NCBI GenBank assembly: GCA_021771185.1
Contig: JAETPN010000001.1
Span: forward strand, 192,366-256,365
Direction of reading: 5' to 3'
Origin: Bacillota bacterium
Lineage (GTDB): Bacteria > Bacillota_I > Bacilli_A > RF39 > UBA660
DNA: 64,000 nucleotides
The position numbers were made by a program, and so were the translations under genes. The notes beneath the pieces were generated by a model. The model was not told the DNA's origin, made no database searches, and saw nothing but the letters and a program-made list of their open reading frames with translations. Numbering within the stretch: position 1 is the stretch's first letter; the number at the start of each line of letters is the position of its first letter. Positions 1-64,000 of the stretch are shown in pieces.

Positions 1-23
1 TCTGCCTCATTGTGTGGTGTCAT
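1..23 (-). CDS. deoD: Probable purine nucleoside phosphorylase, first 7 codons only
   Basis: Seven codons read from the window edge: ATG then Thr-Pro-His-Asn-Glu-Ala, preceded by a strong GGAGGA ribosome binding site at 31-36. This N-terminus resembles that of DeoD-type purine nucleoside phosphorylases (TPH-x-x-A-K), which split purine (deoxy)nucleosides with phosphate. The nearby cytidine deaminase gene fits a salvage role. Seven residues are too few for proof, so the name is an inference; the rest of the gene lies outside the window. Confidence 0.4.
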
Positions 24-37
24 TTTCTTTTCCTCCT

Positions 38-517
38 TTATTTATACTTTTTAATTTCTTGCATGAATGAATCAAGATCATTAGGTTTAAAAAACTTTTT
101 TTCTAATACTAAACTTACCGTCCCATCTTTTGGTTTGATTAAAATCTTTTGTTCCGTGATCTTGACCTTTTGAACATCTTCCCATAAAAAGGATAATTTA
201 TGTTTATTTATCGTATCTTCAATATGGTTTTCATCAACAACAAGATGATGTTTTCCAAACGTCATTTGATCTTTCTCCATATGTTTTATGGAAGCTAAAA
301 TATAAAGTTTATTAATGATAAAAATCATTATTCCAAGGACGACTAGTATACATCCCAAAATGATCGTCATCACTTTTTGATTATTCATGAATACATTTAA
401 ATTAATTAAAATAAATAAAATAATAAAGACTAAAATACAAAAAAGATTTACTTTACGATGCTTTTTTTGTAAATATTTTTTTATATCTTGTTTTTTTATG
501 GTATAACTACATTTCAT
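38..517 (-). CDS. YcxB-like two-helix membrane protein
   Basis: A 159-residue protein with a basic N-terminus, two hydrophobic segments at about residues 24-43 and 50-71, and a cytoplasmic C-terminal half that alternates strands. The pattern of a membrane hairpin followed by a domain containing V-D-E-N-H-I and a strand ending near F-L-W-E-D-V is that of the YcxB-like family (PH-like fold). No catalytic residues are evident and the family's function is not established. It stands between the terminator after yqzL and the probable deoD start, with its stop codon next to the deoD ribosome binding site, so it may be cotranscribed with deoD. Confidence 0.6.
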   Translation of the reverse strand: MKCSYTIKKQDIKKYLQKKHRKVNLFCILVFIILFILINLNVFMNNQKVMTIILGCILVVLGIMIFIINKLYILASIKHMEKDQMTFGKHHLVVDENHIEDTINKHKLSFLWEDVQKVKITEQKILIKPKDGTVSLVLEKKFFKPNDLDSFMQEIKKYK

Positions 518-560
518 TCTATCACCTATTATTTATTATAATATAATTCATGATAGAAAG

Positions 561-600
561 CAAACAAACAAAAAGGAGTTAATCTTCCCTACTTAACTCC
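561..600 (-). terminator. Intrinsic terminator of the yqfC-era-yqzL cluster
   Basis: A perfect 8-bp stem (GGAGTTAA at 575-582 with TTAACTCC at 593-600) and a 10-nt loop. On the minus strand it is followed by a T-rich stretch interrupted by single Gs. It overlaps the last codons and stop of yqzL. Confidence 0.6.
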
Positions 601-677
601 TTCCATTTTAAATAATATTCAATTTTTCCCGTTGCTTTAAATAAGTTCCAACACATCTCACGTTGATGTTTTCTCAT
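579..677 (-). CDS. yqzL: YqzL-like small protein (32 aa)
   Basis: A 32-codon gene starting ATG at 677 behind an AGGTGAT site with 4-nt spacing, and ending TAA at 579-581. The protein has a basic N-terminus followed by C-W-N-L-F-K-A-T-G-K-I-E-Y-Y-L-K-W-K-E. This matches the YqzL-like family pattern (W-x-x-F-x-x-T-G-x-I-x-x-Y-L-x-x-K-E). In Bacillus subtilis yqzL lies directly after era, exactly as here, which makes the call firm despite the length. The function is unknown. It is the last gene of the cluster; its 3' end forms part of the terminator. Confidence 0.75.
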   Translation of the reverse strand: MRKHQREMCWNLFKATGKIEYYLKWKELSRED

Positions 678-715
678 AATATCACCTGTTATTATAGTGA
701 GATGAATTGCTGGTC

Positions 716-1600
716 TTATTCAAAATCACGAAATCCAAATTCTGACAAATATTGTTCTTTATCACGCCATTTTTTAATTGTTCGAACCGTTAAATCTAAA
801 TATACTTTTTTCTCTAATAATTGTTCTAACTCTTTACGTGCTCGAATTCCAATTTCCTTAATCTTAGATCCATGTGCGCCAATGATAATTCGTTTTAGTG
901 AATCACGATCTACAATAATAGATGCGTGAATCGTCATACTATTTGATCCTACTTCAACAGTTTCTACAAGACAAGTTACAGAATGCGGCACCTCTTGATG
1001 CGTTAATTCAAACACTTTTTCACGAATAATTTCAGCCATCATAAAATCGAGCGAACGATTGGTAATTTCATTTTCACCATAATACATCACTTGATCCGTT
1101 AGATAAGGTCGTATGGTTTTTAATAATTCATCTACATTTTTTTTCTTTAATCCCGAAAGTGGTACAATTTCTTTAAAATCATACAAATCTTTATATTCCA
1201 TGATCTTTTTTAAAATTTGTTCATGGGTAATTTGATCAATTTTATTTAAAACCAAAATCACAGGTTTATCTATTTCACGAAGACGATCTAAAACAAATTG
1301 ATCCCCAGAACCTAAACTCTTTGTAACATCAACAACAAATAAAATAACATCCACATCCATAAGTGCTCCATAAGCTTGTCTATTTAAATAATGTCCTAAT
1401 TTATGATTTGGCTTATGAATTCCTGGAGTATCTACAAATACCATTTGTGTATCTTTCGTTGTATAAATTCCCTGAATAATATTTCTTGTTGTTTGTGGTT
1501 TATCTGAAGTAATCGCCACTTTTTTCCCAACAATTGAATTAATTAAGGTAGACTTCCCTACATTGGGTCTTCCAATCACACTAATAAATCCTGATCTCAT
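716..1600 (-). CDS. era: GTPase Era
   Basis: Essential Ras-like GTPase that binds the 3' end of 16S rRNA and helps mature the 30S subunit. The sequence shows G1 G-R-P-N-V-G-K-S at residues 10-17, DTPG at 57-60, NKID at 119-122, and a C-terminal type II KH domain with G-A-H-G-S-K-I-K-E-I-G at 241-251. The length of 294 aa is normal. The start has a GAGGGAG site upstream and overlaps the stop of cdd by 4 nt, pointing to translational coupling. The order cdd-era-yqzL is the Bacillus order. Confidence 0.97.
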   Translation of the reverse strand: MRSGFISVIGRPNVGKSTLINSIVGKKVAITSDKPQTTRNIIQGIYTTKDTQMVFVDTPGIHKPNHKLGHYLNRQAYGALMDVDVILFVVDVTKSLGSGDQFVLDRLREIDKPVILVLNKIDQITHEQILKKIMEYKDLYDFKEIVPLSGLKKKNVDELLKTIRPYLTDQVMYYGENEITNRSLDFMMAEIIREKVFELTHQEVPHSVTCLVETVEVGSNSMTIHASIIVDRDSLKRIIIGAHGSKIKEIGIRARKELEQLLEKKVYLDLTVRTIKKWRDKEQYLSEFGFRDFE

Positions 1601-1983
1601 TTTAAGTCTCCCTCATCAAATGGATAGGGACAAAGTTCTTTTACCGTAAATGTTTTTTTCTCTCCCTGATTATTATGGCAAGTAATAAGTGCATCATCCT
1701 TAAAGAATTCACGGATCACTTGTCTACAAGCAAAACAACAAGTACTTATTTTTTCTTGATCAACCATAATATCTAATGCTTTAAAATCTTCTTTTTGATA
1801 TCCTTGTGATACCCCATTTACAATCGCACTTCTTTCTGCACAAATGGTTGCGCCATAACTTGCATTTTCAACGTTTACCCCATGCACTTCTGTTCCATCC
1901 ATCATAGTAATAATACAAGCGACTGGAAAATGAGAATATGGACTATAACTATTTTTTAATAATTGTTTTAATTTTTCTTCCAT
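1597..1983 (-). CDS. cdd: Cytidine deaminase
   Basis: Homotetrameric zinc enzyme that deaminates cytidine and deoxycytidine in pyrimidine salvage. The zinc site is visible as C-A-E (residues 48-50, Glu50 being the proton shuttle) and the pair Cys83/Cys86. The usual Pro before the second motif (P-C-x-x-C) is Cys here, giving C-C-F-A-C; this mild deviation should not remove a ligand. At 128 aa it is a standard short-form enzyme. It overlaps era by 4 nt and lies 9 nt after dgkA. Confidence 0.95.
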   Translation of the reverse strand: MEEKLKQLLKNSYSPYSHFPVACIITMMDGTEVHGVNVENASYGATICAERSAIVNGVSQGYQKEDFKALDIMVDQEKISTCCFACRQVIREFFKDDALITCHNNQGEKKTFTVKELCPYPFDEGDLK

Positions 1984-1992
1984 ACATGCTCC

Positions 1993-2388
1993 TTAAAATA
2001 ATGCGATCAATTTAGGGATAAAGATAAAACAAGCAGCTACAAAGGCAATCATCGCATATACCCCACTTGCGGCACTTCCTGTATCTTTTGCGATTTTAGC
2101 CAGTGGATGAATTTCTGGAGAAGCAAGATCAACTACAGCTTCAATGGCGGTATTTAATAATTCAATAGCTAACATAATACCTAGACCTAAAATACAAAAC
2201 GCCCATTCAAAAGGATTAAGCTTCACAAAAATTCCTAAGCCAATAACAAAAATACTTAAGAATAAATGTAAGGTCATACTTTGTTCATATCGATAAGCAT
2301 ATACTAAACCTTCCCACGAATATTTAAAACTTTTAAAGAAACGTTTTATACCAAATTGTTTATTTCTCCCTTTTGATTCCGTACTCAT
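1993..2388 (-). CDS. dgkA: Undecaprenol/diacylglycerol kinase
   Basis: Small integral membrane kinase of the DgkA family; Gram-positive members mainly phosphorylate undecaprenol to replenish the wall lipid carrier. Three membrane helices are visible at about 41-57, 60-85 and 107-128. The conserved E-L-L-N-T-A-I-E-A-V-V-D helix is at 76-87 and A-K-D-T-G-S-A-A at 100-107. The length of 131 aa is typical. Its start lies 29 nt inside the 3' end of ybeY, so the two genes are probably coupled. This cluster position is conserved in Bacillus. Confidence 0.93.
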   Translation of the reverse strand: MSTESKGRNKQFGIKRFFKSFKYSWEGLVYAYRYEQSMTLHLFLSIFVIGLGIFVKLNPFEWAFCILGLGIMLAIELLNTAIEAVVDLASPEIHPLAKIAKDTGSAASGVYAMIAFVAACFIFIPKLIALF

Positions 2389-2812
2389 TTAAAATCATCT
2401 CCTGTCTTTCAAACATTATTTTTTCTTCTTCTTTTTCCATATGATCATAACCTAAAAGATGTAAAAAGCCATGAATTGCTAAAAAGCACAATTCTCTTTT
2501 TAAACTATGTTCATATTCTTCTGCTTGTATCTTTGCTTGATCTATAGAAATATAAATATCACCTAAAATACGACCATATTCCGTTTCTATGACTCCATTA
2601 TCTTCTAAAGCAAAGGTAATAACGTCCGTTGGTCGATCCACATGACGATATTCTTTATTTAACGCATGAATATATGCGTTATCTACTAAAATAACATTAA
2701 ATATGACATTAGAAACTTTTTCTTTTTTTGTCGCATAGTCTAATAGATCAGGTAATATTTTTATTTCTTCCAATTCTTCGTTCGTCTCATTGATTACTTC
2801 AATTTGATTCAT
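2360..2812 (-). CDS. ybeY: Endoribonuclease YbeY (rRNA maturation)
   Basis: Zinc-dependent RNase needed for 16S rRNA 3' processing and 70S quality control. The zinc motif H-G-x-L-H-L-x-G-Y-D-H is present in full near residues 114-124 of the 150-aa protein. I chose the ATG at 2812 because GGAGG lies 5 nt before it; a GTG at 2824 in the same frame would put the ribosome binding site inside the gene. It follows the VanZ-like gene directly and its 3' end overlaps dgkA by 29 nt. Confidence 0.93.
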   Translation of the reverse strand: MNQIEVINETNEELEEIKILPDLLDYATKKEKVSNVIFNVILVDNAYIHALNKEYRHVDRPTDVITFALEDNGVIETEYGRILGDIYISIDQAKIQAEEYEHSLKRELCFLAIHGFLHLLGYDHMEKEEEKIMFERQEMILNEYGIKREK

Positions 2813-2823
2813 GTATGCCTCCA

Positions 2824-3435
2824 CTAAATTCCTGACTCAATAATTACATATAAATACATAACAATCAAGATCAAAACAATTATCATTATTATATTATAAA
2901 AAATTGTTTTTTTCAATACACGAGGAAGGTGCTCCTTCATTTTGTGAATCAAGCGATATACATAAAATCCACAAACACCACCAATAATGTTTAACATAAT
3001 ATCATCAACATCAAACACTCTTCCAATCGTAAGCTGTGTTGTTTCAATGCAAACAGATGTAATCATAGATAACAAGAATATTGTACTTGGTTTCTCTAAT
3101 GTTAAAAGGTATGATACAAAGAAACCAAACGGTAAAAACATAATCATATTGCCAATAACATTTTTAAAAAACAAGCTACTACCAATCTCATATCGAAACA
3201 TTTCTTGAAATGGTATAAAGTTCGAAGTAGACCAACTGACATCTTGAAAAGTAACCACATGGAACAAACATAGAATGTAAATAATAAAGCCCAAAACCAT
3301 TAAATCTTTATATAGATAAAAAGGCTCCTTGTTTTTGAGAATATAAACAACGCGCATAGAAATTAAGATGGTTGTAAAAATTAAAACCATTGGCCATACA
3401 TTTTCAAATATATTCACAATTGTTGTTCCTATCAT
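2824..3435 (-). CDS. VanZ-like membrane protein
   Basis: A 203-residue protein with five or six hydrophobic helices and the VanZ signature: N-F-I-P-F near residue 72, N-V-I-G-N-M-I-M-F-L-P-F-G-F near 92-105, E-T-T-Q near 131-134, and D-V-D-D-I-M-L-N-I-I-G-G near 142-153. VanZ relatives include the teicoplanin-resistance accessory protein, but most are uncharacterised. In related Bacillota phoH and pgpH occupy this stretch between yqfD and ybeY; here only this gene does. Its TAG lies inside the ybeY leader. A resistance role is not supported by context. Confidence 0.8.
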   Translation of the reverse strand: MIGTTIVNIFENVWPMVLIFTTILISMRVVYILKNKEPFYLYKDLMVLGFIIYILCLFHVVTFQDVSWSTSNFIPFQEMFRYEIGSSLFFKNVIGNMIMFLPFGFFVSYLLTLEKPSTIFLLSMITSVCIETTQLTIGRVFDVDDIMLNIIGGVCGFYVYRLIHKMKEHLPRVLKKTIFYNIIMIIVLILIVMYLYVIIESGI

Positions 3436-3437
3436 AA

Positions 3438-4628
3438 CTATTCCTCCACTGGTTTTTCTGGCTCCTCTATAATATCACTATAAGCAGTAATATCTTCATA
3501 CACCGAAAAAAACACATCTACTACTATTTTACTATTTCTCATGTCAACTTTCAAATTTTTTTGACCAATTATGTATTCTTTTTTGTCTAGTTTACTCTCA
3601 ATTTTCTTTTTAGCCAGAAGAATTGCTTGATTTAGTGCCTCTTCTTCACTATAAGTAACATCTTTTTTAATCACCTCTTTTTGGTGTTCTTTTACCAAAG
3701 CAATGGGTAACAATGGATGACTTAACATCTTCTTTTCTTTCCGCTCCACCTGTTTGAAGGGATGAAAATTAAAAATTTCAAAACGTTGATTTAAGAATTT
3801 AAAAGTATACACAGTCTTTTCTTTTCCAGTATAAGTTTTCTCATGATATTCATAAGGTAATTCTACATTTGTTTGGTACCATACTTCACCATAAACTTTC
3901 CCATCTGCCCCTGTTTTATTTTTAGATTCTTCGTTTAGCTTAATATCACCACTAATAATAACATCCCCAGGACTCACGTAAGTATTCAATTCTCGAACAA
4001 TTTCACCTCTAGAAGCTTCAATATATTTTATTGTCGCATGTTTTTTCGCCACAATATTTCGAATGGGAATCTCTTTTTTTTGCTCATTTAATTTACGCTC
4101 TTCAACACGTACAATATATTTTGTTCCAACAATCTCAATTTCTAACCATTCTAGCTCATTCTTATGTTCCTCTAAAAGTTGTTTTTTTATCTTCTGGAGT
4201 TCATGATAACTTTTTTTAAAAGCTTTAGGTTTCACCCCAACATTTTCTAGTTCTTGTTGTAACATGGTGCGAAGTTCTGAATCATTATGAATAATTTCAA
4301 TTTGAAACATCACATGAGATAACAGAAATAATAAAAGTAAACCTACACAAATACTTCCAATTAAAATACGATTTTTTAAAGTCACCCTCTTTATTTTAAT
4401 CGCACCATAATAATCGACCACATCAATCTCATAGATTGTTTTAATCGCCATAATATGATCTAACTCATCTTTGTTTACTTTTAATAAAATTTCATTATAA
4501 TGAGGCCTTTTTACCTCTAATAAATCAATATGCGCTCGTACTAAACGATGAAGAAATCGTTCGATATTTTTTCCTGTAACTTTAATCATGACTGTACTTC
4601 TGAATTTATCAAAAAATTTATTTTTCAC
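3438..4628 (-). CDS. yqfD: Sporulation-associated membrane protein YqfD
   Basis: Member of the YqfD family, made under sigma-E in Bacillus; its partner YqfC is adjacent here. From the chosen start, a soluble N-terminal domain (V-T-G-K-N-I-E-R) is followed by one strong membrane helix at about residues 88-112 and a long, probably extracytoplasmic domain with the family motif R-N-I-V-A-K-K-H-A-T-I. I chose the GTG at 4628, with GGTGAT upstream, because it gives M-K-N-K-F-F, close to the Bacillus N-terminus. An ATG at 4724 would add 32 codons running through a terminator-like hairpin and a promoter. The length is then 396 aa, near the usual size. Confidence 0.85.
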   Translation of the reverse strand: MKNKFFDKFRSTVMIKVTGKNIERFLHRLVRAHIDLLEVKRPHYNEILLKVNKDELDHIMAIKTIYEIDVVDYYGAIKIKRVTLKNRILIGSICVGLLLLFLLSHVMFQIEIIHNDSELRTMLQQELENVGVKPKAFKKSYHELQKIKKQLLEEHKNELEWLEIEIVGTKYIVRVEERKLNEQKKEIPIRNIVAKKHATIKYIEASRGEIVRELNTYVSPGDVIISGDIKLNEESKNKTGADGKVYGEVWYQTNVELPYEYHEKTYTGKEKTVYTFKFLNQRFEIFNFHPFKQVERKEKKMLSHPLLPIALVKEHQKEVIKKDVTYSEEEALNQAILLAKKKIESKLDKKEYIIGQKNLKVDMRNSKIVVDVFFSVYEDITAYSDIIEEPEKPVEE

Positions 4629-4648
4629 TAGTATCACCGTCTCTATAC

Positions 4649-4677
4649 ATTGTACGAGGAAATGATTCAAATTATGA
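4649..4677 (-). promoter_or_regulatory. Sigma-E-like promoter for yqfD
   Basis: On the minus strand TCATAAT (4671-4677) is followed after exactly 14 nt by CGTACAAT (4649-4656). The established sigma-E consensus is KMATATT-N14-CATACAHT, so this is 6 of 7 and 7 of 8 matches. A sigma-A reading (TTGAAT at 4665-4670, 17 nt, TATAGA at 4642-4647) overlaps it. Known sigma-E control of yqfD in Bacillus favours the first reading; activity is inferred. Confidence 0.5.
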
Positions 4678-4703
4678 AAAAACACTTCATTCCAAAGTGT
4701 TTT
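4675..4703 (-). terminator. Terminator-like hairpin between yqfC and yqfD
   Basis: A 9-bp stem AAAACACTT (4679-4687) with AAGTGTTTT (4695-4703), 7-nt loop, followed by further Ts on the minus strand. It starts at the yqfC stop codon and would separate yqfC transcription from yqfD. Confidence 0.6.
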
Positions 4704-4941
4704 AACGAAACTCCAAACTATCAATTTCTCCAGATACTAAAACTTCATCGACCATCAATCTAGAAACCACTAATTTTTTTCCTTTAATAACCAAAGTCTT
4801 TCCATCATAACGAATCATAACTTTCGTAGAATCAAAATGTCCAATGGATTCATAATTGATAATATTAATTTGCCCCTTTACAATATTTATTTGAAATTGT
4901 TCATCCAATAAATAAGAACGAAATTGATTTAGTAGTTTCAT
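4702..4941 (-). CDS. yqfC: YabP/YqfC family sporulation protein
   Basis: A 79-residue protein almost entirely made of short alternating strands, with N-Y-E-S-I-G-H-F in the first half and V-I-K-G-K-K-L-V-V and V-L-V-S-G-E-I-D in the second. That is the YabP/YqfC pattern. In Bacillus yqfC is in the sigma-E regulon and lies directly before yqfD, as here. The start has GGTGAT with 4-nt spacing. A CATAAAAT sequence at 4957-4964 (minus strand) resembles a sigma-E -10 element, but no good -35 accompanies it. Function in spore formation is taken from the family. Confidence 0.8.
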   Translation of the reverse strand: MKLLNQFRSYLLDEQFQINIVKGQINIINYESIGHFDSTKVMIRYDGKTLVIKGKKLVVSRLMVDEVLVSGEIDSLEFR

Positions 4942-4983
4942 AACATCACCTAATGTATTTTATGCGAAAAATTTTTCTTTAGA

Positions 4984-5008
4984 AACAAAAAAAGGCATTA
5001 CTGCCTTT
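4984..5008 (-). terminator. Terminator of the HerA-type ATPase gene
   Basis: Stem AAAGGCA (4991-4997) with TGCCTTT (5002-5008), 4-nt loop, followed by seven Ts on the minus strand; it overlaps the stop codon. Confidence 0.85.
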
Positions 5009-6770
5009 CTATAAACCAAATAGTGCTTACATCGCAACTACTACTTGATGGTGCTGGATTTGGCTTATCAAATTGGATAACTACAGGTACTTTAAATCCA
5101 CTACCAAAAGCAACACAGGTTCCAGGTTGTAAGATACGAAGTTTTTTAATAATTTCTTCGGTTACGTTAGGAACCATTTCACGAATATAGGAAACATCTT
5201 TTGGATGCATCATTTTTAAAATTAAGAAATTACTACATTGTGATAAAGCAGTTTCTGATAATTCACTAGGTCGTTGGGAGATCATTCCAAGAAGTACCCC
5301 ATATTTACGTCCTTCTTTGGTAATACGTTCGAAAATATTATAACCTAGTATTTCAATATCATTATCATTTTGAACATAACGGTGTGCTTCTTCTAAAACA
5401 ATATTAAATGGCATTCTTGTTCCTTTCGCAACATCTTTATTATAATCAAATAATAATTTAGAGAAAATTTTAGTTAAATTTTTTGCAAGTCGATCATCAA
5501 CATAGTTAATATTAAAATTAATGATTTGAGCTTTTTTACCACTATCTGCGGTCATTAGTTTTTTAATATATTGTTCTCTTGTAATAAAATCGGGATAATC
5601 AAAATATTCAGCATAATTACTATTTAATAGAGATTGTAAACGTACTCTTAAAATATTGGAACTGTCAAATATTTTTTCACTTTTTAAAGATCCTTCTGAA
5701 ATAAGTGCAAAATCAAATGCGTCTTTTAAATCATTTAATGAATATTTAAATGTTCCATCTGGCAAGGACAGTTCTAACTCATCATTTAAGAAAGATTCCA
5801 TAAAGGTGGTAACTAATTCCATCTCTCTAATTTTACCTGTTTGGTCAATTAATAAACATTGTTTTAAGCTTCTTGTATAACCTGGTTGATAAATTTCTGT
5901 TTCTAGGTTTAATTCTGAAGTATTATAATGCGATAGCACAGAAAAAATTTGATCACGAATTTGAGCTGCGCCGCGCCCACTCGATAAAATATCTAAAATC
6001 GCACGTGCGATAATATCATTTTTATGTTTGATAACCATACTTTCTTCACGGGCAAAAATGGTCACGAGTTTTAGGGCTTTTTCAATAATTGGTAATTGTG
6101 CAGGACTTTCTACTCCTAGTAGTAAAGCGATATCATCTACCGTTAGTAACCAAAGAGGAATTCGAATAATTTCAGAATCTGAAAAATTGGTATTTGTTGT
6201 ATAGGCTTTAAAACTAATACCTGGAGTTACTTTTCCAATGTCTTTAAAGGCACTGTGATATTCACCGTAAGCATCAAAGATAAAGAAACTAGCACGATAT
6301 GGAATAGAATGGGTACGTGTAAAAAGATTTTGAATCATACGAGCAACACTCCAAGATTTACCACTACCACTATTTCCAAATACCGCAAAATGATTTGCGA
6401 AAAAATCATTTAAACGAACACCTAATTTAATTCCTGGATAAATAGGACTCATGCCTAAATATAAATCTCGATTTTCTTTAAATTCGGGAATTCCAATGAT
6501 TAAAGGAATTTTTTCATTAGAAACGACACGAACAGTTGCGCCAAAGGAAGGTTTACGAATAACACCACCAACAAAACGGTCCCCAATAAATTCTCCAATT
6601 AAGTTCACATGAGCTATACCATCCTTAATATGGATGACTTCTCCAACCACCATTTTATCTGAATCCTCAAACACTAAATGATGGTTTGCGAGTGTCTGCA
6701 CTTTTAATACTTCTGGATTTAATGTAACAAGGACAATGTTTTCCTCAATTCCTGAAATTTTACCTAACAT
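4998..6770 (-). CDS. HerA-type hexameric ATPase (DUF87)
   Basis: A 590-residue motor of the HerA/FtsK superfamily. The first 110 residues form a beta-rich HAS-barrel-like domain. Walker A G-N-S-G-S-G-K-S is at 132-139, Walker B I-V-L-E-E-A-H at 457-463, and the sensor/arginine stretch K-E-G-R-K-Y-G...S-Q-R-P-S-E at about 485-503. Archaeal HerA works with the nuclease NurA in end resection, and some bacterial relatives pair with nucleases or Sir2 proteins in phage defence. No such partner is adjacent. It is monocistronic, with an AGGAGGG site before the start. The precise role is unknown. Confidence 0.85.
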   Translation of the reverse strand: MLGKISGIEENIVLVTLNPEVLKVQTLANHHLVFEDSDKMVVGEVIHIKDGIAHVNLIGEFIGDRFVGGVIRKPSFGATVRVVSNEKIPLIIGIPEFKENRDLYLGMSPIYPGIKLGVRLNDFFANHFAVFGNSGSGKSWSVARMIQNLFTRTHSIPYRASFFIFDAYGEYHSAFKDIGKVTPGISFKAYTTNTNFSDSEIIRIPLWLLTVDDIALLLGVESPAQLPIIEKALKLVTIFAREESMVIKHKNDIIARAILDILSSGRGAAQIRDQIFSVLSHYNTSELNLETEIYQPGYTRSLKQCLLIDQTGKIREMELVTTFMESFLNDELELSLPDGTFKYSLNDLKDAFDFALISEGSLKSEKIFDSSNILRVRLQSLLNSNYAEYFDYPDFITREQYIKKLMTADSGKKAQIINFNINYVDDRLAKNLTKIFSKLLFDYNKDVAKGTRMPFNIVLEEAHRYVQNDNDIEILGYNIFERITKEGRKYGVLLGMISQRPSELSETALSQCSNFLILKMMHPKDVSYIREMVPNVTEEIIKKLRILQPGTCVAFGSGFKVPVVIQFDKPNPAPSSSSCDVSTIWFIERQ

Positions 6771-6810
6771 AATATCCCTCCTTATTATAATTTTATTATA
6801 CCTATATTTT

Positions 6811-6843
6811 AAGAAAAATAAAAGAGTTTAGAAAAAACTCTTT
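6811..6843 (-). terminator. Terminator of yqeG-yqeH
   Basis: Stem AAAGAGTTT (6821-6829) with AAACTCTTT (6835-6843), 5-nt loop; on the minus strand TATTTTTCTT follows. It lies just after the yqeH stop. Confidence 0.8.
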
Positions 6844-6855
6844 CAAAAAATCATT

Positions 6856-7845
6856 TTATTTTCCAATTAAGGAATCCCTTGTATAAATATGAACCTTAGG
6901 ATTGATATCAATATTAATATGACAAGGTTTCATTACACGTATAAAACCTAGACCTACAATCACAAGATCCGTATTTGGCTTTTCAATGTAAAATGTTTTT
7001 ATTTCATGTTTTGTTTCCACGGTTTTAAATACTCTATCTATTTTTAACTGATTTGACATGTAAAAAGTTAAGTTCGTTTGATCTTTGATATATAAATTAA
7101 AAATAGAATCTACAATCATTGTTTGAGGTACTTTGATTTGATAAGTCATCGCTTTAATTTCTTTTTTAGAAATTATTTTTTTTAACTCTTTCGTTTCTAA
7201 ATAATCAACAATATTCCCCTCTTCTAGTAATCCTGGTGTATCTAATAACGTTAAGTTTTCCGTACATGGAACTTCTAAAATATCTAAAGTAGTCGACGTT
7301 AACATGCTTGTTGTAAGTTCTAAAGATGAATCACTATAATGTTTTAAAATAGTATTAATCATCGTTGATTTACCTGCATTTGTAAATCCAACAACATAAA
7401 CATTTTTAGAAACTTGATGTTTTTCTATCGAAAACATTAATTCATCTAAATTGATATTCTTTGTACTACTAATTAACACTTTATCTACAAATTTAACGTT
7501 ATATTTATCAATATACTCTAGTAAATATTTATCTTGAATAGAACGTGGAAGTAAATCCCTTTTTGTTAAAACCAGTAAAATAGGATTATGAATATTTTCT
7601 TTGATCATATCTAAATTTTCAGGTAAATTTAAAAGATCTAATACTAATACTACTAAATCATTTGTTTGATCAATGTTTTTTAAAATAGGCAGAAAATCTG
7701 TGTTTTGTTTCCTTACCTTTTGATATTCATTATAATGTTTAATTCTAAAACAACGTTCACAAAATTCACCTTGTTCTTTTACATAACCTTCCATCGTTGG
7801 ATCCGTATTTTGTAAAACAACCCCACATCCTTTACATTTCATCAT
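6856..7845 (-). CDS. yqeH: Ribosome biogenesis GTPase YqeH
   Basis: Circularly permuted GTPase required for 30S subunit assembly. The N-terminus has a treble-clef zinc finger (C-K-G-C at 4-7 and C-E-R-C at 29-32). The G4 element T-K-R-D (94-97) comes before G1 G-F-T-N-A-G-K-S (153-160), followed by D-T-P-G in the second half; this is the permuted order. A YqeH-type C-terminal domain follows. The length of 329 aa is somewhat short for the family. It overlaps yqeG by 14 nt, the same neighbour as in Bacillus, although aroE and nadD do not follow. Confidence 0.93.
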   Translation of the reverse strand: MMKCKGCGVVLQNTDPTMEGYVKEQGEFCERCFRIKHYNEYQKVRKQNTDFLPILKNIDQTNDLVVLVLDLLNLPENLDMIKENIHNPILLVLTKRDLLPRSIQDKYLLEYIDKYNVKFVDKVLISSTKNINLDELMFSIEKHQVSKNVYVVGFTNAGKSTMINTILKHYSDSSLELTTSMLTSTTLDILEVPCTENLTLLDTPGLLEEGNIVDYLETKELKKIISKKEIKAMTYQIKVPQTMIVDSIFNLYIKDQTNLTFYMSNQLKIDRVFKTVETKHEIKTFYIEKPNTDLVIVGLGFIRVMKPCHINIDINPKVHIYTRDSLIGK

Positions 7846-8356
7846 AATACTTACCCTTTTCTAAATATCCTAATTTCTCTAATTTATTAAAAATTCGATT
7901 TTCACGCATACGATTTACTTTTGTTACCCAAAGATCTTTTTCAATAAGAGGCGTTATTAATACGGTATGAATTCCTACCCTATTTCCACCAATCACATCT
8001 GTAAGTAATTGATCCCCAATAAGAGCAACCTCTTCTTTTTTTAAATTATATTTTTTCATTATTTTATGAAATGAAAATGGTAAAGGTTTTAGGGAACTAT
8101 AATTCACATCAACATCTAAATATTCTTTAAATGGCATTAATCGTTTCTTTGGACTATTAGAAAAGATCACTACTTGAAAGTCTTTTTTTAATGTATCAAA
8201 GAAATGACGTAAGCGTTCATGGGGGGCTTTAACATGAGGTTCAACTAAAGTGTTATCTAAATCAAAAAGCAAACATTTTACCCCTTGTTTTTTTAACTTT
8301 TTATAATTTACTGTATAGATATTTTCACTATACATCTTTGGTATATATTTTTTCAT
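7832..8356 (-). CDS. yqeG: HAD-family phosphatase YqeG
   Basis: A 174-aa HAD hydrolase of the YqeG (type IIIA) family. Motif I D-L-D-N-T-L-V is at residues 32-38, motif II S-N-S at 66-68, the motif III lysine near 90 (L-K-P-L-P), and motif IV G-D-Q-L-L-T-D at 114-120. Relatives are related to mitochondrial phosphatidylglycerophosphate phosphatase, so a lipid phosphate substrate is possible but unproven. It is transcribed from the kinase-like gene into yqeH. Confidence 0.88.
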   Translation of the reverse strand: MKKYIPKMYSENIYTVNYKKLKKQGVKCLLFDLDNTLVEPHVKAPHERLRHFFDTLKKDFQVVIFSNSPKKRLMPFKEYLDVDVNYSSLKPLPFSFHKIMKKYNLKKEEVALIGDQLLTDVIGGNRVGIHTVLITPLIEKDLWVTKVNRMRENRIFNKLEKLGYLEKGKYYDEM

Positions 8357-8365
8357 ATGTAACTC

Positions 8366-9088
8366 CTAATATATTTTATTGTAATTTATTTCTTCTAAAA
8401 TAAAATTTCTATAATCTTTTAAATATGGGAAATCATTAAGTTGTTCCATTAATTCAAAAATAAATTCTTCTTTTTTATGTGGAAATCTTTCTAAATAATC
8501 TATCACTTCATATTCATTGTTTTTTGTTTTAAGTAACTGGTACAACACAAGTAAAATTACTTTACGAATAAAATTTTCATTTATTTCTTTTAAATTCGTA
8601 GGTACTAATTTTTCTTGTAAGGAATAGCAATTAAAATATCCTGGATCAATAATATAAATTTTTTTATTTTCTGTTACCATAACGTTATCACTTCTAAGGT
8701 CATCTAGCATTACTTGATGGTTTGTTAATGTCATAGAATCTTCATATAGTAATTTTACATTTTCTAAGAATACTGATGAATGCATATATAATAAATCTTC
8801 TTTTTCTCCTTGCCATAGTAATTCTGAAGTAGAACCACAATATTTTTTATCACTATCATAAATAGGTTGATCTGGTAATAAAATTCTTTTTGTAGAAAGT
8901 TTTGATAAAAATAAACATTCTTTTTCACCTAGATTGTTTTTCTCTAGCATATAAGAACGATAAATTTTAAATGCTTGTCTTCCAACAGGATATACTTTTG
9001 ATTCATATCCACTTCCTAAAATAGGAGCTTGTGGATCAACACGAACATGTACCTTTTTTCCGTCAACTAAAAATTCTCTTGTAATCAT
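8366..9088 (-). CDS. Protein-kinase-like protein, small and divergent
   Basis: A 240-residue protein with reduced kinase-fold hallmarks. A glycine-rich turn G-S-G-Y-E-S-K-V-Y is at 25-33, a likely ATP lysine is in A-F-K-I-Y (Lys41), a catalytic-loop-like L-D-D-L-R-S-D-N is at 128-135, and I-D-P-G replaces DFG at 147-150. The order and spacing fit the kinase or aminoglycoside phosphotransferase superfamily, but the family is not one I can name. It begins the yqeG-yqeH transcription unit (9-nt gap). An extended -10, TGATAAAAT, sits at 9112-9120. The substrate is unknown; a ribosome-assembly or lipid role is only suggested by the neighbours. Confidence 0.6.
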   Translation of the reverse strand: MITREFLVDGKKVHVRVDPQAPILGSGYESKVYPVGRQAFKIYRSYMLEKNNLGEKECLFLSKLSTKRILLPDQPIYDSDKKYCGSTSELLWQGEKEDLLYMHSSVFLENVKLLYEDSMTLTNHQVMLDDLRSDNVMVTENKKIYIIDPGYFNCYSLQEKLVPTNLKEINENFIRKVILLVLYQLLKTKNNEYEVIDYLERFPHKKEEFIFELMEQLNDFPYLKDYRNFILEEINYNKIY

Positions 9089-9128
9089 ATCATCAATCCT
9101 TAACTACTCTTATTTTATCAAAAATGAA

Positions 9129-9155
9129 GAAAAAAAGAAAGTTTATCACTTTCTT
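9129..9155 (-). terminator. Terminator of glyS
   Basis: Stem AAGAAAGT (9135-9142) with ACTTTCTT (9148-9155), loop of 5, then a T-run on the minus strand; overlaps the glyS stop codon. Confidence 0.8.
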
Positions 9156-10533
9156 AAAATTCTATCTTTTGATTGATATAAGAAACTACTTCTTCTAAAG
9201 GTAATGTAACTTGTTCCATCGTATCACGATCACGAATCGTTACAGTCCCCTTTTCGATCGTTTGATCATCAACTGTTAACGCAAATGGTGTTCCAATCAC
9301 ATCTTGTCTACGATAACGTTTTCCAATGTTTCCTGTCTCATCATAACTGATCATAAAATGTTTACTTAAGAATGCATATACTTCCCTAGCTTTTTCACTG
9401 TGATATTTTTTTACAAGTGGTAAGACAGCTAATTTATAAGGCGCTAAAAAGGGATGAAAATGCATAACTTCTCTCGTTGTTCCATCTTCTAATGTTTCTT
9501 CCTCATAAGCATCCGATAGAAAAGCTAAAACAACACGGTCTGCCCCTAAGGATGGTTCTATAACATAAGGAATATATTTTTCATTTGTTTCTGGATCTAG
9601 ATATTCTTGACTTACACCAGATACTTCTGCGTGTCTTGTTAAATCGTAATTTGTTCGACTTGCGATTCCCCATAATTCCCCCCAACCAAATGGAAATTGA
9701 TATTCAAAATCGGTCGTCGCATTACTATAGAAGCTTAATTCTTCAGGTTCATGATCACGAAGTCTTAGATTTTCTTCTTTTATATTTAAAGACAGTAACC
9801 ATTTTTTACAAGTCTCTTTCCAATAATCAAACCATTCAAGTTCTGTTCCTGGTTTACAGAAAAATTCTAATTCCATCTGTTCAAATTCACGTGTTCTAAA
9901 AGTAAAGTTTCCTGGTGTAATCTCATTTCGAAAACTTTTTCCAATTTGACCAATACCAAAAGGTACTTTTAAACGCATACTTCTTTGAACATTTAAGAAA
10001 TTGGTAAAAATTCCTTGAGCTGTTTCGGGACGTAAGTAAATCGTATTCTTTGCATCCTCTGTAACACCCTGAAATGTTTTAAACATCAAATTAAACTGAC
10101 GAATCTCTGTATAATTTAAATGTCCACAATTTGGACAAACAATATTGTGTTCCTTTATATACGTGGATAGTTTTTCATTACTCCACCCATCCCCAGTTTC
10201 TTCTCCATTAGTAAAATCTTCTACTAATTTATCTGCACGATGACGTGTCTTACAGTGTTTACAATCAATTAATGGATCACTAAACGTTTTTAAGTGCCCA
10301 CTCGCTTCCCATGTTTTAGGATTCATTAAAATAGCACTATCCATCCCTACATTATAAGGACTTTCTTGAATAAACTTTTTCATCCATGCACGTTTCACAT
10401 TATTTTTTAACTCTACTCCTAATGGACCATAATCCCATGTATTGGCAAGTCCACCATAGATTTCACTTCCCTGATAAATAAATCCATACTGTTTACTTAA
10501 ATTTACTAATTTTTCCATCGTTAACTTTTCCAT
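9154..10533 (-). CDS. glyS: Glycyl-tRNA synthetase, alpha2 type
   Basis: Class II synthetase of the homodimeric type (GlyQS of Gram-positives and archaea rather than separate alpha and beta chains). The N-terminus contains [17 protein letters not shown], then a zinc-like set C-K-H-C and C-P-N-C-G. Motif 2 lies around F-R-N-E-I-T-P and motif 3 around the G-A-D-R-V region, and the anticodon-binding domain is at the C-terminus. The length of 459 aa is normal. The gene is alone behind its own promoter and a T-box leader, so it should be induced when tRNA-Gly is uncharged. Confidence 0.96.
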
Positions 10534-10548
10534 AGTTCCTCCTTATAT

Positions 10549-10666
10549 AAAAAATCTCCTAAAATCATAAGGGTCCACATAGGACGGTTCCACCTTATTT
10601 ATTCTTAGGAGAATCACTTTTCTTATATTCCTCTGGCTTTCCAAGACCGTCATCAGATGTATTAAC
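10549..10666 (-). promoter_or_regulatory. T-box leader of glyS
   Basis: The T-box sequence AAGGTGGAACCG is at 10585-10596 (minus strand). An antiterminator is visible: AAGG, a bulge U-G-G-A-A-C-C, then GUCC-loop-GGAC and CCUU (down to 10569). The terminator is unusual: UCUCCUAA (10605-10612, upstream of the T-box) pairs with UUAGGAGA (10555-10562), followed by six Us. The leader before the T-box is short, as in other glycine T-boxes. It controls glyS by sensing uncharged tRNA-Gly. Confidence 0.8.
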
Positions 10667-10672
10667 ACTTTT

Positions 10673-10701
10673 ATTTTATGATAAAATAAGAGTCATGTCA
10701 A
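10673..10701 (-). promoter_or_regulatory. Promoter of glyS
   Basis: TTGACA (10696-10701), 17-nt spacer, TAAAAT (10673-10678) on the minus strand; a near-consensus sigma-A promoter 4 nt after the recO stop. Confidence 0.85.
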
Positions 10702-10705
10702 CTAC

Positions 10706-11437
10706 TTATATAATTTTATTTAAGTCTTTTAAAAATTGTTTACTCTTTAAATAAAGTCCTGTATAATCTTCATAATATTCATCTAAAAATTTATCAATAC
10801 CATTCTTAATATTAGAATGAATGTCTAATTTAGATATTTTACTTAAATCAACGTAATAAAACATACGAATTAATTTTATTACTTTTTCATCTACAACACT
10901 TTCATCTTGTCGGCAGTGATTACATAAATATCCTCCGCGACGTGCGGATAAGGTAGAAATGGAATCTGTTCTACCACATACGGCACAACAATCAAGAATA
11001 GGCATTACACCAAGGTAATCTAAATATTTTAATTCTAAAATGTTCGTAATAACGGCAGGATCAAAGCCTTCATCAATTTTTTTTAATCCAGCGATTAAAA
11101 GGTCATAGATTTCACCATTCGTATTTTGTTTCATTACTTGTTCTGCAAGATCTAATAAAAAACTAGCATAGCTAATACAAACAATATCTGTTTTAATTTT
11201 TTTAAATAGATCTATCACATCCGCATCGACAAGTGTTGATAATTTATCTTCTTTATAAATAAGTTGGAATTTTCCATAAGTGAGTTTACCAGTTACACTA
11301 CGCAAAGGACTTTTTAATCGTTTTGCGCCTTTTGCTATACAAGTGATTAAACCATGATCTGGTGTAATAATTCCAACAATTTTACTAGTATCCTTAAAAT
11401 CACGTTCACTAACGATAATTCCCTCTACTTCAATCAT
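10706..11437 (-). CDS. recO: DNA repair protein RecO
   Basis: RecO loads RecA at gaps together with RecR and binds single-stranded DNA. The N-terminal OB fold (I-V-S-E-R-D-F-K-D-T-S-K-I-V) and a C-terminal domain with a four-cysteine site (C-C-A-V-C then C-N-H-C) are visible. The length of 243 aa is usual. It is the last gene of the rbgA-mrnC-rlmB-sigH-recO unit, 11 nt after sigH. In Bacillus recO follows yqzL instead, so the cluster is rearranged here. There is no obvious terminator between it and the glyS promoter. Confidence 0.92.
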   Translation of the reverse strand: MIEVEGIIVSERDFKDTSKIVGIITPDHGLITCIAKGAKRLKSPLRSVTGKLTYGKFQLIYKEDKLSTLVDADVIDLFKKIKTDIVCISYASFLLDLAEQVMKQNTNGEIYDLLIAGLKKIDEGFDPAVITNILELKYLDYLGVMPILDCCAVCGRTDSISTLSARRGGYLCNHCRQDESVVDEKVIKLIRMFYYVDLSKISKLDIHSNIKNGIDKFLDEYYEDYTGLYLKSKQFLKDLNKII

Positions 11438-11448
11438 GATTTCACCTT

Positions 11449-12069
11449 CTATTTATGTTCATTCTTTTTATTTAATGTCACCATAATTTTATTTTTAATT
11501 CGTTGAATCGCATTATCAATGGCTTTTGGTTCTTTATCTAAAATACTAGCGATTTCTTTATAACTAAAATGATTAATTTTAAGTTCAAATACTTGTGATT
11601 CAAAAGAAGTTAATTTTTCTTTGATTCTACTTACTAACTCTTCCATACTTTCAATTTCTATTAAATAGTTTTCTGGATTTAATGTAGAGTCTTCAAGTGC
11701 GGTTTCTAGTGCATTACTTTCATCTTCATTGGCTTCAAAGGAAAGAGATTCATTTAAAATACGATGTTTTAATCGTTTTGATGAAACAATTAAACTAACC
11801 ATTTTACTTTCAATACAAGTTTTCGCATACGTGAAAAATAAAACATCTTTTTTATCATCAAATGTATCAATGGCTTGATTGAGTCCTAAATATCCTTCTT
11901 GAATTAAATCTTTTGTTTCTAAACCCAAATTAGGACAAGTTCGAATCATTTTAGTTGCGGTAGATACAATTAATGGTTTATATTTTTCAAATAATATTTC
12001 ATGACTATCTTCATTACTTTCAGCAATAAAACTTAATAATTCATGATCATTAAATTCTTTATAATTCAT
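11449..12069 (-). CDS. sigH: RNA polymerase sigma factor, SigH-like
   Basis: A 206-residue sigma-70 family protein without region 1.1. Region 2 contains L-E-T-K-D-L-I-Q-E-G-Y-L-G-L-N-Q-A-I-D-T-F; region 4 at about 155-200 ends in an HTH (F-S-Y-K-E-I-A-S-I-L-D...I-D-N-A-I-Q-R-I-K-N-K-I). Size and gene order (mrnC-rlmB-sigH as in Bacillus) favour SigH, which directs entry into sporulation and competence genes. It overlaps rlmB by 11 nt. An alternative is a related alternative sigma factor with a lineage-specific role. Confidence 0.75.
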   Translation of the reverse strand: MNYKEFNDHELLSFIAESNEDSHEILFEKYKPLIVSTATKMIRTCPNLGLETKDLIQEGYLGLNQAIDTFDDKKDVLFFTYAKTCIESKMVSLIVSSKRLKHRILNESLSFEANEDESNALETALEDSTLNPENYLIEIESMEELVSRIKEKLTSFESQVFELKINHFSYKEIASILDKEPKAIDNAIQRIKNKIMVTLNKKNEHK

Positions 12070-12766
12070 GAGAACCTCGATTCTCTATCGACTCATAAAT
12101 CATGATTCCGGCAGCCACACTTGCGTTTAAGCTATTTGTTGTTCCATGCATTGGAATACGAGCAGTAAAATCACAGTTTTTAGAAACTAAATCACTCATT
12201 CCCTTTCCTTCATTTCCAATCACTAGTACAATTTTTCCCTGATAGTCTATTTCTTTATAATGTGTTCCTTCCATATCTGTACCAACAATCCAAAATCCTT
12301 GTTCCTTTAATTCTTTCATGGTTCGAACAAGATTAGTAACACGAGCAATTTTCATGTGATTAATTGCTCCTGTACTCACCTTAATCACGGTAGGATTTAC
12401 ACTGACTCCACGATCTTTTGGAATAATAATACCATCCACACCTGCAGCCTCACAAGTTCTGATAATTGCTCCAAAATTATGTGGGTCTTCTAAATGATCT
12501 AATAAAACAAACAATTGATCTTCTCCAGTAATCATATCTTCTAACGTGTCATATTCAAACGTAGGCACACGTAACACGATTCCTTGATGATTTTCTGGAC
12601 ACAAATGATCTAAATCTTTTTTATCTAACCATTCTATTTTTATTTTTTGTTTTTGTAATTCTTCTATAAGATAAGTATCTTTTATATTTTTATAAAGATA
12701 GGCTTTTTGTATGTTTTGTTTTGTTTTCAAAGCTTCTAAAGCTACATTTTTTCCGTAAATATACAT
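12059..12766 (-). CDS. rlmB: 23S rRNA 2'-O-methyltransferase RlmB
   Basis: SpoU-family SAM-dependent methyltransferase that modifies a guanosine in the 23S rRNA peptidyl transferase region. An N-terminal L30e-like substrate domain (about 1-75) precedes the knotted catalytic domain with motifs D-H-L-E-D-P-H-N-F-G-A-I-I-R, G-N-E-G-K-G-M-S and I-P-M-H-G-T-T-N-S-L-N-A-S-V-A. The length of 235 aa is slightly short, which is common in this group. It overlaps mrnC by 25 nt and sigH by 11 nt, so the unit is tightly coupled. Confidence 0.93.
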   Translation of the reverse strand: MYIYGKNVALEALKTKQNIQKAYLYKNIKDTYLIEELQKQKIKIEWLDKKDLDHLCPENHQGIVLRVPTFEYDTLEDMITGEDQLFVLLDHLEDPHNFGAIIRTCEAAGVDGIIIPKDRGVSVNPTVIKVSTGAINHMKIARVTNLVRTMKELKEQGFWIVGTDMEGTHYKEIDYQGKIVLVIGNEGKGMSDLVSKNCDFTARIPMHGTTNSLNASVAAGIMIYESIENRGSHEL

Positions 12767-13143
12767 AATTCTTCCCCCAATATTAATGTCATTATTTGAT
12801 TTAAACGATCTTTCTTATTTTCTAAAAACAAGTATCCAATGAGTGCTTCTAAACCTGTGGATAATTTATACGTAACTACATCTGTATTCTTTGGACTCTT
12901 ATGACTTTTATGATTACGCGCTCTTTTAATAATCTGTTGTTCCTCTTCAGTTAAAAGATTTTGTTCCAACAATTGTTTTAAACTATGAGCTTGTCCCTTT
13001 GCACTTACATATTTTTTTGCTTGTTCTTGTAACTCATTTACTTTATAAACCTGTCTATTCATTAAATAGAAACGAACATAAAGTTCATAAATACTATCCC
13101 CTAAATATGCAAGCGCTAAAGAATTTATTTCTACTGTTTTCAT
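12742..13143 (-). CDS. mrnC: Mini-ribonuclease III
   Basis: Dimeric double-strand RNase that trims 23S rRNA precursor ends; it has the RNase III catalytic domain but no dsRNA-binding domain. The signature A-L-A-Y-L-G-D-S-I-Y-E-L is at residues 10-21, and a second acidic cluster follows near T-G-L-E-A-L-I-G-Y-L-F-L. The length of 133 aa is typical. The ATG follows the rbgA stop with no gap, and the gene overlaps rlmB by 25 nt. In Bacillus it precedes rlmB in the same way. Confidence 0.92.
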   Translation of the reverse strand: MKTVEINSLALAYLGDSIYELYVRFYLMNRQVYKVNELQEQAKKYVSAKGQAHSLKQLLEQNLLTEEEQQIIKRARNHKSHKSPKNTDVVTYKLSTGLEALIGYLFLENKKDRLNQIMTLILGEELCIFTEKM

Positions 13144-14016
13144 TTACTCACCATACCTATCAAAGGTAATTCCTTTTAAAGTACCTGTTTTCATATCATT
13201 TAAAATAATGTTATAAACTTTATCGTAATCTACAAGTCCCCCACGCATCAAACATCCACGACGTTTTCCAATCTCATCTAACGTTGGTAAAATATCTTCA
13301 TCCACATAATCAATTCCATAACGTTCTTTTAAAAGATGAGGATAATATTTTTCTAATGTTTTTAAAATATAAACCACTACATCATAAATTGGTAATACTT
13401 CTTCTTTAATTGCGGTTAAACTAGCCAAATTAAAAGCGACGGTTTCTTCTTCCAATTTAGGCCATAATACCCCTGGAGTATCTAGAAGTTCTACTTCCTT
13501 ATCAATACGTACCCAATCTAGAGACTTTGTAACACCTGGTTTATTTCCTGTCGTAGCTACTTTCTTTCCAACAAGACGATTAATAAACGTAGACTTCCCA
13601 ACATTTGGAATACCAACGACTAAAAGACGTGCTTTTCTATTCGTTAGTCCTTTTTCTGATCTTTTATCATTCACATCTTTCATTAACATATGAACTTTAT
13701 CAATGAATGCTTTTTTGGAAAATTCTTTTTCAATATTCATACATAAAACTTCATATCCTAAAGATTCATAATAGTTGATCCACTTTTTCGTTTCGTTTAA
13801 ATCACATAGATCTTTTTTACTTAAAATGAGAATTCTTTTTTTATTTCCAATAATATCATCTAGATCCCTAATCTTTGATGAATATGGCATACGCGCATCA
13901 ATAATCTCTACCACAATATCAATTAAATTTATTTTTTCTTTCATTAGACGTTTGGCTTTTGCCATATGACCTGGATACCAGTTTATATTTGCCTGTTTTT
14001 GTCGATTATTTTCCAT
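13144..14016 (-). CDS. rbgA: Ribosome assembly GTPase RbgA (YlqF)
   Basis: Circularly permuted GTPase needed for late 50S assembly. The N-terminus has I-N-W-Y-P-G-H-M-A-K-A, then G4 S-K-K-D, then G1 G-I-P-N-V-G-K-S-T-F-I-N and D-T-P-G-V-L-W-P, which is the RbgA signature. The C-terminal helical domain binds the ribosome. The length of 290 aa is standard. Its ribosome binding site (GGTGAT) is formed by the last codons of the preceding island gene, so the accessory island ends exactly here. Confidence 0.95.
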   Translation of the reverse strand: MENNRQKQANINWYPGHMAKAKRLMKEKINLIDIVVEIIDARMPYSSKIRDLDDIIGNKKRILILSKKDLCDLNETKKWINYYESLGYEVLCMNIEKEFSKKAFIDKVHMLMKDVNDKRSEKGLTNRKARLLVVGIPNVGKSTFINRLVGKKVATTGNKPGVTKSLDWVRIDKEVELLDTPGVLWPKLEEETVAFNLASLTAIKEEVLPIYDVVVYILKTLEKYYPHLLKERYGIDYVDEDILPTLDEIGKRRGCLMRGGLVDYDKVYNIILNDMKTGTLKGITFDRYGE

Positions 14017-14018
14017 TA

Positions 14019-14816
14019 TTAATCACCTGCTTCACTTGTTCTTACAAATATTTTACCATCTTTTTGAATCTTTTTAATAAAATTATTATCAATTAATTTA
14101 TTAATTAAATATAAATAAATATAATCAGAATAATAAACAGAGGGAACGATTGATTTTCCCATTAAATCAGCAACTAAAGAATATATATTTACTTCTCCGC
14201 ATGCTCTCAATCTTTCTAAAATTTTATTGTCAAAATAATCAATATTAACGGATTGTACTGAACCATTAATCATAAATCTTAATTCTGTATTTTCACTCAC
14301 GACTTTTTCCCATTCTTTTTTATATCGTTCAATTTCATATTTATTTAATATATGTTCTTTTTTAGTTAATTCATTTATTTCTTTTTCATCTAACACATTG
14401 CAAGTAGTTGCATACCAACTGACTTCCTCAGAAAACAAAGCAGTAATATTTTTATCGCTAAAATAATTACATACAAATAATAATAAACAATAATCATTAC
14501 AATCTAAGTGACTAGACCAAATCCTAATCTTATCAGCATTCTTTAAAGATTCTTTTAATTTATCAAATTCAAACTTAAAATTATATCCATTTTCAAATGG
14601 TTCTTCTTCACTGGAACTTACATATTTTGTATATTTTTTTAATTCAATTCTACTATAGTCAACTATATTATCAAATCTTCCAATACATAACTCTAATGGT
14701 AATAATACTTTTAAATTATTATTACCAGCTTTATTTAAAAGTCCTAATGCTGAAATTCCGGAAACAATTTCAACTATTTTTTTATTTTCACCCTCAAAAT
14801 TTTTTACTTCAAACAT
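14019..14816 (-). CDS. DUF1835/DUF3658-type protein
   Basis: A 265-residue protein. The first half resembles the DUF1835 layout: an N-terminal strand region, then I-R-I-W-S-S at the end of a helix and a C-L-L-L-F-V segment. The second half matches DUF3658: W-E-K-V-V-S-E-N-T-E-L-R-F, V-Q-S-V-N-I-D-Y-F-D, and a C-terminal winged-helix-like part. The family's function is unknown. It is the last gene of the island and ends 2 nt before rbgA, supplying that gene's ribosome binding site. Base composition is clearly more AT-rich than rbgA. Confidence 0.6.
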   Translation of the reverse strand: MFEVKNFEGENKKIVEIVSGISALGLLNKAGNNNLKVLLPLELCIGRFDNIVDYSRIELKKYTKYVSSSEEEPFENGYNFKFEFDKLKESLKNADKIRIWSSHLDCNDYCLLLFVCNYFSDKNITALFSEEVSWYATTCNVLDEKEINELTKKEHILNKYEIERYKKEWEKVVSENTELRFMINGSVQSVNIDYFDNKILERLRACGEVNIYSLVADLMGKSIVPSVYYSDYIYLYLINKLIDNNFIKKIQKDGKIFVRTSEAGD

Positions 14817-14889
14817 AATATCAACCTACCTATCTAATTTCTAACACCCTAGTTAAACAATCATCTTCTGTTAAATTACCATATTATAT

Positions 14890-15105
14890 TTATTTTTCGT
14901 TAACTTTTTTATCTCCTAATAATTTTATATTTTCTGCATTATTAAGTATATCTAATTGATATCTAGCGATTTCACTTAATATTTCAAATCTTTCTTCTTT
15001 ACCTTTTCCTTCTTTAATTAATTCTGCATTATGCGATTTTAAATTAGATAGCACAGTCAATTCATTTATTGAAGAATAATCTCTAATATTAAATATTTTT
15101 TTCAA
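14890..15105 (-). CDS. Hypothetical protein, possibly a decayed gene
   Basis: Seventy-one codons from a TTG, with no ribosome binding site and a stop codon four codons upstream. The product is a charged, mostly helical peptide (S-E-I-A-R-Y-Q-L-D-I-L in the middle) with no motif I recognise. It sits between two island genes on the same strand. The weak start suggests a gene fragment or a wrongly predicted frame. Confidence 0.3.
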   Translation of the reverse strand: MKKIFNIRDYSSINELTVLSNLKSHNAELIKEGKGKEERFEILSEIARYQLDILNNAENIKLLGDKKVNEK

Positions 15106-15171
15106 TTGTTGGATTTAGTTTTCTCCATTTTTTAGCATATTTGTATATTTTTCTGAGTTACCCAAAATGAA

Positions 15172-15447
15172 CTAGTAATAATAGATATCTTCTACTTTGT
15201 GCCAATCTCTATTAAGAATAATACCATTTATTAATTCTGAATGAAATAATTCTTCTACACTATTATAATAAACTTCATCAGTTCTACCGATCCACTGAAA
15301 AGATATTTTATCTTTTAATGGTATAATCATATACTCATTACCGTTTATTTTAATGCATAACTCTGGTTCAACACCATTTTTTAAATACTCATTTAGTTTT
15401 TGTTTTACCAGCTCAATATCATATTTATAAGTTTTATCTATATCCAT
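15172..15447 (-). CDS. Hypothetical protein (91 aa)
   Basis: Starts at ATG 15447 with AGGAG about 10 nt upstream. The protein has an N-terminal amphipathic helix (Y-D-I-E-L-V-K-Q-K-L) and then strands (E-L-C-I-K-I-N-G-N-E-Y-M-I-I-P) and a tyrosine-rich end. It is not recognised as a family; the fold looks like a small alpha+beta domain of the immunity-protein type, but that is only an impression. It is the next island gene after the deoxyribosyltransferase-like one, with a 40-nt gap. Confidence 0.5.
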   Translation of the reverse strand: MDIDKTYKYDIELVKQKLNEYLKNGVEPELCIKINGNEYMIIPLKDKISFQWIGRTDEVYYNSVEELFHSELINGIILNRDWHKVEDIYYY

Positions 15448-15487
15448 TGTTTCAACGCTCCTATTATCAATATTAAATATTATAGTT

Positions 15488-15913
15488 TTAAACTAAATTA
15501 TTTAAATAGTTAGCTATAGAATTTAAACTATCAAAAACTTTACAATTATTATCTTTAATTATATCAATTACCGATTTAATACTTTCATATTTATGTCCTT
15601 CAAATTTCTGATTTTCAAAGTCAAATAAAACGCAAAAAAGTAACTTTTCTGGAACCTTATTACTGTAATCTACGGCAGAGGCAATAGCACTAAACCCTGT
15701 TTGTTTTGGTGTAATAACATACACTAAATAATCGCATTCTTTCATTTGTAACTTTTTATTATTTTTTTCCTCTTCAGTATATTTCCAATTATCTACGACA
15801 GAATTCCTATAAATTATATTATCACTTAACATTGGAATCAATATATTTCTCCACTTACTATTTCCGCATGTTCCACCTAAATTAATTTTTATATTTTTTT
15901 TATTATTGTCCAT
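15488..15913 (-). CDS. Nucleoside 2-deoxyribosyltransferase-like protein
   Basis: A 141-residue Rossmann-like protein with the opening L-G-G-T-C-G-N-S-K-W-R, then V-V-D-N-W and C-D-Y-L-V-Y-V-I-T-P-K-Q-T-G, and F-C-V-L at the end of the next strand. These are the marks of the deoxyribosyltransferase-like family (Nuc_deoxyri_tr2). Relatives cleave or transfer deoxyribose between bases; many phage and mobile-element copies are uncharacterised. A 48-nt segment covering the end of the upstream NTPase gene and the first codons of this gene is duplicated at 18613-18661. Confidence 0.75.
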   Translation of the reverse strand: MDNNKKNIKINLGGTCGNSKWRNILIPMLSDNIIYRNSVVDNWKYTEEEKNNKKLQMKECDYLVYVITPKQTGFSAIASAVDYSNKVPEKLLFCVLFDFENQKFEGHKYESIKSVIDIIKDNNCKVFDSLNSIANYLNNLV

Positions 15914-15950
15914 ACTTAAACATTTACCTTTCTTACAAATTTTTATTTAA
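15903..15950. repeat. Direct repeat copy A (NTPase end / deoxyribosyltransferase start)
   Basis: 48 nt running from the last codons of the DUF84 gene through the short intergenic leader to codons 1-4 of the deoxyribosyltransferase-like gene. Copy B at 18613-18661 matches it with three substitutions and one 1-nt indel, in the same orientation. Confidence 0.85.
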
Positions 15951-16490
15951 CTTTTTATAATTTTTATCTTTATTTAGTAAGACAAGGAAAGCACTAATTA
16001 CAGCAGATGAATCAAAATTTGATCTTTTATAATATGAATTAGTCAAATACCCACTAATACCATTATCCTTTTTGTTTTCAGTAAAACCATCTATTGATTC
16101 TATCACTTCATTTAATGATTTACCACTTTTCACCCATTCAAACATTTCTTTAGAAATTTGTAATCCTTGTGATTTACCAATAAAGTTTTCACCATCATTA
16201 TTCATAATGGATGCATAGGTTACAATAAAATAATGATTTAAAACTTGTTCATACCCACCTTCAATACTTATTAATAAATCAAATGCTATATTATTTTCTT
16301 TACAATATTTTAACAAATTACGATTTCTATTTAACGTCCCAATTAGAGTTTCATCACCTATAGGCTTTGAACTAACATTTGAATCAATACCTACACATAT
16401 AATTTCATAATCTGGTATGCCAAGTTCATTTAAAGCTAATGTAATAGAATTCTTCTTTGAAAGATTATTTGACCCTAAAATTATTTTCAT
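15933..16490 (-). CDS. DUF84 / YjjX-type inosine-xanthosine triphosphatase
   Basis: A 185-residue NTPase of the family that hydrolyses non-canonical purine triphosphates (ITP, XTP) to protect nucleic acids. It opens with K-I-I-L-G-S-N-N-L-S-K-K, contains S-K-P-I-G-D-E-T-L-I-G near residues 41-51 and I-S-I-E-G-G-Y near 74-80, and ends with the conserved G-Y-L-T and S-S-A-V-I-S-A-F patterns. The length is standard. An AGGAAAAA site precedes the ATG. It is part of the island and its 3' end lies inside direct repeat copy A. Confidence 0.8.
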   Translation of the reverse strand: MKIILGSNNLSKKNSITLALNELGIPDYEIICVGIDSNVSSKPIGDETLIGTLNRNRNLLKYCKENNIAFDLLISIEGGYEQVLNHYFIVTYASIMNNDGENFIGKSQGLQISKEMFEWVKSGKSLNEVIESIDGFTENKKDNGISGYLTNSYYKRSNFDSSAVISAFLVLLNKDKNYKKLNKNL

Positions 16491-16588
16491 TTTTTCCTCC
16501 GTACTATTTATATAAATTTTCTAATATTCTTATTAAACAATTACTTGATACTAAATTGTATTTTTGAACAAATATTTTTCACTAAATT

Positions 16589-17086
16589 TCACAACAATTT
16601 CTCTTTTTTTAAAACATCTTCTAAATATTCATTTTTTTCAATTACTAATATTTTTTTAGGGTTATAATCTTTTAATTTTATATACCAATTTTTTAAATTT
16701 ATTTTTAATTTATCAGTAAATACTTTATTGTTACCTCTATCATAACAACGTTTTTCTAAAATTTCCTCACTATCTAACGTGGGATAAGCTAAGTAATATT
16801 CAATATTATTTTTTTCTAAATATTCAAGTAAATGCCAATGCATAGAAGTTAAAACAATGTCATAATCTTTCATTGCTTCTATGATGGCGCTATAGTAATT
16901 ATTAGGCCAATCCTTATTTTCTGGTCTATCTTTTTTTCCTTTTCTTTGTTCATATGGAATATCTTCAAATCCAGTATTATCCCATCTATACATTCCGGAT
17001 TCCATATCTATAACATTTTGATATTTATTTCCTAAGGTTGTTTTTCCAATAGCTCCAAATCCTGCGACTATAATTCCTTTACTCAT
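16589..17086 (-). CDS. Phage-type P-loop nucleotide kinase-like protein
   Basis: A 165-residue P-loop protein. Walker A G-F-G-A-I-G-K-T-T-L is at residues 9-18. The protein then has V-I-D-M-E-S and R-W-D-N-T (lid or substrate region), W-P-N-N-Y-Y, and a strand D-I-V-L-T-S-M-H-W. The layout resembles small adenylate or dNMP kinase-like proteins common in phages and phage-derived islands. The substrate cannot be read from the sequence. It overlaps the RyR-like gene by 4 nt, implying that the two are made together. Confidence 0.6.
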   Translation of the reverse strand: MSKGIIVAGFGAIGKTTLGNKYQNVIDMESGMYRWDNTGFEDIPYEQRKGKKDRPENKDWPNNYYSAIIEAMKDYDIVLTSMHWHLLEYLEKNNIEYYLAYPTLDSEEILEKRCYDRGNNKVFTDKLKINLKNWYIKLKDYNPKKILVIEKNEYLEDVLKKEKLL

Positions 17087-17334
17087 TTTATTTCACCTTT
17101 TAATTCATTTAATATAGCTATAATTCTTATAGCTTCTTTTCTATCTGATTCCTTTTCTTCTTCTGACAATTCATCATAGTTTGTATTTAATTGTCTTTCC
17201 CATCTATCAACTTTATCTTTTGGTATTGTTATACTTCCATCAGAATTTTTTATTGAACATGAATGTAAATATTTTTGCCATCTTGACCATCTATTATGCT
17301 CATAATTTGCTAATTTTTCTAATAAATCACTCAT
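17083..17334 (-). CDS. Small RyR-like domain protein
   Basis: An 83-residue protein with L-A-N-Y-E-H-N-R-W-S-R-W-Q-K-Y near residues 8-22, W-E-R-Q near 45-48, and Y-D-E-L-S-E-E-E-K-E-S-D-R near 53-65. This set (E-H-x-R-W, then L-S-E-x-E-K-x-S-D-R) recurs in short phage and island proteins related to RyR domains, which are thought to bind nucleotide-like ligands. The start has AGGGGG upstream. It couples to the P-loop gene by a 4-nt overlap. Confidence 0.5.
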   Translation of the reverse strand: MSDLLEKLANYEHNRWSRWQKYLHSCSIKNSDGSITIPKDKVDRWERQLNTNYDELSEEEKESDRKEAIRIIAILNELKGEIK

Positions 17335-17485
17335 AATTTTCCCCCTCGTATAACTATCATATCTTTTCTAGCAAAAATTTTATTTATCAGGATTTTATCA
17401 AACAAATTAAAATAATTTGTAATCAACCAATTTATCTAAATACCTAGAAATATTTTTTCATTAATTATTTTTTGACGTCTTTTTA

Positions 17486-18010
17486 TTAATTTACATTATA
17501 TTCATATATTTTACAATTTTCGCAATTAAGTAATGAATGGTCAAATCCATTAAAATACCAATATATTGCCTTTGATACACCACCATGAGTAACCACTAAA
17601 ATGTTTTTATCCCTATATTTATCTTTTACTTCATTTAAAAATTCACTAACTCTTTTATATACAGATTTCATTGATTCTAATTCTGGATAATCAATTTCCG
17701 AATTAATTCCCCAAAAATCTTTCAAATTTAAATGATCGAAGGGAACTTTTTCATATATTCCCATATCACGTTCTTTTATTCTTTCATCGATAATAATAGG
17801 TATATTTTTATTTAAATCAAACAATTTTAATGTATGTTTTGCTCTTTGTATTGGTGAACAATAAATCAAATCAATATTCATATTGTTTAATTTAATTCCT
17901 AAATTAATAGCTTGTTCTATACCTGTGTTATTTAATGGTTCTTCTTCTGTTGCTATTATTCTATCTTTTCCCATATCTGTTTCGCCATGTCTAATTACAT
18001 ATAATTTCAT
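17486..18010 (-). CDS. Histidine phosphatase family protein (copy 2)
   Basis: A 174-residue phosphoglycerate-mutase-like phosphatase. The catalytic R-H-G-E is at residues 7-10, S-P-I-Q-R-A-K-H-T holds the conserved arginine near residue 60, E-R-D-M-G-I-Y-E the acid near 85-92, and V-V-T-H-G-G-V the second histidine. All four core residues are present, so it is probably active. The substrate is unknown; relatives act on sugar phosphates, nucleotides or cofactors. A second copy of the same length lies 26 nt upstream, so the two probably arose by duplication and then diverged strongly. Confidence 0.8.
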   Translation of the reverse strand: MKLYVIRHGETDMGKDRIIATEEEPLNNTGIEQAINLGIKLNNMNIDLIYCSPIQRAKHTLKLFDLNKNIPIIIDERIKERDMGIYEKVPFDHLNLKDFWGINSEIDYPELESMKSVYKRVSEFLNEVKDKYRDKNILVVTHGGVSKAIYWYFNGFDHSLLNCENCKIYEYNVN

Positions 18011-18036
18011 TTCATACCTCTTTAGTTATTCTATTT

Positions 18037-18561
18037 TTACAATTGATATTCTTTTATTTCACAATTTTTAAGACCTCTATTTAAAAACATTCCATCTTGC
18101 ATACCTTCAAAATACGCACTAAAAGCTTTTGATACTCCACTATGTGCAACAATTAAAACACTATGATAATTTTTTGTTTTTAATTCATCTAAAAATTCAA
18201 AAATTCTTTTAAAAAATAGTTTTATATCTTCACTTGTTCCATATTGAATGGTTGAATTATAATTCCAATATTCATCACGATTTGTAACTTCTAATGGCTT
18301 ACCAGTTAAATCACCACAACTTCTTTCTGTAATTCTATCATCTATTATAATTTCTTTATTGTTTGAATTTATAATGTTTGCCGTATGTTTTGCTCTAGTT
18401 AATGGAGAAGATATTATAATATCAAAATCTATTTTTCTAATTCTATTTTTAAGTTCTATAGCCTGCTTTATTCCTAATTCGGTTAAGTCTTCATCTGCTC
18501 CATTATATTGACCTAATGCATTATGTGGAACTTGTCCATGTCTTACAATATATACTTTCAT
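18037..18561 (-). CDS. Histidine phosphatase family protein (copy 1)
   Basis: A 174-residue relative of the downstream phosphatase, with R-H-G-Q at 7-10, S-P-L-T-R-A-K-H-T, E-R-S-C-G-D-L-T-G and V-A-H-S-G-V. The core His-Arg-Glu-His set is complete. The replacement of RHGE by RHGQ and of THGG by AHSG suggests a different substrate from copy 2. It is the first gene of the island unit. The segment just upstream carries direct repeat copy B, with 12 codons (starting M-D-N-N) that mimic the start of the deoxyribosyltransferase-like gene. Confidence 0.8.
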   Translation of the reverse strand: MKVYIVRHGQVPHNALGQYNGADEDLTELGIKQAIELKNRIRKIDFDIIISSPLTRAKHTANIINSNNKEIIIDDRITERSCGDLTGKPLEVTNRDEYWNYNSTIQYGTSEDIKLFFKRIFEFLDELKTKNYHSVLIVAHSGVSKAFSAYFEGMQDGMFLNRGLKNCEIKEYQL

Positions 18562-18612
18562 TATTCATCATCTCTCCATTTTTACTAATTTATATTTGCC
18601 TCGTTTTGATAG

Positions 18613-18661
18613 TTATTGTCCATACTTAAACATTTACCATTCTTACAAACTTCTTATTTAA
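18613..18661. repeat. Direct repeat copy B, remnant of a gene junction
   Basis: 49 nt matching copy A at 15903-15950. On the minus strand it starts with a relic of the NTPase 3' end and continues into ATG-GAC-AAT-AAC, the first four codons of the deoxyribosyltransferase-like gene; it then diverges and stops after 12 codons. Confidence 0.8.
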
Positions 18662-18742
18662 TATTATACCTTATTTTCTTTATTCTGTAACTACTTATAC
18701 TAAATTAATAAAAACATTTTTAATATATAAAATGGTTTCAAC

Positions 18743-18768
18743 AAAAAAAAGTATCCACTGATACTTTT
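18743..18768 (-). terminator. Terminator of the coiled-coil gene
   Basis: Stem AAAAGTATC (18747-18755) with GATACTTTT (18760-18768), 4-nt loop, then a T-run on the minus strand; overlaps the stop codon and marks the island's upstream boundary. Confidence 0.85.
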
Positions 18769-20302
18769 ACACACCTTCTCTTATTTTTTCTTTTTTCTTT
18801 TGCTTTTCGTTTTTCTTACTTACTTCGTCTAATTCCTTTTTTTGTTGAAGTAAAAATTCTTGTTTTTCTAAAATTTCTCGCTCAACAATTTCTACTTTTT
18901 CCATGAGTTCTTTATATTCTGGTAACTGTTTAATACGATCCTCAAATTTTTGCTCGAACTCTACCTTAAAGAAAGCAATTTGTTTTAAAGAGTCATTCAT
19001 TAATTTTTCGCTAACTTTTAAAGTTGACTTTTGTTTTAAAATTTCATTCGTTACATCGGTATATTTATAATATGTAATACGACGTTTATTTAGACGAAGT
19101 CCATTTCTTAAACCACGAATGGAATTGTTTAAAATCACAGACCCTACCACTAATCCTACACCAGGATTTTTAAAGAAAGTAAAGGATAATAACCCAACAG
19201 CCATTTTAGAAACATTGATAATCATTTTAGAAATTCCACGGAAATGGGTTGTTTCTTTGGTTGTTTCCTTTTTTACTTTATCAACTTGTTTACGTAATTT
19301 TTCAATCTCACGATTCGTATCTTGAACATGCTTATTAATTCGTTCTTCTGCTTGTTCAACTTCATGAACTTCTTCCTTCAATTTTTCTTCAGCTTCTTTA
19401 CGAATACGTTCACGTTCTTGCTCTTCTTTTTCTTTCACCTGTGTTTTGGTATCTAGTATTTGTTTATTTACTTCATGGGCAAGTGTCAATGCTTTTTTAT
19501 TTGTATAAACAATCGCATCAACAATTTCAGTCTCTAAATATCTAGTTAATGGAAGAACCTTTGGAATCTCAGAAGATAAGATTTCTTCTAGTTGTTTCTC
19601 TCCTTGATAGATTATTTTTTCTTCATCTTTTGCATCAACATCTATTTGTTCTTCATAATTCACATGAAGCTGTGTATCATAAAAACGATCATAATCTTTT
19701 TTGATTTGTTTTAATTCCAGCGTTTTTTGCTCGATCCCTTGATGCTTTTCTTCTAATGTTGCTTGATAAAGTTGTAATTTGGTTAGATCCTTTGTTGTTT
19801 CGATATGACTTTTTATTTGTTCTACTTCCCTTTTCATATCTTCTAATTCTTGTAAAATCTGTTCTAATCTCTTCTTTATTTCTTCTGCTTTTTTCTGGTT
19901 ATCCTGAATGATTTGAATTCGATCTTCTAATTCTTTTATCACTGTTTTCGTATGATCCAATTTACGCTGATAGGCATCTCTTTTATCTGGACGACGTTCT
20001 TTTAAAATTTTACGTTCTAACCATTCAATTTTCTTTTCCAAGTTTTTAATTTCTTCTTTAATTTCATCGACATCGACAAGCTCTTTTACATCTTTTCTTT
20101 TTGGTCGGGAGGCCGCATATTCAATGACACCCAAAAAAAATCCTAAAAAGAATTTACCAAAAATTTTAGGTTTTTTCATTTGACGCTCCATCTCTTCTTT
20201 TTTCTTTTTATCCTCTTCTTCTTTTCTTTTTTTTAGGTGTAAAAAGATTAAAAGTGCGTCAATTTTTTGTTTAATCCAAAATAAAATTCCCTTTTCATTC
20301 AT
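18767..20302 (-). CDS. Long coiled-coil protein with a central hydrophobic segment
   Basis: A 511-residue, highly charged protein. Residues about 20-45 are basic, 48-62 hydrophobic (F-G-K-F-F-L-G-F-F-L-G-V), 75-350 form nearly continuous heptad coiled coil, and a short hydrophobic patch (V-G-L-L-S-F-T-F-F...G-L-V-V-G-S-V-I-L) lies at about 367-392; a second coiled coil closes the protein. No enzyme motif is seen. It may be a membrane-linked scaffold. I do not recognise the family. It is followed by its own terminator. Confidence 0.55.
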   Translation of the reverse strand: MNEKGILFWIKQKIDALLIFLHLKKRKEEEDKKKKEEMERQMKKPKIFGKFFLGFFLGVIEYAASRPKRKDVKELVDVDEIKEEIKNLEKKIEWLERKILKERRPDKRDAYQRKLDHTKTVIKELEDRIQIIQDNQKKAEEIKKRLEQILQELEDMKREVEQIKSHIETTKDLTKLQLYQATLEEKHQGIEQKTLELKQIKKDYDRFYDTQLHVNYEEQIDVDAKDEEKIIYQGEKQLEEILSSEIPKVLPLTRYLETEIVDAIVYTNKKALTLAHEVNKQILDTKTQVKEKEEQERERIRKEAEEKLKEEVHEVEQAEERINKHVQDTNREIEKLRKQVDKVKKETTKETTHFRGISKMIINVSKMAVGLLSFTFFKNPGVGLVVGSVILNNSIRGLRNGLRLNKRRITYYKYTDVTNEILKQKSTLKVSEKLMNDSLKQIAFFKVEFEQKFEDRIKQLPEYKELMEKVEIVEREILEKQEFLLQQKKELDEVSKKNEKQKKKEKIREGV

Positions 20303-20378
20303 CGCTTGTCACCACTTTAACATTATATCATACCCCATTCATAACGTTCAAGAAAATTTTTGTAAGTGGCAATAATTT

Positions 20379-20618
20379 CTATTTGACAATCTCTAAATTT
20401 CCACCAAACTCTACATCATATTCTTCTAAAAAGCGATAAAATTCTTCATGATCAAAAGGACTCGCACTCCCTACATCCATCACGACATGAGAAATACCAT
20501 ATTCGGTTAAAATATAATAGAGTTTTCGCTTCAAATTGGTAAGATTTCTTCTTGTTAAAGGCCCCTCTACTTGGACAAATAATGTATTTTTTCGATATTC
20601 AATTTCTGTTTTAAACAT
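20379..20618 (-). CDS. STAS-like small protein
   Basis: I prefer the ATG at 20618 (79 aa), which has GGTGAT 4 nt upstream; an in-frame ATG at 20666 has none and would add 16 residues. The pattern of strand T-L-F-V-Q-V-E-G-P-L-T, helix N-L-K-R-K-L-Y-Y-I-L, and strand H-V-V-M-D-V-G resembles the first half of STAS domains such as the anti-anti-sigma factor SpoIIAA. The phosphorylatable serine region (D-S-S-G) is replaced by D-H-E-E, so classical switching is unlikely. It is divergent from murT. The assignment is tentative. Confidence 0.4.
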   Translation of the reverse strand: MFKTEIEYRKNTLFVQVEGPLTRRNLTNLKRKLYYILTEYGISHVVMDVGSASPFDHEEFYRFLEEYDVEFGGNLEIVK

Positions 20619-20709
20619 AGTATCACCATATTCAATATAAACCAACTTGTTGTAAGTTTCTACCAATTCGACAAAACTAGAAAAAATTTTTAAATGCGCT
20701 TTATTTTCA

Positions 20710-20718
20710 TGGTATAAT
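20710..20718 (+). promoter_or_regulatory. Extended -10 promoter of murT-gatD
   Basis: TGGTATAAT, a perfect extended -10 (TGN-TATAAT), 23 nt before the murT start; no strong -35 is seen. Confidence 0.65.
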
Positions 20719-20741
20719 GAATATAGTTGGAGCGTGGTAAC

Positions 20742-22079
20742 ATGAAAAAATTAAGTATTCTAGCTGGAAAAAGTGTTTTATTTTTAGGTGATAAAATGCA
20801 TCGTGGGAGTAGTTTACCTGGAGCAGTTGCTTTAAAATTAGATAAAGAACTAATGAAAAAAATTGTTCTTCCTAAAAAAGTAATTGCGGTTACTGGAAGT
20901 TGTGGGAAAGGTTCTACCTCAAAAATGATCGCAGAGGTTTATCAAAAACTAGGTTATAAAGTCGCACATAACTATCGTGAAGGGAACTTAGCTTATGGGG
21001 TTATGACAACACTTATTGAATATTCTAATTTAAACGGTGTCATGGATGCGGATGTTTTAGTTCTAGAAGTAGATGAACGATATACAAAACTAGTCTTTCC
21101 AATTATCAAACCAGATGTTGTTGTTATTACCAATATTAGTAGAGATCAACCACCAAGGCAAGGTCATTTTGACTTAGTACTAGAAGATATCAAAAAAGCC
21201 CTTACAGAAGATATGCATCTTATTTTAAATGCGGATGATCCTTATTTACAAAAAATAGTTTTAGATCAAAAATTTAAACAAGTCTCTTATTATAGTTTAG
21301 AGAAAAATAAATATTCAACGAAGACAAGTCTTTGTGGAAATTTAAATATGACACACTGTCCTAAGTGTCATCAACCCCTTACCTATGATTATTATCAATT
21401 TGAAGCAATTGGGGCTTATCATTGTTCGAAGTGTTCTTTTAAAACACCAAAGAGTATCCATCATGGAACAAAGATGAATTATGAAAAACGTGAACTTACG
21501 ATTGATGATACCTATCAAGTAACGATCCCTTATGACACTTTATATTGTGTTTATAATACCCTCGCAGCTTTTACAACCCTTTCAGTAGAGGGGATTGATC
21601 CTCATCAAATTTCAGAGGCAATTAGTGAAAGTAGTTATAATAAAAAGAATTTTAATCACTATCAATATAAAAGCCGTGAAATTTATGTTTTAAATACCAA
21701 AAACGAAAATAGTTCAACGTTCAATCATGCTCTTATGTTTTTAAATCAACATAAAAAGAACTTAAAAACGATTGTGATTGGATGGGATGTCATTAGTTTA
21801 CGCTACGCTTATAATGATCTTTCATGGCTCTATGATATTGATTTTGAAGTTTTAAAGAAACATGATATTGATCGAATTATTTGTCTTGGAATTAATCGAT
21901 ATGATCTTGCGACACGTTTAAAGTATAGTGGAATTGATACTAAAAAAATCTTTGTGTATGAGGATTTAAAGAAAGCTCAAGGTTCTATTCAAAAAAGAAC
22001 AAAGGGTGATGTTTATGCGATTATCAATTTTAATTATATGGATGATTTCAACAAAATGATGAAAGATGGTGAAAAATAA
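20742..22079 (+). CDS. murT: Lipid II isoglutaminyl synthase subunit MurT
   Basis: Mur-ligase-like subunit that, with GatD, amidates D-Glu of lipid II to isoglutamine. The ATP site V-T-G-S-C-G-K-G-S-T-S-K is near residues 48-59. The MurT-specific zinc ribbon (C-P-K-C...C-S-K-C) interrupts the central domain near 203-232, and the C-terminal DUF1727 domain carries N-D-L-S-W-L-Y-D-I-D-F-E. I chose the ATG at 20742 (GGAG 8 nt upstream) over the in-frame TTG at 20727. The length of 445 aa is normal. Its stop overlaps the gatD start by 1 nt (TAATG). Confidence 0.93.
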   Translation: MKKLSILAGKSVLFLGDKMHRGSSLPGAVALKLDKELMKKIVLPKKVIAVTGSCGKGSTSKMIAEVYQKLGYKVAHNYREGNLAYGVMTTLIEYSNLNGVMDADVLVLEVDERYTKLVFPIIKPDVVVITNISRDQPPRQGHFDLVLEDIKKALTEDMHLILNADDPYLQKIVLDQKFKQVSYYSLEKNKYSTKTSLCGNLNMTHCPKCHQPLTYDYYQFEAIGAYHCSKCSFKTPKSIHHGTKMNYEKRELTIDDTYQVTIPYDTLYCVYNTLAAFTTLSVEGIDPHQISEAISESSYNKKNFNHYQYKSREIYVLNTKNENSSTFNHALMFLNQHKKNLKTIVIGWDVISLRYAYNDLSWLYDIDFEVLKKHDIDRIICLGINRYDLATRLKYSGIDTKKIFVYEDLKKAQGSIQKRTKGDVYAIINFNYMDDFNKMMKDGEK

Positions 22080-22810
22080 TGAACTTTACAATCGCACATT
22101 TATATTATGATTTACTTAATTTATATGGTGAAAATGGAAATGTAAAAGTCTTAAAAAAACAACTCGAAGATCAAGGAATTAAAGTAACTATTAAATTTTT
22201 AACCATCGATGATGAATTAAATTTCAAAGATTATGATCTTGTTTATATGGGTATGGGAACGGAAGAACATCAAGCTCTTGCATTAAAACATTTAAGAAAG
22301 TATAAGGATCAAGTAAAAGACATGATTGAAGAGGGAAAATTTTTCATTGTAACTGGAAATTCCATTGAATTATTTGGAAAACAAATCATTACCAAAGAAG
22401 ACAAGAAACTTCGTGGATTAAATATATTCAATTATGAAGCAAAACAAGAAGATTTTAGAATTGTCGATGAAGCTCTTTTTAAGTGTGAATTTACAAAGAA
22501 ATATATTTTAGGATTTCAAAATCAGCGTAGTGTTTTATTAGGAAATGAATATCCTCTCTTTCGTGTAATCAGTGGTACTGGAAGTTATCCAAATGCTTCC
22601 AGTGAAGGGATTCATTATAAAAACTTTTATGGAACTTATCTTGTAGGTCCCCTTCTTGTACGTAACCCAGAGTTTACAAGATATCTGCTCAGGAAAATGA
22701 TTAGTACGAAGAATAATCGTTTTCAAATTAAAAAATTTAATTTCATTGTTGAAAATAATGCTTATAATGATTTTTTAGAGCATCATTACAAAGAATTTAT
22801 AACAAAATAA
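22079..22810 (+). CDS. gatD: GatD-like glutamine amidotransferase lacking its catalytic dyad
   Basis: Class I amidotransferase-like subunit coupled to murT. The fold is intact (L-Y-Y-D-L-L-N-L-Y-G-E-N-G-N at 8-21, G-S-Y-P-N-A-S-S-E-G at 168-177, G-T-Y-L-V-G-P-L-L at 185-193). However, the nucleophile motif, C-G-G-Y in active GatD, reads T-G-N-S at 92-95, and the catalytic histidine of Y-L-H-G-P is Val189. Both members of the Cys/His dyad are therefore absent. It may only support MurT, leaving ammonia to come from elsewhere. The length of 243 aa is normal and the frame is intact, so this is not a decayed gene. Confidence 0.85.
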   Translation: MNFTIAHLYYDLLNLYGENGNVKVLKKQLEDQGIKVTIKFLTIDDELNFKDYDLVYMGMGTEEHQALALKHLRKYKDQVKDMIEEGKFFIVTGNSIELFGKQIITKEDKKLRGLNIFNYEAKQEDFRIVDEALFKCEFTKKYILGFQNQRSVLLGNEYPLFRVISGTGSYPNASSEGIHYKNFYGTYLVGPLLVRNPEFTRYLLRKMISTKNNRFQIKKFNFIVENNAYNDFLEHHYKEFITK

Positions 22811-22832
22811 AAAGAGCTAAGCTCTTTTTTTT
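22808..22832. terminator. Bidirectional terminator between gatD and the DUF5684-like gene
   Basis: Stem AAAGAGC (22811-22817) with GCTCTTT (22821-22827), 3-nt loop, T-runs on both strands; serves the convergent genes. Confidence 0.85.
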
Positions 22833-23220
22833 ATTCTACACCTTGATATTCTGCATTTCCAAAAGCTAGGATTGGATAGAAAATGACTGGTAATAACCAT
22901 AATCCAAAACCAAATCCTACACCTTTTCCAAATACTTTAGCTAATTTGAAAGACATCATAACTAAAAATACAAGGTTTACAAATGGAATAAATAATAGTA
23001 AAAATAACCATCCATTTCCATATGTAATTTCTGCATATAAATAGTTGGTATAAAATGGAATAAGACTTCCCCATCCTGGTTTTCCAGCTTTTTCATAGAT
23101 TTTCCATAAAGAAACAATCATGATGACACCAATAACAAGCCCTACCACGAGGATACCAAGCCCAAATGCAGCTAATAAAGCTAACACGTCTGAACTACTT
23201 GCAGTTGTTTCATAATACAT
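22831..23220 (-). CDS. DUF5684-like membrane protein
   Basis: A 129-residue protein with four hydrophobic helices and the motif K-A-G-K-P-G-W-G-S-L-I-P-F-Y near residues 47-60, then F-I-P-F-V-N-L and F-G-K-G-V-G-F-G-F-G-L. It closes with a G-N-A-E-Y-Q-G tail. This is the DUF5684 layout, often found next to signal peptidases but of unknown function. The ATG at 23220 has AGGTGA at a better distance than the ATG at 23229 three codons upstream. Confidence 0.75.
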   Translation of the reverse strand: MYYETTASSSDVLALLAAFGLGILVVGLVIGVIMIVSLWKIYEKAGKPGWGSLIPFYTNYLYAEITYGNGWLFLLLFIPFVNLVFLVMMSFKLAKVFGKGVGFGFGLWLLPVIFYPILAFGNAEYQGVE

Positions 23221-23289
23221 AACATTCACCTCTCTTACTATATAATCATATCATAAATTTTATCAATTAAAAATAGCTTCACACTCATG

Positions 23290-23327
23290 AATGAAAAAAG
23301 GTACTATTTAAATAAATAGTACCTTTT
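23290..23327. terminator. Terminator of pheST
   Basis: A long near-perfect inverted repeat (AAAAGGTACTATTTA at 23296-23310 with its complement at 23313-23327) flanked by A and T runs; it can act on both strands but serves pheST on the minus strand. Confidence 0.8.
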
Positions 23328-23359
23328 ATTTATTTTCCAACATTATTTGTGAAAATTTA

Positions 23360-25729
23360 TTATTTATCTCTCACTTTTGCGTTACAGTTTTTTTCTACTT
23401 GATCAATAATTTTGTGGAAAACTTCTAACACTTCTTTATCTTCTAACGTACGAGTTGGATCTTGGAATGAAAGTTTAAACGCTAATGATTTTTTTCCTTC
23501 TTCAATCTGTGGATAAATATCAAAAACTTCACAAGATTCAAGTAAACGTCCACCTGATTTTTTGATTTGATTTTTAATTACTTCACTCTCGACATCTTCA
23601 GGAATAATAAATGCGACATCTTTGACCATTCCAGGAAATTTTGATGCTTCTTTAAATTTTAATGGTTTTACTTGTCTTTCATACAACTTTGTCATTGAAA
23701 GTTCAGCTACATAAATTTCATCTTTTTTCGTACTTGGATGAACACGACCAATCACACCAATTTCTTCACGATCTAATAAAATTTTAGCGCTCATTCCAGG
23801 ATGAAGTTCTGGTAAAATTGCTTTCTTAAAAGTATAACGATTTTTAAATCCTAAATAATCTAAAAGATTTTCAATAATTCCTTTTAAGGTATAAAAATCT
23901 GCTGGGACATTAATATTTCCCCATGTATTTGTAAGATAAGCTCCTTTGATTAAAAGTGCAACTTTACTTTCTTCTTGATAATTTTTATCATAAGTTTTCG
24001 CAATTTCATAAAGAAGAATATCTTTCACATTACGAGCTTTATTATAATCATATACATTGATTAATGATGGAATAAGAGAAGTTCTAACTACAGATTTATC
24101 TATACTCATTGGATTTGGTAATGTAATCTGTTCTTTTTCTTCATAACGGAATGTTTTAGCCATTTCTGGACTTGTTAATGTATAGGTTTTTGTTTCATTT
24201 AAACCTAATACACGTAAACGCTTTGAAATTTCTTTTCGAATTTTTACATCTCCAACATATACCCCACGTCTCGTTGGAACTACTGGTAAAGTAGAAACTA
24301 AATTATGATATCCATAAAGCCTTCCAATTTCTTCGGCAATGTCATTTACATTAGGATCAATATCTAATCTTCTTTTTGGGATAGTTACGATAAATTCATT
24401 CTTTTTAAATTCATATGGAAAATCTAAACGTTCTAATTCTGTTTTTACATCATCATCTGTTAAAGTAATTCCTAAAAGTGTATTTACTTCTGATGTTTTA
24501 AATGTAACGATTTTATCTGTTTTATCCACTTTATCATGTTTTAAGGTACCAGATAATACTTTTGCCCCTGCATACTTTTCAAGTAAATAGCAAGCACGAT
24601 CTAAAGCTGCATCGGTATATTCATAACTTAATCCTTTTCCATAACGAATAGAGGCTTCACTTCTTAAATCAAGACGTGCGGCAGTATAACGAATATGAAC
24701 TGCATCAAAAATAGCACTTTCAATTAAAATCGTTTTTGTATTTTCATCTACTTCTGTATTTTCGCCACCCATCACACCAGCAACACATACTGGTTTTTTC
24801 GTATCTGTAATGACAATATCTGAATTTTTTAAATTTCTTTTAACACCATCTAGTGTTACAATCTCTTCATTTTCTAAAGCATCTCGAACAAGAATTTGAT
24901 CACCTAATTTATCTTTATCAAAGAAATGAAGTGGTTGACCATATTCTAACATGACATAATTTGAAATATCAACAACATTATTAATTGGTCGCATTCCAGC
25001 CGCAATTAATCTTTTTTTAATAAATTCTGGAGATTCCTTAATTTCTACATCTTTAACCATTTTAGCTGTATAGTAAGGACATGCGTCTGTATCTACTTGA
25101 ATATGCATGTAATCTTTGATATTTTCTTTCATCTCTTTATAACCAGCTTCTGGTAAATGAACTTTCTTATTTAAAATACAAGCAATTTCATAGGCAAAAC
25201 CAATATGATAATAACAATCATTATTACGGTGTTTATGAACATCTAATTCATATAATGTATCATCTGTTCCAAGAATTAAATTTGCATCTGTCCCAGGTTC
25301 TAAATCAGTATCTAACTCTTCTATTCCACGTGCATAATTTTCTTCTGTTTTTTCTTCAACACCAAGTTCGAATAACGCACAAATCATTCCATTCGATTCT
25401 TCACCACGGATTTTTCCAGCTTTAATTTCAAAGTCTCCTGGTAATATTGCGCCAGGTAAGGCAACAATGACTTTAATACCAGCACGAACATTGGATGCCC
25501 CACAAACGATTTGAACTACTTTTTCTCCTACATTTACTTTACAAATATGTAAGTGATCGCTATCTGGATGATCTACACATTCTAAGACTTCACCAATCAC
25601 TAAGTGATCTATATGATTGGTTACTACTTTTTCAATATTTACTCCAGCTTTCGTTACTTTAACAGCAAGTTCTTGTAAATTTTCATTTTCTAAATCAACA
25701 TAATCTTTTACCCAATTTAAACTAATCAT
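23360..25729 (-). CDS. pheT: Phenylalanyl-tRNA synthetase beta subunit
   Basis: Large subunit of the alpha2beta2 class II synthetase; it recognises tRNA-Phe and edits Tyr-tRNA-Phe. Visible parts in order are the N-terminal tRNA-binding EMAP/OB domain (H-P-D-S-D-H-L-H-I-C near 57-66), the B3/B4 editing domain, the B5 domain, the catalytic-like core, and a C-terminal ferredoxin-like anticodon domain (F-P-G-M-V-K-D-V-A-F-I near 700). The length of 789 aa is normal. It starts 4 nt after pheS and shares its T-box control. Confidence 0.96.
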   Translation of the reverse strand: MISLNWVKDYVDLENENLQELAVKVTKAGVNIEKVVTNHIDHLVIGEVLECVDHPDSDHLHICKVNVGEKVVQIVCGASNVRAGIKVIVALPGAILPGDFEIKAGKIRGEESNGMICALFELGVEEKTEENYARGIEELDTDLEPGTDANLILGTDDTLYELDVHKHRNNDCYYHIGFAYEIACILNKKVHLPEAGYKEMKENIKDYMHIQVDTDACPYYTAKMVKDVEIKESPEFIKKRLIAAGMRPINNVVDISNYVMLEYGQPLHFFDKDKLGDQILVRDALENEEIVTLDGVKRNLKNSDIVITDTKKPVCVAGVMGGENTEVDENTKTILIESAIFDAVHIRYTAARLDLRSEASIRYGKGLSYEYTDAALDRACYLLEKYAGAKVLSGTLKHDKVDKTDKIVTFKTSEVNTLLGITLTDDDVKTELERLDFPYEFKKNEFIVTIPKRRLDIDPNVNDIAEEIGRLYGYHNLVSTLPVVPTRRGVYVGDVKIRKEISKRLRVLGLNETKTYTLTSPEMAKTFRYEEKEQITLPNPMSIDKSVVRTSLIPSLINVYDYNKARNVKDILLYEIAKTYDKNYQEESKVALLIKGAYLTNTWGNINVPADFYTLKGIIENLLDYLGFKNRYTFKKAILPELHPGMSAKILLDREEIGVIGRVHPSTKKDEIYVAELSMTKLYERQVKPLKFKEASKFPGMVKDVAFIIPEDVESEVIKNQIKKSGGRLLESCEVFDIYPQIEEGKKSLAFKLSFQDPTRTLEDKEVLEVFHKIIDQVEKNCNAKVRDK

Positions 25730-25732
25730 ATC

Positions 25733-26776
25733 TTACACTTCCTTTCGATCAAATACACTAGACTCTCTTAAATCTGTTTGGTAGAAAGTTCGAATGTCAT
25801 GAATACCATATTTTAACATAGCAAGTCTCTCTGCACCAAAACCAAAGGCAAAACCTGTCCATTCTTTTGGATCATATCCACAGTTTTTAAGAACATTAGG
25901 GTGTACCATCCCTGCCCCACTTACCGTAATCCATCCTGTATTTTTACATAAAGAACATCCATGACCTTTACATGCAAAACAAGAGATATCAGTTTCTACC
26001 GAAGGTTCTGTAAATTGATAATAACTTGGTCTAAATCTTGTTTCAATATCTTCACCAAATAATTTTTTAGCAATGACATCAAAGGTTCCTTTTAAATCAG
26101 ATAAGCTAATATTTTTATCTACAAGTAATCCCTCAATTTGCATAAATTGATGAGAATGTGTTGCATCATCTGCATCCCTACGATATGTTTTTCCAGGACA
26201 AATCATACGTATTGGTTTATTTCCACCTGCCGCAAGCATCGTACGCGCTTGTACGGGAGATGTTTGACTACGTAATAATATATTTTCATCTTCAATATAG
26301 AACGTATCTTGCGCATCTCTTGCAGGATGTCCCTTTGGAATATTTAATAATTCAAAATTATATTTATCCTCTTCTACTTCAGGTCCATCTACAACATCAT
26401 ACCCCATAGACATAAATACTTCTTCTACTTCCTCTACAATATGTTCTAAAATATTAGGAGCCCCTACTGGAATTTTTGTTGCTGGAAGAGTAATATCAAT
26501 TTGTTCACTTGCTAACTTCTTATTTAATTCCTCTTCTTCATAATAAGTTAACTTTTCTTGAATTAAACGATTTACCTCTGTTTTTAATTCATTTAAACTT
26601 TTACCAAATTCACGTTTTTCTTCATTACTTAATTCACGCATCATTCCACTAAGTTCACTAATTGGACCTTTTTTACTTAAATAATTGTTTTTTAAATCAA
26701 TCACTTCTTTTTTTGTTGTAACAGATCCTAATTTTTCTTCAATCTCTACTTTTAAAGCATTCATTTTTTCTTTCAT
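25733..26776 (-). CDS. pheS: Phenylalanyl-tRNA synthetase alpha subunit
   Basis: Catalytic subunit that activates phenylalanine and charges tRNA-Phe. An N-terminal coiled coil (about 1-85) binds tRNA. The class II motifs follow: R-S-Q-T-S-P-V-Q near 170, F-R-P-S-Y-Y-Q-F-T-E-P-S-V-E near 246-259, and the motif 3 region G-F-G-A-E-R-L-A-M-L. A C-x-x-C-x(4)-C-x-x-C cluster (C-F-A-C...C-S-L-C) in the middle is usual in Bacillota. The start has AAGGAGG upstream and the T-box leader precedes it. Confidence 0.96.
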   Translation of the reverse strand: MKEKMNALKVEIEEKLGSVTTKKEVIDLKNNYLSKKGPISELSGMMRELSNEEKREFGKSLNELKTEVNRLIQEKLTYYEEEELNKKLASEQIDITLPATKIPVGAPNILEHIVEEVEEVFMSMGYDVVDGPEVEEDKYNFELLNIPKGHPARDAQDTFYIEDENILLRSQTSPVQARTMLAAGGNKPIRMICPGKTYRRDADDATHSHQFMQIEGLLVDKNISLSDLKGTFDVIAKKLFGEDIETRFRPSYYQFTEPSVETDISCFACKGHGCSLCKNTGWITVSGAGMVHPNVLKNCGYDPKEWTGFAFGFGAERLAMLKYGIHDIRTFYQTDLRESSVFDRKEV

Positions 26777-26793
26777 AATATCCTCCTTAAATT

Positions 26794-27039
26794 AAAAAAA
26801 TCACATCCTATATAAGGACGTGATTTACGTGGTACCACCTTAATTTATAATGGTCGGGAAAACAGGATTTGAACCCGACATTATCTTAAAACTATAACGC
26901 GTTACCGTAAATATATCAGCTCCAAGGTGAATTCATAAGCGTTATATGATCTACTTTACACCTACCGTAGACTCTCTTACATACACATACTTATTACTAT
27001 GTCTCTTCACAGCCTTTGAAATATACAATGATTATATCA
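26794..27039 (-). promoter_or_regulatory. T-box leader and promoter of pheST
   Basis: This fills the 290-nt gap before pheS. On the minus strand an extended -10 (TGATATAAT, 27031-27039) starts the leader. A GAAUUC context gives a UUC (Phe) specifier at 26929-26931. The T-box AAGGTGGTACCACG is at 26828-26841, with an antiterminator AAGG-bulge-ACGU-loop-ACGU-CCUU. The competing terminator is a 12-bp stem (26798-26809 with 26815-26826) followed by seven Ts. Uncharged tRNA-Phe should permit read-through. Confidence 0.93.
26851..26879 (-). other. tRNA T-arm-like hairpin inside the pheST leader
   Basis: On the minus strand GUCGGG (26874-26879) pairs with CCCGAC (26853-26858), and the loop contains GGUUCAAAUCC, the tRNA T-loop (B-box) consensus, ending in CCCGACCA. 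No 5' half of a tRNA is found upstream, so it is not a tRNA gene; it probably is the stem III region of the T-box. Confidence 0.5.
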
Positions 27040-27066
27040 TAAAATCCTTGATTTTAAAACTATTTT

Positions 27067-27417
27067 TTAAGATTCTACAAATTTATAAGTATAATTTTCA
27101 TTTATATTTTTTATAATAATTTTCGTATCTTTCGCAAATGGTTTTTTTGTTTTTGGATTTTCTAAATCTTGTTCAACATAATTTCCTTGCATTAAATCTT
27201 CTAACGTAATAGTCACAGTCTTTCCATGGTCTGGTAAAGAATCAATATGATCTGCAGCCCAATTTTTGGCAGCATCTTCAATATTTGAAACTTGTACTTC
27301 ATAGGCCTGTTCCCCTGAACGATTGACACTTCGTTGTACGGAAGGAATTACTACTAAAGAAATGGCCCCTAAAACAATAATAACCGCTAAAAGCTCTACT
27401 AATGTAAATCCTTTCAT
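27067..27417 (-). CDS. Type IV prepilin-like / pseudopilin protein (second of pair)
   Basis: A 116-residue protein with a class III signal: M-K-G-F-T-L-V-E-L-L followed by a hydrophobic helix to about residue 28, so prepilin peptidase should cut before Phe4 and methylate it. The rest is a small globular domain. I chose the ATG at 27417, which overlaps the stop of the upstream prepilin (ATGA), over an ATG eight codons earlier. It may be a ComGC-like competence or minor pilin; no assembly ATPase or peptidase gene is in the window. Confidence 0.8.
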   Translation of the reverse strand: MKGFTLVELLAVIIVLGAISLVVIPSVQRSVNRSGEQAYEVQVSNIEDAAKNWAADHIDSLPDHGKTVTITLEDLMQGNYVEQDLENPKTKKPFAKDTKIIIKNINENYTYKFVES

Positions 27418-27815
27418 GAACTTAATCCCACCTTTATACATGTAAATGAATTTGTAGATCCTATTTCTCCATTTGAAAATTTGTGTTTTCCTTCATATTT
27501 TAAACGAACTGCTGTTTTACTAACATCATAAGGTGTTCCAGTTTCAGCATTCTTAATAGGTTCATTTAACAATCCTTCATCAACTAATACTTCTAATGTT
27601 GTACAATAATACTTACTTCCAGATGCAGTAGTTAAATCCGCATGATCTAAAAAATAATTTTCAGCGGCATCAAAAATAAGTGTATTGGTATTTTCATTAA
27701 TATTATTTCTAGCATCTGTAATTTGATTGATAATTGATGGGAATGCAATAACCGCAATAATTCCAAGAATTACAATCACACCTAATAATTCCACTAACGT
27801 AAACCCTCGTTTCAT
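27414..27815 (-). CDS. Type IV prepilin-like / pseudopilin protein (first of pair)
   Basis: A 133-residue protein with M-K-R-G-F-T-L-V-E-L-L-G and a hydrophobic helix to about residue 30, the prepilin cleavage motif. The mature part has two cysteines (Y-Y-C-T-T and F-T-C-I-K) that could form the disulfide loop seen in some minor pilins. It is coupled to the second prepilin by an ATGA overlap. An independent duplication is likely, since only the N-terminal helices are closely alike. Confidence 0.8.
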   Translation of the reverse strand: MKRGFTLVELLGVIVILGIIAVIAFPSIINQITDARNNINENTNTLIFDAAENYFLDHADLTTASGSKYYCTTLEVLVDEGLLNEPIKNAETGTPYDVSKTAVRLKYEGKHKFSNGEIGSTNSFTCIKVGLSS

Positions 27816-27861
27816 ATGATCACCTCTTTTAATTATAGCGATGTTCCAGATTTTTGTAAAG

Positions 27862-27888
27862 AAAAAAACTACTATTCTTCTGTAGTTT
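27862..27888 (-). terminator. Terminator of yceD-rpmF
   Basis: Stem AAACTAC (27866-27872) with GTAGTTT (27882-27888) and further Ts on the minus strand; overlaps the rpmF stop codon. Confidence 0.75.
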
Positions 27889-28063
27889 CTTGTTTACTAA
27901 CAACTTCTTTTCCTTTGTAAGAACCACATTTTTTACAAACTCTATGTGGTTTTACATCAGCACCACAAGTAGGACATTTTGTCACTTGGTTTGCACTAAT
28001 TTTGTAATGTGTTCTACGCATTCTTTTTCTAGTTTTACTAGTTTTTCTAAATGGTACAGCCAT
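27872..28063 (-). CDS. rpmF: Ribosomal protein bL32
   Basis: A 63-residue 50S protein with the family start [18 protein letters not shown]. The zinc ribbon is complete (C-P-T-C and C-K-K-C), so this is the zinc-requiring form. It follows yceD by 15 nt, a pairing conserved across bacteria. Confidence 0.96.
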
Positions 28064-28078
28064 ATTTACACCTCTTTC

Positions 28079-28564
28079 TTATAATAAATCTTTCAATTTT
28101 TCAAGCTCTGGATTGGTCCCTTCATCCTTCTTTAATTCGGATATAACCTTCCATCCATTCCCTGATAAGGTTCGATCTGAGATGTCATCACTTACCACTT
28201 TCATGGGAATTTCCATTAATATATTTTCCCATATTATAGGAAAAATATCAAGAGTATTTTCACAAATTATGGAATTTTCCTGTGTTTCTTCCATAAAATT
28301 TACAATATTTTCCTCAATTTCAATATGTAGAGGAACTTTTACAGGTTTTAATGTAACAGAACAAGGTAATATGATATCACCTTCTACTTGCACAGAAAGT
28401 TCTATTTCATCAAAACTGTTTTGGGTAATTTCACCAATAATCTTTACATCATCTAAAGAAAGAATATCTGTTCCAGCTAATTCTTCTTTCGTAAAAGTAT
28501 ACGTAAGATCGATGGGAATATACATTTCAATTCCATTTTTTAAACGGGTTAGATCAAATTTCAT
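28079..28564 (-). CDS. yceD: YceD family protein (DUF177)
   Basis: A 161-residue DUF177 protein. Family members lie next to rpmF and are linked to 23S rRNA accumulation and ribosome assembly. Here the core shows E-G-D-I-I-L-P-C-S-V-T-L near residues 84-95, where two-cysteine versions have C-x-R-C; only one cysteine remains. The start has AGGTGGTGAT upstream. A sigma-A promoter lies directly before it. Confidence 0.85.
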   Translation of the reverse strand: MKFDLTRLKNGIEMYIPIDLTYTFTKEELAGTDILSLDDVKIIGEITQNSFDEIELSVQVEGDIILPCSVTLKPVKVPLHIEIEENIVNFMEETQENSIICENTLDIFPIIWENILMEIPMKVVSDDISDRTLSGNGWKVISELKKDEGTNPELEKLKDLL

Positions 28565-28581
28565 AAAATCACCACCTAAAC

Positions 28582-28610
28582 ATTGTACTAAAATTTTTAT
28601 AAAATTGCAA
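28582..28610 (-). promoter_or_regulatory. Promoter of yceD-rpmF
   Basis: TTGCAA (28605-28610), 17-nt spacer, TACAAT (28582-28587) on the minus strand, just after the stop of the mTERF-like gene. Confidence 0.7.
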
Positions 28611-28616
28611 ATTCAT

Positions 28617-29021
28617 TTATTCTGTAATAACCATAGGGTTTTCATCAATCATATCTAAAATATCATCGATTTCATATCCCTCTTCTTGTTTCCTTTCGAT
28701 AAAGTCATCAATTTCAAAACAATCAATATTTAACAGAAAAGGATGACTATCAATCATCAAATGAATGGCTTCAAACTTTAAATCTTTTAATTTTTGAATC
28801 ATCGCCATTACATCTGTAAGGATTCGACTAAAATACCATGGATTTCCAATTAAAATGTTTTTAATCTGAACTTCTGTACATCCTACATGTTTTAAATATT
28901 CAATTTTTCTTACTATTTCAATTTCTTCTAATTCAATAATTTCTGGATTGGAATCTATCATATTTTTTAAATTTGTTTCTGCGAAACCAAGGTTATATAA
29001 TTCTAACATTCTTTTTCCCAC
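28617..29021 (-). CDS. mTERF-like helical repeat protein
   Basis: A 134-residue protein with four copies of a helical repeat, at 11-29, 46-64, 81-97 and 114-132. The pattern is G-(F/C/Y)-x-E-x-x-(I/L)-x-x-(M/I)-I-x-x-(N/H)-P followed by hydrophobics. Spacing is about 33-35 residues. This is the pattern of mTERF motifs (helix-helix with a proline), which in mitochondria and chloroplasts form nucleic-acid-binding superhelices. A bacterial protein this small is unusual. It is followed by yceD and preceded by another short gene with a 12-nt gap. Nucleic-acid binding is inferred. Confidence 0.55.
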   Translation of the reverse strand: MGKRMLELYNLGFAETNLKNMIDSNPEIIELEEIEIVRKIEYLKHVGCTEVQIKNILIGNPWYFSRILTDVMAMIQKLKDLKFEAIHLMIDSHPFLLNIDCFEIDDFIERKQEEGYEIDDILDMIDENPMVITE

Positions 29022-29033
29022 TTTCTAAATCAT

Positions 29034-29276
29034 TTATCTAAAACATTTTTTTACTAATTTTTTTATTTTTCGGTCTTCAACTTTTGTAATAAGATGACTA
29101 TCCTTTGTTTCATCCATAATATCTAAACATAATTCTTGCATTGTTGTATTTTTAACAATTCCTAAGTATTCAGGATGAGCAATTAAAATTCGGTTAGTCA
29201 GTTCTTCAAATACTTGTGCTTTTTCTTCCTCCGAACAATTTTCATAATCCTTTAATGGTACATGTAATGATATCAT
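29034..29276 (-). CDS. Hypothetical protein (80 aa)
   Basis: Starts at ATG 29276 with a GGAAAT-like site. The product is mostly helical with an acidic middle (D-I-M-D-E-T-K-D) and a basic C-terminus (I-K-K-L-V-K-K-C-F). I recognise no family. It precedes the mTERF-like gene on the same strand with a 12-nt gap and is divergent from tmcAL, so the two short genes probably form one unit. Confidence 0.55.
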   Translation of the reverse strand: MISLHVPLKDYENCSEEEKAQVFEELTNRILIAHPEYLGIVKNTTMQELCLDIMDETKDSHLITKVEDRKIKKLVKKCFR

Positions 29277-29362
29277 AAAAAATTTCCTTTCTTATCTGCG
29301 ACTTATCTTACCACAATTTTAAAATTTGTCAAAATATGATAAAATAATATTGTGGTGATAAC

Positions 29363-30511
29363 ATGAAAGCAGTAGGAATTATTTGTGAATATAATCCATT
29401 TCATTATGGACATATCTATCATTTAAAGCAAGTGAAAAAAATGTGCCCAGATCATGCGATTATTTTAATTATGAGTGGAAATTTTTTACAACGTGGTGAT
29501 ACCAGTTTAATTAATAAATGGGATAAAACAAAGATTGCTCTAGATTATGGGGTGGATCTTGTCGTAGAACTTCCCTTTCCTTTTGCAACACAAAGTGCGG
29601 ATATATTTGCAGCGGGAAGCATTGGGGTTTTAAAAGCACTTCATGTGGATAAATTAGTTTTTGGTAGTGAATGTAATGATATTGAAAAATTTAAAACACT
29701 GGCAGAAATTCAATTACGCCATGAAGTGTATGATGAACAAGTACGTAACTACCTAGATCAAGGTGAAAATTATCCTACAGCGCTTTCTAAAGCATTATTT
29801 AATCTCACTGGATATACAATTGATACACCAAATGATATTTTAGGACTTAGTTATGTACGTGAAATTATCAAACAAAAGGCAAACATTGAACCAATATGCA
29901 TTAAAAGAACAAATGATTATCACAGTAAAACGATGAGTGAGAAAATTTCAAGTGCTTCTAGTATTCGAGAAGCTTTACGAAAAAAACAAGATGTCAGTTC
30001 CTTTGTACCAAAAGAAACGATGAACTGTTTAAAACCATATCATATGATTGAAAACTATTATCCTTTCTTAAAATTTAAAATTTTAACAGAATTAAATGAT
30101 TTAGATCTATATCAATCGGTAGATGAAGGAATGGATGCTCGTTTAAAAAAGTTTATTTTAATGTCTAATTCCTATCAAGAACTCGTTGAAAATTTAAAAA
30201 TGAAGCGATATACATATCAAAAAATTCATCGAATGTTACTTCATATTTTGTGTAATTTTACAAAGGATGAAGCGATGGACATGAAGAAACTTAAATATAT
30301 TCGTGTCTTAGGTTTTTCATCAAAAGGTCAACTTTATTTAAAAACATACAAAAAAAAGATCAATTTACCTATTCTAACAAATTTTACAAAAATGAATGAT
30401 ATGTTGGCACTTGAATTTCGTACTACTTGTGTTTATGCTTCTATTTTAGATGAGGTTGACAAACAACGATTAATTGAAGCTGAATATAAACAAAAACCGA
30501 TCATGAAATAA
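29363..30511 (+). CDS. tmcAL: tRNA(Met) cytidine acetate ligase TmcAL
   Basis: ATP-dependent enzyme (formerly YlbM) that makes N4-acetylcytidine at position 34 of elongator tRNA-Met from acetate. The nucleotidyltransferase start is E-Y-N-P-F-H-Y-G-H, a HIGH-like motif, followed by S-G-N-F-L-Q-R-G-D. The conserved G-S-E (residue about 103) and K-R-T-N-D-Y-H downstream are also present. The length of 382 aa is normal. An extended -10, TGATAAAAT, is at 29337-29345, and the start has GGTGAT. In Bacillus ylbM sits beside yceD-rpmF; here it is divergent from that unit. Confidence 0.93.
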   Translation: MKAVGIICEYNPFHYGHIYHLKQVKKMCPDHAIILIMSGNFLQRGDTSLINKWDKTKIALDYGVDLVVELPFPFATQSADIFAAGSIGVLKALHVDKLVFGSECNDIEKFKTLAEIQLRHEVYDEQVRNYLDQGENYPTALSKALFNLTGYTIDTPNDILGLSYVREIIKQKANIEPICIKRTNDYHSKTMSEKISSASSIREALRKKQDVSSFVPKETMNCLKPYHMIENYYPFLKFKILTELNDLDLYQSVDEGMDARLKKFILMSNSYQELVENLKMKRYTYQKIHRMLLHILCNFTKDEAMDMKKLKYIRVLGFSSKGQLYLKTYKKKINLPILTNFTKMNDMLALEFRTTCVYASILDEVDKQRLIEAEYKQKPIMK

Positions 30512-30536
30512 AGAAGAATTTCTTCTTTATTTTTTT
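30510..30536 (+). terminator. Terminator of tmcAL
   Basis: Stem AAAGAAGA (30510-30517) with TCTTCTTT (30521-30528), then A and seven Ts on the plus strand. Confidence 0.85.
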
Positions 30537-30583
30537 ATAAAAGTAACATTCTCCATATTTCATATTCTTTTCGACAAAAGCGT

Positions 30584-30616
30584 AAAGAAAAAGAGGATTA
30601 AATAATCTCCTCTTTT
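30584..30616 (-). terminator. Terminator of sufCDS
   Basis: Stem AAAAGAGGA (30589-30597) with TCCTCTTTT (30608-30616), then TTTCTTT on the minus strand; overlaps the sufS stop. Confidence 0.8.
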
Positions 30617-31791
30617 AATTTTGGATTTTTTAATGCCTCAATCAATTGATCAATTTCTTCTTTGGTATTATAAAAATAGAAACTAATACGACAAGTATTT
30701 TTAATTCCTAATTCTTGATTTAATATTTTGGCACAATGACTTCCAGCACGTACGCAAATATGATATTTATTTAAATAAATGGCTAAATCTTGAGCAAAAA
30801 CATCTTGATAATTAAAGGATATAATTCCACTTGGACTCGTTTCATTATAGATATTTATTTGTGGTATTTCATGTAATCTTTTTACAGCATACGCTTTTAA
30901 TTCTTGTTCATATTTATGAATTTTATCTAAGCCAATATTTTTTAAATAATCTAAGGTTGCACCAAATCCAATAATTCCTGCAATATGTTGTGTCCCCGCT
31001 TCAAATAAATCTGGATTTTCTTGATATAGACGTTCTCCGTCTGGAGAAAAAGATGCATTCATTCCACCTCCAAATTCTAGAGGTCTCATTTGTTTCATGT
31101 ATTTGTCTTTCGCATACATAATTCCAACACCCGTTGGACCACACATCTTATGTGCTGAAAATGCTAAAAAATCAATATCTAATGCCTGTACATCCATGGG
31201 TATATGTGGAACAGATTGTGCTCCATCAATAACACATAAAATATTATTTTCATGGGCTAATTCAATCATTTCTTTGATTGGACGAATATCCCCAATGACA
31301 TTCGTAATATGGGCTAAACTAAGAACTTTAGTGCGTGGGGTGATAGCCTTTAAAACGTTTTCCTTAGATACCTCTAAGTTTTCATTCAACGAAATATAAC
31401 GAATCCTGATTCCACATTCATCCGCAAGTTCAAACCATGGAAGTAAATTAGAAGCATGTTCACTTGTTGTTAGTAATACTTCGTCGCCTTCTTTTAAATA
31501 GTTTTTAAAAAATCCAAAAACAATACGATTTAATGAATCGGTTGTTCCGCTTGTAAAAGCAATTTCACGTTCCTTTTCTGCGTGAATAAATTCACGTACT
31601 AGACTTCTAGTTTTCGCATACATTTCATCAACCTTAAAGCTAATATCATAGTCTCCACGATGTGCATTTGTACTATAATTCGTATAATAATCACTAATAG
31701 CGTCGATCATACACTGTGGTTTTAAGGTTGTCGCTCCATTATCAAAATAGATAATATCCTGTTTTAAAAAAGGAAAATCTTCTCGATTCAT
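30598..31791 (-). CDS. sufS: Cysteine desulfurase SufS
   Basis: PLP-dependent group II desulfurase that takes sulfur from cysteine for Fe-S cluster assembly. The PLP lysine is in S-A-H-K-M-C-G-P-T-G (about residue 220) and the persulfide cysteine in R-A-G-S-H-C-A (about 350-356). The length of 397 aa is normal. It follows sufD by 4 nt. SufU, the usual sulfur acceptor in Bacillota, is not next to it. Confidence 0.95.
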   Translation of the reverse strand: MNREDFPFLKQDIIYFDNGATTLKPQCMIDAISDYYTNYSTNAHRGDYDISFKVDEMYAKTRSLVREFIHAEKEREIAFTSGTTDSLNRIVFGFFKNYLKEGDEVLLTTSEHASNLLPWFELADECGIRIRYISLNENLEVSKENVLKAITPRTKVLSLAHITNVIGDIRPIKEMIELAHENNILCVIDGAQSVPHIPMDVQALDIDFLAFSAHKMCGPTGVGIMYAKDKYMKQMRPLEFGGGMNASFSPDGERLYQENPDLFEAGTQHIAGIIGFGATLDYLKNIGLDKIHKYEQELKAYAVKRLHEIPQINIYNETSPSGIISFNYQDVFAQDLAIYLNKYHICVRAGSHCAKILNQELGIKNTCRISFYFYNTKEEIDQLIEALKNPKLKEEII

Positions 31792-31795
31792 ATCC

Positions 31796-32599
31796 TCACC
31801 TCCAAACTTTTTCTACTTCTTTTTTTAACACGTCATGTTGACTTTCAGTTATAGGTAAACCACCTAATAAGAATCCTTCTGTAAGAAGTATAAGGGATTC
31901 TTTTTTAGAAATTCCACGACTCATGATATAAAAGAGTTCTTCCGCCGTAAATGTTCCTATGTGTGCGGCATGATTTGCCTCCACATCATTTTCATCAATT
32001 AATAAATTTGGACATATTTTACAAACATTTAACGTATTTGTAAGAATTCGACTCTGTTGATTTAAAATGCAACCAGTATTTCCTTTTGGAATTACTCCAG
32101 TAACATTAAAGATAAAAGATTCACTTCCTACATTAACACCGTGATGATATACATTACTTATTGTGTTTTTAGCATGATGATATACAACGACATCATATTT
32201 TTGTTTTTCGGAAGCAATGGTTTTTAAATGATAATCAATAAATGCTTTTTCACCATTTAAATGAATTTGTGATAATTCACGAATTTGATGTGCCATATAA
32301 AACTTTGTAACCTCTACTCTAGCATCCGTATCTAACATATAATTATATTGTACTTTTGTTTTTTCCCCAGTACGTTTTTCGAAAATATTTACATGTACAC
32401 CTTTGTCAACTAAAATCGTCACATCTAATTTCGTTTCTTCGGTTGTATTATAGCTGAGTTCCAGTGAACAAGATTTTCTAATTTTAATAATGATACGACT
32501 CACACGAAAGAATTCACATTTTGGTATACACTCTATTTCTATTGCGTCTGTTTGTACTTGTTCTGTAATTATATCATTCACTACTTTTATTCTATTCAT
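31796..32599 (-). CDS. sufD: Short SufB/SufD family scaffold protein
   Basis: A 267-residue beta-helix protein of the SufBD family. The C-terminal signature is E-A-N-H-A-A-H-I-G...E-E-L-F-Y-I-M-S-R-G-I-S near residues 205-230, which includes the histidine expected in SufD/SufB. It is much shorter than SufD (about 430 aa) or SufB (about 470 aa), since the N-terminal region is missing. As the only SufBD protein in the operon, it might form a homodimer on SufC. It overlaps sufC by 8 nt. The name sufD is positional; it could equally be a minimal SufB. Confidence 0.75.
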   Translation of the reverse strand: MNRIKVVNDIITEQVQTDAIEIECIPKCEFFRVSRIIIKIRKSCSLELSYNTTEETKLDVTILVDKGVHVNIFEKRTGEKTKVQYNYMLDTDARVEVTKFYMAHQIRELSQIHLNGEKAFIDYHLKTIASEKQKYDVVVYHHAKNTISNVYHHGVNVGSESFIFNVTGVIPKGNTGCILNQQSRILTNTLNVCKICPNLLIDENDVEANHAAHIGTFTAEELFYIMSRGISKKESLILLTEGFLLGGLPITESQHDVLKKEVEKVWR

Positions 32600-33380
32600 G
32601 AGTGATACTTTCCTTTACTACACAAGTCCCAATACTTTGTGTTTTTTTTGTAATTTCGGTATATCCATAGGCTTCGATTTCTCTTACTAGTTCTTTTCCA
32701 CCTGTTTCTACAATGTGTCCATCTTTCATAATATGAACAAAATCAGGAACAATATAATCTAATAAACGCTGATAGTGTGTAATTACTAACATCCCAGGAT
32801 TCTCTTTTCTATAATAATTCATCACTTCAGTTCCAACGACACGAAGACTATCAACATCTAATCCAGAATCAATTTCATCTAACAATACCATATGAGGTTG
32901 TAATAAATACATTTGTAAAATTTCATTTTTTTTGCGTTCTCCACCAGAAAAACCAACATTTACACCTCGATGAATCATGTCTTTATTCATTTTTAATTCA
33001 TCTACCGTATGATCCATTTTTTTAATAAATTCAAATAATTTAAAATTTTCCTTTTCTTTGGCATGTAAAGCACTTCGCATGAAATCAGCATTTGTTACTC
33101 CTTCAATTTCAAGTGGCATCTGCATTCCTAAAAAAATTCCTAATCGTGCACGTTCATCAACACTCATTGTTAGAATACTTTTCCCATCAAATAAGATGTC
33201 CCCTTTTATTACCTGATATACTGGATCTCCCATAATCACTTTCGATAAGGTACTCTTACCAACTCCATTAGGTCCCATAATAGCGTGAATCTCTCCACTT
33301 TTTAGTTCTAAAGAAAAATCTTTTAAAATTTCTTTTTCTTCTACTTTAACCCATAATTTTTTAATTGTTAACGTATGCAT
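32592..33380 (-). CDS. sufC: Fe-S assembly ATPase SufC
   Basis: ABC-type ATPase that drives conformational change of the SufBD scaffold. Walker A G-P-N-G-V-G-K-S-T is at about residues 36-44, the signature V-G-F-S-G-G-E-R-K-K replaces LSGGQ, and Walker B is M-V-L-L-D-E-I-D-S-G-L-D. The length of 262 aa is normal. First gene of sufC-sufD-sufS; a GGAGATGATGG-type site precedes the ATG. Confidence 0.95.
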   Translation of the reverse strand: MHTLTIKKLWVKVEEKEILKDFSLELKSGEIHAIMGPNGVGKSTLSKVIMGDPVYQVIKGDILFDGKSILTMSVDERARLGIFLGMQMPLEIEGVTNADFMRSALHAKEKENFKLFEFIKKMDHTVDELKMNKDMIHRGVNVGFSGGERKKNEILQMYLLQPHMVLLDEIDSGLDVDSLRVVGTEVMNYYRKENPGMLVITHYQRLLDYIVPDFVHIMKDGHIVETGGKELVREIEAYGYTEITKKTQSIGTCVVKESITHE

Positions 33381-33461
33381 ACCATCATCTCCAGTTTCTA
33401 TTGTATCAAAAATTATTTAGATATTAAAGAATATTATGGTTTTAATTTGAAATTATTTCAT

Positions 33462-33488
33462 AAAAAAAATGAAAATTACTTTTCATTT
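33462..33488 (-). terminator. Terminator of the membrane-anchored protein gene
   Basis: Stem AAATGAAAA (33467-33475) with TTTTCATTT (33480-33488), 4-nt loop, followed by a T-run on the minus strand. Confidence 0.8.
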
Positions 33489-34227
33489 AGTTTGGTTGTA
33501 CTGAATATAAATAATAGTTACTATCATTATCTTTTTTAAATAAGAATAATAATGTTTTCTTACCAACACTAAGTTGATCTGGTTGTGTTACTGTTAATAC
33601 ATCAATATGAGCAGTTAAGACAATATCTTCCTCTTGATATTCGATACTTTCCACTTCCGTTTTAATATCTCCAGCTTTATACGTTCCTCCAGAATTAAAA
33701 AGATAAACATCCTGATAAACATCATTATTATCAAAAACTTGATTTGCCTCTACACCAAATAATTTTTTTGAAATGATATTTGCATCACTTTGTTTTAGTG
33801 CAGGACAATAATCTGCTCCACCAACGCATCTTGATATAACTTCTCCGGAAACAGATGAAGTCCCCATTTGATTTCTAACCGCATAAGTATAAATAAAATT
33901 TTTCTTTGATTCGTTTGGAACATCCTTCGTATATTTAACAGAAGTTATATTTAGAAACTGCGTAATATAATCAAATGCAGTAATTTCTGTTGTTGTGGAA
34001 GTTTGGCTACTAAAACCTATTATTTTTAACAATTCCTTTTCAATATCAGCAGAAACTTCTTGTTTTACATTTATATTCTTATTTTCTTCTTTCGTTTCCA
34101 CTTTTACTTTTTCTTCTTGTTTCTTATTATTTTTAGGATAATTTTGTCCAACAATAAAACCTATTAGAGCCACAATGATAAGACATAAAATAACAATCAA
34201 TAAAATAACACCATTACTTTTTTTCAT
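33487..34227 (-). CDS. Membrane-anchored extracytoplasmic protein
   Basis: A 246-residue protein with a single N-terminal membrane helix (about 7-28), a charged linker rich in Lys/Glu to about residue 60, and an external alpha+beta domain. Two cysteines (R-C-V-G-G-A-D-Y-C) lie close enough for a disulfide. There is no lipobox. I do not recognise the family. It forms a single-gene unit between the suf operon and the HIT gene. Confidence 0.6.
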   Translation of the reverse strand: MKKSNGVILLIVILCLIIVALIGFIVGQNYPKNNKKQEEKVKVETKEENKNINVKQEVSADIEKELLKIIGFSSQTSTTTEITAFDYITQFLNITSVKYTKDVPNESKKNFIYTYAVRNQMGTSSVSGEVISRCVGGADYCPALKQSDANIISKKLFGVEANQVFDNNDVYQDVYLFNSGGTYKAGDIKTEVESIEYQEEDIVLTAHIDVLTVTQPDQLSVGKKTLLFLFKKDNDSNYYLYSVQPN

Positions 34228-34379
34228 TAAAACACACTCCTACTTTCTAAAACCATTATAGCACATAGCAAAAAAAAAATAAAGTTTTATATCTCCGCTT
34301 TACATTCCGTAAATATAATCTTCTTTCTTCTATATATTTTCTTCAACAATTCGTGTTTAAATTCATTATTTGGGTACAC

Positions 34380-34433
34380 TATAATAATGAATATTCGCAG
34401 TATTCACGAAAAGAATGAGTTCCATTCTTTTTT
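34380..34433 (+). ncRNA. Candidate small RNA or attenuator before the HIT gene
   Basis: A TATAAT at 34380-34385 is followed by a weak hairpin (GAATA with TATTC, 34389-34405) and then a strong terminator: AAAAGAATG (34409-34417) with CATTCTTTT (34423-34431) and a T-run. There is no gene on this strand upstream, so the terminator must end either a transcript of about 40 nt or an aborted HIT leader. No good -35 is seen. Confidence 0.35.
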
Positions 34434-34507
34434 ATTTTAACATAGAAATATAATTTAAAATGATAATTTTTAAAAGTTATGATATAATAGAAAAGGAGAT
34501 GATAGCT

Positions 34508-34876
34508 ATGGATTGTATTTTTTGTAAGATTATAAACAATGAAATTCCATCATATACAATATATGAGGATGAAACCGTACGAGCTTTCTTAGATGTACAT
34601 CCAGATTCAAACGGACATACCTTAATTATTCCAAAAAAACATATCAAGGATATTAATGATATTGATAATGAAACGTTAATGCATATTTTTGAGGTAGCTA
34701 GATATATTAAATCTTTATTAGAGACAAAGTTACATATTGATGGGTTAACCTTTGTACAAAATAATGGAGAAGTTCAAGAAGTAAAACATTTTCATTTACA
34801 CTTAAAACCATTTTATCATGAAGAACAGGTTTTATTCCCTGTAGAAGATATTTATAATAAATTAAAAGAGTCTTAA
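34508..34876 (+). CDS. HIT-family nucleotide hydrolase (HinT-like)
   Basis: A 122-residue histidine-triad protein; relatives hydrolyse AMP-linked phosphoramidates and similar adducts. The N-terminus C-I-F-C-K-I and the triad H-F-H-L-H-L near the C-terminus are present. I chose the ATG at 34508, with AGGAGAT 6 nt upstream; the in-frame ATG at 34460 is upstream of the ribosome binding site and within the promoter region (TATAAT at about 34484-34489). Confidence 0.9.
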   Translation: MDCIFCKIINNEIPSYTIYEDETVRAFLDVHPDSNGHTLIIPKKHIKDINDIDNETLMHIFEVARYIKSLLETKLHIDGLTFVQNNGEVQEVKHFHLHLKPFYHEEQVLFPVEDIYNKLKES

Positions 34877-34888
34877 AAACTCTTTTTT
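34864..34888. terminator. Bidirectional terminator between the HIT gene and recX
   Basis: Stem AAAAGAGT (34864-34871) with ACTCTTTT (34879-34886) and T-runs in both directions; the two genes converge on it. Confidence 0.8.
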
Positions 34889-35660
34889 ATATTTCCATCT
34901 GTTCTAGCAAACGATTGATTTCATGGATATCAAATCCTTTTTGATATAACTTTTCTTTGGTTTTTCTTACTAATTCTTGACCCTGATATTTTTTTGATAA
35001 CTTGCGATATACTTTTTCCATTTCATGTTCTAAAACATCATTATTATGAACGGTAGCCATGGAAAGACACTCATCAATCATTCCTGTATCATATCCTAAA
35101 TCACGAAAATAAATAAGTAGCTTTTGACGTAACATATAAGAAGAATATTTTTTATTTGCCTTTACTTTTTTTAAAACCATTTTATGAAGTTTATTAAAAA
35201 CAATTTCCTGATCGACTTGCGCTAACGCTTGGTCAATCAAATTTTCATCTAAATGATGTTTTAAAAGTTCTGATTTTATCTTTAATGGACCCATCGTACT
35301 TAAATGAATCTTATCTGAAATAAATGCTTTTATAAAATGTTGATCATTAAGTAATCCACTTTCCTTTAACTTTTGAATTAAACTACTTTCATCCTTTTCA
35401 GATAATTGATATTTTTCTAAATACTTTTTGATTTCTGATTCACTACGTAAGCGGATGGAAATATACTTAATTAATTTATAATAAATATCATAATAGGATG
35501 TTTCTTGTTGTAAATTTTCCAATAAAGATGAATCGAGTTCTTTTTTATATAACAAATTATATTTTAGAATCACTTCATCATAGGTTACAATCTTGCATCC
35601 ATCTTCTAATAATAAATGATATTTCCCTGTCCCTACTTTTTTTATTTGTTTAATTTTCAT
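34887..35660 (-). CDS. recX: Regulatory protein RecX
   Basis: RecX modulates RecA filaments. The 257-residue protein is built of three-helix repeats with the family pattern Y-Y-K-L-I-K-Y-I-S-I-R-L-R-S-E-S-E-I near residues 57-74 and further repeats downstream (H-F-I-K-A-F-I, K-Y-S-S-Y-M-L-R-Q-K-L). This longer form is typical of Bacillota. I chose the ATG at 35660, with GGTGAGG before it, over an in-frame start 14 codons upstream. Confidence 0.88.
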   Translation of the reverse strand: MKIKQIKKVGTGKYHLLLEDGCKIVTYDEVILKYNLLYKKELDSSLLENLQQETSYYDIYYKLIKYISIRLRSESEIKKYLEKYQLSEKDESSLIQKLKESGLLNDQHFIKAFISDKIHLSTMGPLKIKSELLKHHLDENLIDQALAQVDQEIVFNKLHKMVLKKVKANKKYSSYMLRQKLLIYFRDLGYDTGMIDECLSMATVHNNDVLEHEMEKVYRKLSKKYQGQELVRKTKEKLYQKGFDIHEINRLLEQMEI

Positions 35661-35696
35661 ATCCTCACCACTTCCATTATACCAAACATTTGTTTT

Positions 35697-35725
35697 GACC
35701 ACAAGAAAAAAAGACCTTGTGGTCT
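35697..35725 (-). terminator. Terminator of the 209-aa protein gene
   Basis: AGACC (35712-35716) pairs with GGTCT (35721-35725) and is followed by seven Ts on the minus strand. A larger 9-bp inverted repeat (GACCACAAG 35697-35705 with CTTGTGGTC 35716-35724) overlaps it and could form instead. Confidence 0.7.
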
Positions 35726-36353
35726 ATTTATATTGTTGCTTTAATACAAAGTTTTTTACGAACTGTAATTCATTTATTAATTGTTCCGTTACTTGCAAAT
35801 AAAGCTCTAAAAAATTAATTTCTAATTCTCTCTTAGCACTATCAATATATAACTCTGTATACTTTTTTACAATTGAACGAATAAAATGTTGAACACCCAT
35901 TCCACCAATTTGTAAATCTATTAATTTGGGCTTTTGTTTTAGTACTTCTTCATATAAAATTGTACAAAGTAACTCCTTATAATTTAAAAACATCTGATCT
36001 AATCCTAATCTAGAGATTTGATATTCAATTGTAGATAGGTTATCTTCTAATAATAAGATTTTATCATCAGTACGAATATGATCATCCATACACACGCTAA
36101 AGGTATCTACACTACGCTCCTCAACAAGATAGGTGTTTCGTTTTCTTTTTTCTTCATATAATTTGGATTGGCATGTAATTAAAACCTCATTTAAAATATC
36201 ATGACATGTTGAATTTCTTCCAATTAATTGATATTCAATTTCATTAATTAATTTATGATTAATCTTGGTAGCACTTATTTGAAATGATTGTTCTACAAAT
36301 TCTGGAAAAGATAAAAATACTTCCTGATACTTCGTTAAACTAATTAAATTCAT
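35724..36353 (-). CDS. Hypothetical helical protein (209 aa)
   Basis: A cytoplasmic, mostly helical protein with no membrane segment, signal or recognised motif. The N-terminal third is neutral; residues 75-140 are rich in Leu/Glu and could form a coiled coil; the C-terminus is a long amphipathic helix (E-L-E-I-N-F-L-E-L-Y-L). It starts at ATG 36353 with AGGAGC and stands alone between recX and pyk. No function can be assigned. Confidence 0.5.
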   Translation of the reverse strand: MNLISLTKYQEVFLSFPEFVEQSFQISATKINHKLINEIEYQLIGRNSTCHDILNEVLITCQSKLYEEKRKRNTYLVEERSVDTFSVCMDDHIRTDDKILLLEDNLSTIEYQISRLGLDQMFLNYKELLCTILYEEVLKQKPKLIDLQIGGMGVQHFIRSIVKKYTELYIDSAKRELEINFLELYLQVTEQLINELQFVKNFVLKQQYK

Positions 36354-36418
36354 AAACGCTCCTTTATTTCATTAACTTAATGATATTATAGCGGAGTTTC
36401 ATCAAAATGTAAAGAATT

Positions 36419-37828
36419 TTAAATTTGATCAATGGTCATTAAATTGGTAGCTTGTGTTGGTAAATTATTTGAGAATGTTCCAGTTAAAATAATGGTATCT
36501 CCTTGATTTAAATTGGCAATTTCACTAGCTGCTTTTTTGGCATGTTCCATTACTTCTTCAACGGTTTCATATACTGGTATAACAAATGGATAGACACCCC
36601 AATTTAATGCTAATTTATTGGCGACTTCTGTAGAAGTACAACCAGCTAAAATAACACTCTTAGGTTTTAAATTACTAATACGTTTTGCTGTATAACCTGA
36701 CATCGTTGGTGTAACAATAGCCTTTACATCAAGAACATGGGCTGCTTCAACAACACCATGGGCAATCGTACTTGTAATATTTTCATGACGTAAATCTTCA
36801 AATTTACGATTATAATTATAATTTTTTTCAGCAAATTCACAAATAGAAGCCATATATTTTACTGTTTCAATAGGATATTTTCCTGTTGTTGTTTCACCAC
36901 TTAACATCACAGCATCGGTTCCCTCTAATACAGCATTAGATACATCACTTACTTCTGCACGTGTTGGACGAGCATTTTTCTTCATAGACTCTAACATTTC
37001 TGTTGCGACAATACAGATTTTTCCTTTTTCACGTACGCGTTTAATAATATTTTTTTGAATAATTGGTAATTCATATACTGGAATTTCTACACCTAAATCT
37101 CCACGTGCTACCATAATTCCACTACATTCAATAATAATTTCATCTAAATTATTGACACCTGTACGGCTTTCAATTTTCGCAATTAATTTAATATCTTCGC
37201 GTCCTTCTTGCTTTAAAAGTTCTTTCACTTCTAAGATATCTTCTTTAGTATTGACAAAAGATAAAGCGATAAAATCGGCATCATGATGACATGCATAAAT
37301 AATATCCTCACGGTCTTCTTTACTTACAAATGGAATATCTAATTGTACACCTGGAACACTCAAACTCTTTTTGTTTCCAAGAACACCACCATGTAACACT
37401 TTACAAGTTACACCATCTTCTTCTTTTGACGTAACAATAATTTCCATCAAACCATTTTCAAGTAAAATAGAATTCCCAACCGATAAACTATCAATCGCAC
37501 TTGGATGATTTACAGAAAAACGTTCACTATTTCCTAATACTTGTTCTTTTACAATACGAATTTCTTTTCCTTCAATTAACTTAATTTCATCATTTTCTAA
37601 CATTCCATTACGAAATTCAGGCCCTTTCGTATCATATAAAATACCAATATGTTTCCCTGTATTTTTACGAACTTCTTTCACAGAAGAAACGACTTTTTCT
37701 CTTTCCTCCAATGTTGCATGAGAAAAATTAATACGTGCAACATTCATTCCAGCATCTACCATTTTTGTCATAACTTCTACTTCGTTACTTGCTGGTCCTA
37801 TACTACAAATAATTTTTGTTTTCTTCAT
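36419..37828 (-). CDS. pyk: Pyruvate kinase
   Basis: Last enzyme of glycolysis, making pyruvate and ATP from phosphoenolpyruvate. The start K-T-K-I-I-C-S-I-G-P-A-S, the active-site region I-A-K-I-E-S (Mg/K site) and M-V-A-R-G-D-L-G-V-E are intact, and a C-terminal allosteric domain is present. The 469-aa length is normal; the extra C-terminal domain of Bacillus pyruvate kinase is lacking. I chose the ATG at 37828; an ATG 15 codons upstream lies within the promoter -10. Its own ribosome binding site is weak. Confidence 0.93.
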   Translation of the reverse strand: MKKTKIICSIGPASNEVEVMTKMVDAGMNVARINFSHATLEEREKVVSSVKEVRKNTGKHIGILYDTKGPEFRNGMLENDEIKLIEGKEIRIVKEQVLGNSERFSVNHPSAIDSLSVGNSILLENGLMEIIVTSKEEDGVTCKVLHGGVLGNKKSLSVPGVQLDIPFVSKEDREDIIYACHHDADFIALSFVNTKEDILEVKELLKQEGREDIKLIAKIESRTGVNNLDEIIIECSGIMVARGDLGVEIPVYELPIIQKNIIKRVREKGKICIVATEMLESMKKNARPTRAEVSDVSNAVLEGTDAVMLSGETTTGKYPIETVKYMASICEFAEKNYNYNRKFEDLRHENITSTIAHGVVEAAHVLDVKAIVTPTMSGYTAKRISNLKPKSVILAGCTSTEVANKLALNWGVYPFVIPVYETVEEVMEHAKKAASEIANLNQGDTIILTGTFSNNLPTQATNLMTIDQI

Positions 37829-37863
37829 ATACTTCACACTACTTTCTTTTTTCGCACTTCTCC

Positions 37864-37872
37864 ATTTTACCA
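37864..37872 (-). promoter_or_regulatory. Extended -10 promoter of pyk
   Basis: TGGTAAAAT on the minus strand (TGN-TAAAAT), located directly after the mutM terminator; no consensus -35. Confidence 0.55.
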
Positions 37873-37911
37873 TAAATAAAATAAGAGATAAATACCTTTT
37901 TCTCTTATTTT
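37871..37911 (-). terminator. Terminator of mutM
   Basis: 11-bp stem AAAATAAGAGA (37878-37888) with TCTCTTATTTT (37901-37911), 12-nt loop, then ATTTATGG on the minus strand. Confidence 0.75.
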
Positions 37912-37937
37912 ATATGAAATTTAGAAAAATATGTGAC

Positions 37938-38762
37938 TTACTTTTTCTGACACTTTGGACAATAATAAGTTCCTCTTCCACCAACTTTAATTTTAATAAT
38001 GGATTTCTTACAAACTGGACAAGCTTCTCCTTCATGATTATGAACAAGTAATGAGTGTTGAAAACGTCCATGAACACCCTCGCTACTTTCATAACTACGA
38101 ATCGTTGTACCACCTAAAGAAATCGCATGATTTAAAACACTTTTGGTATGATCAATAATTTGTTCGCATTCTTTTTTTGTTAGTTTAGAACAAACTTTTA
38201 ATGGATGAATATGTGATAAAAATAAAATTTCATCCGCATAAATATTTCCTATTCCCGTAATGATCGACTGATCTAATAAAACCGTTTTAATTGGTAATCT
38301 TTTTGTTTTATATTTTTCTTTTAAATAAGAAACTGTTAAAGTAGGATCCCATGGTTCTAATCCTAATTCATTTAATGGCTTTCTTTTTTCGATGTCATCA
38401 CTTTTTAATAAATACATACGTCCAAATTTACGTGTATCTTGATAACGCAGTTCCGTTCCATCCATAAACTCAAAAATAACATGTTCATGGCGATTAATCT
38501 CTTCTTCGTGTTCCTTAAGAAAAAATTTACCTTCCATACGCAGGTGACTAAGTAAGGTATCTTCCTTAAAAACAAACATTAACCACTTTCCACGCCTACG
38601 CATATCCAAAATTTCTTGATTTTTTAAGCGTGTCACAAATTCTTCTACACTAGGAGACGCGATTATCTTCGGATAACGAACATCTACACGTTTAATTTTT
38701 TTATGTAAAATATGTTTTTTTAACGTTTCTTTTACTGTTTCCACTTCTGGTAATTCTGGCAT
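37938..38762 (-). CDS. mutM: Formamidopyrimidine-DNA glycosylase
   Basis: Base-excision repair enzyme removing 8-oxoguanine and formamidopyrimidines, with AP lyase activity. The N-terminus P-E-L-P-E-V-E-T supplies the catalytic Pro1 and Glu2. The helix-two-turn-helix region with the conserved N-I-Y-A-D-E precedes the C-terminal zinc finger (C-P-V-C...C-P-K-C). The length of 274 aa is standard. In Bacillus mutM follows polA; here it lies 6 kb away on the same strand. Confidence 0.96.
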   Translation of the reverse strand: MPELPEVETVKETLKKHILHKKIKRVDVRYPKIIASPSVEEFVTRLKNQEILDMRRRGKWLMFVFKEDTLLSHLRMEGKFFLKEHEEEINRHEHVIFEFMDGTELRYQDTRKFGRMYLLKSDDIEKRKPLNELGLEPWDPTLTVSYLKEKYKTKRLPIKTVLLDQSIITGIGNIYADEILFLSHIHPLKVCSKLTKKECEQIIDHTKSVLNHAISLGGTTIRSYESSEGVHGRFQHSLLVHNHEGEACPVCKKSIIKIKVGGRGTYYCPKCQKK

Positions 38763-38828
38763 AATCTCACAACCTTTTTCTTACTATACCATAAAATAAG
38801 TGATTATCAAATAGTAAATAATATCCAA

Positions 38829-39641
38829 TTACTTTTTCATCAACTTAACAAGTACTCCTAATAAAATAAAAGCCAATCCTAAAAAAAGATAAGATAATGT
38901 ATTATTTTTTTGTGAAATCGCCATAGTTTCTACTTCTTCAATCTCTTTTGTTAATGAACGCGCAATTGCATCATGACCTAATCGATTAGGATGTGGATCT
39001 ACATTTCTCTCTTCTAAAGAAACATTCAAATATTCATCGCGTTCAAGTGTATTACTAAGTTTGGTATCTATTCTTACCTGATCATAATGTGAAGCAAACT
39101 CACTATATCTTTGTTTTATCTCATTAAAATGATTGGATAGTACTACATTACTTTTCATTACTATATGATATGGGTTATATAATGGAATGATTAAAATCTT
39201 AACCTGTGGATTTAAAACTACTATTTCATCTAAAATTGTGGATAAGTTATTTACTAAACGATTTCCAATAACATAAACTTGTGGATAACTTTCAGCCAGA
39301 CTTAAATAAGTGGATAAATTGCTGGTGAGTTCTTTTAGAAAATCATTTCCACCAATACTAAGTAAAATATAATCACTATGCCTAATTTTTTCTCTTGTTT
39401 CTTCTACTTGTAAAACATCAATCAATCCATTTGATGTAAGACCATTCACTGCAAGATTATCACATGTAACATCTTCGTTCGTTTTATTCTTTAATGTTGA
39501 ACAAAACAAAGAGACATAAGATTCCCTCTCCTCTACGCCATAACCTGTGGTGATAGAATCTCCTAGTGCCACTACTGTTTTCGCATGCACGAATGTTGGA
39601 ATAAAAAAACATAACAAGAAAAATAATAAATATTTTTTCAT
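38829..39641 (-). CDS. Secreted, membrane-anchored SGNH/GDSL hydrolase
   Basis: A 270-residue esterase-type protein. A signal peptide covers about residues 1-20. Block I is A-L-G-D-S-I-T-T-G-Y-G, block III I-G-G-N-D, and block V D-P-H-P-N-R-L-G-H with the catalytic Asp and His, so the Ser-Asp-His set is complete. A C-terminal hydrophobic helix (about 250-266) should anchor it outside the membrane. Substrates of such proteins include wall or lipid esters. The ATG at 39641 follows AGGTGATTTG. Confidence 0.85.
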   Translation of the reverse strand: MKKYLLFFLLCFFIPTFVHAKTVVALGDSITTGYGVEERESYVSLFCSTLKNKTNEDVTCDNLAVNGLTSNGLIDVLQVEETREKIRHSDYILLSIGGNDFLKELTSNLSTYLSLAESYPQVYVIGNRLVNNLSTILDEIVVLNPQVKILIIPLYNPYHIVMKSNVVLSNHFNEIKQRYSEFASHYDQVRIDTKLSNTLERDEYLNVSLEERNVDPHPNRLGHDAIARSLTKEIEEVETMAISQKNNTLSYLFLGLAFILLGVLVKLMKK

Positions 39642-39684
39642 CAAATCACCTATTTATTATTATACTTAACAACATTTGTAACAT

Positions 39685-39716
39685 ACAAAAAAAGAAATAG
39701 CACTGGCTATTTCTTT
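39685..39716 (-). terminator. Terminator of the Fic gene
   Basis: 11-bp stem AAAGAAATAGC (39691-39701) with GCTATTTCTTT (39706-39716), 4-nt loop, then Ts on the minus strand. Confidence 0.85.
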
Positions 39717-40570
39717 TTATATGCTTTATTATAAACTTCTTCATAAATAGAATTTGGAATTAAGTCATCATTATCTAAAACATTCTTTTTCCCTAACATA
39801 AGATTTTCAAAGAATTTTATAAGACCATCATCCGTTTGATAAATTCCTTTCCTTACATTAGAGTATTGACTGCGAACTAAGGCATTTCTAAAATACAATG
39901 CATGTTCTTTAAAGATATCATTATTTACATCAAAACCTAAATAACGCAAATATTTTTGTGTGAAAACAGCAATTGTTCTAGTATTTCCTTCCATAAAGGG
40001 ATGAATTTGCCACACATTTGAAATAAAAGTTGCGAAGTGTTTAATTTTTTGATCCACCGTTAATCCAGCATAAGAAAAATTAGATTCCATATCAAATTCA
40101 TAAGCCAAAGTTGCCTCTATTTCATAGCATGGAGTAAAAACAACATGATCTCCATTTAAAATATTTTCGTTACTTACAATATTTTTTGTTCGATAGCTTC
40201 CATTAAAACTATATATATCTTGGAATAAAAAGTGATGAATATTTTTTATGATGATTGGTGTAAAGGAAAAAGATTCATCACCAATCAATTCTACAATACG
40301 TGCAGAAACCATATCACACTCTTTTTGGATCTGTTGAACACCTTTGATCTTCTGATAATATTTTTTTAATTGACATAACACTTCTTCATTCGTCATTTTT
40401 CCATTAATATTTAATTCTTTTAAAATCATTAAAATATCTGATGGAATATTTTTTCCATCAATTTCTTGTAATCCTAAAGCAATTAACCAATTTCTTTCTT
40501 GTTCTTCACTCTGTGGTGTTAAAACTTCTTGATATTCACCTATTTTACCTAAAAATGGTTTATTTTTCAT
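39707..40570 (-). CDS. Fic-domain protein (AMP transferase type)
   Basis: A 287-residue Fic protein; such enzymes usually transfer AMP to Ser, Thr or Tyr of target proteins. The active motif is H-P-F-M-E-G-N-T-R, with the catalytic His, the metal acid and the anchoring Asn and Arg; Thr replaces the usual second Gly (GNTR for GNGR), a known variant. A flap with V-V-F-T-P lies upstream. No separate antitoxin gene and no clear inhibitory (S/T)xxxE(G/N) helix is seen. I chose the ATG at 40570, with AGGGGG upstream. Confidence 0.85.
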   Translation of the reverse strand: MKNKPFLGKIGEYQEVLTPQSEEQERNWLIALGLQEIDGKNIPSDILMILKELNINGKMTNEEVLCQLKKYYQKIKGVQQIQKECDMVSARIVELIGDESFSFTPIIIKNIHHFLFQDIYSFNGSYRTKNIVSNENILNGDHVVFTPCYEIEATLAYEFDMESNFSYAGLTVDQKIKHFATFISNVWQIHPFMEGNTRTIAVFTQKYLRYLGFDVNNDIFKEHALYFRNALVRSQYSNVRKGIYQTDDGLIKFFENLMLGKKNVLDNDDLIPNSIYEEVYNKAYKKK

Positions 40571-40633
40571 TGACATCCCCCTCATTTCTAAGATTGGAAC
40601 TATTATAACAAAATAAATTTTTTTGTCAAATTC

Positions 40634-40656
40634 AAAAAAAAGAGAGAAAAATCTCT
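40634..40656 (-). terminator. Terminator of serS
   Basis: AGAGA (40643-40647) with TCTCT (40652-40656), short loop, then a T-run on the minus strand, overlapping the serS stop. Confidence 0.7.
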
Positions 40657-41941
40657 ATTTTTTAGGAACAATTTTGTCTTTTCCACCCATATAAATTCTT
40701 AAAACTTCAGGAATATTAATGCTTCCATCTTCATTATAGTTATTCTCAATTAAAGCGATAAGTGCACGTGTTGAGGCTAAAACGGTATTATTAAGGGTAC
40801 TTACATAATAAGTTCCATTTTCACCCTTCGTACGAATTCCTAATCTTCTTGACTGTGCATCACCTAATGTAGAACAAGATCCAACTTCAAAATATTTTTG
40901 TTGACGTGGTGACCATGCCTCTACATCACATGATTTTACTTTTAAATCTGCTAGATCACCACTACAACATTCAAGGGTTCTTACTGGAATATCCATATTT
41001 CTAAATAATTCTACGGTATAAGACCACATCTTATTGTACCAATCCATTGCTTCTTCTGGTTTACATAAAACAACCATTTCTTGTTTTTCAAATTGATGAA
41101 CACGGTAAATTCCACGTTCTTCAATACCATGAGCTCCTACTTCTTTTCTAAAACATGGTGAATAAGAAGTTAAAGTAATTGGAAGTTCTTCTTCTTTGAC
41201 CATTTGATCTTTAAATTTACCAATCATAGAGTGTTCACTAGTACCAATTAGATATAGATCTTCACCTTCTATTTTATACATCATGGCATCCATTTCATCG
41301 AAACTCATAACACCAGTTACAACATCTGATCTAATCATGAATGGTGGAATGCAATAAGTAAATCCTTTATCAATCATAAAGTCTCTTGCATAAGAAAGCA
41401 TTGCACTAGAAAGTCTAGCAATGTCCCCCATTAAATAATAGAAACCATTTCCACTTGTTCTACCACTACTTACTTTATCTAACCCATTTAAGTTTTCAAT
41501 AATATCAGCATGATATGGGATTTCATATTCAGGTACGAATGGTTCACCATATTTTTCAATTTCAACATTTTCACTGTCATCTTTTCCGATTGGAACTGTT
41601 GAATCAATAAGGTTAGGAATAACCATCATACGTTCTTTAATTTCTTGTTGAAGGCGTACCTCTTCTTCACTAAGTTCACTGATTTCTTTTCCAAAATTAG
41701 CAATTTCATCTTTTAACTTCATTGCTTCTTCTTTTTTTCCTTCACGCATTAAATTACCAATTTCGTTGCTTTTGGTATTTTTTAAGGCACGTAATTCGTC
41801 ACCTTTTTGTTTTACTTCACGAAACTTAACATCTAGATCGTAAATTTCATCTACTAGTGGTAATTTGTGATCTTGAAATTTCTTTTTAATATTTTCTTTT
41901 ACTAATTCTCTATTTTCCCTAATTAATTTAATATCTATCAT
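40655..41941 (-). CDS. serS: Seryl-tRNA synthetase
   Basis: Class II synthetase charging tRNA-Ser and tRNA-Sec-type RNAs. The N-terminal antiparallel coiled coil (about 30-100) grips the long variable arm. The catalytic core shows T-S-E-H-S near residue 235, motif 2 F-R-K-E-V-G-A-H-G near 266-274, and motif 3 N-N-T-V-L-A-S-T-R-A near 388-397. The length of 428 aa is normal. AGGAGG precedes the ATG. It is controlled by a T-box leader. Confidence 0.96.
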   Translation of the reverse strand: MIDIKLIRENRELVKENIKKKFQDHKLPLVDEIYDLDVKFREVKQKGDELRALKNTKSNEIGNLMREGKKEEAMKLKDEIANFGKEISELSEEEVRLQQEIKERMMVIPNLIDSTVPIGKDDSENVEIEKYGEPFVPEYEIPYHADIIENLNGLDKVSSGRTSGNGFYYLMGDIARLSSAMLSYARDFMIDKGFTYCIPPFMIRSDVVTGVMSFDEMDAMMYKIEGEDLYLIGTSEHSMIGKFKDQMVKEEELPITLTSYSPCFRKEVGAHGIEERGIYRVHQFEKQEMVVLCKPEEAMDWYNKMWSYTVELFRNMDIPVRTLECCSGDLADLKVKSCDVEAWSPRQQKYFEVGSCSTLGDAQSRRLGIRTKGENGTYYVSTLNNTVLASTRALIALIENNYNEDGSINIPEVLRIYMGGKDKIVPKK

Positions 41942-42045
41942 TTTATTTCCTCCAATTTCTTTATAATGATTTGATATTGCGATTATCTTTACAATCGCTA
42001 AAATTATTCCATTTTAACCTACATAAACTTATTCATATACTCTTA

Positions 42046-42245
42046 TAAAATAATAAAAAGGATGATACAACTAAGGAGTCATAATGACGGTACCATCCTT
42101 TCTTTTACTCATTTGATAACGGTTTTCCCGAAAATGTTTACATTTTACTCTGGAGTAGATTTCATAAAGTTTATTCTTTGTTTTCACCAACCACAAAGTC
42201 TCTAAAAAATAATTTCTTTATTACTTGATTCCTTCATCGCTTTAT
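42046..42245 (-). promoter_or_regulatory. T-box leader of serS
   Basis: This explains the 335-nt gap before serS. On the minus strand the T-box (GGATGGTACCGTC) lies within 42086-42101, with antiterminator AAAGGA-bulge-GUCAUUAUGAC-UCCUU. The terminator re-pairs the T-box itself: AAAGGATGGTAC (42090-42101) with GTATCATCCTTT (42057-42068), 12 bp including one G-U pair, then a T-rich tract. Stem I contains GAAAUCUACUCC, where UCU or UCC could be the serine specifier. The remaining 105 nt to serS hold nothing else notable. Confidence 0.92.
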
Positions 42246-42251
42246 ACATTG

Positions 42252-42280
42252 ATTTTAACACACACATCATATCTTGTCAA
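42252..42280 (-). promoter_or_regulatory. Promoter of serS
   Basis: TTGACA (42275-42280), 17-nt spacer, TAAAAT (42252-42257) on the minus strand; the -35 overlaps the stop codon of the CDF gene. Confidence 0.85.
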
Positions 42281-43146
42281 TCATTATGATGATTAGGTTC
42301 CATATGAATGGTAATATACTTAATACCATGTTTTAATTTACGAATTTGTTCTTCCAAAGTTTCTGTTAAATCATGGGCTTCTTTTAAAGTTAAATCTGGA
42401 TCCAGATGGAGAGAACAATTTAATTTATAATAATTTCCATATTTCATTAAGACAAAATCCTCAATTTCATGTACTTTATGATCCTCAAGTAAAATACTTT
42501 GCACAAGACTTATAATTTCCTCATCCTTCTCCTGCATACCTAAAAGTAAATTAATATTTTGCATTAAAATATCCAATCCAACTTTTAAAACAAATATTCC
42601 AATCAAAAACATCGTACATCGATCTGCATATTTTAAAAAACCGACGTAAGTTGAACATTGCATCAAGATTGTTGAGATCAATACAACAATGGAACTTAAT
42701 ACATCTGTACTACTTTCTTTCCCACTGGCAATTAAAATATGATTATGATATTCATAACCCTTTTTTAAAATATAATGAGATAGTAAATATTTAAGGATAA
42801 TAGTAACAAGACTGACTACAAACACAAATAAGGTTGGTATTACAATCGTTTTATGAAAAGATTCATATAAAATACTTCCTCCTAAGAAAAAGATAATAAT
42901 ACTAATCATAATACTTGTTAAATATTCAAAATTTCCATGCCCATATGGGTGTTCTATATCTGCTGGTTTATTAGAAAATATAGAACCAGCGATGGCAATA
43001 AAATCGGTCATCAAGTCACTAAGTGAATGAATTCCATCGGCAACAAGGGCCCCACTTGATCCTAAAAGTCCCCCAATAATTTTAAAACAAGATAAAAATA
43101 AGTTAACAACAATACTGACACTCATTACACGTGTTACTTTATTCAT
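42277..43146 (-). CDS. Cation diffusion facilitator family transporter
   Basis: A 289-residue proton-coupled divalent cation exporter. Six membrane helices cover about residues 8-200. The helix II site D-G-I-H-S-L-S-D (about 37-44) and the loop H-P-Y-G-H-G-N-F-E are the family marks; the C-terminal cytoplasmic domain has conserved histidines. The exact metal cannot be deduced. It shares no unit with neighbours except that its stop codon contains the serS -35 element. Confidence 0.9.
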   Translation of the reverse strand: MNKVTRVMSVSIVVNLFLSCFKIIGGLLGSSGALVADGIHSLSDLMTDFIAIAGSIFSNKPADIEHPYGHGNFEYLTSIMISIIIFFLGGSILYESFHKTIVIPTLFVFVVSLVTIILKYLLSHYILKKGYEYHNHILIASGKESSTDVLSSIVVLISTILMQCSTYVGFLKYADRCTMFLIGIFVLKVGLDILMQNINLLLGMQEKDEEIISLVQSILLEDHKVHEIEDFVLMKYGNYYKLNCSLHLDPDLTLKEAHDLTETLEEQIRKLKHGIKYITIHMEPNHHND

Positions 43147-43199
43147 TTTACCACCTTATTACATGATATACATTATATCACAGTTTAGTGAACAAAAAC

Positions 43200-43233
43200 A
43201 AAAAAAACTGATGAAATTTTAGTTTCATCAGTT
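43200..43233 (-). terminator. Terminator of the Rpn-type nuclease gene
   Basis: Stem AACTGATGAAA (43207-43217) with TTTCATCAGTT (43223-43233), 5-nt loop, then a T-run on the minus strand. Confidence 0.85.
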
Positions 43234-43235
43234 CT

Positions 43236-44249
43236 TTAAATACTCTCGATTTCTTCTATGGATAAACCTGTAATTTTAGAAATCATAACAAGATCCATAT
43301 GTTCCTGTTTCATCTTGTGAACAATCTCTCGTTCTTTTTCTTTAGACCCTTCTATGAGTCCTTCTTTGCGTCCTTCTTTTCGACCTTCTTTGCGTCCTTC
43401 TTTTCGACCTTCTTTTCGACCTTCTTTACGTCCTTCTTCCAGCCCTTTAGTACGCCCCTCTTCGAGACCTTTCTTAAGTCCTTGTTCACGACTGGTCTTT
43501 TCTACATATTCTTTAATTGCAGCTGCTTCTAATTTACGATGTAATTCCAAATCATATAATCCGATGAATTCTTCGTTCGATGTTAATTCCACTAACTTGT
43601 CTTTTGCTTGTTTCATGTTCATATCATCTCCACTAATCTTTTCTAGCTCTTTTAATTGATCAATTTTTAAGATCAACAGTTTCTTTTCATAAGCCTTTAA
43701 CTCATCTCCATTATAATACTTTTCTTTTAATTTGACTAGGTCTATATGATAACTTTTATATTGATCTGTTTCTAAGATTTCACCAGTCTTATCACGCATC
43801 GCAAATTCGGTAATAATTCCACCATGATATTTAGAAAAATTATCAAAGTTAATAACATAAATTTTTTTTCGTTGATTATAACTTTCACCACGTTTCAACT
43901 GTTGATGGGAAGAAGTAATCCCATAGTCCCTATTTCGTTCTACTAAACCATCATAATACGTTTGATTCATTTCTAAAATCAAGATATGATCATTAATGGA
44001 TACAATCATGTCAGAAATCATTTTCTTTTCATTCACATGTTCGATTGGATGTTCATTATTTTCGATTTTTAAATTTTTTAATTGATCCTTCGAAAGATCT
44101 GTGATTCCACAAATCAAGTCAATAAGATATCCTCTACACTTTGGATCATTTAATAAATTTTTAAAAACAATATCCTCTGTCGCAGATACAACTAATCCTT
44201 GATCAAAATACCTTTTTGAAGCCTCACTTAATTTTTTAGTATACATCAT
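43236..44249 (-). CDS. Rpn-type PD-(D/E)XK nuclease / putative transposase
   Basis: A 337-residue member of the recombination-promoting nuclease (PDDEXK_2) family. The core contains S-A-T-E-D-I-V-F-K near residue 25, then D-M-I-V-S...L-I-L-E-M-N-Q (the D...ExN acids) and R-N-R-D-Y. The C-terminal quarter is a repetitive charged helix with six R-K-E-G units encoded by 12-bp tandem repeats, ending in S-K-I-T-G-L-S-I-E-E-I. Such proteins cut DNA and promote recombination; many gut Bacillota carry several. I chose the first of two ATGs at 44249, preceded by GAGGAGG. Confidence 0.85.
   Translation of the reverse strand: MMYTKKLSEASKRYFDQGLVVSATEDIVFKNLLNDPKCRGYLIDLICGITDLSKDQLKNLKIENNEHPIEHVNEKKMISDMIVSINDHILILEMNQTYYDGLVERNRDYGITSSHQQLKRGESYNQRKKIYVINFDNFSKYHGGIITEFAMRDKTGEILETDQYKSYHIDLVKLKEKYYNGDELKAYEKKLLILKIDQLKELEKISGDDMNMKQAKDKLVELTSNEEFIGLYDLELHRKLEAAAIKEYVEKTSREQGLKKGLEEGRTKGLEEGRKEGRKEGRKEGRKEGRKEGRKEGLIEGSKEKEREIVHKMKQEHMDLVMISKITGLSIEEIESI
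43358..43441. repeat. 12-bp tandem repeat inside the Rpn-type gene
   Basis: Seven adjacent 12-nt units (variants of GTCCTTCTTTTC on the plus strand) coding for R-K-E-G steps of the C-terminal helix. The unit is a multiple of three, so copy-number change keeps the frame. Confidence 0.9.
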
Positions 44250-44404
44250 TATTTTTCCTCCTCTTCGCTCGACTATAACACGTTTAAAAAACTCCGTCAA
44301 ATGACCATTTTCAAGAATTTAAACTCCAATTTTTAGTTTTTATCTAAGAACAATTTTTAAAATTTAATAAAAAATAAATGCAAATATATAACATTTAACT
44401 TTTC

Positions 44405-44434
44405 TAAAAAAAAGAAGCAAAATTATTTTGCTTC
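44405..44434 (-). terminator. Terminator of polA
   Basis: Stem GAAGCAAAA (44414-44422) with TTTTGCTTC (44426-44434), 3-nt loop, then eight Ts on the minus strand. Confidence 0.85.
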
Positions 44435-47017
44435 ATACCAATTATCACCATATTCAATATCTACTTTTAGTGGAACTTTTAATTCATAGGTGTGTTCCAT
44501 CACTTCTTTTAATATTTTAGTAACCTGTTCAAATTCATCTTTCTTACAATCAATTACAAGTTCATCATGTACTTGTAAAATCATTTTACTTTTTAATTTT
44601 TTCTCTTTAAAGATCTGGTATACCTCATTCATTGCTTTTTTGATAATATCTGCACTGGTTCCTTGAATTGGCGTATTAAGAGCCATTCTCTCCCCTTGAT
44701 TTCGTACCATACGATTATCACTTTTTAATTCTTTGATATATCTTTTGCGATGAAGCAATGTTTCTACATAACCATTTTCATAGGCACGTTTTTTTATTTC
44801 ATCCATATATGTACGAATACCAGGGTACACTTCAAAATAATGATCAATAAATTGCTTAGCTTCCCCAACACTAATACCTAAATTTTCAGCTAATCCAAAA
44901 CTACTAATTCCATAAACAATACCAAAATTAACAGCTTTCGCAATTCTTCTCATTTCTTTCGTTACTTGTTCTTCCATCTCTACATGAAAAATATCCATAG
45001 CTGTCTTTGAGTGAATATCCATATCCTTTTTAATCGCATCAATCAGTGATTCTACATTCGCCATATGAGCAAAAATACGAAGTTCTATTTGCGAATAGTC
45101 ACTACTTATCATAAGAGAATCTTCACTTGGAATAAATGCTTTTCGAATTAAGCGTCCATATTCATAGCGAATCGGAATATTTTGAAGATTTGGTTCTACG
45201 GAAGATAATCTTCCTGTTCTTGTTAATGTTTGTGTAAATATCGTATGAATTTTACCATCAGATAAAATTGTATGACTAAGTCCATCAATATAGGTACTAT
45301 ATAATTTTGTAAGCATACGATATTCCAAAATCAACGCAATAATCGGATGCTTATCCTTTAGTTTTTCTAAAACATCCGCCGCTGTTGAATACCAACGATT
45401 ATTCTTTTTTCCATGAGGAAGATTTAATCGTTCAAATAAAATATCACTTAACTCCTTTGGGGAAGAAATATTAAATTCACATCCAGCATAGTTATAAATA
45501 TCTTTTTCCAATAACTGAATTTTAACTTGAATTTCTTCACCCATATCCAATAGTGTTTTTTTATCCACATGAACTCCAGTAAACTCCATCTCTCCTAAGG
45601 TAATTGCCAGAGGCATTTCAATCTTATAAAATAATTCATGTAAATTTTCTTTTTCTAATCGCTCTTCTAAAAAGGATGTTGTTTCATAAATAAATTTTGC
45701 CTTATAAAGAGCAATACTTGCGATCACTTCTAATTCTGGTTCTACTAACTTTGTTTTACCATATACATTTTCATAAAAAGGAAGTTCTCCTTCTAAATCA
45801 TGAGCTAAATAAGCAATATCATCTTTTACTGTATAATCTAAAAGATAACCTGCAATCATGGAATCAAATGTAATGCCTGTAACTGTTTCACCAAGTGATT
45901 TCATAATAACGTAAAGTTTTTTTAAATCATATGTATATTTTACATAGTCTTTCCAATATGGAAAGCTATCTTTGATTAAATGTGGGGGTATAAAGTAGTA
46001 TTCCTGATCATTATATAAAGATAAACCTAAAGCCTTATCACGATGATAATTCGTTCCTAAAATTTCAATATAAACCGCACTATCTTTCGTTAACTTAATT
46101 TCATCTACTTGTTTAATAATACGTGTTTCTAATTTTTTTTCTTCTTTTTTTTGATTTAAATTAATTTTTTTTAACAAAGAATAAAATTCTAATTCTTCAT
46201 ATATTTTATTTAATGCTTCCATATCATTCTCTCGATATTTAATATCTGGAATTTTTATGTCCATAGGAACTTCACGAACGATTGTTGCAATTTCGTAACT
46301 CATATAAGCATTATCTTTATCTGCGATTAATTTTTCTTTTAGTTTTCCTTTTATTTCATCGATGTGTTCATAAATTCCATCTAGTGTTTTATATTGTTGT
46401 AATAATTTTAAGGCTGTCTTTTCACCTACGCCTTTTACACCTGGAATATTGTCCGAAGGATCCCCCATTAGTGCTTTTAAATCAACAACACGTTTGGGTT
46501 CGATTCCGTAGGCTTCGAAAAAAGTTTGTTCATTATAACGAATATAATCTTTTTGCTTTAAAAGTTTAATGTCTACATCTGGACTAATAAGTTGTAGCAA
46601 GTCTTTATCACTAGATACAATTGTTCCAACAAAATCATCTTCTAAATCGCAATAATGAGCAAAAGTACCAATAATATCATCGGCTTCATAATGATCACAT
46701 TCATAATACGTAATTCCCATAGCTTCTAACATTTGTTTTGCGATAGGAAATTGCATCTTCAATTCTTCTGGAGTTTCACTACGTCCTTGTTTATAAAAAT
46801 CATATTGTTCATGACGGAATGTTTTTCCTTTATCAAATGCGACAATCATATATTTAGGTTTTTCTTCCGCCACAATTTTATTTATCATATTTGCAAAACC
46901 AAATAAAGCATTCGTTGGAAAGCCTTTACTATTTTGCATTAAATTTCCGTTATAAGCAGTTGCATAATAACTTCGAAATAATAAGTTATTTCCATCCACC
47001 ATTATAATCTTTTCCAT
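44423..47017 (-). CDS. polA: DNA polymerase I
   Basis: Repair and Okazaki-fragment polymerase. The first 290 residues are the 5'-3' exonuclease (D-G-N-N-L-L-F-R, G-D-P-S-D-N-I-P-G-V-K-G-V-G). The middle 3'-5' exonuclease domain appears inactive: its motif I reads V-Y-I-E where D-x-E is expected, as in other Bacillota. The polymerase domain carries motif A D-Y-S-Q-I-E-L-R, motif B around A-V-N-F-G-I-V-Y-G and motif C V-H-D-E-L-V. The 864-aa length is normal. It is a single-gene unit. Confidence 0.97.
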   Translation of the reverse strand: MEKIIMVDGNNLLFRSYYATAYNGNLMQNSKGFPTNALFGFANMINKIVAEEKPKYMIVAFDKGKTFRHEQYDFYKQGRSETPEELKMQFPIAKQMLEAMGITYYECDHYEADDIIGTFAHYCDLEDDFVGTIVSSDKDLLQLISPDVDIKLLKQKDYIRYNEQTFFEAYGIEPKRVVDLKALMGDPSDNIPGVKGVGEKTALKLLQQYKTLDGIYEHIDEIKGKLKEKLIADKDNAYMSYEIATIVREVPMDIKIPDIKYRENDMEALNKIYEELEFYSLLKKINLNQKKEEKKLETRIIKQVDEIKLTKDSAVYIEILGTNYHRDKALGLSLYNDQEYYFIPPHLIKDSFPYWKDYVKYTYDLKKLYVIMKSLGETVTGITFDSMIAGYLLDYTVKDDIAYLAHDLEGELPFYENVYGKTKLVEPELEVIASIALYKAKFIYETTSFLEERLEKENLHELFYKIEMPLAITLGEMEFTGVHVDKKTLLDMGEEIQVKIQLLEKDIYNYAGCEFNISSPKELSDILFERLNLPHGKKNNRWYSTAADVLEKLKDKHPIIALILEYRMLTKLYSTYIDGLSHTILSDGKIHTIFTQTLTRTGRLSSVEPNLQNIPIRYEYGRLIRKAFIPSEDSLMISSDYSQIELRIFAHMANVESLIDAIKKDMDIHSKTAMDIFHVEMEEQVTKEMRRIAKAVNFGIVYGISSFGLAENLGISVGEAKQFIDHYFEVYPGIRTYMDEIKKRAYENGYVETLLHRKRYIKELKSDNRMVRNQGERMALNTPIQGTSADIIKKAMNEVYQIFKEKKLKSKMILQVHDELVIDCKKDEFEQVTKILKEVMEHTYELKVPLKVDIEYGDNWYEAK

Positions 47018-47080
47018 AACATCACCATATTATTATTATAACATGAAATAATCATTTCACTAGCTTTTAATTTTAATGGT

Positions 47081-47104
47081 AAATAAAAAAACCTTTCGGT
47101 TTTT
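47081..47104 (-). terminator. Terminator of polC
   Basis: Stem AAAAACC (47087-47093) with GGTTTTT (47098-47104) around the loop GAAA (minus strand), then TTATTT. Confidence 0.8.
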
Positions 47105-47124
47105 CTATACATTATTTTATTGTT

Positions 47125-50100
47125 TTAAAATAAACTAAGTTGGCTTGATTCATCCATTCCATCAAAAATACCCATCATACGCATTTTATCGATTAATGTT
47201 TGAGATACTTTGGCACGTTTTTGAACATCTTCAATACTAAGGAATGGTGCTTTTTCTCTTTCTATGACAATACTTTTAGCAACAGTATCACCTAAGCCAT
47301 CAATACTTGAAAATGGTGGGATAATGGTGTGATCGTCTTTTACTTTCCATACTGTCGCATCACTTTCGTTTAAATTAACATTTGCAAAAACCATACCACG
47401 TGCAGTAGCCTCTAAGCAAACTCTTAAACTTTCCAAAGTTCCTACTTCTTTATTACTTGCTTCAAAGCCTTTATTAATAATTTCTGTCACTTTGTTCTTG
47501 ATAACTTCATATCCTTTAATCATCGATTCTACATCAACATCGGTTGCTTTACTCGTTAACCATGATGCATAAAACCATGCTGGATGATGCACTTTAAAGT
47601 AAGCAATACGAAAGGCGCTTGTTACATAAGCTGTCGCATGAGCTTTAGGGAACATGTACTTAATCTTAGCACACGATCCGATAAACCACTCTTCAATACC
47701 AGCATCTTTCATTTCCTGTTCCATTTCTTTCCATGTTTCAGGATCTTTACTAGCTCTTCCTTTACGAACAAATTCCATAATTTTAAAAGCACGAATTGGT
47801 TTTAAGCCGTGATACATCAAATAAACCATAATATCATCACGACAGCCAATAACATCTTTAAAAGGAACGATATTGTTACGAATTAATTCTTGGGCATTTC
47901 CTACCCACACATCTGTCCCGTGTGATAACCCTGAAATTTTAATAAGTTCGGCAAAAGTTGTTGGTTTGGTATCTACTAACATACTAATGGTAAAATTGGT
48001 TCCAAATTCAGGAATTCCTAGCGAACCTGTTTCACACATAATTTGTTCTTTTGTAACACCTAATGGTTCTGGTGATAGGAAAATTCCCATGGTTGGTTTA
48101 TCATCTAGTGGAACGGTTGTTACATCCATCCCTGATAAATCTTGAATCATACGAAGTTGTGTTGGATCGGAATGTCCTAAAATATCTAGTTTTAAGACAT
48201 CTTGATCAATCGCATGGTAATCAAAATGGGTTGTGCGCCATTCTGCACCCGTATCATCGGCAGGAAACTGGAATGGTGTAAAATCAAAGACATCCATATA
48301 ACCTGGGATAACAACGATTCCTCCAGGGTGTTGCCCCGTTGTTCTTTTTACACCTGTACATCCTAAAGCTAGTCTTTCCACTTCAGCTGTACGCTTCATA
48401 ATTCCTTTTTCTTCACACCAACCTTTAACAAAACCAAACGCCGTTTTCGCAGCTACAGTACCAATCGTTCCAGCTCGATATACATTATCCTCACCAAACA
48501 GTACTTTTGTATAAGCATGGGCATCAGCTTGATTTAAATCGGAAAAGTTAAGATCGATATCTGGTACTTTATCTGCATTAAATCCTAAGAAGGTCGCAAA
48601 AGGCATATCATTTCCATCTTTAATCATATTGGCTCCACATTTTGGACAAGCCTGATCTGGAAGATCAAATCCACTAGAATAAGTTGCACCTAGAGGTTTC
48701 CCGTTCATTTCAAAAATGCTATGTTGACACTTTGGACAACGGTAATGCGCTGGTAGTGGATTTACTTCAGTAATTCCCATCATTGTAGCAACAAAACTAG
48801 AACCTACCGATCCACGGGATCCAACAAGATATCCATCATCATTCGAATGTTTTACGAGCTTTTGAGAAATTAAGTAAATTACATCGAAGCCTCCTCCAAT
48901 GATTCCCCCTAATTCCTTTTTCATTAGTTGTTCTATTTCTTCTTCAGTTAATTCTGATTCACTTTTCGCTATTAAATTCTCACGAATGATTTTTTTTACA
49001 TTATCAAATCCTAATAATAAGGCTTCATGAAGCTGTTTGAATGCTTCTTCTAAAAACGCATCTTCTTCTAATTCTGTAGTACGCGCTAACCCATCTTTAA
49101 TCGCATTAAAAATTCCATCTCCATAAAGTTCTTTCGCAATACGCTCTTCAATATTATGAGGAAGTGGATCTCCATACCATTCTTTGGCTTTATCATAAAC
49201 TAGATCCGTTACAGTTTCTACAGAACGATCAATCTTTGGTGAAAATGGAACTCCACCTGTTTCAATAATAACTTCAATAATTTCTGTCATATCAGCGATT
49301 TTATTTGGATTCTCAACAACAATTCGTTTTCTTGTTTCTTCCTCTAGAAAATCAAAATCACTAAGCATTTCTTCTGTTGTCCTAAAATGCATACTAGGAA
49401 TTTCTTGAATATTTTTACGTGCAAGAGGATGTCTTCCCCCACCAGGAACTTTTTGATTAACAATAATTTCACGATATATTTTGTCATCTCTTTTAAGATG
49501 ATGTACATCCCCTGTTGCGACAACAAGTTTTCCCGCTTCTTCACTTACTCGAATGATTTTCTTTAGATGTTCCATAAGTTCTCCTTTAGAACCAAAATCA
49601 TTCATTTGTAATAAATGATCATAGCATTCCATCGGTTGAACTTCAATATAATCATAAAAATTAATAATATTTGTTAATTCTTCATCACTTTTACTACGCG
49701 CTTGCGTAAATACTTCGCCTTCATAGCACCCACTACCAACAAGTAATCCTTCACGGTGTGCTTCAATTTCACTACGTAAAATACGAGCTGTTTTATACAT
49801 ATATTTCGTATTTGCAAGAGAAATGATTTTAAATAAATTTTTTAATCCTGTTTTATTTTTCGCAAGAAGATTTACATGGAAAGAGCGACCATATTTATGA
49901 ATTTCATCTTTACTAACAAGTTTATCTAAATCTGAAATTTTTTCTAAATTACGATCACTTAATTTATTCATCATTTTATGAAAAACTAAAGCAGTTCCTT
50001 CGGCATCATAATCTCCACGGTGATGCGCTGTTTCATCCCAAGGAACATTGTATCTTTTTACTAAAGCAGACAACCCATGTCTAGCATAGGTATTATCCAT

Positions 50101-51738
50101 TGTTCTAGAAAGTTCCAAGGTATCAATAACTGTATTTTTAAATGTACCTAAATGATATTTTTTATAAGCCATTTCTAGGAAAGATACATCGAATTTAGCA
50201 TTGTGTGCAACCATAGGTAAATCGCCAAACCACGCTATAAAACGTTTAATAGCTTCTTCTTCACTGGCCTTATCACGAAGCATTTCATCCGTAATATTGG
50301 TAAGTTCAACAATTTTAGCAGGTAATTTACGTCCTGGATTAATCAGTTCATCATAACGATCAATGATTTCACCATTAAATATTTTAACTGCTCCAATTTC
50401 AATGATCGAGTCTTTTCCACCAGCATTAAATCCTGTTGTTTCAAAGTCGAAGACAACATACGTTTGATCTAACATTACATCATCTGTAGGACGAACAACA
50501 ATATTTACAGTATCATCAATTAAAGTTAGTTCAGTACCATAAATAGCTTTAAATTTATCTTTTTCTTCTTTTCCTTTGTTATATCCAGTCACTGTGTTAT
50601 AAACATGTGGAAAAGCTTGACATCCATTATGATCTGTAATCGCAATCGCTTTATGTCCCCACTTCATCGCTTGTTTGACAAGATCTACCTCGTTTACTAC
50701 GCCATCCATTTGACTCATCATGGTATGTGTGTGTAGCTCTACACGCTTTTCTTCTGCTTGATCCATGATTTCTTCTGTCACTTTTTCTAGTTTATTCACA
50801 TCATAAATATTAAAAACAAGTTCATTAGAATAACTATCATCTTTTACTGTTCCACGAAGTAAAACCCAGGTTCCCTTTTTTAAATTTTTGTTTACAATCG
50901 CAAGTTCATCTTTATCATTAATAAACATTTTCGCATAAATACTATCCGTATAATCCGTAATTTTTAATGTTACAATATTTAATCCAGTTCTTGTTTCTCT
51001 TGTTTCACTATCAAAAATATAAGCTTCTAAAGTCACATTATTTTGGGGACCCATAATACGATCCATAGTCATGGGTTCATCTTTTATTTTACGTCCTAAA
51101 ATAATGGTATTATCATTATCTTTTGGAACACGAGATGGACGCTTAAACGTTTTCTTTTGCGTCGTTTCTACTGGAATATTTTCCTTAACCTCTGCGACAG
51201 TCACTTCTTTGGTTGCCTCTTTCAAATCTTCCATAATTGACGCATGAATTTCTTCACTTTCTACGGGATTAATAATAATTGATAAACCACAATCCCCAAA
51301 ACCTGCACTTTTTAAATCACGAAGAAAATCATCGCCAATCGCTTGAAACTTCATTTTTTCTGCTAAATTACGAACTTCTAAAGTAATGATATTTTCAGTA
51401 ATCGTTATTTTATTTTCTAGAAACAACGATAATGATGGATTTTCTTTCATATATTCTTTTATAAAATAAGTATAATAATCTTTTAAATGAGGTTCTAAAG
51501 TCCCATGATTTACAATTGTTAAGACTGTTTTTCGAATGGTTGGAAAACCTTGCTTCATCGCTTCTTTTAACATTCCAAAAACGTGGGGTGGTAAAATAGA
51601 ATCCATCTCTATCACAAAATGATATGTATCTCGTGCATGATTTCCAATAATACGAGTTAATACCGCTTTTTTAAAATATTCTTGTTCCTCCTTTGGAAAG
51701 TTAATTTGTTCAAATAAAATTTGTAATTTGTCTTGCAT
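47125..51738 (-). CDS. polC: DNA polymerase III alpha subunit, PolC type
   Basis: Main replicative polymerase of Bacillota. Domains in order are an N-terminal region and OB fold, a PHP domain starting H-T-H-T-M-M-S-Q-M-D-G near residue 337 (split), an inserted proofreading exonuclease D-F-E-T-T-G near 432, a zinc finger (C-P-K-C...C-P-K-C-G), and the polymerase active site P-D-I-D-L-N-F-S-D. The length of 1537 aa is about 100 residues more than in Bacillus. The ATG follows GAGGTGG. Confidence 0.97.
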   Translation of the reverse strand: MQDKLQILFEQINFPKEEQEYFKKAVLTRIIGNHARDTYHFVIEMDSILPPHVFGMLKEAMKQGFPTIRKTVLTIVNHGTLEPHLKDYYTYFIKEYMKENPSLSLFLENKITITENIITLEVRNLAEKMKFQAIGDDFLRDLKSAGFGDCGLSIIINPVESEEIHASIMEDLKEATKEVTVAEVKENIPVETTQKKTFKRPSRVPKDNDNTIILGRKIKDEPMTMDRIMGPQNNVTLEAYIFDSETRETRTGLNIVTLKITDYTDSIYAKMFINDKDELAIVNKNLKKGTWVLLRGTVKDDSYSNELVFNIYDVNKLEKVTEEIMDQAEEKRVELHTHTMMSQMDGVVNEVDLVKQAMKWGHKAIAITDHNGCQAFPHVYNTVTGYNKGKEEKDKFKAIYGTELTLIDDTVNIVVRPTDDVMLDQTYVVFDFETTGFNAGGKDSIIEIGAVKIFNGEIIDRYDELINPGRKLPAKIVELTNITDEMLRDKASEEEAIKRFIAWFGDLPMVAHNAKFDVSFLEMAYKKYHLGTFKNTVIDTLELSRTMDNTYARHGLSALVKRYNVPWDETAHHRGDYDAEGTALVFHKMMNKLSDRNLEKISDLDKLVSKDEIHKYGRSFHVNLLAKNKTGLKNLFKIISLANTKYMYKTARILRSEIEAHREGLLVGSGCYEGEVFTQARSKSDEELTNIINFYDYIEVQPMECYDHLLQMNDFGSKGELMEHLKKIIRVSEEAGKLVVATGDVHHLKRDDKIYREIIVNQKVPGGGRHPLARKNIQEIPSMHFRTTEEMLSDFDFLEEETRKRIVVENPNKIADMTEIIEVIIETGGVPFSPKIDRSVETVTDLVYDKAKEWYGDPLPHNIEERIAKELYGDGIFNAIKDGLARTTELEEDAFLEEAFKQLHEALLLGFDNVKKIIRENLIAKSESELTEEEIEQLMKKELGGIIGGGFDVIYLISQKLVKHSNDDGYLVGSRGSVGSSFVATMMGITEVNPLPAHYRCPKCQHSIFEMNGKPLGATYSSGFDLPDQACPKCGANMIKDGNDMPFATFLGFNADKVPDIDLNFSDLNQADAHAYTKVLFGEDNVYRAGTIGTVAAKTAFGFVKGWCEEKGIMKRTAEVERLALGCTGVKRTTGQHPGGIVVIPGYMDVFDFTPFQFPADDTGAEWRTTHFDYHAIDQDVLKLDILGHSDPTQLRMIQDLSGMDVTTVPLDDKPTMGIFLSPEPLGVTKEQIMCETGSLGIPEFGTNFTISMLVDTKPTTFAELIKISGLSHGTDVWVGNAQELIRNNIVPFKDVIGCRDDIMVYLMYHGLKPIRAFKIMEFVRKGRASKDPETWKEMEQEMKDAGIEEWFIGSCAKIKYMFPKAHATAYVTSAFRIAYFKVHHPAWFYASWLTSKATDVDVESMIKGYEVIKNKVTEIINKGFEASNKEVGTLESLRVCLEATARGMVFANVNLNESDATVWKVKDDHTIIPPFSSIDGLGDTVAKSIVIEREKAPFLSIEDVQKRAKVSQTLIDKMRMMGIFDGMDESSQLSLF

Positions 51739-51767
51739 ATAACCACCTCATAATATTATTATTGTAT

Positions 51768-51797
51768 CAAAAAAAAGAGTTCCATGAAACTCTTTTT
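51768..51797 (-). terminator. Terminator of the paralogous two-gene module
   Basis: Stem AAAAAGAGTT (51772-51781) with AACTCTTTTT (51788-51797), 6-nt loop, T-run on the minus strand. Confidence 0.85.
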
Positions 51798-51799
51798 CT

Positions 51800-52873
51800 T
51801 TATTTTATTCGTTTTTTTTCATTTAAGAATAAATCCTTATTTTTCCTAATATAATCCCTAACAAATTCCATAAAAACAAATTCATTTTTTGGAAGACAAT
51901 CATCCATTTGATGATAAAGTTCTAATAAATCATTCGCATCTAAAGTAACACCTTGGTAATGATAGGTTTTAATATTTTGAAAATATGCTGGACCTAAGAA
52001 AGAAACATAAACCGCACGATAGGAATTTTCGTGTGCTGGAATTAGTTTCTTTAATAAAATATTATATAAAGGTAAACTATTATCTAATGTTTTCTTCAAT
52101 AAATAATGTGGTTCAACATCTGTAACACCATAATAAGATAATACATTAAAATTATCTGGATCATTCTCATATACTGAAACAATTTGTTTTAAAATACATT
52201 CATAATATTGTTGTATTTTACTTTTATATAGTTGAACTTCTTCTGAACAAATAAAAGATGATACTTTTTGTATATCCGTTTGAACTTTTTTTAAATCTTT
52301 TTTTAAATGATACTTTTCTTGCTTGATTTTTTGTTCTATTTCTAACACACTTTGTTTTAAATTCTTAAGATATTTAACTTTTGTTGTTTCCGACAAATAC
52401 TTTTTCTTTACATTCATGTCATCCAACACCTGGTAATACAAATAATTCGTTTCTTTTATTTTCATACTTTGGTTTGTCTCTTCCCCAAATTTAGTTGCAT
52501 TAACACTATAAATTTCACTATATTCTTGTAACAAATTCTTTTTTTCTACTAAGTCTTCTTCATCTAAAATTTTTTGTATAATCTTTTGATAATATTTAGG
52601 ATCTCTTATTTTTCTATAATAATTATAATATTTTATTTTCTCTTTTTGATTATCAGTTGCGACTACAGAAATAAAATAAACAACTAAATAATTAAAACTT
52701 TTCACAGTTAAATTATTTTTTTCTAAAAAACTTTTTTTATCCGCCAGTTTAATTTCTTTTGAACACATAATTCTATAAATCTTATTTAATAGTATTGTAT
52801 TATCTAATGATTTTTCAACTACTTCTTTTTCATCTATAGATAAATCTTGATATAACTTTTCTAATTTTCCCAT
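51800..52873 (-). CDS. Hypothetical helical protein sharing a module with its neighbour
   Basis: A 357-residue, Lys/Tyr-rich helical protein with no membrane segment. Residues about 55-130 align with residues about 130-205 of the upstream HTH protein; the best part is Y-Y-Q-K-I-I-Q-K-I-L-D-E-E-D followed by K-K-N-L-L-Q-E-Y-S-E-I-Y-S versus Y-E-K-I-I-F-S-I-M-K-E-E-S and K-K-A-M-L-M-E-H-R-E-L-Y-S. A coiled coil lies at about 165-210. It has no HTH of its own. It starts 2 nt after the HTH gene. The family is unknown. Confidence 0.55.
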   Translation of the reverse strand: MGKLEKLYQDLSIDEKEVVEKSLDNTILLNKIYRIMCSKEIKLADKKSFLEKNNLTVKSFNYLVVYFISVVATDNQKEKIKYYNYYRKIRDPKYYQKIIQKILDEEDLVEKKNLLQEYSEIYSVNATKFGEETNQSMKIKETNYLYYQVLDDMNVKKKYLSETTKVKYLKNLKQSVLEIEQKIKQEKYHLKKDLKKVQTDIQKVSSFICSEEVQLYKSKIQQYYECILKQIVSVYENDPDNFNVLSYYGVTDVEPHYLLKKTLDNSLPLYNILLKKLIPAHENSYRAVYVSFLGPAYFQNIKTYHYQGVTLDANDLLELYHQMDDCLPKNEFVFMEFVRDYIRKNKDLFLNEKKRIK

Positions 52874-52875
52874 AT

Positions 52876-53619
52876 TTATTTACTCCTATTTTTTTTCGAA
52901 TAAAGAAGCTGTAAAGTTTTATTTCGAACTTCACTAATTGCTTGTTGATATAGTATCGTAAGCCCCTTTATTTCCTTTGCACACTCAGGATGTTTAGTAA
53001 CAAAAACATGTGCTTTTAAACTATATAATTCTCTATGTTCCATCAACATTGCTTTTTTCTTTTCGATGCTTTCTTCTTTCATGATAGAAAAAATAATTTT
53101 TTCATATTGTCTTAAATAGCTTGCTCTTTTAGCTTCATTATATTGCGCCTCTGTAGCATATTTTTTTAAATATAATTGATAATATTGTACGGCTTCTTTT
53201 AAAGTAATCTGATACATGTCACAAAACTGTTGAATCTTTTCTTGATCTAACTCTTCCTTTATAAATAAATTGTATATTTGAACTAAAAACTTTTCTTTTT
53301 TTGTCATAATCTCTTGACTCCCATCTATATTATTTTGTTGTGAAGCAGATTGCATTTCTTTAAACTTCACTATCGATGTCTTTTTCGCCAATACTGTGTT
53401 TTTATGCAAGATAGATCGAATCTCGCCATATTTATCTGGTGATAAAGCCTCTACATACATATGTAACCACCTATAAAATGTTGAAGTCGAAATGGAAAAT
53501 TGGCGACAAAGTTCATGAGCAGTAATATTTTCATTCCTTCCATTTATTAAAACTAAATAATTACACATTCTTCCAATCAATGATTTTGCCTCTTCTCTGG
53601 TATAGCGACAACTTTTCAT
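52876..53619 (-). CDS. HTH protein of a two-gene paralogous module
   Basis: A 247-residue protein. The N-terminus contains an HTH (I-T-A-H-E-L-C-R-Q-F-S-I-S-T-S-T-F-Y-R-W-L) at about residues 36-56, of the kind found in transposase or sigma-like DNA-binding domains. The rest is helical and its segment at 130-205 is shared with the downstream protein, suggesting duplication of a helical module. A 9-bp palindrome sits in its leader and could be its operator. The gene starts at ATG 53619 with AGGGGG. Specific function is unknown. Confidence 0.6.
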   Translation of the reverse strand: MKSCRYTREEAKSLIGRMCNYLVLINGRNENITAHELCRQFSISTSTFYRWLHMYVEALSPDKYGEIRSILHKNTVLAKKTSIVKFKEMQSASQQNNIDGSQEIMTKKEKFLVQIYNLFIKEELDQEKIQQFCDMYQITLKEAVQYYQLYLKKYATEAQYNEAKRASYLRQYEKIIFSIMKEESIEKKKAMLMEHRELYSLKAHVFVTKHPECAKEIKGLTILYQQAISEVRNKTLQLLYSKKNRSK

Positions 53620-53653
53620 ATTTTCCCCCTCTTTGTTTATAAATTTTTTATTT

Positions 53654-53680
53654 AGTGCTTTCTTTTGAAAGCACTTTTTT
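53654..53680 (+). promoter_or_regulatory. Palindrome before the HTH gene, terminator-like on the plus strand
   Basis: Perfect inverted repeat AGTGCTTTC (53654-53662) with GAAAGCACT (53667-53675), 4-nt spacer. On the plus strand it is followed by TTTTTT, but no plus-strand gene ends here. On the minus strand it lies 35 nt before the HTH gene start, in its leader or promoter, where it could be an operator. Confidence 0.5.
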
Positions 53681-53716
53681 GTTTACAAAAAATAAATTTT
53701 ATGGGCTTTATATTAT

Positions 53717-53750
53717 CAAAAAGACTAATTTTTGTCAAATCAGTCTTTTT
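53717..53750 (-). terminator. Terminator of prfA-prmC
   Basis: AAAAAGACT (53718-53726) with AGTCTTTTT (53742-53750), 15-nt loop with partial pairing; Ts are part of the stem end on the minus strand. Confidence 0.65.
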
Positions 53751-54453
53751 TTATCATTTTAAAAAATATAAAGCGATCTAATCCTTGATAATCAACATCG
53801 ATGATGCTTTCAAATTCAGGCAAATATTTTTGCCCTAAAGCTTGAATCTTTTTTCCTTGTGTTTGACCAATTTCAAAGGCAATGATTCCACCATCATTTA
53901 AATGTTCTCTAGCTTGTGATAAAATTTTATCATAATAATAAAGCCCATGATCTTCAGCATATAAAGCAAGATGGGGTTCATTGTTATAAACAATGGTTTC
54001 GATTTCTTCATCTTTTGCAATATAAGGTGGATTACTAATAATAACATCATATGTTCCATGAAGGTGTTCCATCGTATCATGAACAAAGGTAATATCAGCC
54101 TCAAGGTTTTTAGCATTTTTTCTAGCAACTTCTAAAGCTTCTTTAGATAATTCATATGCGGTTACAGTACTTTCTGGAAGTTTCTTCTTTAAAGTGATGG
54201 CAATACATCCACTTCCAGTGCCTAGATCAACAATTGCTGGATCTTTTTTTTGAAGAAAAGACAGTGTCTTTTCAATTAATTGTTCTGTTTCAAAACGGGG
54301 AATTAATACGTTTTGATTGACTTCAAAAATATAACCATAAAAATTAACATTTCCTACAATATATTGGACAGGTTCTCCTTGCTTTAAACGTTTGATTCCC
54401 TCGTCTACCTCTTCTTCTTTCATATATTTCTTTAAATATTCAATATCTGTCAT
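53740..54453 (-). CDS. prmC: Release factor glutamine methyltransferase PrmC
   Basis: N5-glutamine methyltransferase that modifies the GGQ motif of release factors. The SAM site D-L-G-T-G-S-G-C-I-A-I is near residue 96 and the catalytic N-P-P-Y near 160. The protein is 237 aa, about 45 shorter than usual; the N-terminal helical substrate domain is truncated, retaining E-P-V-Q-Y-I-V-G and N-V-L-I-P-R-F-E-T-E. It follows its substrate gene prfA by 30 nt, the common order in Bacillota. Confidence 0.92.
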   Translation of the reverse strand: MTDIEYLKKYMKEEEVDEGIKRLKQGEPVQYIVGNVNFYGYIFEVNQNVLIPRFETEQLIEKTLSFLQKKDPAIVDLGTGSGCIAITLKKKLPESTVTAYELSKEALEVARKNAKNLEADITFVHDTMEHLHGTYDVIISNPPYIAKDEEIETIVYNNEPHLALYAEDHGLYYYDKILSQAREHLNDGGIIAFEIGQTQGKKIQALGQKYLPEFESIIDVDYQGLDRFIFFKMIKKD

Positions 54454-54483
54454 TACCTCACCTACTTATAAAAAAGAAACGTA

Positions 54484-55542
54484 TTACGCTTCCCCTTTTA
54501 ATTTACGCTGTTGATCTTCATGAATCAATGCTTCAATAATTTCTTCCATCGCACCTTCCATTACACGATCCAATTGTTTTGTCGTAAAACTAATACGATG
54601 GTCTGTGACACGATTTTGTGGATAATTATAGGTACGAATCTTTTCACTACGATCTCCACTACCGATTTTACTTTTACGTTCACTACCTAATTCTTCTTCA
54701 TGTTTACGTAATTCATACTCATAAAGTCTTGTTCTTAACATCTGCATACATTTTTCTTTATTTTGAATTTGACTACGTTCGTTTTGACATTGAGCAACCA
54801 ATCCAGTAGGTAAATGGGTAATTCTTACTGCACTGTCTGTTGTATTTACCCCTTGACCTCCGTGACCACCACTACGATAAATATCAACACGTAAATCATT
54901 TGGATTTAATTCTACATCTACTTCTTCAGCCTCTGGCATAACAAGTACAGTTGCGGTTGAAGTATGAACTCTACCTTGTGTTTCTGTTTCTGGTACACGT
55001 TGAACACGATGAGCACCACTTTCATATTTTAATTTTGAATAAACATTCTCACCCTTAACAATAAATTCGATTTGTGAATATCCTCCGGCTTCACTATCTA
55101 CTGCATCAACAACTTCATACTTCCATCCCTCGTGTTCTGCATATTTCGTATACATACGAAATAAATCGCCAGCGAAAATATTTCCTTCATCTCCACCAGC
55201 AGCACCACGAATTTCAACAACAACATTCTTACCATCATTTGGATCTTTAGGTAATAAAATCACTTCTAATTCTTGTTCTAATTCTTTTAATCTTTGTTCT
55301 TGTTGTTGTAATTCTTCACGAGCAAACTCACCAATTTCTGGATCTTTCACCATCTCTTTGCTTTCTTCAATATCTGAAAGTAAAGATTTATATTCTTGAT
55401 AAGCTTGATACGCTTCTCTAAGAGATGCTTGTTCTTTATTTAATTCTAAAGTTTTTTTAATATCTGTGGTTACTTCTGGATTCATTAAATCCGCATTAAT
55501 TTCTAAATAACGTGTTTCAATCGCCTGTAAACGTTCTAACAT
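54484..55542 (-). CDS. prfA: Peptide chain release factor 1
   Basis: Class I release factor reading UAA and UAG. The catalytic loop is G-G-H-G-G-Q-G-V-N-T-T-D-S-A-V-R, with the GGQ intact; the codon-reading loop and the N-terminal helical domain are present and the length of 352 aa is normal. It has a good promoter and an AGGAGGAG ribosome site. prmC follows and should methylate the GGQ glutamine. Confidence 0.95.
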   Translation of the reverse strand: MLERLQAIETRYLEINADLMNPEVTTDIKKTLELNKEQASLREAYQAYQEYKSLLSDIEESKEMVKDPEIGEFAREELQQQEQRLKELEQELEVILLPKDPNDGKNVVVEIRGAAGGDEGNIFAGDLFRMYTKYAEHEGWKYEVVDAVDSEAGGYSQIEFIVKGENVYSKLKYESGAHRVQRVPETETQGRVHTSTATVLVMPEAEEVDVELNPNDLRVDIYRSGGHGGQGVNTTDSAVRITHLPTGLVAQCQNERSQIQNKEKCMQMLRTRLYEYELRKHEEELGSERKSKIGSGDRSEKIRTYNYPQNRVTDHRISFTTKQLDRVMEGAMEEIIEALIHEDQQRKLKGEA

Positions 55543-55582
55543 AGTAACTCCTCCTCTTTAAGTTTATAGAAATACCACAAAA

Positions 55583-55611
55583 ATTATACTATAAATCCTT
55601 GTTTTAAGCAA
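55583..55611 (-). promoter_or_regulatory. Promoter of prfA-prmC
   Basis: TTGCTT (55606-55611), 17-nt spacer, TATAAT (55583-55588) on the minus strand. Confidence 0.75.
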
Positions 55612-55628
55612 TTCTAAGATTTAAGTAA

Positions 55629-56156
55629 TTATTTTTTTAAGAATTTTTTTGGTTTCTCAGATTCTACTTTCGTAGTCCCTTCAAGAAATCTCTTTAAACT
55701 CTTCATTTCTTCAATATTTTGTTTTTGAATAGTATCCCTTAACTGAATTTTTTCTACGCTACCAATATTTTTCTTAAATGAATCATTTTTTGATATTAAA
55801 TTATATTCTTTTATTTTTTCCAAAATATATTCTTTATTAAGTATTAATTCTTCATTATATTGGATTTGATGTCTATTATTTAAATAATCAAATGCCCATA
55901 CACTTCTATCATATGTTGTAACATTTTTTACAAAAAGCCAAAGTAATGGCGAATAAATAAAAGGTGAAAATAAAATAAATTGAGGTATTAGAGTAATAGG
56001 TACATGTAATGAAAAAAAGATAACACAACATATAGAAAGAAACGAACTTACACCATAAACCCACATATTACATTTTGATTTTTTTCTTATTCCTAATAAA
56101 TACAATACTTCTTGATAATTTTCTAACTTATTTTCATCGATTTTCTTTTGTTCCAT
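55629..56156 (-). CDS. Small two-helix membrane protein (175 aa)
   Basis: A short N-terminal cytoplasmic segment, two hydrophobic helices at about residues 31-50 and 56-77, and a charged cytoplasmic tail of about 100 residues. A C-terminal basic patch (K-P-K-K-F-L-K-K) ends the protein. The layout is the same as in the next gene (56177-56626), and the two may be distant paralogues. Its family is unknown. It follows the upstream gene by 20 nt. Confidence 0.5.
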   Translation of the reverse strand: MEQKKIDENKLENYQEVLYLLGIRKKSKCNMWVYGVSSFLSICCVIFFSLHVPITLIPQFILFSPFIYSPLLWLFVKNVTTYDRSVWAFDYLNNRHQIQYNEELILNKEYILEKIKEYNLISKNDSFKKNIGSVEKIQLRDTIQKQNIEEMKSLKRFLEGTTKVESEKPKKFLKK

Positions 56157-56176
56157 ATATAATTATCCTTTATAAA

Positions 56177-56626
56177 TTATTTTTGTTTAGTTAAAGTTTT
56201 CTTGAATACTTTAGGTCTTTCACAAGTCTTTTGACAACTCATTGGCATAATTTCTATTTTTTCTGTTTCTAATTCTTCTATACAAGGTTCATAAACTTCT
56301 ACCTTTTCTTTCCCACTCTTTTTTAATAACTGAACCATTTCACTTTCAGTTTCAGGCATCATCTCGCTTGTATAATCTATAAATTCCATTGGAATTGTAT
56401 ATCTTTCTTTTTTCAAGTCTTTATATTTTTTAACACATAAACAAAATCCACCTATATTAAGTAAAACAAACATAAATGGTAACACTTCAAAAGTACCCAC
56501 AAAATATCCCATAGAAATAAAACAAGTAAAAAGACTAATGGAACTAAGCTGATCTATTCTATCCAATTTTTTATCTATTTTATACCACTCTTTAAAATGA
56601 TTTATAATATCTTGTTCTCTATTCAT
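56177..56626 (-). CDS. Small two-helix membrane protein (149 aa)
   Basis: I chose the ATG at 56626, with AAAGGAGAG upstream, over an in-frame ATG at 56695. Helices lie at about residues 29-44 and 49-65, and a charged tail (E-T-E-S-E-M-V-Q-L-L-K-K, then a basic end) follows. The paired organisation with the downstream gene suggests that the two act together. No family is recognised. It is divergent from the PASTA gene. Confidence 0.5.
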   Translation of the reverse strand: MNREQDIINHFKEWYKIDKKLDRIDQLSSISLFTCFISMGYFVGTFEVLPFMFVLLNIGGFCLCVKKYKDLKKERYTIPMEFIDYTSEMMPETESEMVQLLKKSGKEKVEVYEPCIEELETEKIEIMPMSCQKTCERPKVFKKTLTKQK

Positions 56627-56817
56627 TTGACACTCTCCTTTGGGTTTTATCATATCATAAACTAAATTAAATATCAAACGAAATAATTTTTCCATATTCT
56701 ACCTATGAAATATCTACTCCTTTTTCTGAAATAAAAATAATTTTGAATAAATAACGAATTTTGACATTTCCTTAACAAAATTCATGAAAAATAATTTTAA
56801 AATACGACATAATAAGA

Positions 56818-56823
56818 TATAAT
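56818..56823 (+). promoter_or_regulatory. Promoter -10 of the PASTA gene
   Basis: TATAAT, 17 nt after a weak TTTTAA at 56795-56800; followed by AGGTGAT before the ATG. Confidence 0.5.
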
Positions 56824-56840
56824 TATTATAGGTGATTCAT

Positions 56841-58895
56841 ATGGGTAAGAAAAGAAAAAAAAGTACTCAAAATATACACATGTCTGGGGATTTTATGGAT
56901 GCTTTATCTAAGCGTGAGCAACGTCATTTAAATCAACAAAAATTTGAAAAACAACAACAGCTTGAACAACAGGAAAATCTTGCGTTCGATCGTATGTTAA
57001 AACAAAGACAAGAACTACAAGAAAAATTACAACAAGAGGAGTCTCATGCTAGAGTAAAAGTTCATAAAGTTAATTTAGACAAGAAAAGAAAACAAGAAAA
57101 ATCAACAGGGACAAACCTTGTATTAATCTTTACAATGCTTTGTGCCTTTGGTTATTTAGGGTATAGTATTTATATTGCGCAAAATAAAGTTGATCATATT
57201 TATACGATATTAAACGCCTCTTTCATCACACTTACCGTTCTTTTATTTACTATTACTGGAATGATGAAAAAGGTAAGAAAACGTAAAGTAGGATATATTT
57301 TAACAAGTCTAGCTTTTATTGGAATGATTAGTTTAAATATTGGAACAACGTTAGAATTCTTTACTTTACCTACCCAACCTGTCGTTGTCGATTTAACCAC
57401 GAAAACTGTAAATGAAGCTTTAAAATGGGCTAGTGAAAATAAGATTGAACTCGTTGAAGTTACAGAATTTAGCGACACTGTTGAAGAAAACAAGGTAATG
57501 AGTCAAAATATAGAACCGAACACCCTACTTAAGAATGTTAAGGTTATTGAAATTGTTAGTTCAAATGGTCCAAATCCTGAATCGAAAGTTGAATTACCAG
57601 ATATGATTGGTTGGGATGTGGATAAGGTTGTAAAAGAAATTAAGCATCATAAATTAACGAATGTTCAAATTGATTTTGAATTTTCAACCATTGAACGTGA
57701 TACTTTATTTGAACAAAGTAAAACTGGTAAAATTCATCGTAATGAGGAACTAAAATTAAAATTTTCGCTTGGAAATGAGGAAGACTTACTACCTGTTAAA
57801 TTAATCGATTTACTAAAAAAAGAAGAATTTGATGCGACACTATGGTTAAAACGTAATGGCATCAAATACGAAACTAAATATGAATTTAGTGATACGATAA
57901 AAAAAGGATGTGTGATTTCAACAACACCAAAAAAAGGTACTCTTATTAATCAAAAAGAGCAACAAGTCATACTAACAATTTCTAAAGGGCAAAAAATTAT
58001 CGTACCAGATTTAGAAAAAATGAGTTTAGATGACATTGTAGCATGGGCAATTAAAAATAATATCAATATTACTTATAATAGTGAATATAACAGTAAAGTT
58101 AAAAAAGGAAATATCATTCGTATTTCTCATAAAAAGGGTGACGTGATTGAAGAAAACACAACAATATATATTACAACGTCAAAAGGAACCCTTCGTATGA
58201 TAGATTATAATGAAAATGATCTAACAAAAATTAGAACATTTGCAAATACTTATAAAGTTAATTTAGTAGAAAACGAAGAGTATTCTGATACTATAGAACA
58301 GGGAAAAATCATTCGTGTTTCCCATAAAAAAGGTGATATCCTTAATCAAGGAGATACAATTGAAGTTGTTATTTCTATGGGGACATCCATTGAAATTCCT
58401 GATTTTACTGGAATGAGATTATCTGATGCTCAAGCATTATGTAAATCTAAAAACTTAGATTGTACAGTTACTTATGTAAAATCAAACAAAAATAAAAATA
58501 TTGTTGTAGGACAAAATAAACGTGCTGGTTCAGAAGTTATTAATGGTACGAATGTTCTGTTATCTGTAAGTAATGGCATTGCTCCAAGTACTGGTAGCAG
58601 CTCTAGTAACAATAGACCTTCAGGTGGTGGATCATCATCGAGTGGTGGAAATTCTGGAGGAAATACTACTCCAATATGCAATAAAACAACAATGTATATA
58701 TTACCAAATTTCATTGATACGAATCCACAAAATACTTGTGCTAATATCAAAAATGGATATCCAGGATACAAGATTAATTGTGTTTACCAAAATTCTGATA
58801 ACGGTGGAAAAGGACAAGTATTAAATGCTCAAGATTTAAAAGGAAAAGAGATTAACTCTTGTCAAAGTGTAACAGTTATAATTAAAAATAATTAA
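56841..58895 (+). CDS. Membrane protein with PASTA-like repeats and no kinase domain
   Basis: A 684-residue protein. Residues 1-90 are a charged, Gln-rich cytoplasmic coiled coil. Three membrane helices lie at about 94-113, 121-140 and 150-170. Five or six PASTA-like domains follow (units ending V-S-S-N-G, I-S-K-G, T-S-K-G, I-S-M-G, V-S-N-G), then a Ser/Gly-rich linker at about 583-613 and a last domain with four cysteines. PASTA repeats bind muropeptides or lipid II and normally sit on Ser/Thr kinases or PBPs; here neither is present. I chose the ATG at 56841 after AGGTGAT. Confidence 0.8.
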   Translation: MGKKRKKSTQNIHMSGDFMDALSKREQRHLNQQKFEKQQQLEQQENLAFDRMLKQRQELQEKLQQEESHARVKVHKVNLDKKRKQEKSTGTNLVLIFTMLCAFGYLGYSIYIAQNKVDHIYTILNASFITLTVLLFTITGMMKKVRKRKVGYILTSLAFIGMISLNIGTTLEFFTLPTQPVVVDLTTKTVNEALKWASENKIELVEVTEFSDTVEENKVMSQNIEPNTLLKNVKVIEIVSSNGPNPESKVELPDMIGWDVDKVVKEIKHHKLTNVQIDFEFSTIERDTLFEQSKTGKIHRNEELKLKFSLGNEEDLLPVKLIDLLKKEEFDATLWLKRNGIKYETKYEFSDTIKKGCVISTTPKKGTLINQKEQQVILTISKGQKIIVPDLEKMSLDDIVAWAIKNNINITYNSEYNSKVKKGNIIRISHKKGDVIEENTTIYITTSKGTLRMIDYNENDLTKIRTFANTYKVNLVENEEYSDTIEQGKIIRVSHKKGDILNQGDTIEVVISMGTSIEIPDFTGMRLSDAQALCKSKNLDCTVTYVKSNKNKNIVVGQNKRAGSEVINGTNVLLSVSNGIAPSTGSSSSNNRPSGGGSSSSGGNSGGNTTPICNKTTMYILPNFIDTNPQNTCANIKNGYPGYKINCVYQNSDNGGKGQVLNAQDLKGKEINSCQSVTVIIKNN

Positions 58896-58896
58896 A

Positions 58897-58926
58897 AAAA
58901 TACAGAAATTTAATCTGTATTTTTTT
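58897..58926. terminator. Bidirectional terminator between the PASTA gene and yafQ
   Basis: Stem AAAATACAGA (58897-58906) with TCTGTATTTT (58914-58923), 7-nt loop, T-runs on both strands. Confidence 0.85.
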
Positions 58927-58927
58927 A

Positions 58928-59203
58928 TTAAAACAAATCACTGTGTGAACCAGTTCGTAATATTAATAAAGTATCACCCTCAATACGGTATATTAACAAC
59001 CAATCTGGAGTAATGTGACATTCTCTAGTTTTTTTATATTTTTTGTCATCATTTAATATATGGTCTTTATATACTCTAGGTAATTCTTCATTCGTTAATA
59101 GTTGTTCAATAACATTTTTTAATAAATCTAAATTATATCCTCTACGCATCATCCGTTTGTAATCACGTCTAAATTTTTTCTCATATTTTAGATTTTCAAT
59201 CAA
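58928..59203 (-). CDS. yafQ: YafQ-type mRNA interferase toxin
   Basis: A 91-residue RelE-superfamily toxin. It has the YafQ marks: Y-E-K-K-F-R-R-D-Y-K-R, Y-K-D-H-x-L, C-H-I-T-P-D-W-L-L-I-Y-R and the end R-T-G-S-H-S-D-L-F, including the histidines and Asp used by YafQ for ribosome-dependent mRNA cleavage. All key residues seem intact, so it should be active. It overlaps the antitoxin gene by 4 nt. Confidence 0.92.
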   Translation of the reverse strand: MIENLKYEKKFRRDYKRMMRRGYNLDLLKNVIEQLLTNEELPRVYKDHILNDDKKYKKTRECHITPDWLLIYRIEGDTLLILRTGSHSDLF

Positions 59204-59469
59204 TGATCTAGATCTTCGAACATTTCTTCGACACTATGAAAATTTTTACTTAAATTCTTATCTTTCGTAGAATTTTTGATTGCTTTCATCGTGCGACGAT
59301 TTGGTTTTTTGGTTACGGCAAATGGTAAAGACTGCTCACGAACAGATTGCTTCAAAAAAATATTAATTGCCATAGACATATTCATCCCCAATTCTTTAAA
59401 TAATATTTCAGCTTGTTGTTTTAATTCGGAATCTGTACGTATAATAATATTACTTGTTTTTTCAGCCAT
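59200..59469 (-). CDS. dinJ: RelB/DinJ-type antitoxin
   Basis: An 89-residue antitoxin. The N-terminal ribbon-helix-helix (I-I-I-R-T-D-S-E-L-K-Q-Q-A-E-I-L-F then G-M-N-M-S-M-A-I-N-I-F-L) is the RelB/DinJ DNA-binding fold, and the disordered C-terminal half should wrap the toxin. It precedes the toxin, the usual order, and a palindromic operator lies right upstream. The start has AGGTGAAA. Confidence 0.92.
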   Translation of the reverse strand: MAEKTSNIIIRTDSELKQQAEILFKELGMNMSMAINIFLKQSVREQSLPFAVTKKPNRRTMKAIKNSTKDKNLSKNFHSVEEMFEDLDH

Positions 59470-59492
59470 AGTTTCACCTTTCTTTCTAATTA

Positions 59493-59530
59493 ACTATATC
59501 ATTTTGTATTAACGTTGTCAATACAAAATG
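59493..59530 (-). promoter_or_regulatory. Promoter and operator of dinJ-yafQ
   Basis: TTGACA (59516-59521), 17-nt spacer, TATAGT (59493-59498) on the minus strand. A perfect 11-bp inverted repeat, CATTTTGTATT (59500-59510) and AATACAAAATG (59520-59530), covers the -35 and the spacer, the expected position for repression by the antitoxin complex. Confidence 0.85.
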
Positions 59531-59635
59531 AAAAATTATACATACTTATTTCCCTACTAATATATACTACAAAACTTTTCTATTTCCTTTTTTTGAAGAA
59601 AAAAATCTGCTTTCTAATAAAAAATTATCTCACTA

Positions 59636-59665
59636 TTAAAAAAAACGTCCCTTTGTGGACGTTTT
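59636..59665 (-). terminator. Terminator of the glucosaminidase gene
   Basis: Stem AAAACGTCC (59642-59650) with GGACGTTTT (59657-59665), 6-nt loop, then Ts on the minus strand. Confidence 0.85.
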
Positions 59666-62630
59666 ATTTAACTACTAATTCTATACGATTTCTTTTATTT
59701 TCATTTAATTTAAATGTATACATTTTATTGTTAATTTTCGCATTCGATTTACTTAGATCTTGGAATAATAAATCGCTTAATTCTCCGTAGTCTGATATGT
59801 TAGACTTCGTTGATAAATAGATCGCATATGTACCTGGCTCTAAATTAGATACATCGATTACTGCATCAAACCACGCTCTATCTTTTTGTTTTCCAAATTT
59901 ATCGGCATTTACTAATGAAATTGGATAAATTGGTTTATCGATACTTCCTACATTAAATCTTTTTTGCTTGAATGTTTCAACGTTTTCAAAAATAATTTCA
60001 CGACTCATTGTTGTATTCGTACGTCTCATATCCATTCCTACAGAGTAAGAAGCTGCGATAATATGTAGTTTATTATTTTCAAAACTTAATTGATCGAATA
60101 AAGAATATTGATTTACATCATACGAGGTTTGTTTTGTTCCTATCTTTTGTTCACGAATAATCATTTCCATTGGAATTTTTTCATTCAAATAATTATTGAT
60201 GATTGTAACATATTTAAAACCTGCTTTATATTCTGTTATTTGTTCATTGAATAAAATATTTTGTACATAAGATTTCGCATAATATTTATCAGTTCTGGTT
60301 CTAAAGTATACTGTATAATCTCCAGGTTCTACGGATTCTAAATCAATAGTATCTTCAAACCAGGCATACTTATATGTATATCCTCCAGAAGAAAGAATAG
60401 GAATTGTCATTTGTTTTTCATCTAACATACGACTTAATACCTGTGTATACTCTTTTCCAGTCTCCTGATTTTTTAGTATAAATTCATACATTAATGGTGT
60501 AGTAAGATCATTATTTACACCCTTAAGAATGTGATATCCTTTTATTTTTAATTTACCATTTACTTCCTTTAAATAGTCTAAATAGAATTCACCATCTTTT
60601 TTGGTTAGGACATCCTCTACAGTTCCCTTTTTCCAAATCGCTTCATAAGAAGTTTCTTTGGTTGCTTCTGTAAGTTTTGGTGTCCATCCCATGAATATAT
60701 ATCCATCCTTAATTGGACTTTCTACTTTAGGAATACTACCTTTCGCTGTAGAGACAACAAGTGTATCTTTTTTATTCGTAAATTGACCACCATCGGCATT
60801 AAATGTCACATCATAAAATACTGTTTTTTCCCAAACGGCTGTATAAGTTGTATTCTTCGTCGCTGTTTCAATCGTTGGTGTCCATCCTTTAAAAATATAA
60901 CCTTCTCTAGTTGGTTCATCAACAACAGGTTTTACTGAATAATTTGCTTTTACTGTACGTGAAGTTGCCTTATCACTAAAGACACCACCATTCGCATTAA
61001 AGGTAATATCATACGTTTTTACTTTCCATTTTGCTGTATAGGTTTTATTTGAAGTTGCCGGAACAATCGTTTCATTCCATCCAACAAAGTCATATCCCGT
61101 TCTCGTTGGATTTTCAACTTGTGGAAGAGTGCCACTAGCAACCGTTACATTCTTACTTCCGGCGTTTCCTGTAAATACACCACCATTTGCATTAAATGTA
61201 ATTGTGTAATTTTTATTTAGGGTCGCTACCCCATTTTTTAAAATAACATCTAGTGAACTTGAATGAATATAAGCGTAATTATGATCATAGTTATATTCTC
61301 CAACATCTTGAATAAACGCTGTTCGATTACTATTTAAAACAGGATCTGCTTGAATCTTATACCATTTATTACTTCCATTTACTGTAGTACCAGTAACTTC
61401 CCCTAAAATAACAACCGAATAATCAGTATTATTTCCAGTGTTATAAATAACGTTACTTGATGTATTTGGTTCTTTATAAATGTTATATACATTATGATTT
61501 GTCTTAATACCTAAGGTGTAAGCTCCATAATCTTGAAATCCATAACGTTTATCAAATCCATAATAATAAGTTACTGCTTTTTCTGCCCAATAAGGATCTG
61601 AGGCATATTTAATATTAAATCCACTAGCCTTACTTCCAAGGTGTCCTCCTTGATAACGACTTAAGTAATCTTTAGGATCCATATAATCAATCGAAACAAA
61701 ATATTTGGCATGAGCTAAAATACTATTAGACACAGAATCATACCCACTAGCACTAGCTCCTGGAGCTGAATCATAAGCAGCATGTCCAAAAATATTATTG
61801 GTACGTGCGGCAATATCACTTTGTCCATGATCACTTTCATTTACCGCAACACTAAACATTAATAAAGCATTGGCCCCATACGCATTTTGATAATTAATAA
61901 AGGAATTTTGTTCTCCGTAAAGTTGAGATTCGTAAGGTTGTTTATTATTTCTATCTACAATTTTTCTCGTATAACCTTTACTTTTTATATAGTTCTCAAT
62001 ATCGGCAGCAGTATAATTTGTTTTCGTACGATGTGATAAGAATTGATAGTAACTATAAAATGGTCTTCCAGCATTTACTGCATGACTATAGTTTCCAGCA
62101 ACATAGTCATCAATCATTGTCTTATATCCAGAAAGTGATGCTGGATAAAAATAATGCCCATCATAACTTAAATAATAAGTTCCGTTCGATAACCCTACGG
62201 TATTTTTTCCTAAGGTAGTTCTTCCATAAATAGAAGTATAAACATCGAGGGAAATCATATGAACAATGGCCCCATCTTCTACTTTATAAAAGGATGTATA
62301 ATATTTATCATAATCTGATTGTGTTTCCATATTTACGAGTTGAACTTCGTCTTTAGAAACATAACCAACAACCCCAGCCATTTTAAATTTTATTTTATCG
62401 CCTGAAGTTCCTAGGTAAGCTGCTTCTGCACCATAATGTCCATTGGTATAACCCGCTTTCCCTGTTGCAACTTCTGTAAAATTGGTATTTAAACTTGCAT
62501 CTTTGGTCTTAAAATTAACCAGTTTATATCCCCCATTTGGTGCTGCATCTACATATTCTGAAATCAAAGGGAGACTCATAAAACACAAAAAAAGAAAACA
62601 TATAATATATTTTTTGAATATCTTTTTCAT
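59664..62630 (-). CDS. Secreted N-acetylglucosaminidase with SH3-like and InlB-type repeats
   Basis: A 988-residue exported protein. A signal peptide (K-K-I-F-K-K then a hydrophobic core) is cut near A-A-P-N at about residue 30. A GH73-like lysozyme domain at about 215-365 contains A-V-N-E-S-D-H-G-Q-S with the probable catalytic Glu. An SH3-like region follows at about 370-470. Three InlB B-type repeats follow, each starting F-N-A-(N/D)-G-G and ending A-(K/V/I)-W. The C-terminal 290 residues hold two similar beta-rich domains (G-D-Y-T-V-Y-F-R-T-R and G-T-Y-A-I-Y-L-S-T-K). No LPXTG anchor is seen. Role: wall remodelling or surface adhesion. Confidence 0.85.
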   Translation of the reverse strand: MKKIFKKYIICFLFLCFMSLPLISEYVDAAPNGGYKLVNFKTKDASLNTNFTEVATGKAGYTNGHYGAEAAYLGTSGDKIKFKMAGVVGYVSKDEVQLVNMETQSDYDKYYTSFYKVEDGAIVHMISLDVYTSIYGRTTLGKNTVGLSNGTYYLSYDGHYFYPASLSGYKTMIDDYVAGNYSHAVNAGRPFYSYYQFLSHRTKTNYTAADIENYIKSKGYTRKIVDRNNKQPYESQLYGEQNSFINYQNAYGANALLMFSVAVNESDHGQSDIAARTNNIFGHAAYDSAPGASASGYDSVSNSILAHAKYFVSIDYMDPKDYLSRYQGGHLGSKASGFNIKYASDPYWAEKAVTYYYGFDKRYGFQDYGAYTLGIKTNHNVYNIYKEPNTSSNVIYNTGNNTDYSVVILGEVTGTTVNGSNKWYKIQADPVLNSNRTAFIQDVGEYNYDHNYAYIHSSSLDVILKNGVATLNKNYTITFNANGGVFTGNAGSKNVTVASGTLPQVENPTRTGYDFVGWNETIVPATSNKTYTAKWKVKTYDITFNANGGVFSDKATSRTVKANYSVKPVVDEPTREGYIFKGWTPTIETATKNTTYTAVWEKTVFYDVTFNADGGQFTNKKDTLVVSTAKGSIPKVESPIKDGYIFMGWTPKLTEATKETSYEAIWKKGTVEDVLTKKDGEFYLDYLKEVNGKLKIKGYHILKGVNNDLTTPLMYEFILKNQETGKEYTQVLSRMLDEKQMTIPILSSGGYTYKYAWFEDTIDLESVEPGDYTVYFRTRTDKYYAKSYVQNILFNEQITEYKAGFKYVTIINNYLNEKIPMEMIIREQKIGTKQTSYDVNQYSLFDQLSFENNKLHIIAASYSVGMDMRRTNTTMSREIIFENVETFKQKRFNVGSIDKPIYPISLVNADKFGKQKDRAWFDAVIDVSNLEPGTYAIYLSTKSNISDYGELSDLLFQDLSKSNAKINNKMYTFKLNENKRNRIELVVK

Positions 62631-62737
62631 CTTATTCCCCTCTATTCTACATAATTCTACACTATAATTATATCAAAAAGTCTTAGGGACAACAAGATTT
62701 TTTCATTTATTTTATCTAGACTTCACAGGATTAGACA

Positions 62738-62798
62738 TAAAAAAAGAGAACCGTAAACGCTACGAGTTCTCCTACTCGATTAAGAACTTTTCTTAATC
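62738..62798 (-). terminator. Double hairpin after the HAD gene
   Basis: On the minus strand GATTAAGAA pairs with TTCTTAATC (62778-62798). Next is a terminator: GAGAAC, bulged U, CGUA with UACGGUUCUC (62746-62771), then seven Ts. It ends the HAD transcript; the first hairpin could make it a regulated leader for the glucosaminidase gene 108 nt downstream. Confidence 0.7.
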
Positions 62799-62829
62799 TA
62801 TCATATTCTATGCATAAATCTGTAAAATG

Positions 62830-63498
62830 TTACATTAAAATACGAATCAATTGTTCGACATTTTGTACAACGGGTTTCGTTATGTCTAAACTATTTTCTG
62901 TCACAGTACACCCAATAAATTCATTTAACATTTCTGTATCATTTTCATCATCACCAATAGTATAAACAAGAATAGGATCCAACTTTTCTACCGCAATCAA
63001 TCTTTTTATACCTGTGGCTTTATTGACCTTACGGTCTGTAATATTAATGTAATGTTCACTTAAATAACCATGAACATGGGGATATCTTTTTTGAATATAG
63101 TCTAAGGCATACTGTGCCATATCATGTTTTGTGGCATCATAATTTGCATAAATTGAATTTACTTTGCGTGTATCTAAACTAGCTCCAGTTAAAACATTAA
63201 TATGAGAAAAACATTCATTTACTTTTAAAATATCGCAAATTCCATCAATGACTTTAGGATCAATATCATCTCTACAAATTTCATTAAAATAAGCATCATA
63301 TACAATAGACCCATCAGAACATATCAAATAATTAAATTTTAAACGTTGATCTAAGTCTTTTAACAAATTATTTAGTGTTCTACCTGTATTAATTACAAAA
63401 AGGTTCCCCGCTTCTACAAAACGATTCACCGCTTCAATATTCTTTTCATAATCGCCTGTATATAGCGTTCCATCAAAGTCACTAACCAACATCTTCAT
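62830..63498 (-). CDS. Cof-type HAD-IIB phosphatase
   Basis: A 222-residue HAD hydrolase. Motif I is S-D-F-D-G-T-L-Y near the N-terminus, motif II N-T-G-R-T, and motif IV G-D-D-E-N-D-T-E-M-L near the C-terminus, with a small C2-type cap between. Cof-type members dephosphorylate sugar or cofactor phosphates. The length is short for the group (about 260-290). I chose the ATG at 63498, with AAGGG upstream; an earlier in-frame TTG at 63507 is less likely. Confidence 0.88.
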   Translation of the reverse strand: MKMLVSDFDGTLYTGDYEKNIEAVNRFVEAGNLFVINTGRTLNNLLKDLDQRLKFNYLICSDGSIVYDAYFNEICRDDIDPKVIDGICDILKVNECFSHINVLTGASLDTRKVNSIYANYDATKHDMAQYALDYIQKRYPHVHGYLSEHYINITDRKVNKATGIKRLIAVEKLDPILVYTIGDDENDTEMLNEFIGCTVTENSLDITKPVVQNVEQLIRILM

Positions 63499-63542
63499 AA
63501 ACATCAACCCTTTTATCTTATCTTTACTATATCAAAATTTAT

Positions 63543-64000
63543 TTATTTTTTCAATAACCATTCTATGTCTTTTATTGTAAAATCATTCTCTTTTTCAAGT
63601 TCACGATGTAATCGTTTTTTCGATATATGGTGAATTAAGCGTTTATGTTTCGTGATTGCTTGTGTTAATTCTTCATCTAAGGTGAAGTCTAATTTTTTTT
63701 GAAAGCGAAGCGCACGGATGATACGAAGGGGATCTTCTTTCATACTAGTATTAGGGTCTTTGATTGTTCGAAGGATTCCTTTTTTTAGATCATCTAGGCC
63801 ACCTACAACATCAATGATATGACCATTTTTATCCATATAAAGGGCATTGATGGTAAAGTCTCTACGAAGTGCATCTTCTTCTAAACTAGAAGTATAAACA
63901 ACTTTAGGAAAACGACTGTTCTCTGGATAGCTATCTTTTCTAAAGGTAGTTACTTGAATATCACCAATATTGACGTTTCCAAAACGTGCTTCCCCACTTA
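63543..64000 (-). CDS. cca: tRNA nucleotidyltransferase (CCA-adding type), 3' part
   Basis: The reading frame continues without a stop from the window edge (first complete codon 63998-63996). It carries D-A-L-R-R-D-F-T-I-N-A-L-Y near the middle, the class II nucleotidyltransferase motif, then E-D-P-L-R-I-I-R-A-L-R-F and neck-like helices (I-S-K-K-R-L-H-R-E-L). The protein ends only about 50 residues after that, so the body and tail domains found in full CCA enzymes (about 400 aa) are missing. It may be a minimal enzyme or poly(A) polymerase relative. The 5' end lies outside the window. Confidence 0.85.
   Translation of the reverse strand, partial: SGEARFGNVNIGDIQVTTFRKDSYPENSRFPKVVYTSSLEEDALRRDFTINALYMDKNGHIIDVVGGLDDLKKGILRTIKDPNTSMKEDPLRIIRALRFQKKLDFTLDEELTQAITKHKRLIHHISKKRLHRELEKENDFTIKDIEWLLKK

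Follow-up and report, generated by a model that had tools for sequence, protein, structure and literature searches.

In Bacillus subtilis, yqfCD and spoIVA are listed as sigma-E genes (PMC517825), and the C. difficile YqfC/YqfD pair (CD2443-CD2442) forms one sigma-E-controlled operon (PMC3789822). The B. subtilis genes receive an extra input by sigma-W read-through from yqeZ-yqfA-yqfB into yqfC and yqfD (PMC3498285), and for sporulation efficiency a value of 72.9 is reported when yqfC is mutated and of 0 when yqfD is (PMC4703394). The -10 element is common to sigma-E and sigma-K promoters, whereas a base in the -35 element, which is C in sigma-K promoters, distinguishes them; the residue pair that acts as the -35 discriminator is glutamine in SigE and arginine in SigK (PMC517825). 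Field et al. (2024) predicted spore formation for some of the related orders of uncultured Bacilli (RF39, RFN20, and ML615J-28); in RF39, SpoIIGA is present and SpoIIAB and SpoIIE are reduced or missing, and spores are still predicted (PMC10868615). The parts of that paper used here treat gene presence, not promoters or operon structure.

The window (the whole stretch of 64,000 nucleotides analysed) carries the same adjacent sigma-E gene pair as yqfCD of B. subtilis and CD2443-CD2442 of C. difficile (PMC517825, PMC3789822). Unlike those pairs, its yqfD has a second putative sigma-E-type promoter behind a hairpin. The yqeZ-yqfA-yqfB neighbourhood of B. subtilis is absent here, and a HerA-like ATPase gene lies upstream instead. 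Two sigma-E promoters in one sigma-E operon, as predicted here, are also known from B. subtilis spoIIIA (PMC517825); unlike in that eight-gene operon, the second promoter here precedes the second gene of a pair and lies behind a hairpin.

Gene layout and the start of yqfD

As shown in Table 1, the minus-strand order is the HerA-like ATPase gene, a hairpin (5010-4989), yqfC (4941-4702), a gap of 73 bp, and yqfD (4628-3438). The yqfD product (query 3438-4625, without the GTG) passes the PF06898 cut-off of 25.2 with 241.4 bits and stays below the equivalog cut-off of TIGR02876 (214.7 bits; cut-off, 256.7). The yqfC product likewise passes PF07873 (46.3 bits; cut-off, 27) and is below the equivalog cut-off of TIGR02856 (30.9 bits; cut-off, 77.8). 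YqfD is present in all 5 genomes of the genus and in 207 of 243 genomes of the family, our own included. A YqfC-like gene was found 5' of yqfD in 184 of the 207 loci compared, the remaining 23 not being placed, and 166 distinct loci (own included) were retained.

The mechanically listed yqfD reading frame, which starts at 4724, is 32 codons too long. The sequence-only reading had already moved the start to the GTG at 4628, and the relatives bear this out: in the four congeners the start codon is at the homologous place and no more than 11 open codons precede it, and a start codon falls exactly at this position in 44 of 91 loci (own included; some genomes are represented twice). The promoter elements, the hairpin, GGTGAT, and the GTG of that reading were re-read on the minus strand and are right. 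A VanZ-like gene (window 2824-3435, minus strand) sits between yqfD and ybeY, a slot that in B. subtilis is occupied by phoH.

Table 1. Features of the yqfC-yqfD locus in window coordinates.
Feature	Position	Strand	Basis
yqfD, GTG start, 396 aa	3438..4628	-	PF06898 and TIGR02876 profiles; congener start place
GGTGAT, ribosome-binding site of yqfD, 4 bases 5' of GTG 4628-4626	4633..4638	-	read directly
-10 element CGTACAAT of putative yqfD promoter	4649..4656	-	consensus match
-35 element TTCATAAT of putative yqfD promoter, 14 nt from -10	4671..4678	-	consensus match and relatives' model
Hairpin with T-run at yqfC stop, possible weak terminator	4679..4703	-	folding; read directly
yqfC, 79 aa, YabP-family protein; stop 4704-4702	4702..4941	-	PF07873 and TIGR02856 profiles
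AGGTGA, ribosome-binding site of yqfC	4946..4951	-	read directly
-10 element CATAAAAT of putative yqfC promoter	4957..4964	-	relatives' model
-35 element TTTCTAAA of putative yqfC promoter, weaker, 13 nt from -10	4978..4985	-	relatives' model
Terminator-like hairpin after HerA-like ATPase gene, just 5' of putative yqfC promoter	4989..5010	-	terminator scan

Candidate sigma-E promoter elements

Read directly on the minus strand, the yqfD gap contains TCATAAT (4677-4671), 14 nt, and CGTACAAT (4656-4649). Compared with KMATATT-N14-CATACAHT, the site has two mismatches in total and a spacer of 14. Its layout, ATA-N16-CGTACAAT, lacks the sigma-K 'AC' at that place and has the same ATA-N16 arrangement before the -10 as the mapped C. 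difficile spoIIID promoter, ATA-N16-CATATATA (PMC3789822). The TTCATAAT octamer and the N14 spacer are identical 5' of the spoIVA gene of this genome, where the site is TTCATAAT-N14-CATATAGTG, and CGTACAATG, the same as the yqfD -10, also occurs in the yqfC promoters of two relatives (L049 and L054). The G at the second place of the yqfD -10 is rare in the relatives' model described below (0.02-0.03) and counts against the promoter reading.

The Bacillus consensus alone cannot separate the yqfD site from chance, since the window holds 4 matches with at most two mismatches against a mean of 7.55 in shuffled sequence, and 95 of 100 shuffles have at least 4. This comparison had been set beforehand by the sequence-only reading as one of its refuting tests, and it gave no excess. 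Across the genome, matches with at most three mismatches number 716+559 (1275), versus 544+418 (962) for the reversed pattern. The missing enrichment bears on the consensus as a detector and not on the single yqfD site, for which the case rests on place and comparison. A stricter promoter-plus-ribosome-site pattern (2 matches, 0 in the control) was discarded for the yqfD site, where its match is circular because the pattern was shaped by that site itself; the other match (C36, L144) was looked at for open reading frames only.

A two-block promoter model was seeded with the Bacillus consensus and fitted on the yqfC upstream regions of relatives. The first model used 97 relatives with our own genome left out and took the form ttcATAat-N13/14-cATAaAaTT; the stricter model used 154 short-gap relatives, with our own and the other large-gap genomes left out, and took the form ttcaTaat-N13/14-CATAtAaTT. 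With the first model, the yqfD gap scores 11.25, a value reached by 1 of 3000 gap shuffles, by 16 of 128,000 window positions (yqfD site included), and by 26 of 3000 random 73-mers of the window. With the stricter model, the yqfD site scores 9.69, and 1 of 500 gap shuffles is as high. The relatives' model thus supports the sequence-only proposal of a sigma-E-type promoter for yqfD.

Before yqfC, 113 of the 154 short-gap relatives score at least 10 in the stricter model. In 105 of these 113 loci, the distance from the end of the 9-base -10 block to the yqfC start is 13-17 nt; the yqfC leader of the relatives would be about 8 nt long, with the ribosome site at its very 5' end. The upstream region of our own yqfC scores 10.58 in the 154-locus model and 11.03 in the 97-relative model (3 of 3000 shuffles as high), and this gene appears to retain a promoter of the same sigma-E type, in which the -35 is weaker and the spacer is 13 nt long.

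For spoIVA, 30 loci were given, 8 of which were unscored since the start motif did not find them. A score of at least 8 is reached upstream in 21 of the 22 genomes scored with the stricter model (own included), compared with 1.6 expected from shuffles. Because the model never saw spoIVA and yet scores its sites, the motif is not peculiar to yqfC but a promoter type shared among mother-cell genes. The distance from the -10 block to the start is 20-29 nt in 21 spoIVA loci. Our own yabP site, TTCATATT-N13-AATATACTC, scores 4.9 and our own sigK site 7.3, so the model is an imperfect detector that misses at least one expected gene.

Hairpins flanking yqfC

The hairpin (4703-4679) consists of a 10-bp stem and a loop of 5 nt, and its T-run continues into TCATAAT. 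Its energy of -9.5 kcal/mol is equalled by 1 of 200 shuffles of the 35-nt piece and, when 14 extra upstream bases are included (49-nt piece), by 11 of 200. A 34-nt piece with the hairpin in front of the yqfC promoter folds at -10.2 kcal/mol. Of 114 high-scoring yqfC promoters among the relatives, 35 have a T-run of at least 5 that overlaps the -35 or lies within the 14 nt 5' of it, an arrangement that looks like a terminator of the upstream gene merging with the promoter.

The yqfC-yqfD gap across relatives

Of the 166 distinct loci, 154 have a gap of 30 bp or less and 12 a larger one (own included); one locus with a gap of 116 that contains N (L119) is outside this set. The four congeners have gaps of 12, 15, 15, and 20 bp, with little beyond a ribosome-binding site, versus 73 bp here, and the 73-bp gap is thus derived, having arisen in this species or its very near kin. 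When the genome was searched for further copies of the 73-bp gap, only short matches came up, the best being 20 nt at 95% (E 0.014). The congener L045 and Candidatus Pelethosoma merdigallinarum (L076) have the same identity (69.5%) and start pattern, and the genus is therefore probably Pelethosoma. We take the GTDB order of Pelethosoma and of this genome to be RF39. In the NCBI taxonomy, Pelethosoma is placed in Mycoplasmatota incertae sedis.

A site scoring at least 8 precedes yqfD in 10 of the 12 large-gap loci (own included) versus 3 of the 154 short-gap loci, and at least 10 in 7 of 12 versus 0 of 154. Shuffles of the same 12 gaps give an expectation of 0.51 at the lower threshold, the reverse strand gives 1 of 12, and 11 of 166 75-mers inside yqfD score at least 8. 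The Fisher value of 5e-12 for large versus short gaps overstates independence because the 12 loci include three congeneric pairs (g81, g123, and g52). These 12 loci come from eight labelled genera plus L104, which has no genus label, and the 10 high scorers come from seven plus L104; one large-gap locus, L202, scores only 6.7. A yqfC promoter score of at least 10 is found in 2 of the 12 large-gap loci, the window species being one, versus the 113 of 154 given above. A second choice of starts that gave weight to the ribosome site moved 16 of them and left all 12 large gaps in place.

Separate gains are favoured because g1, g60, and g61 each have a congener with a short gap (4-22 bp), and the large-gap pattern suggests repeated gain of a yqfD promoter. 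The doubts about such repeated gain concern the congeneric pairs, the AT-rich spacers, the reliance on genus labels in place of a tree, and two doubtful yqfD starts, L178 and L259, each preceded by another ATG that has a good ribosome site and, in L178, lies out of frame. The L178 gap holds a 13-codon out-of-frame reading frame with a good ribosome site, the end of which overlaps the yqfD start; it could be a leader peptide or a frameshift. We propose only tentatively that, throughout the family, opening of this junction is followed by repeated gain of a yqfD sigma-E promoter, in many cases beside a weaker yqfC promoter, and that the reason is a difference in the amount or timing at which the two proteins are required; the unequal effects of the two mutations in B. 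subtilis hint at such a difference.

Sporulation genes of the genome

The assembly is 1.24 Mb in size and 94% complete. The genome search that the sequence-only reading had called for returned Spo0A twice, SpoIIGA, SigE, SpoIVA, and a weak SigF-like factor, and the profile matches further include SigG, a SigK-like factor, YabG, YabP, and YabQ. Both Spo0A proteins (256.4 and 262.4 bits) are above the equivalog cut-off of 200; the two full genes are side by side at G000:C17:267227-268414 (L011 and L012). SigE (314.8 bits to its best family, NF006158, whose cut-off of 339 is not reached) lies beside SpoIIGA (117.7 bits), and SigE, SigG, SpoIIGA, and the SigF-like protein (163.1 bits) are all below equivalog cut-offs. 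At the -35-contacting place, the SigE tail ISQSYISRIEK has glutamine, whereas the SigK-like tail ISRSYVSRIEK has arginine.

SpoIIE was not found in this 94% complete assembly, and no SpoIIAB-type protein was above the cut-off, absence from such an assembly being no proof. The SigF-like gene, whose profile match is without about 14 N-terminal residues, comes directly after a STAS-domain SpoIIAA-like gene with no spoIIAB in between (L009, G000:C32:4937-8116; 1051-2047, minus strand). The genome resembles the RF39 sets of Field et al. in having SpoIIGA and gaps at SpoIIAB and SpoIIE (PMC10868615). The surprise voiced in the sequence-only reading, that sporulation occurs where it might not be expected, was already in print, since that paper predicts spores in related uncultured Bacilli orders despite such gene gaps (PMC10868615). 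A window gene that had been called SigH-like (11449-12069) is a sigma factor whose identity as SigH is unsupported, with 99.4 bits to TIGR02859 against a cut-off of 294.8 and 121.5 of 212 to its best family, NF006147. From sequence, we infer a sporulation pathway that would be working.

A proposed added promoter for yqfD and its alternatives

The best explanation, to which we give a probability of about 0.8, is that a second sigma-E promoter before yqfD has been added to a retained yqfC promoter, together with a modest hairpin. The ancestral yqfC-yqfD would have been a two-gene mother-cell operon with one sigma-E promoter a few bases 5' of yqfC, and about 53-61 bp would have been gained between the genes in this species. 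A second sigma-E promoter for yqfD alone, TTCATAAT-N14-CGTACAAT, would lie in the gained DNA together with the modest terminator-like hairpin, and yqfC would keep its own sigma-E promoter. On activation of SigE by SpoIIGA, yqfC and yqfD would both be switched on in the mother cell, and the output of yqfD would no longer depend solely on read-through from yqfC. Sigma-E RNA polymerase presumably uses the yqfD site, the hairpin would stop part of the transcripts, and the benefit would be a level of yqfD that is independent of yqfC. One genome of the species was seen, and the yqfD element may be a peculiarity of the assembly or the strain.

The sequence-only reading had yqfC and yqfD split by promoter and terminator. 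In a full split, the hairpin would stop all yqfC transcripts and leave yqfD wholly on its own promoter. The 10-bp hairpin with its T-run exactly at the yqfC stop speaks for this, as do the congeners' gaps with little room for anything but a ribosome-binding site. On the other hand, the stem has few G-C pairs, the U-run is mostly paired, the hairpin is not among the terminators listed by the terminator scan, it is ordinary in the longer fold, and no such hairpin was seen by eye in the other large gaps; we regard a full split as unlikely. With a modest hairpin and a sigma-E-type promoter in front of yqfC itself, read-through from yqfC into yqfD is likely, and an added internal promoter with partial termination appears to fit better than a clean split. 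It is quite improbable that the site is an AT-rich spacer resembling a promoter by chance, with yqfD read from the yqfC promoter only. Such an origin is in line with the consensus counts, the random 73-mers of the window, and the coding 75-mers inside yqfD, but very few gap shuffles reach the score under either model, the site is on the right strand and in the right place, sites of this kind fill most of the large gaps against an expectation of less than one, and the -35 octamer and spacer recur before the genome's own spoIVA.

Use of the site by another sigma factor is likewise improbable. Read as TTCATA-N18-TACAAT, it could be a weak vegetative sigma-A promoter, with 9 of 12 matches in a simple scan; however, that scan gives 29 sites in a 5-kb stretch versus 28.2 in shuffles, and the relatives' yqfC promoters share the two-block form of the models, the same model also finding spoIVA. 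A late mother-cell sigma-K promoter has an equally slight probability: the -10 common to both factors would allow it (PMC517825), and the genome encodes a SigK-like factor, but the discriminating -35 base of the yqfD site, at the position as we aligned it, is T where sigma-K promoters have C, and both spoIVA and yqfCD belong to the listed sigma-E genes (PMC517825).

The sporulation operon is otherwise ordinary, and the added yqfD promoter, which the four congeners lack, seems to rewire it modestly. A separate promoter for yqfD would fit with the fact that the two genes carry unequal weight in B. subtilis (PMC4703394). Sequence comparison alone also yields the form that the sigma-E promoter takes in this family of uncultured Bacilli, which is usable for regulon prediction, and the yqfD promoter would offer a small example, open to testing, of how an operon in the sporulation pathway is rewired.

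Follow-up and report, generated by a model that had tools for sequence, protein, structure and literature searches.

In the MurT/GatD enzyme pair, which is essential in several pathogens, GatD has been described as an indispensable glutaminase. The murT-gatD locus analysed here, in a 64-kb window (the whole stretch of DNA, 64,000 nucleotides), raises the question of what such a pair does when its GatD has lost both catalytic residues, and of how MurT would then obtain the group that it attaches.

The murT-gatD locus and the GatD active site

The window carries murT, encoding a Mur-ligase-like partner, at 20742..22079 on the plus strand (445 aa, ATG start at 20742), followed by a gene for a GatD-like, putative pseudoglutaminase at 22079..22810 (+). 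The first-pass annotation, made from the letters alone, had described gatD as intact and coupled to murT through TAATG, and this held: the reading frame is unbroken (243 aa), and the murT stop codon TAA shares its A with the gatD start. In Pfam searches, GatD matched PF07685 (GATase_3, 3.9e-16), and MurT matched PF08353 (MurT_C, 1.1e-19) and PF08245 (Mur ligase middle domain, 1.1e-13). MurT also matched S. aureus MurT (7q8e_A, 3.7e-45), and among solved structures both proteins come closest to the MurT/GatD complexes from S. aureus, S. pneumoniae, and S. pyogenes. Both proteins score far below the NCBIfam cut-offs: GatD reached 134.3 bits against 400 and 136.5 against 450 for the GatD equivalogs (NF045636 and NF052463), and MurT reached 183.9 bits against 800 (NF045635). 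The gene neighborhood gave no operon partner beyond murT; the pairs lie next to pheST or next to a convergent cluster that resembles murG-murB-ftsQ. ATP-grasp genes were found near a few pairs only, too rarely for interpretation. Elsewhere in the window, two tandem histidine-phosphatase-like ORFs of 174 aa each (17486-18561, minus strand) carry RHGET and RHGQ motifs, and two overlapping prepilin-like ORFs (27067-27815, minus strand) have N-termini reading GFTLVELL.

The nucleophile elbow aligned to that of S. aureus GatD without gaps (TICGGYQFLGK in S. aureus, VTGNSIELFGK in the window). The segment T92-G93-N94-S95-I-E-L-F-G100 (22352..22378, +) replaces I-C-G-G-Y-Q-F-L-G and places Gly93 on Cys94, Asn94 on the oxyanion residue Gly95, and Glu97 on Gln98; at the position of Gly60, the second oxyanion residue, the window GatD has Met59. 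In the second motif, Y187-L-V189-G-P191 (22637..22651, +) replaces Y-L-H-G-P, so that Val189 occupies the position of His189. The absence of a cysteine from the TGNS elbow and the exchange of the catalytic histidine for valine, both noticed in the first-pass annotation, were borne out by this alignment. The glutamine-capturing Arg128 is kept (Arg127 in the window GatD). A sequencing or assembly error was considered and rejected: orthologues from independent assemblies, with 73-75% identity, lack the two residues as well.

An AF2 model of the window GatD, built with a 22-row alignment (A1), had a pLDDT of 94.2 and a pTM of 0.91; an alignment-free model (pLDDT 44) was discarded. In a Foldseek search, the top PDB match of the model was S. 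aureus GatD (6gs2_A, TM-score 0.89, E 6.5e-25). The model and the PF07685 match agree with the earlier remark that the fold motifs are retained; the GatD fold and its MurT-facing residues are kept despite the dead site.

Distribution and evolution of GatD without Cys94 and His189

In 193 sampled genomes of the same family, a GatD relative was present in 83, almost always adjoining murT, and 110 gave no match. Intact motifs (CGGxQ or CGAYQ together with YLHGP) were found in only four family loci (L070, L072, L074, and L075); the remaining loci have TGN[SA]xELFG and YL[ILV]GP or closely similar motifs. When GTDB species genomes were scanned, another 80 loci were retained. Every one of them came from uncultured bacteria (Bacilli, Firmicutes, Tenericutes, Mycoplasmatota, etc.); among those that bear their own name, Candidatus Pelethosoma merdigallinarum is the nearest (73%). 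Class- and phylum-level draws contributed further forms, both active and dead, from other families. Removal of duplicates left 163 distinct GatDs, all of the same class. Both Cys94 and His189 are missing from 138 of these and present in 25, and no sequence has one without the other. In the Cys94 column, the 138 dead sequences have glycine (136), serine (1), or a gap (1). As read from the alignment, the clade-wide glycine is the same change as that in the laboratory mutant C94G of S. aureus (PMC3266927), and the clade amounts to a naturally occurring C94G. It differs from the mutant in that the change arose naturally and is fixed in a clade, the histidine and the oxyanion residues are lost as well, and MurT is also changed. 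The catalytic residues have thus been lost permanently across many uncultured bacteria, most of which live in the gut. In the open-licence literature we found no published clade of dead GatD; the MurT/GatD papers cover active enzymes only.

A maximum likelihood phylogeny was calculated from the joined GatD and MurT sequences after removal of the active-site and motif columns (quick search without bootstrap). A single branch (SH-aLRT 99) separates the intact pairs from the dead forms, which gives a positive answer to the suggestion in the first-pass annotation that TGNS plus valine might mark a clade. Two types stand out among the dead pairs: type A lies on one side of another branch (SH-aLRT 95), and type B is found in two places. 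The simplest account would be one loss, followed by diversification. Two deep-branching type-A pairs (L196 from genome G245 and L066 from G074) have the elbows FTGCAMELLGK or MTGITYEILGK, SRKY in MurT, and the P-loop GSNGKT; the L196 GatD has a cysteine one residue past the Cys94 column. These two pairs may be intermediates, and the order of the changes could show there.

The type-A alignment bears on whether GatD could still be a glutaminase that uses other residues. Some features would fit such an enzyme: the Tyr17 loop is kept, and position 128 is still arginine in 109 of 124 type-A GatDs. However, both oxyanion glycines are changed in type A (Gly60 to Met, Ser, or Ala; Gly95 to Asn), no cysteine column reaches 40%, and the only histidine columns above 40%, 7 and 71, belong to neither the elbow nor the His189 loop. 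Together these three observations make a glutaminase mechanism very unlikely. The serine at position 95 was considered as a replacement nucleophile and rejected, because serine (60) and alanine (57) are about equally frequent there in type A. A conserved replacement Cys or His near the site, which the first-pass annotation had named as one finding that would speak against its reading, was not among the type-A columns. In S. aureus GatD, the exchanges C94A, C94G, C94S, and H189A each abolish glutamine use (PMC5871853, PMC3266927, PMC6113224). The alignment, the predicted structure, and these mutants all support the original suggestion of a pseudoglutaminase: the GatD described here is almost certainly not a glutaminase, and residual activity through other residues seems to us very improbable.

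Estimates of dN/dS for 16 close pairs were 0.05-0.15 for GatD and 0.04-0.19 for MurT. The entropy of type-A GatD is 0.52 bits in the elbow and 0.70 in the His189 loop, as compared to 1.83 for the whole protein; since both values are far below that of the whole protein, the old active site is not drifting but is conserved in a new form. The many family genomes without a GatD match (110 of 193) would be expected if the pair were a decaying relic heading for loss. We give this very little credence, however: the low dN/dS of GatD, the conservation of the old site, whose columns rank with the least variable ones, the wide diversification after a single origin, and the retention of murT and gatD together all argue against decay. 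A dead GatD is thus retained under strong selection, and therefore the nitrogen, or whatever group is attached, must come another way. This natural clade of a dead but conserved GatD separates the scaffold role of the subunit from the catalytic one, reveals the residues that couple MurT and GatD, and offers a ready test of MurT on ammonia versus amino acids.

The MurT partner and its altered motif

MurT of the window keeps the P-loop Lys56, Asn82, Asp111/Glu112, Asp135, Arg139, and Lys320/Asn323, as well as Asp365, Asp359 (the equivalent of S. aureus D349, which faces the GatD site), and the four zinc-ribbon cysteines (CPKC and CSKC). Among type-A MurTs, K59, N85, E108, D110, E111, D134, R138, K315, D349, and D355 are kept in at least 98% of the sequences; loss of K59, N85, or D112/E113 kills S. 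pneumoniae MurT/GatD (PMC6085368, Table 2).

One motif is changed. The window MurT reads SLRYAYND where DNAAD/DNxxDG was expected, and the S-x-R-Y segment from Ser352-Leu353-Arg354-Tyr355 to Asp359 (21795..21818, +) replaces the DNxxDG of MurTs that have an active GatD. A DNxxDG-type motif is present in all 23 MurTs paired with an intact GatD and in none of the 134 paired with a dead one (Fisher p 4e-28, counting sequences and not independent events). In type A, the serine of S-x-R-Y is found in 119, the arginine in 115, and the tyrosine in 118 of 120 MurTs, and the loop is two residues longer; S-x-R-Y is absent from all 23 MurTs with an active GatD. The type-A P-loop is mostly GSSGKGST. Type-B MurTs keep GTNGKT/S and have a different, less regular motif. 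Pairs of both types coexist in several genomes, e.g., G063, G144, G027, and G100. In G144, a type-B MurT (L079, G144:C1:6800-11600) is fused in one frame to an N-terminal ATP-grasp-like domain; the fusion is reminiscent of cyanophycin synthetase, which has an ATP-grasp plus Mur-ligase layout.

Compared to the lipid II isoglutaminyl synthases (S. aureus SA1708/SA1707, S. pneumoniae 6fqb, S. pyogenes 9sq9), the pairs described here share gene order, fold, zinc ribbon, ATP-site residues, interface residues, and the Asp349 equivalent. They differ in a GatD that lacks Cys94, His189, and both oxyanion glycines, and in a MurT that lacks DNxxDG, has S-x-R-Y, and usually has GSSGKGST instead of GTNGKTTT. 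These differences warn against giving such pairs the name lipid II isoglutaminyl synthase when uncultured gut bacteria are annotated.

In S. aureus, MurT Asp349 contacts GatD His189, and the DNxxDG motif has the GatD site on one side and the ATP site on the other (PMC6113224). The S-x-R-Y loop of type A runs into Asp349, which is kept in 118 of 120 sequences though its histidine partner is gone; Asp355 is kept in all 120. Asp355 and Asp361 of S. pneumoniae MurT form a negative gate to a proposed ammonia channel (PMC6085368). By the register of the two sequences, these gate residues correspond to Asp349 and Asp355 of type A.

The change in MurT could mean that the enzyme has become an amino-acid or other-amine ligase acting on the usual carboxylate, a reaction in which no glutaminase is needed and GatD serves as scaffold only. 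The arginine of S-x-R-Y would bind the incoming amino acid by its carboxylate, like DNPR in MurE. MurE recognizes its amino acid via the D(D,N)P(N,A) region, and this parallel, together with the location of DNxxDG between the two active sites, points in the same direction, as does the coincidence of GatD death and DNxxDG loss in 157 of 157 pairs. The coexistence of type-A and type-B dead pairs in one genome suggests different donors or acceptors, and the retention of Arg128 in most GatDs also fits. The association of the two losses rests on essentially one evolutionary event, however, and an hhalign comparison of MurT to MurE from the same genome did not reliably align the two motifs. A literature search for Micrococcus-type glycine addition gave nothing on point. 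We regard the conversion of MurT to an amino-acid or amine ligase as a possible but somewhat unlikely explanation. In its fuller form, which we hold just as tentatively, a one-time, clade-wide conversion would have produced ligases that act on the peptidoglycan stem or another lipid-linked carboxylate, types A and B would differ in specificity, and the dead GatD would be their shared scaffold.

Nitrogen supply and acceptor

With moderate confidence, we favor a MurT-GatD heterodimer in which the pseudoglutaminase GatD would be an obligatory scaffold and free ammonia the nucleophile used by MurT. GatD would be catalytically dead and the obligatory structural partner of MurT; MurT would convert a carboxylate, most likely the alpha-carboxyl of D-Glu in lipid I/II, to an acyl phosphate; and free ammonia would take the place of the ammonia that GatD releases from glutamine. 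The negative gate of MurT (Asp359 and Asp365 in the window) may admit ammonium. In S. aureus, neither subunit works alone, GatD is still required with NH3, and the C94G mutant loses glutamine use while its NH3-dependent lipid II amidation at pH 8.5 is unaffected (PMC3266927). Human CPS1 has Ser in place of its catalytic Cys, uses only ammonia, and retains the inactive glutaminase domain (PMC4655335). The present pair likewise would combine an inactive ancestral glutaminase with ammonia use; CPS1, in contrast, is an unrelated synthetase with the Cys-to-Ser change within one chain, whereas here the glutaminase is a separate subunit that has lost both residues. Archaeal MurT-like proteins (PMC11915815) are likewise MurT-type ligases that lack an active GatD, but there GatD is absent and here it is kept.

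The genome that contains the window (~94% complete; parts may be masked) gave no match to glutamine synthetase (PF00120). Its GlmS, which starts with MCGIIG, keeps the catalytic cysteine. Three PF00117 proteins were found in this genome, all of them resembling hydrolases of the peptidase-C26 type, with Cys and His intact; none of the PF00117 matches was a class-I amidotransferase of the PyrG, GuaA, or CarA type. Because the catalytic residues of GlmS and of the PF00117 proteins are intact, glutamine-dependent chemistry has not been lost generally. The behavior of C94G, the precedent of CPS1, the missing glutamine synthetase match, and the intact GlmS are among the reasons for favoring free ammonia. 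The first-pass annotation had proposed free ammonia, a different amidotransferase, or another product. The first of these is best supported and the third is possible; the second found no candidate beyond the three hydrolase-like proteins.

Several observations count against the ammonia model. S. aureus MurT/GatD does not use ammonia at pH 7.5 (PMC3266927), and the glutamine-capturing Arg128 is retained in most type-A GatDs. The MurT motif change and the double dead pairs (A and B) are not explained by free ammonia alone; a role of MurT as amino-acid ligase would explain the coordinated motif change, whereas the evidence for ammonia does not.

Seven Mur-ligase proteins were found in the window's genome, which we read as MurC, MurD, two adjacent MurE, MurF, a MurF-like protein, and MurT; MraY is also present. 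Since MurC through MurF and MraY are present, lipid II would be the natural acceptor in this genome, and the D-Glu alpha-carboxyl of lipid I/II the most likely target. Seven family genomes with dead pairs (G011, G021, G043, G058, G077, G083, and G161), six of them 92-95% complete, had no Mur-ligase middle domain other than that of MurT. This absence would fit an acceptor other than lipid II, either another lipid-linked or a cytoplasmic carboxylate, with the wall role left behind. We consider this improbable: the window's own genome has the complete set MurC, D, E, and F, and the seven genomes have MraY and several transpeptidases, so that lipid-linked precursors may persist, perhaps via scavenging. 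The possibility that these relatives are wall-less was dropped for the same genes. Incomplete precursor synthesis combined with muropeptide scavenging has been proposed for these orders (PMC10868615). The Mur ligases may also sit in masked stretches. The sequence of G083 was read nearly completely, and no MurB, MurC-F, or Ddl turned up, but 144 kb are masked (N); murG is followed directly by an FtsQ-like gene, where relatives have murB in between. G155 and G191, congeners of some of the Mur-ligase-poor genomes, have MurE. The seven genomes may thus reflect either real loss with muropeptide scavenging or masked sequence.

Two further features of the Mur ligases were observed in genome G000, the one that contains the window. 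The adjacent MurE-type ligases (L092 and L093, G000:C37:42688-45445) differ in their motifs, one having DNPR, as in meso-DAP-adding MurE, and the other DDPH; the latter may add another amino acid. Several relatives of G000 also carry two close MurE genes. A 536-aa MurF-like ligase whose N-terminal part is membrane-like (L094, G000:C17:13552-14121) is located beside ddl, and an ordinary second MurF is found at C5 of the same genome.
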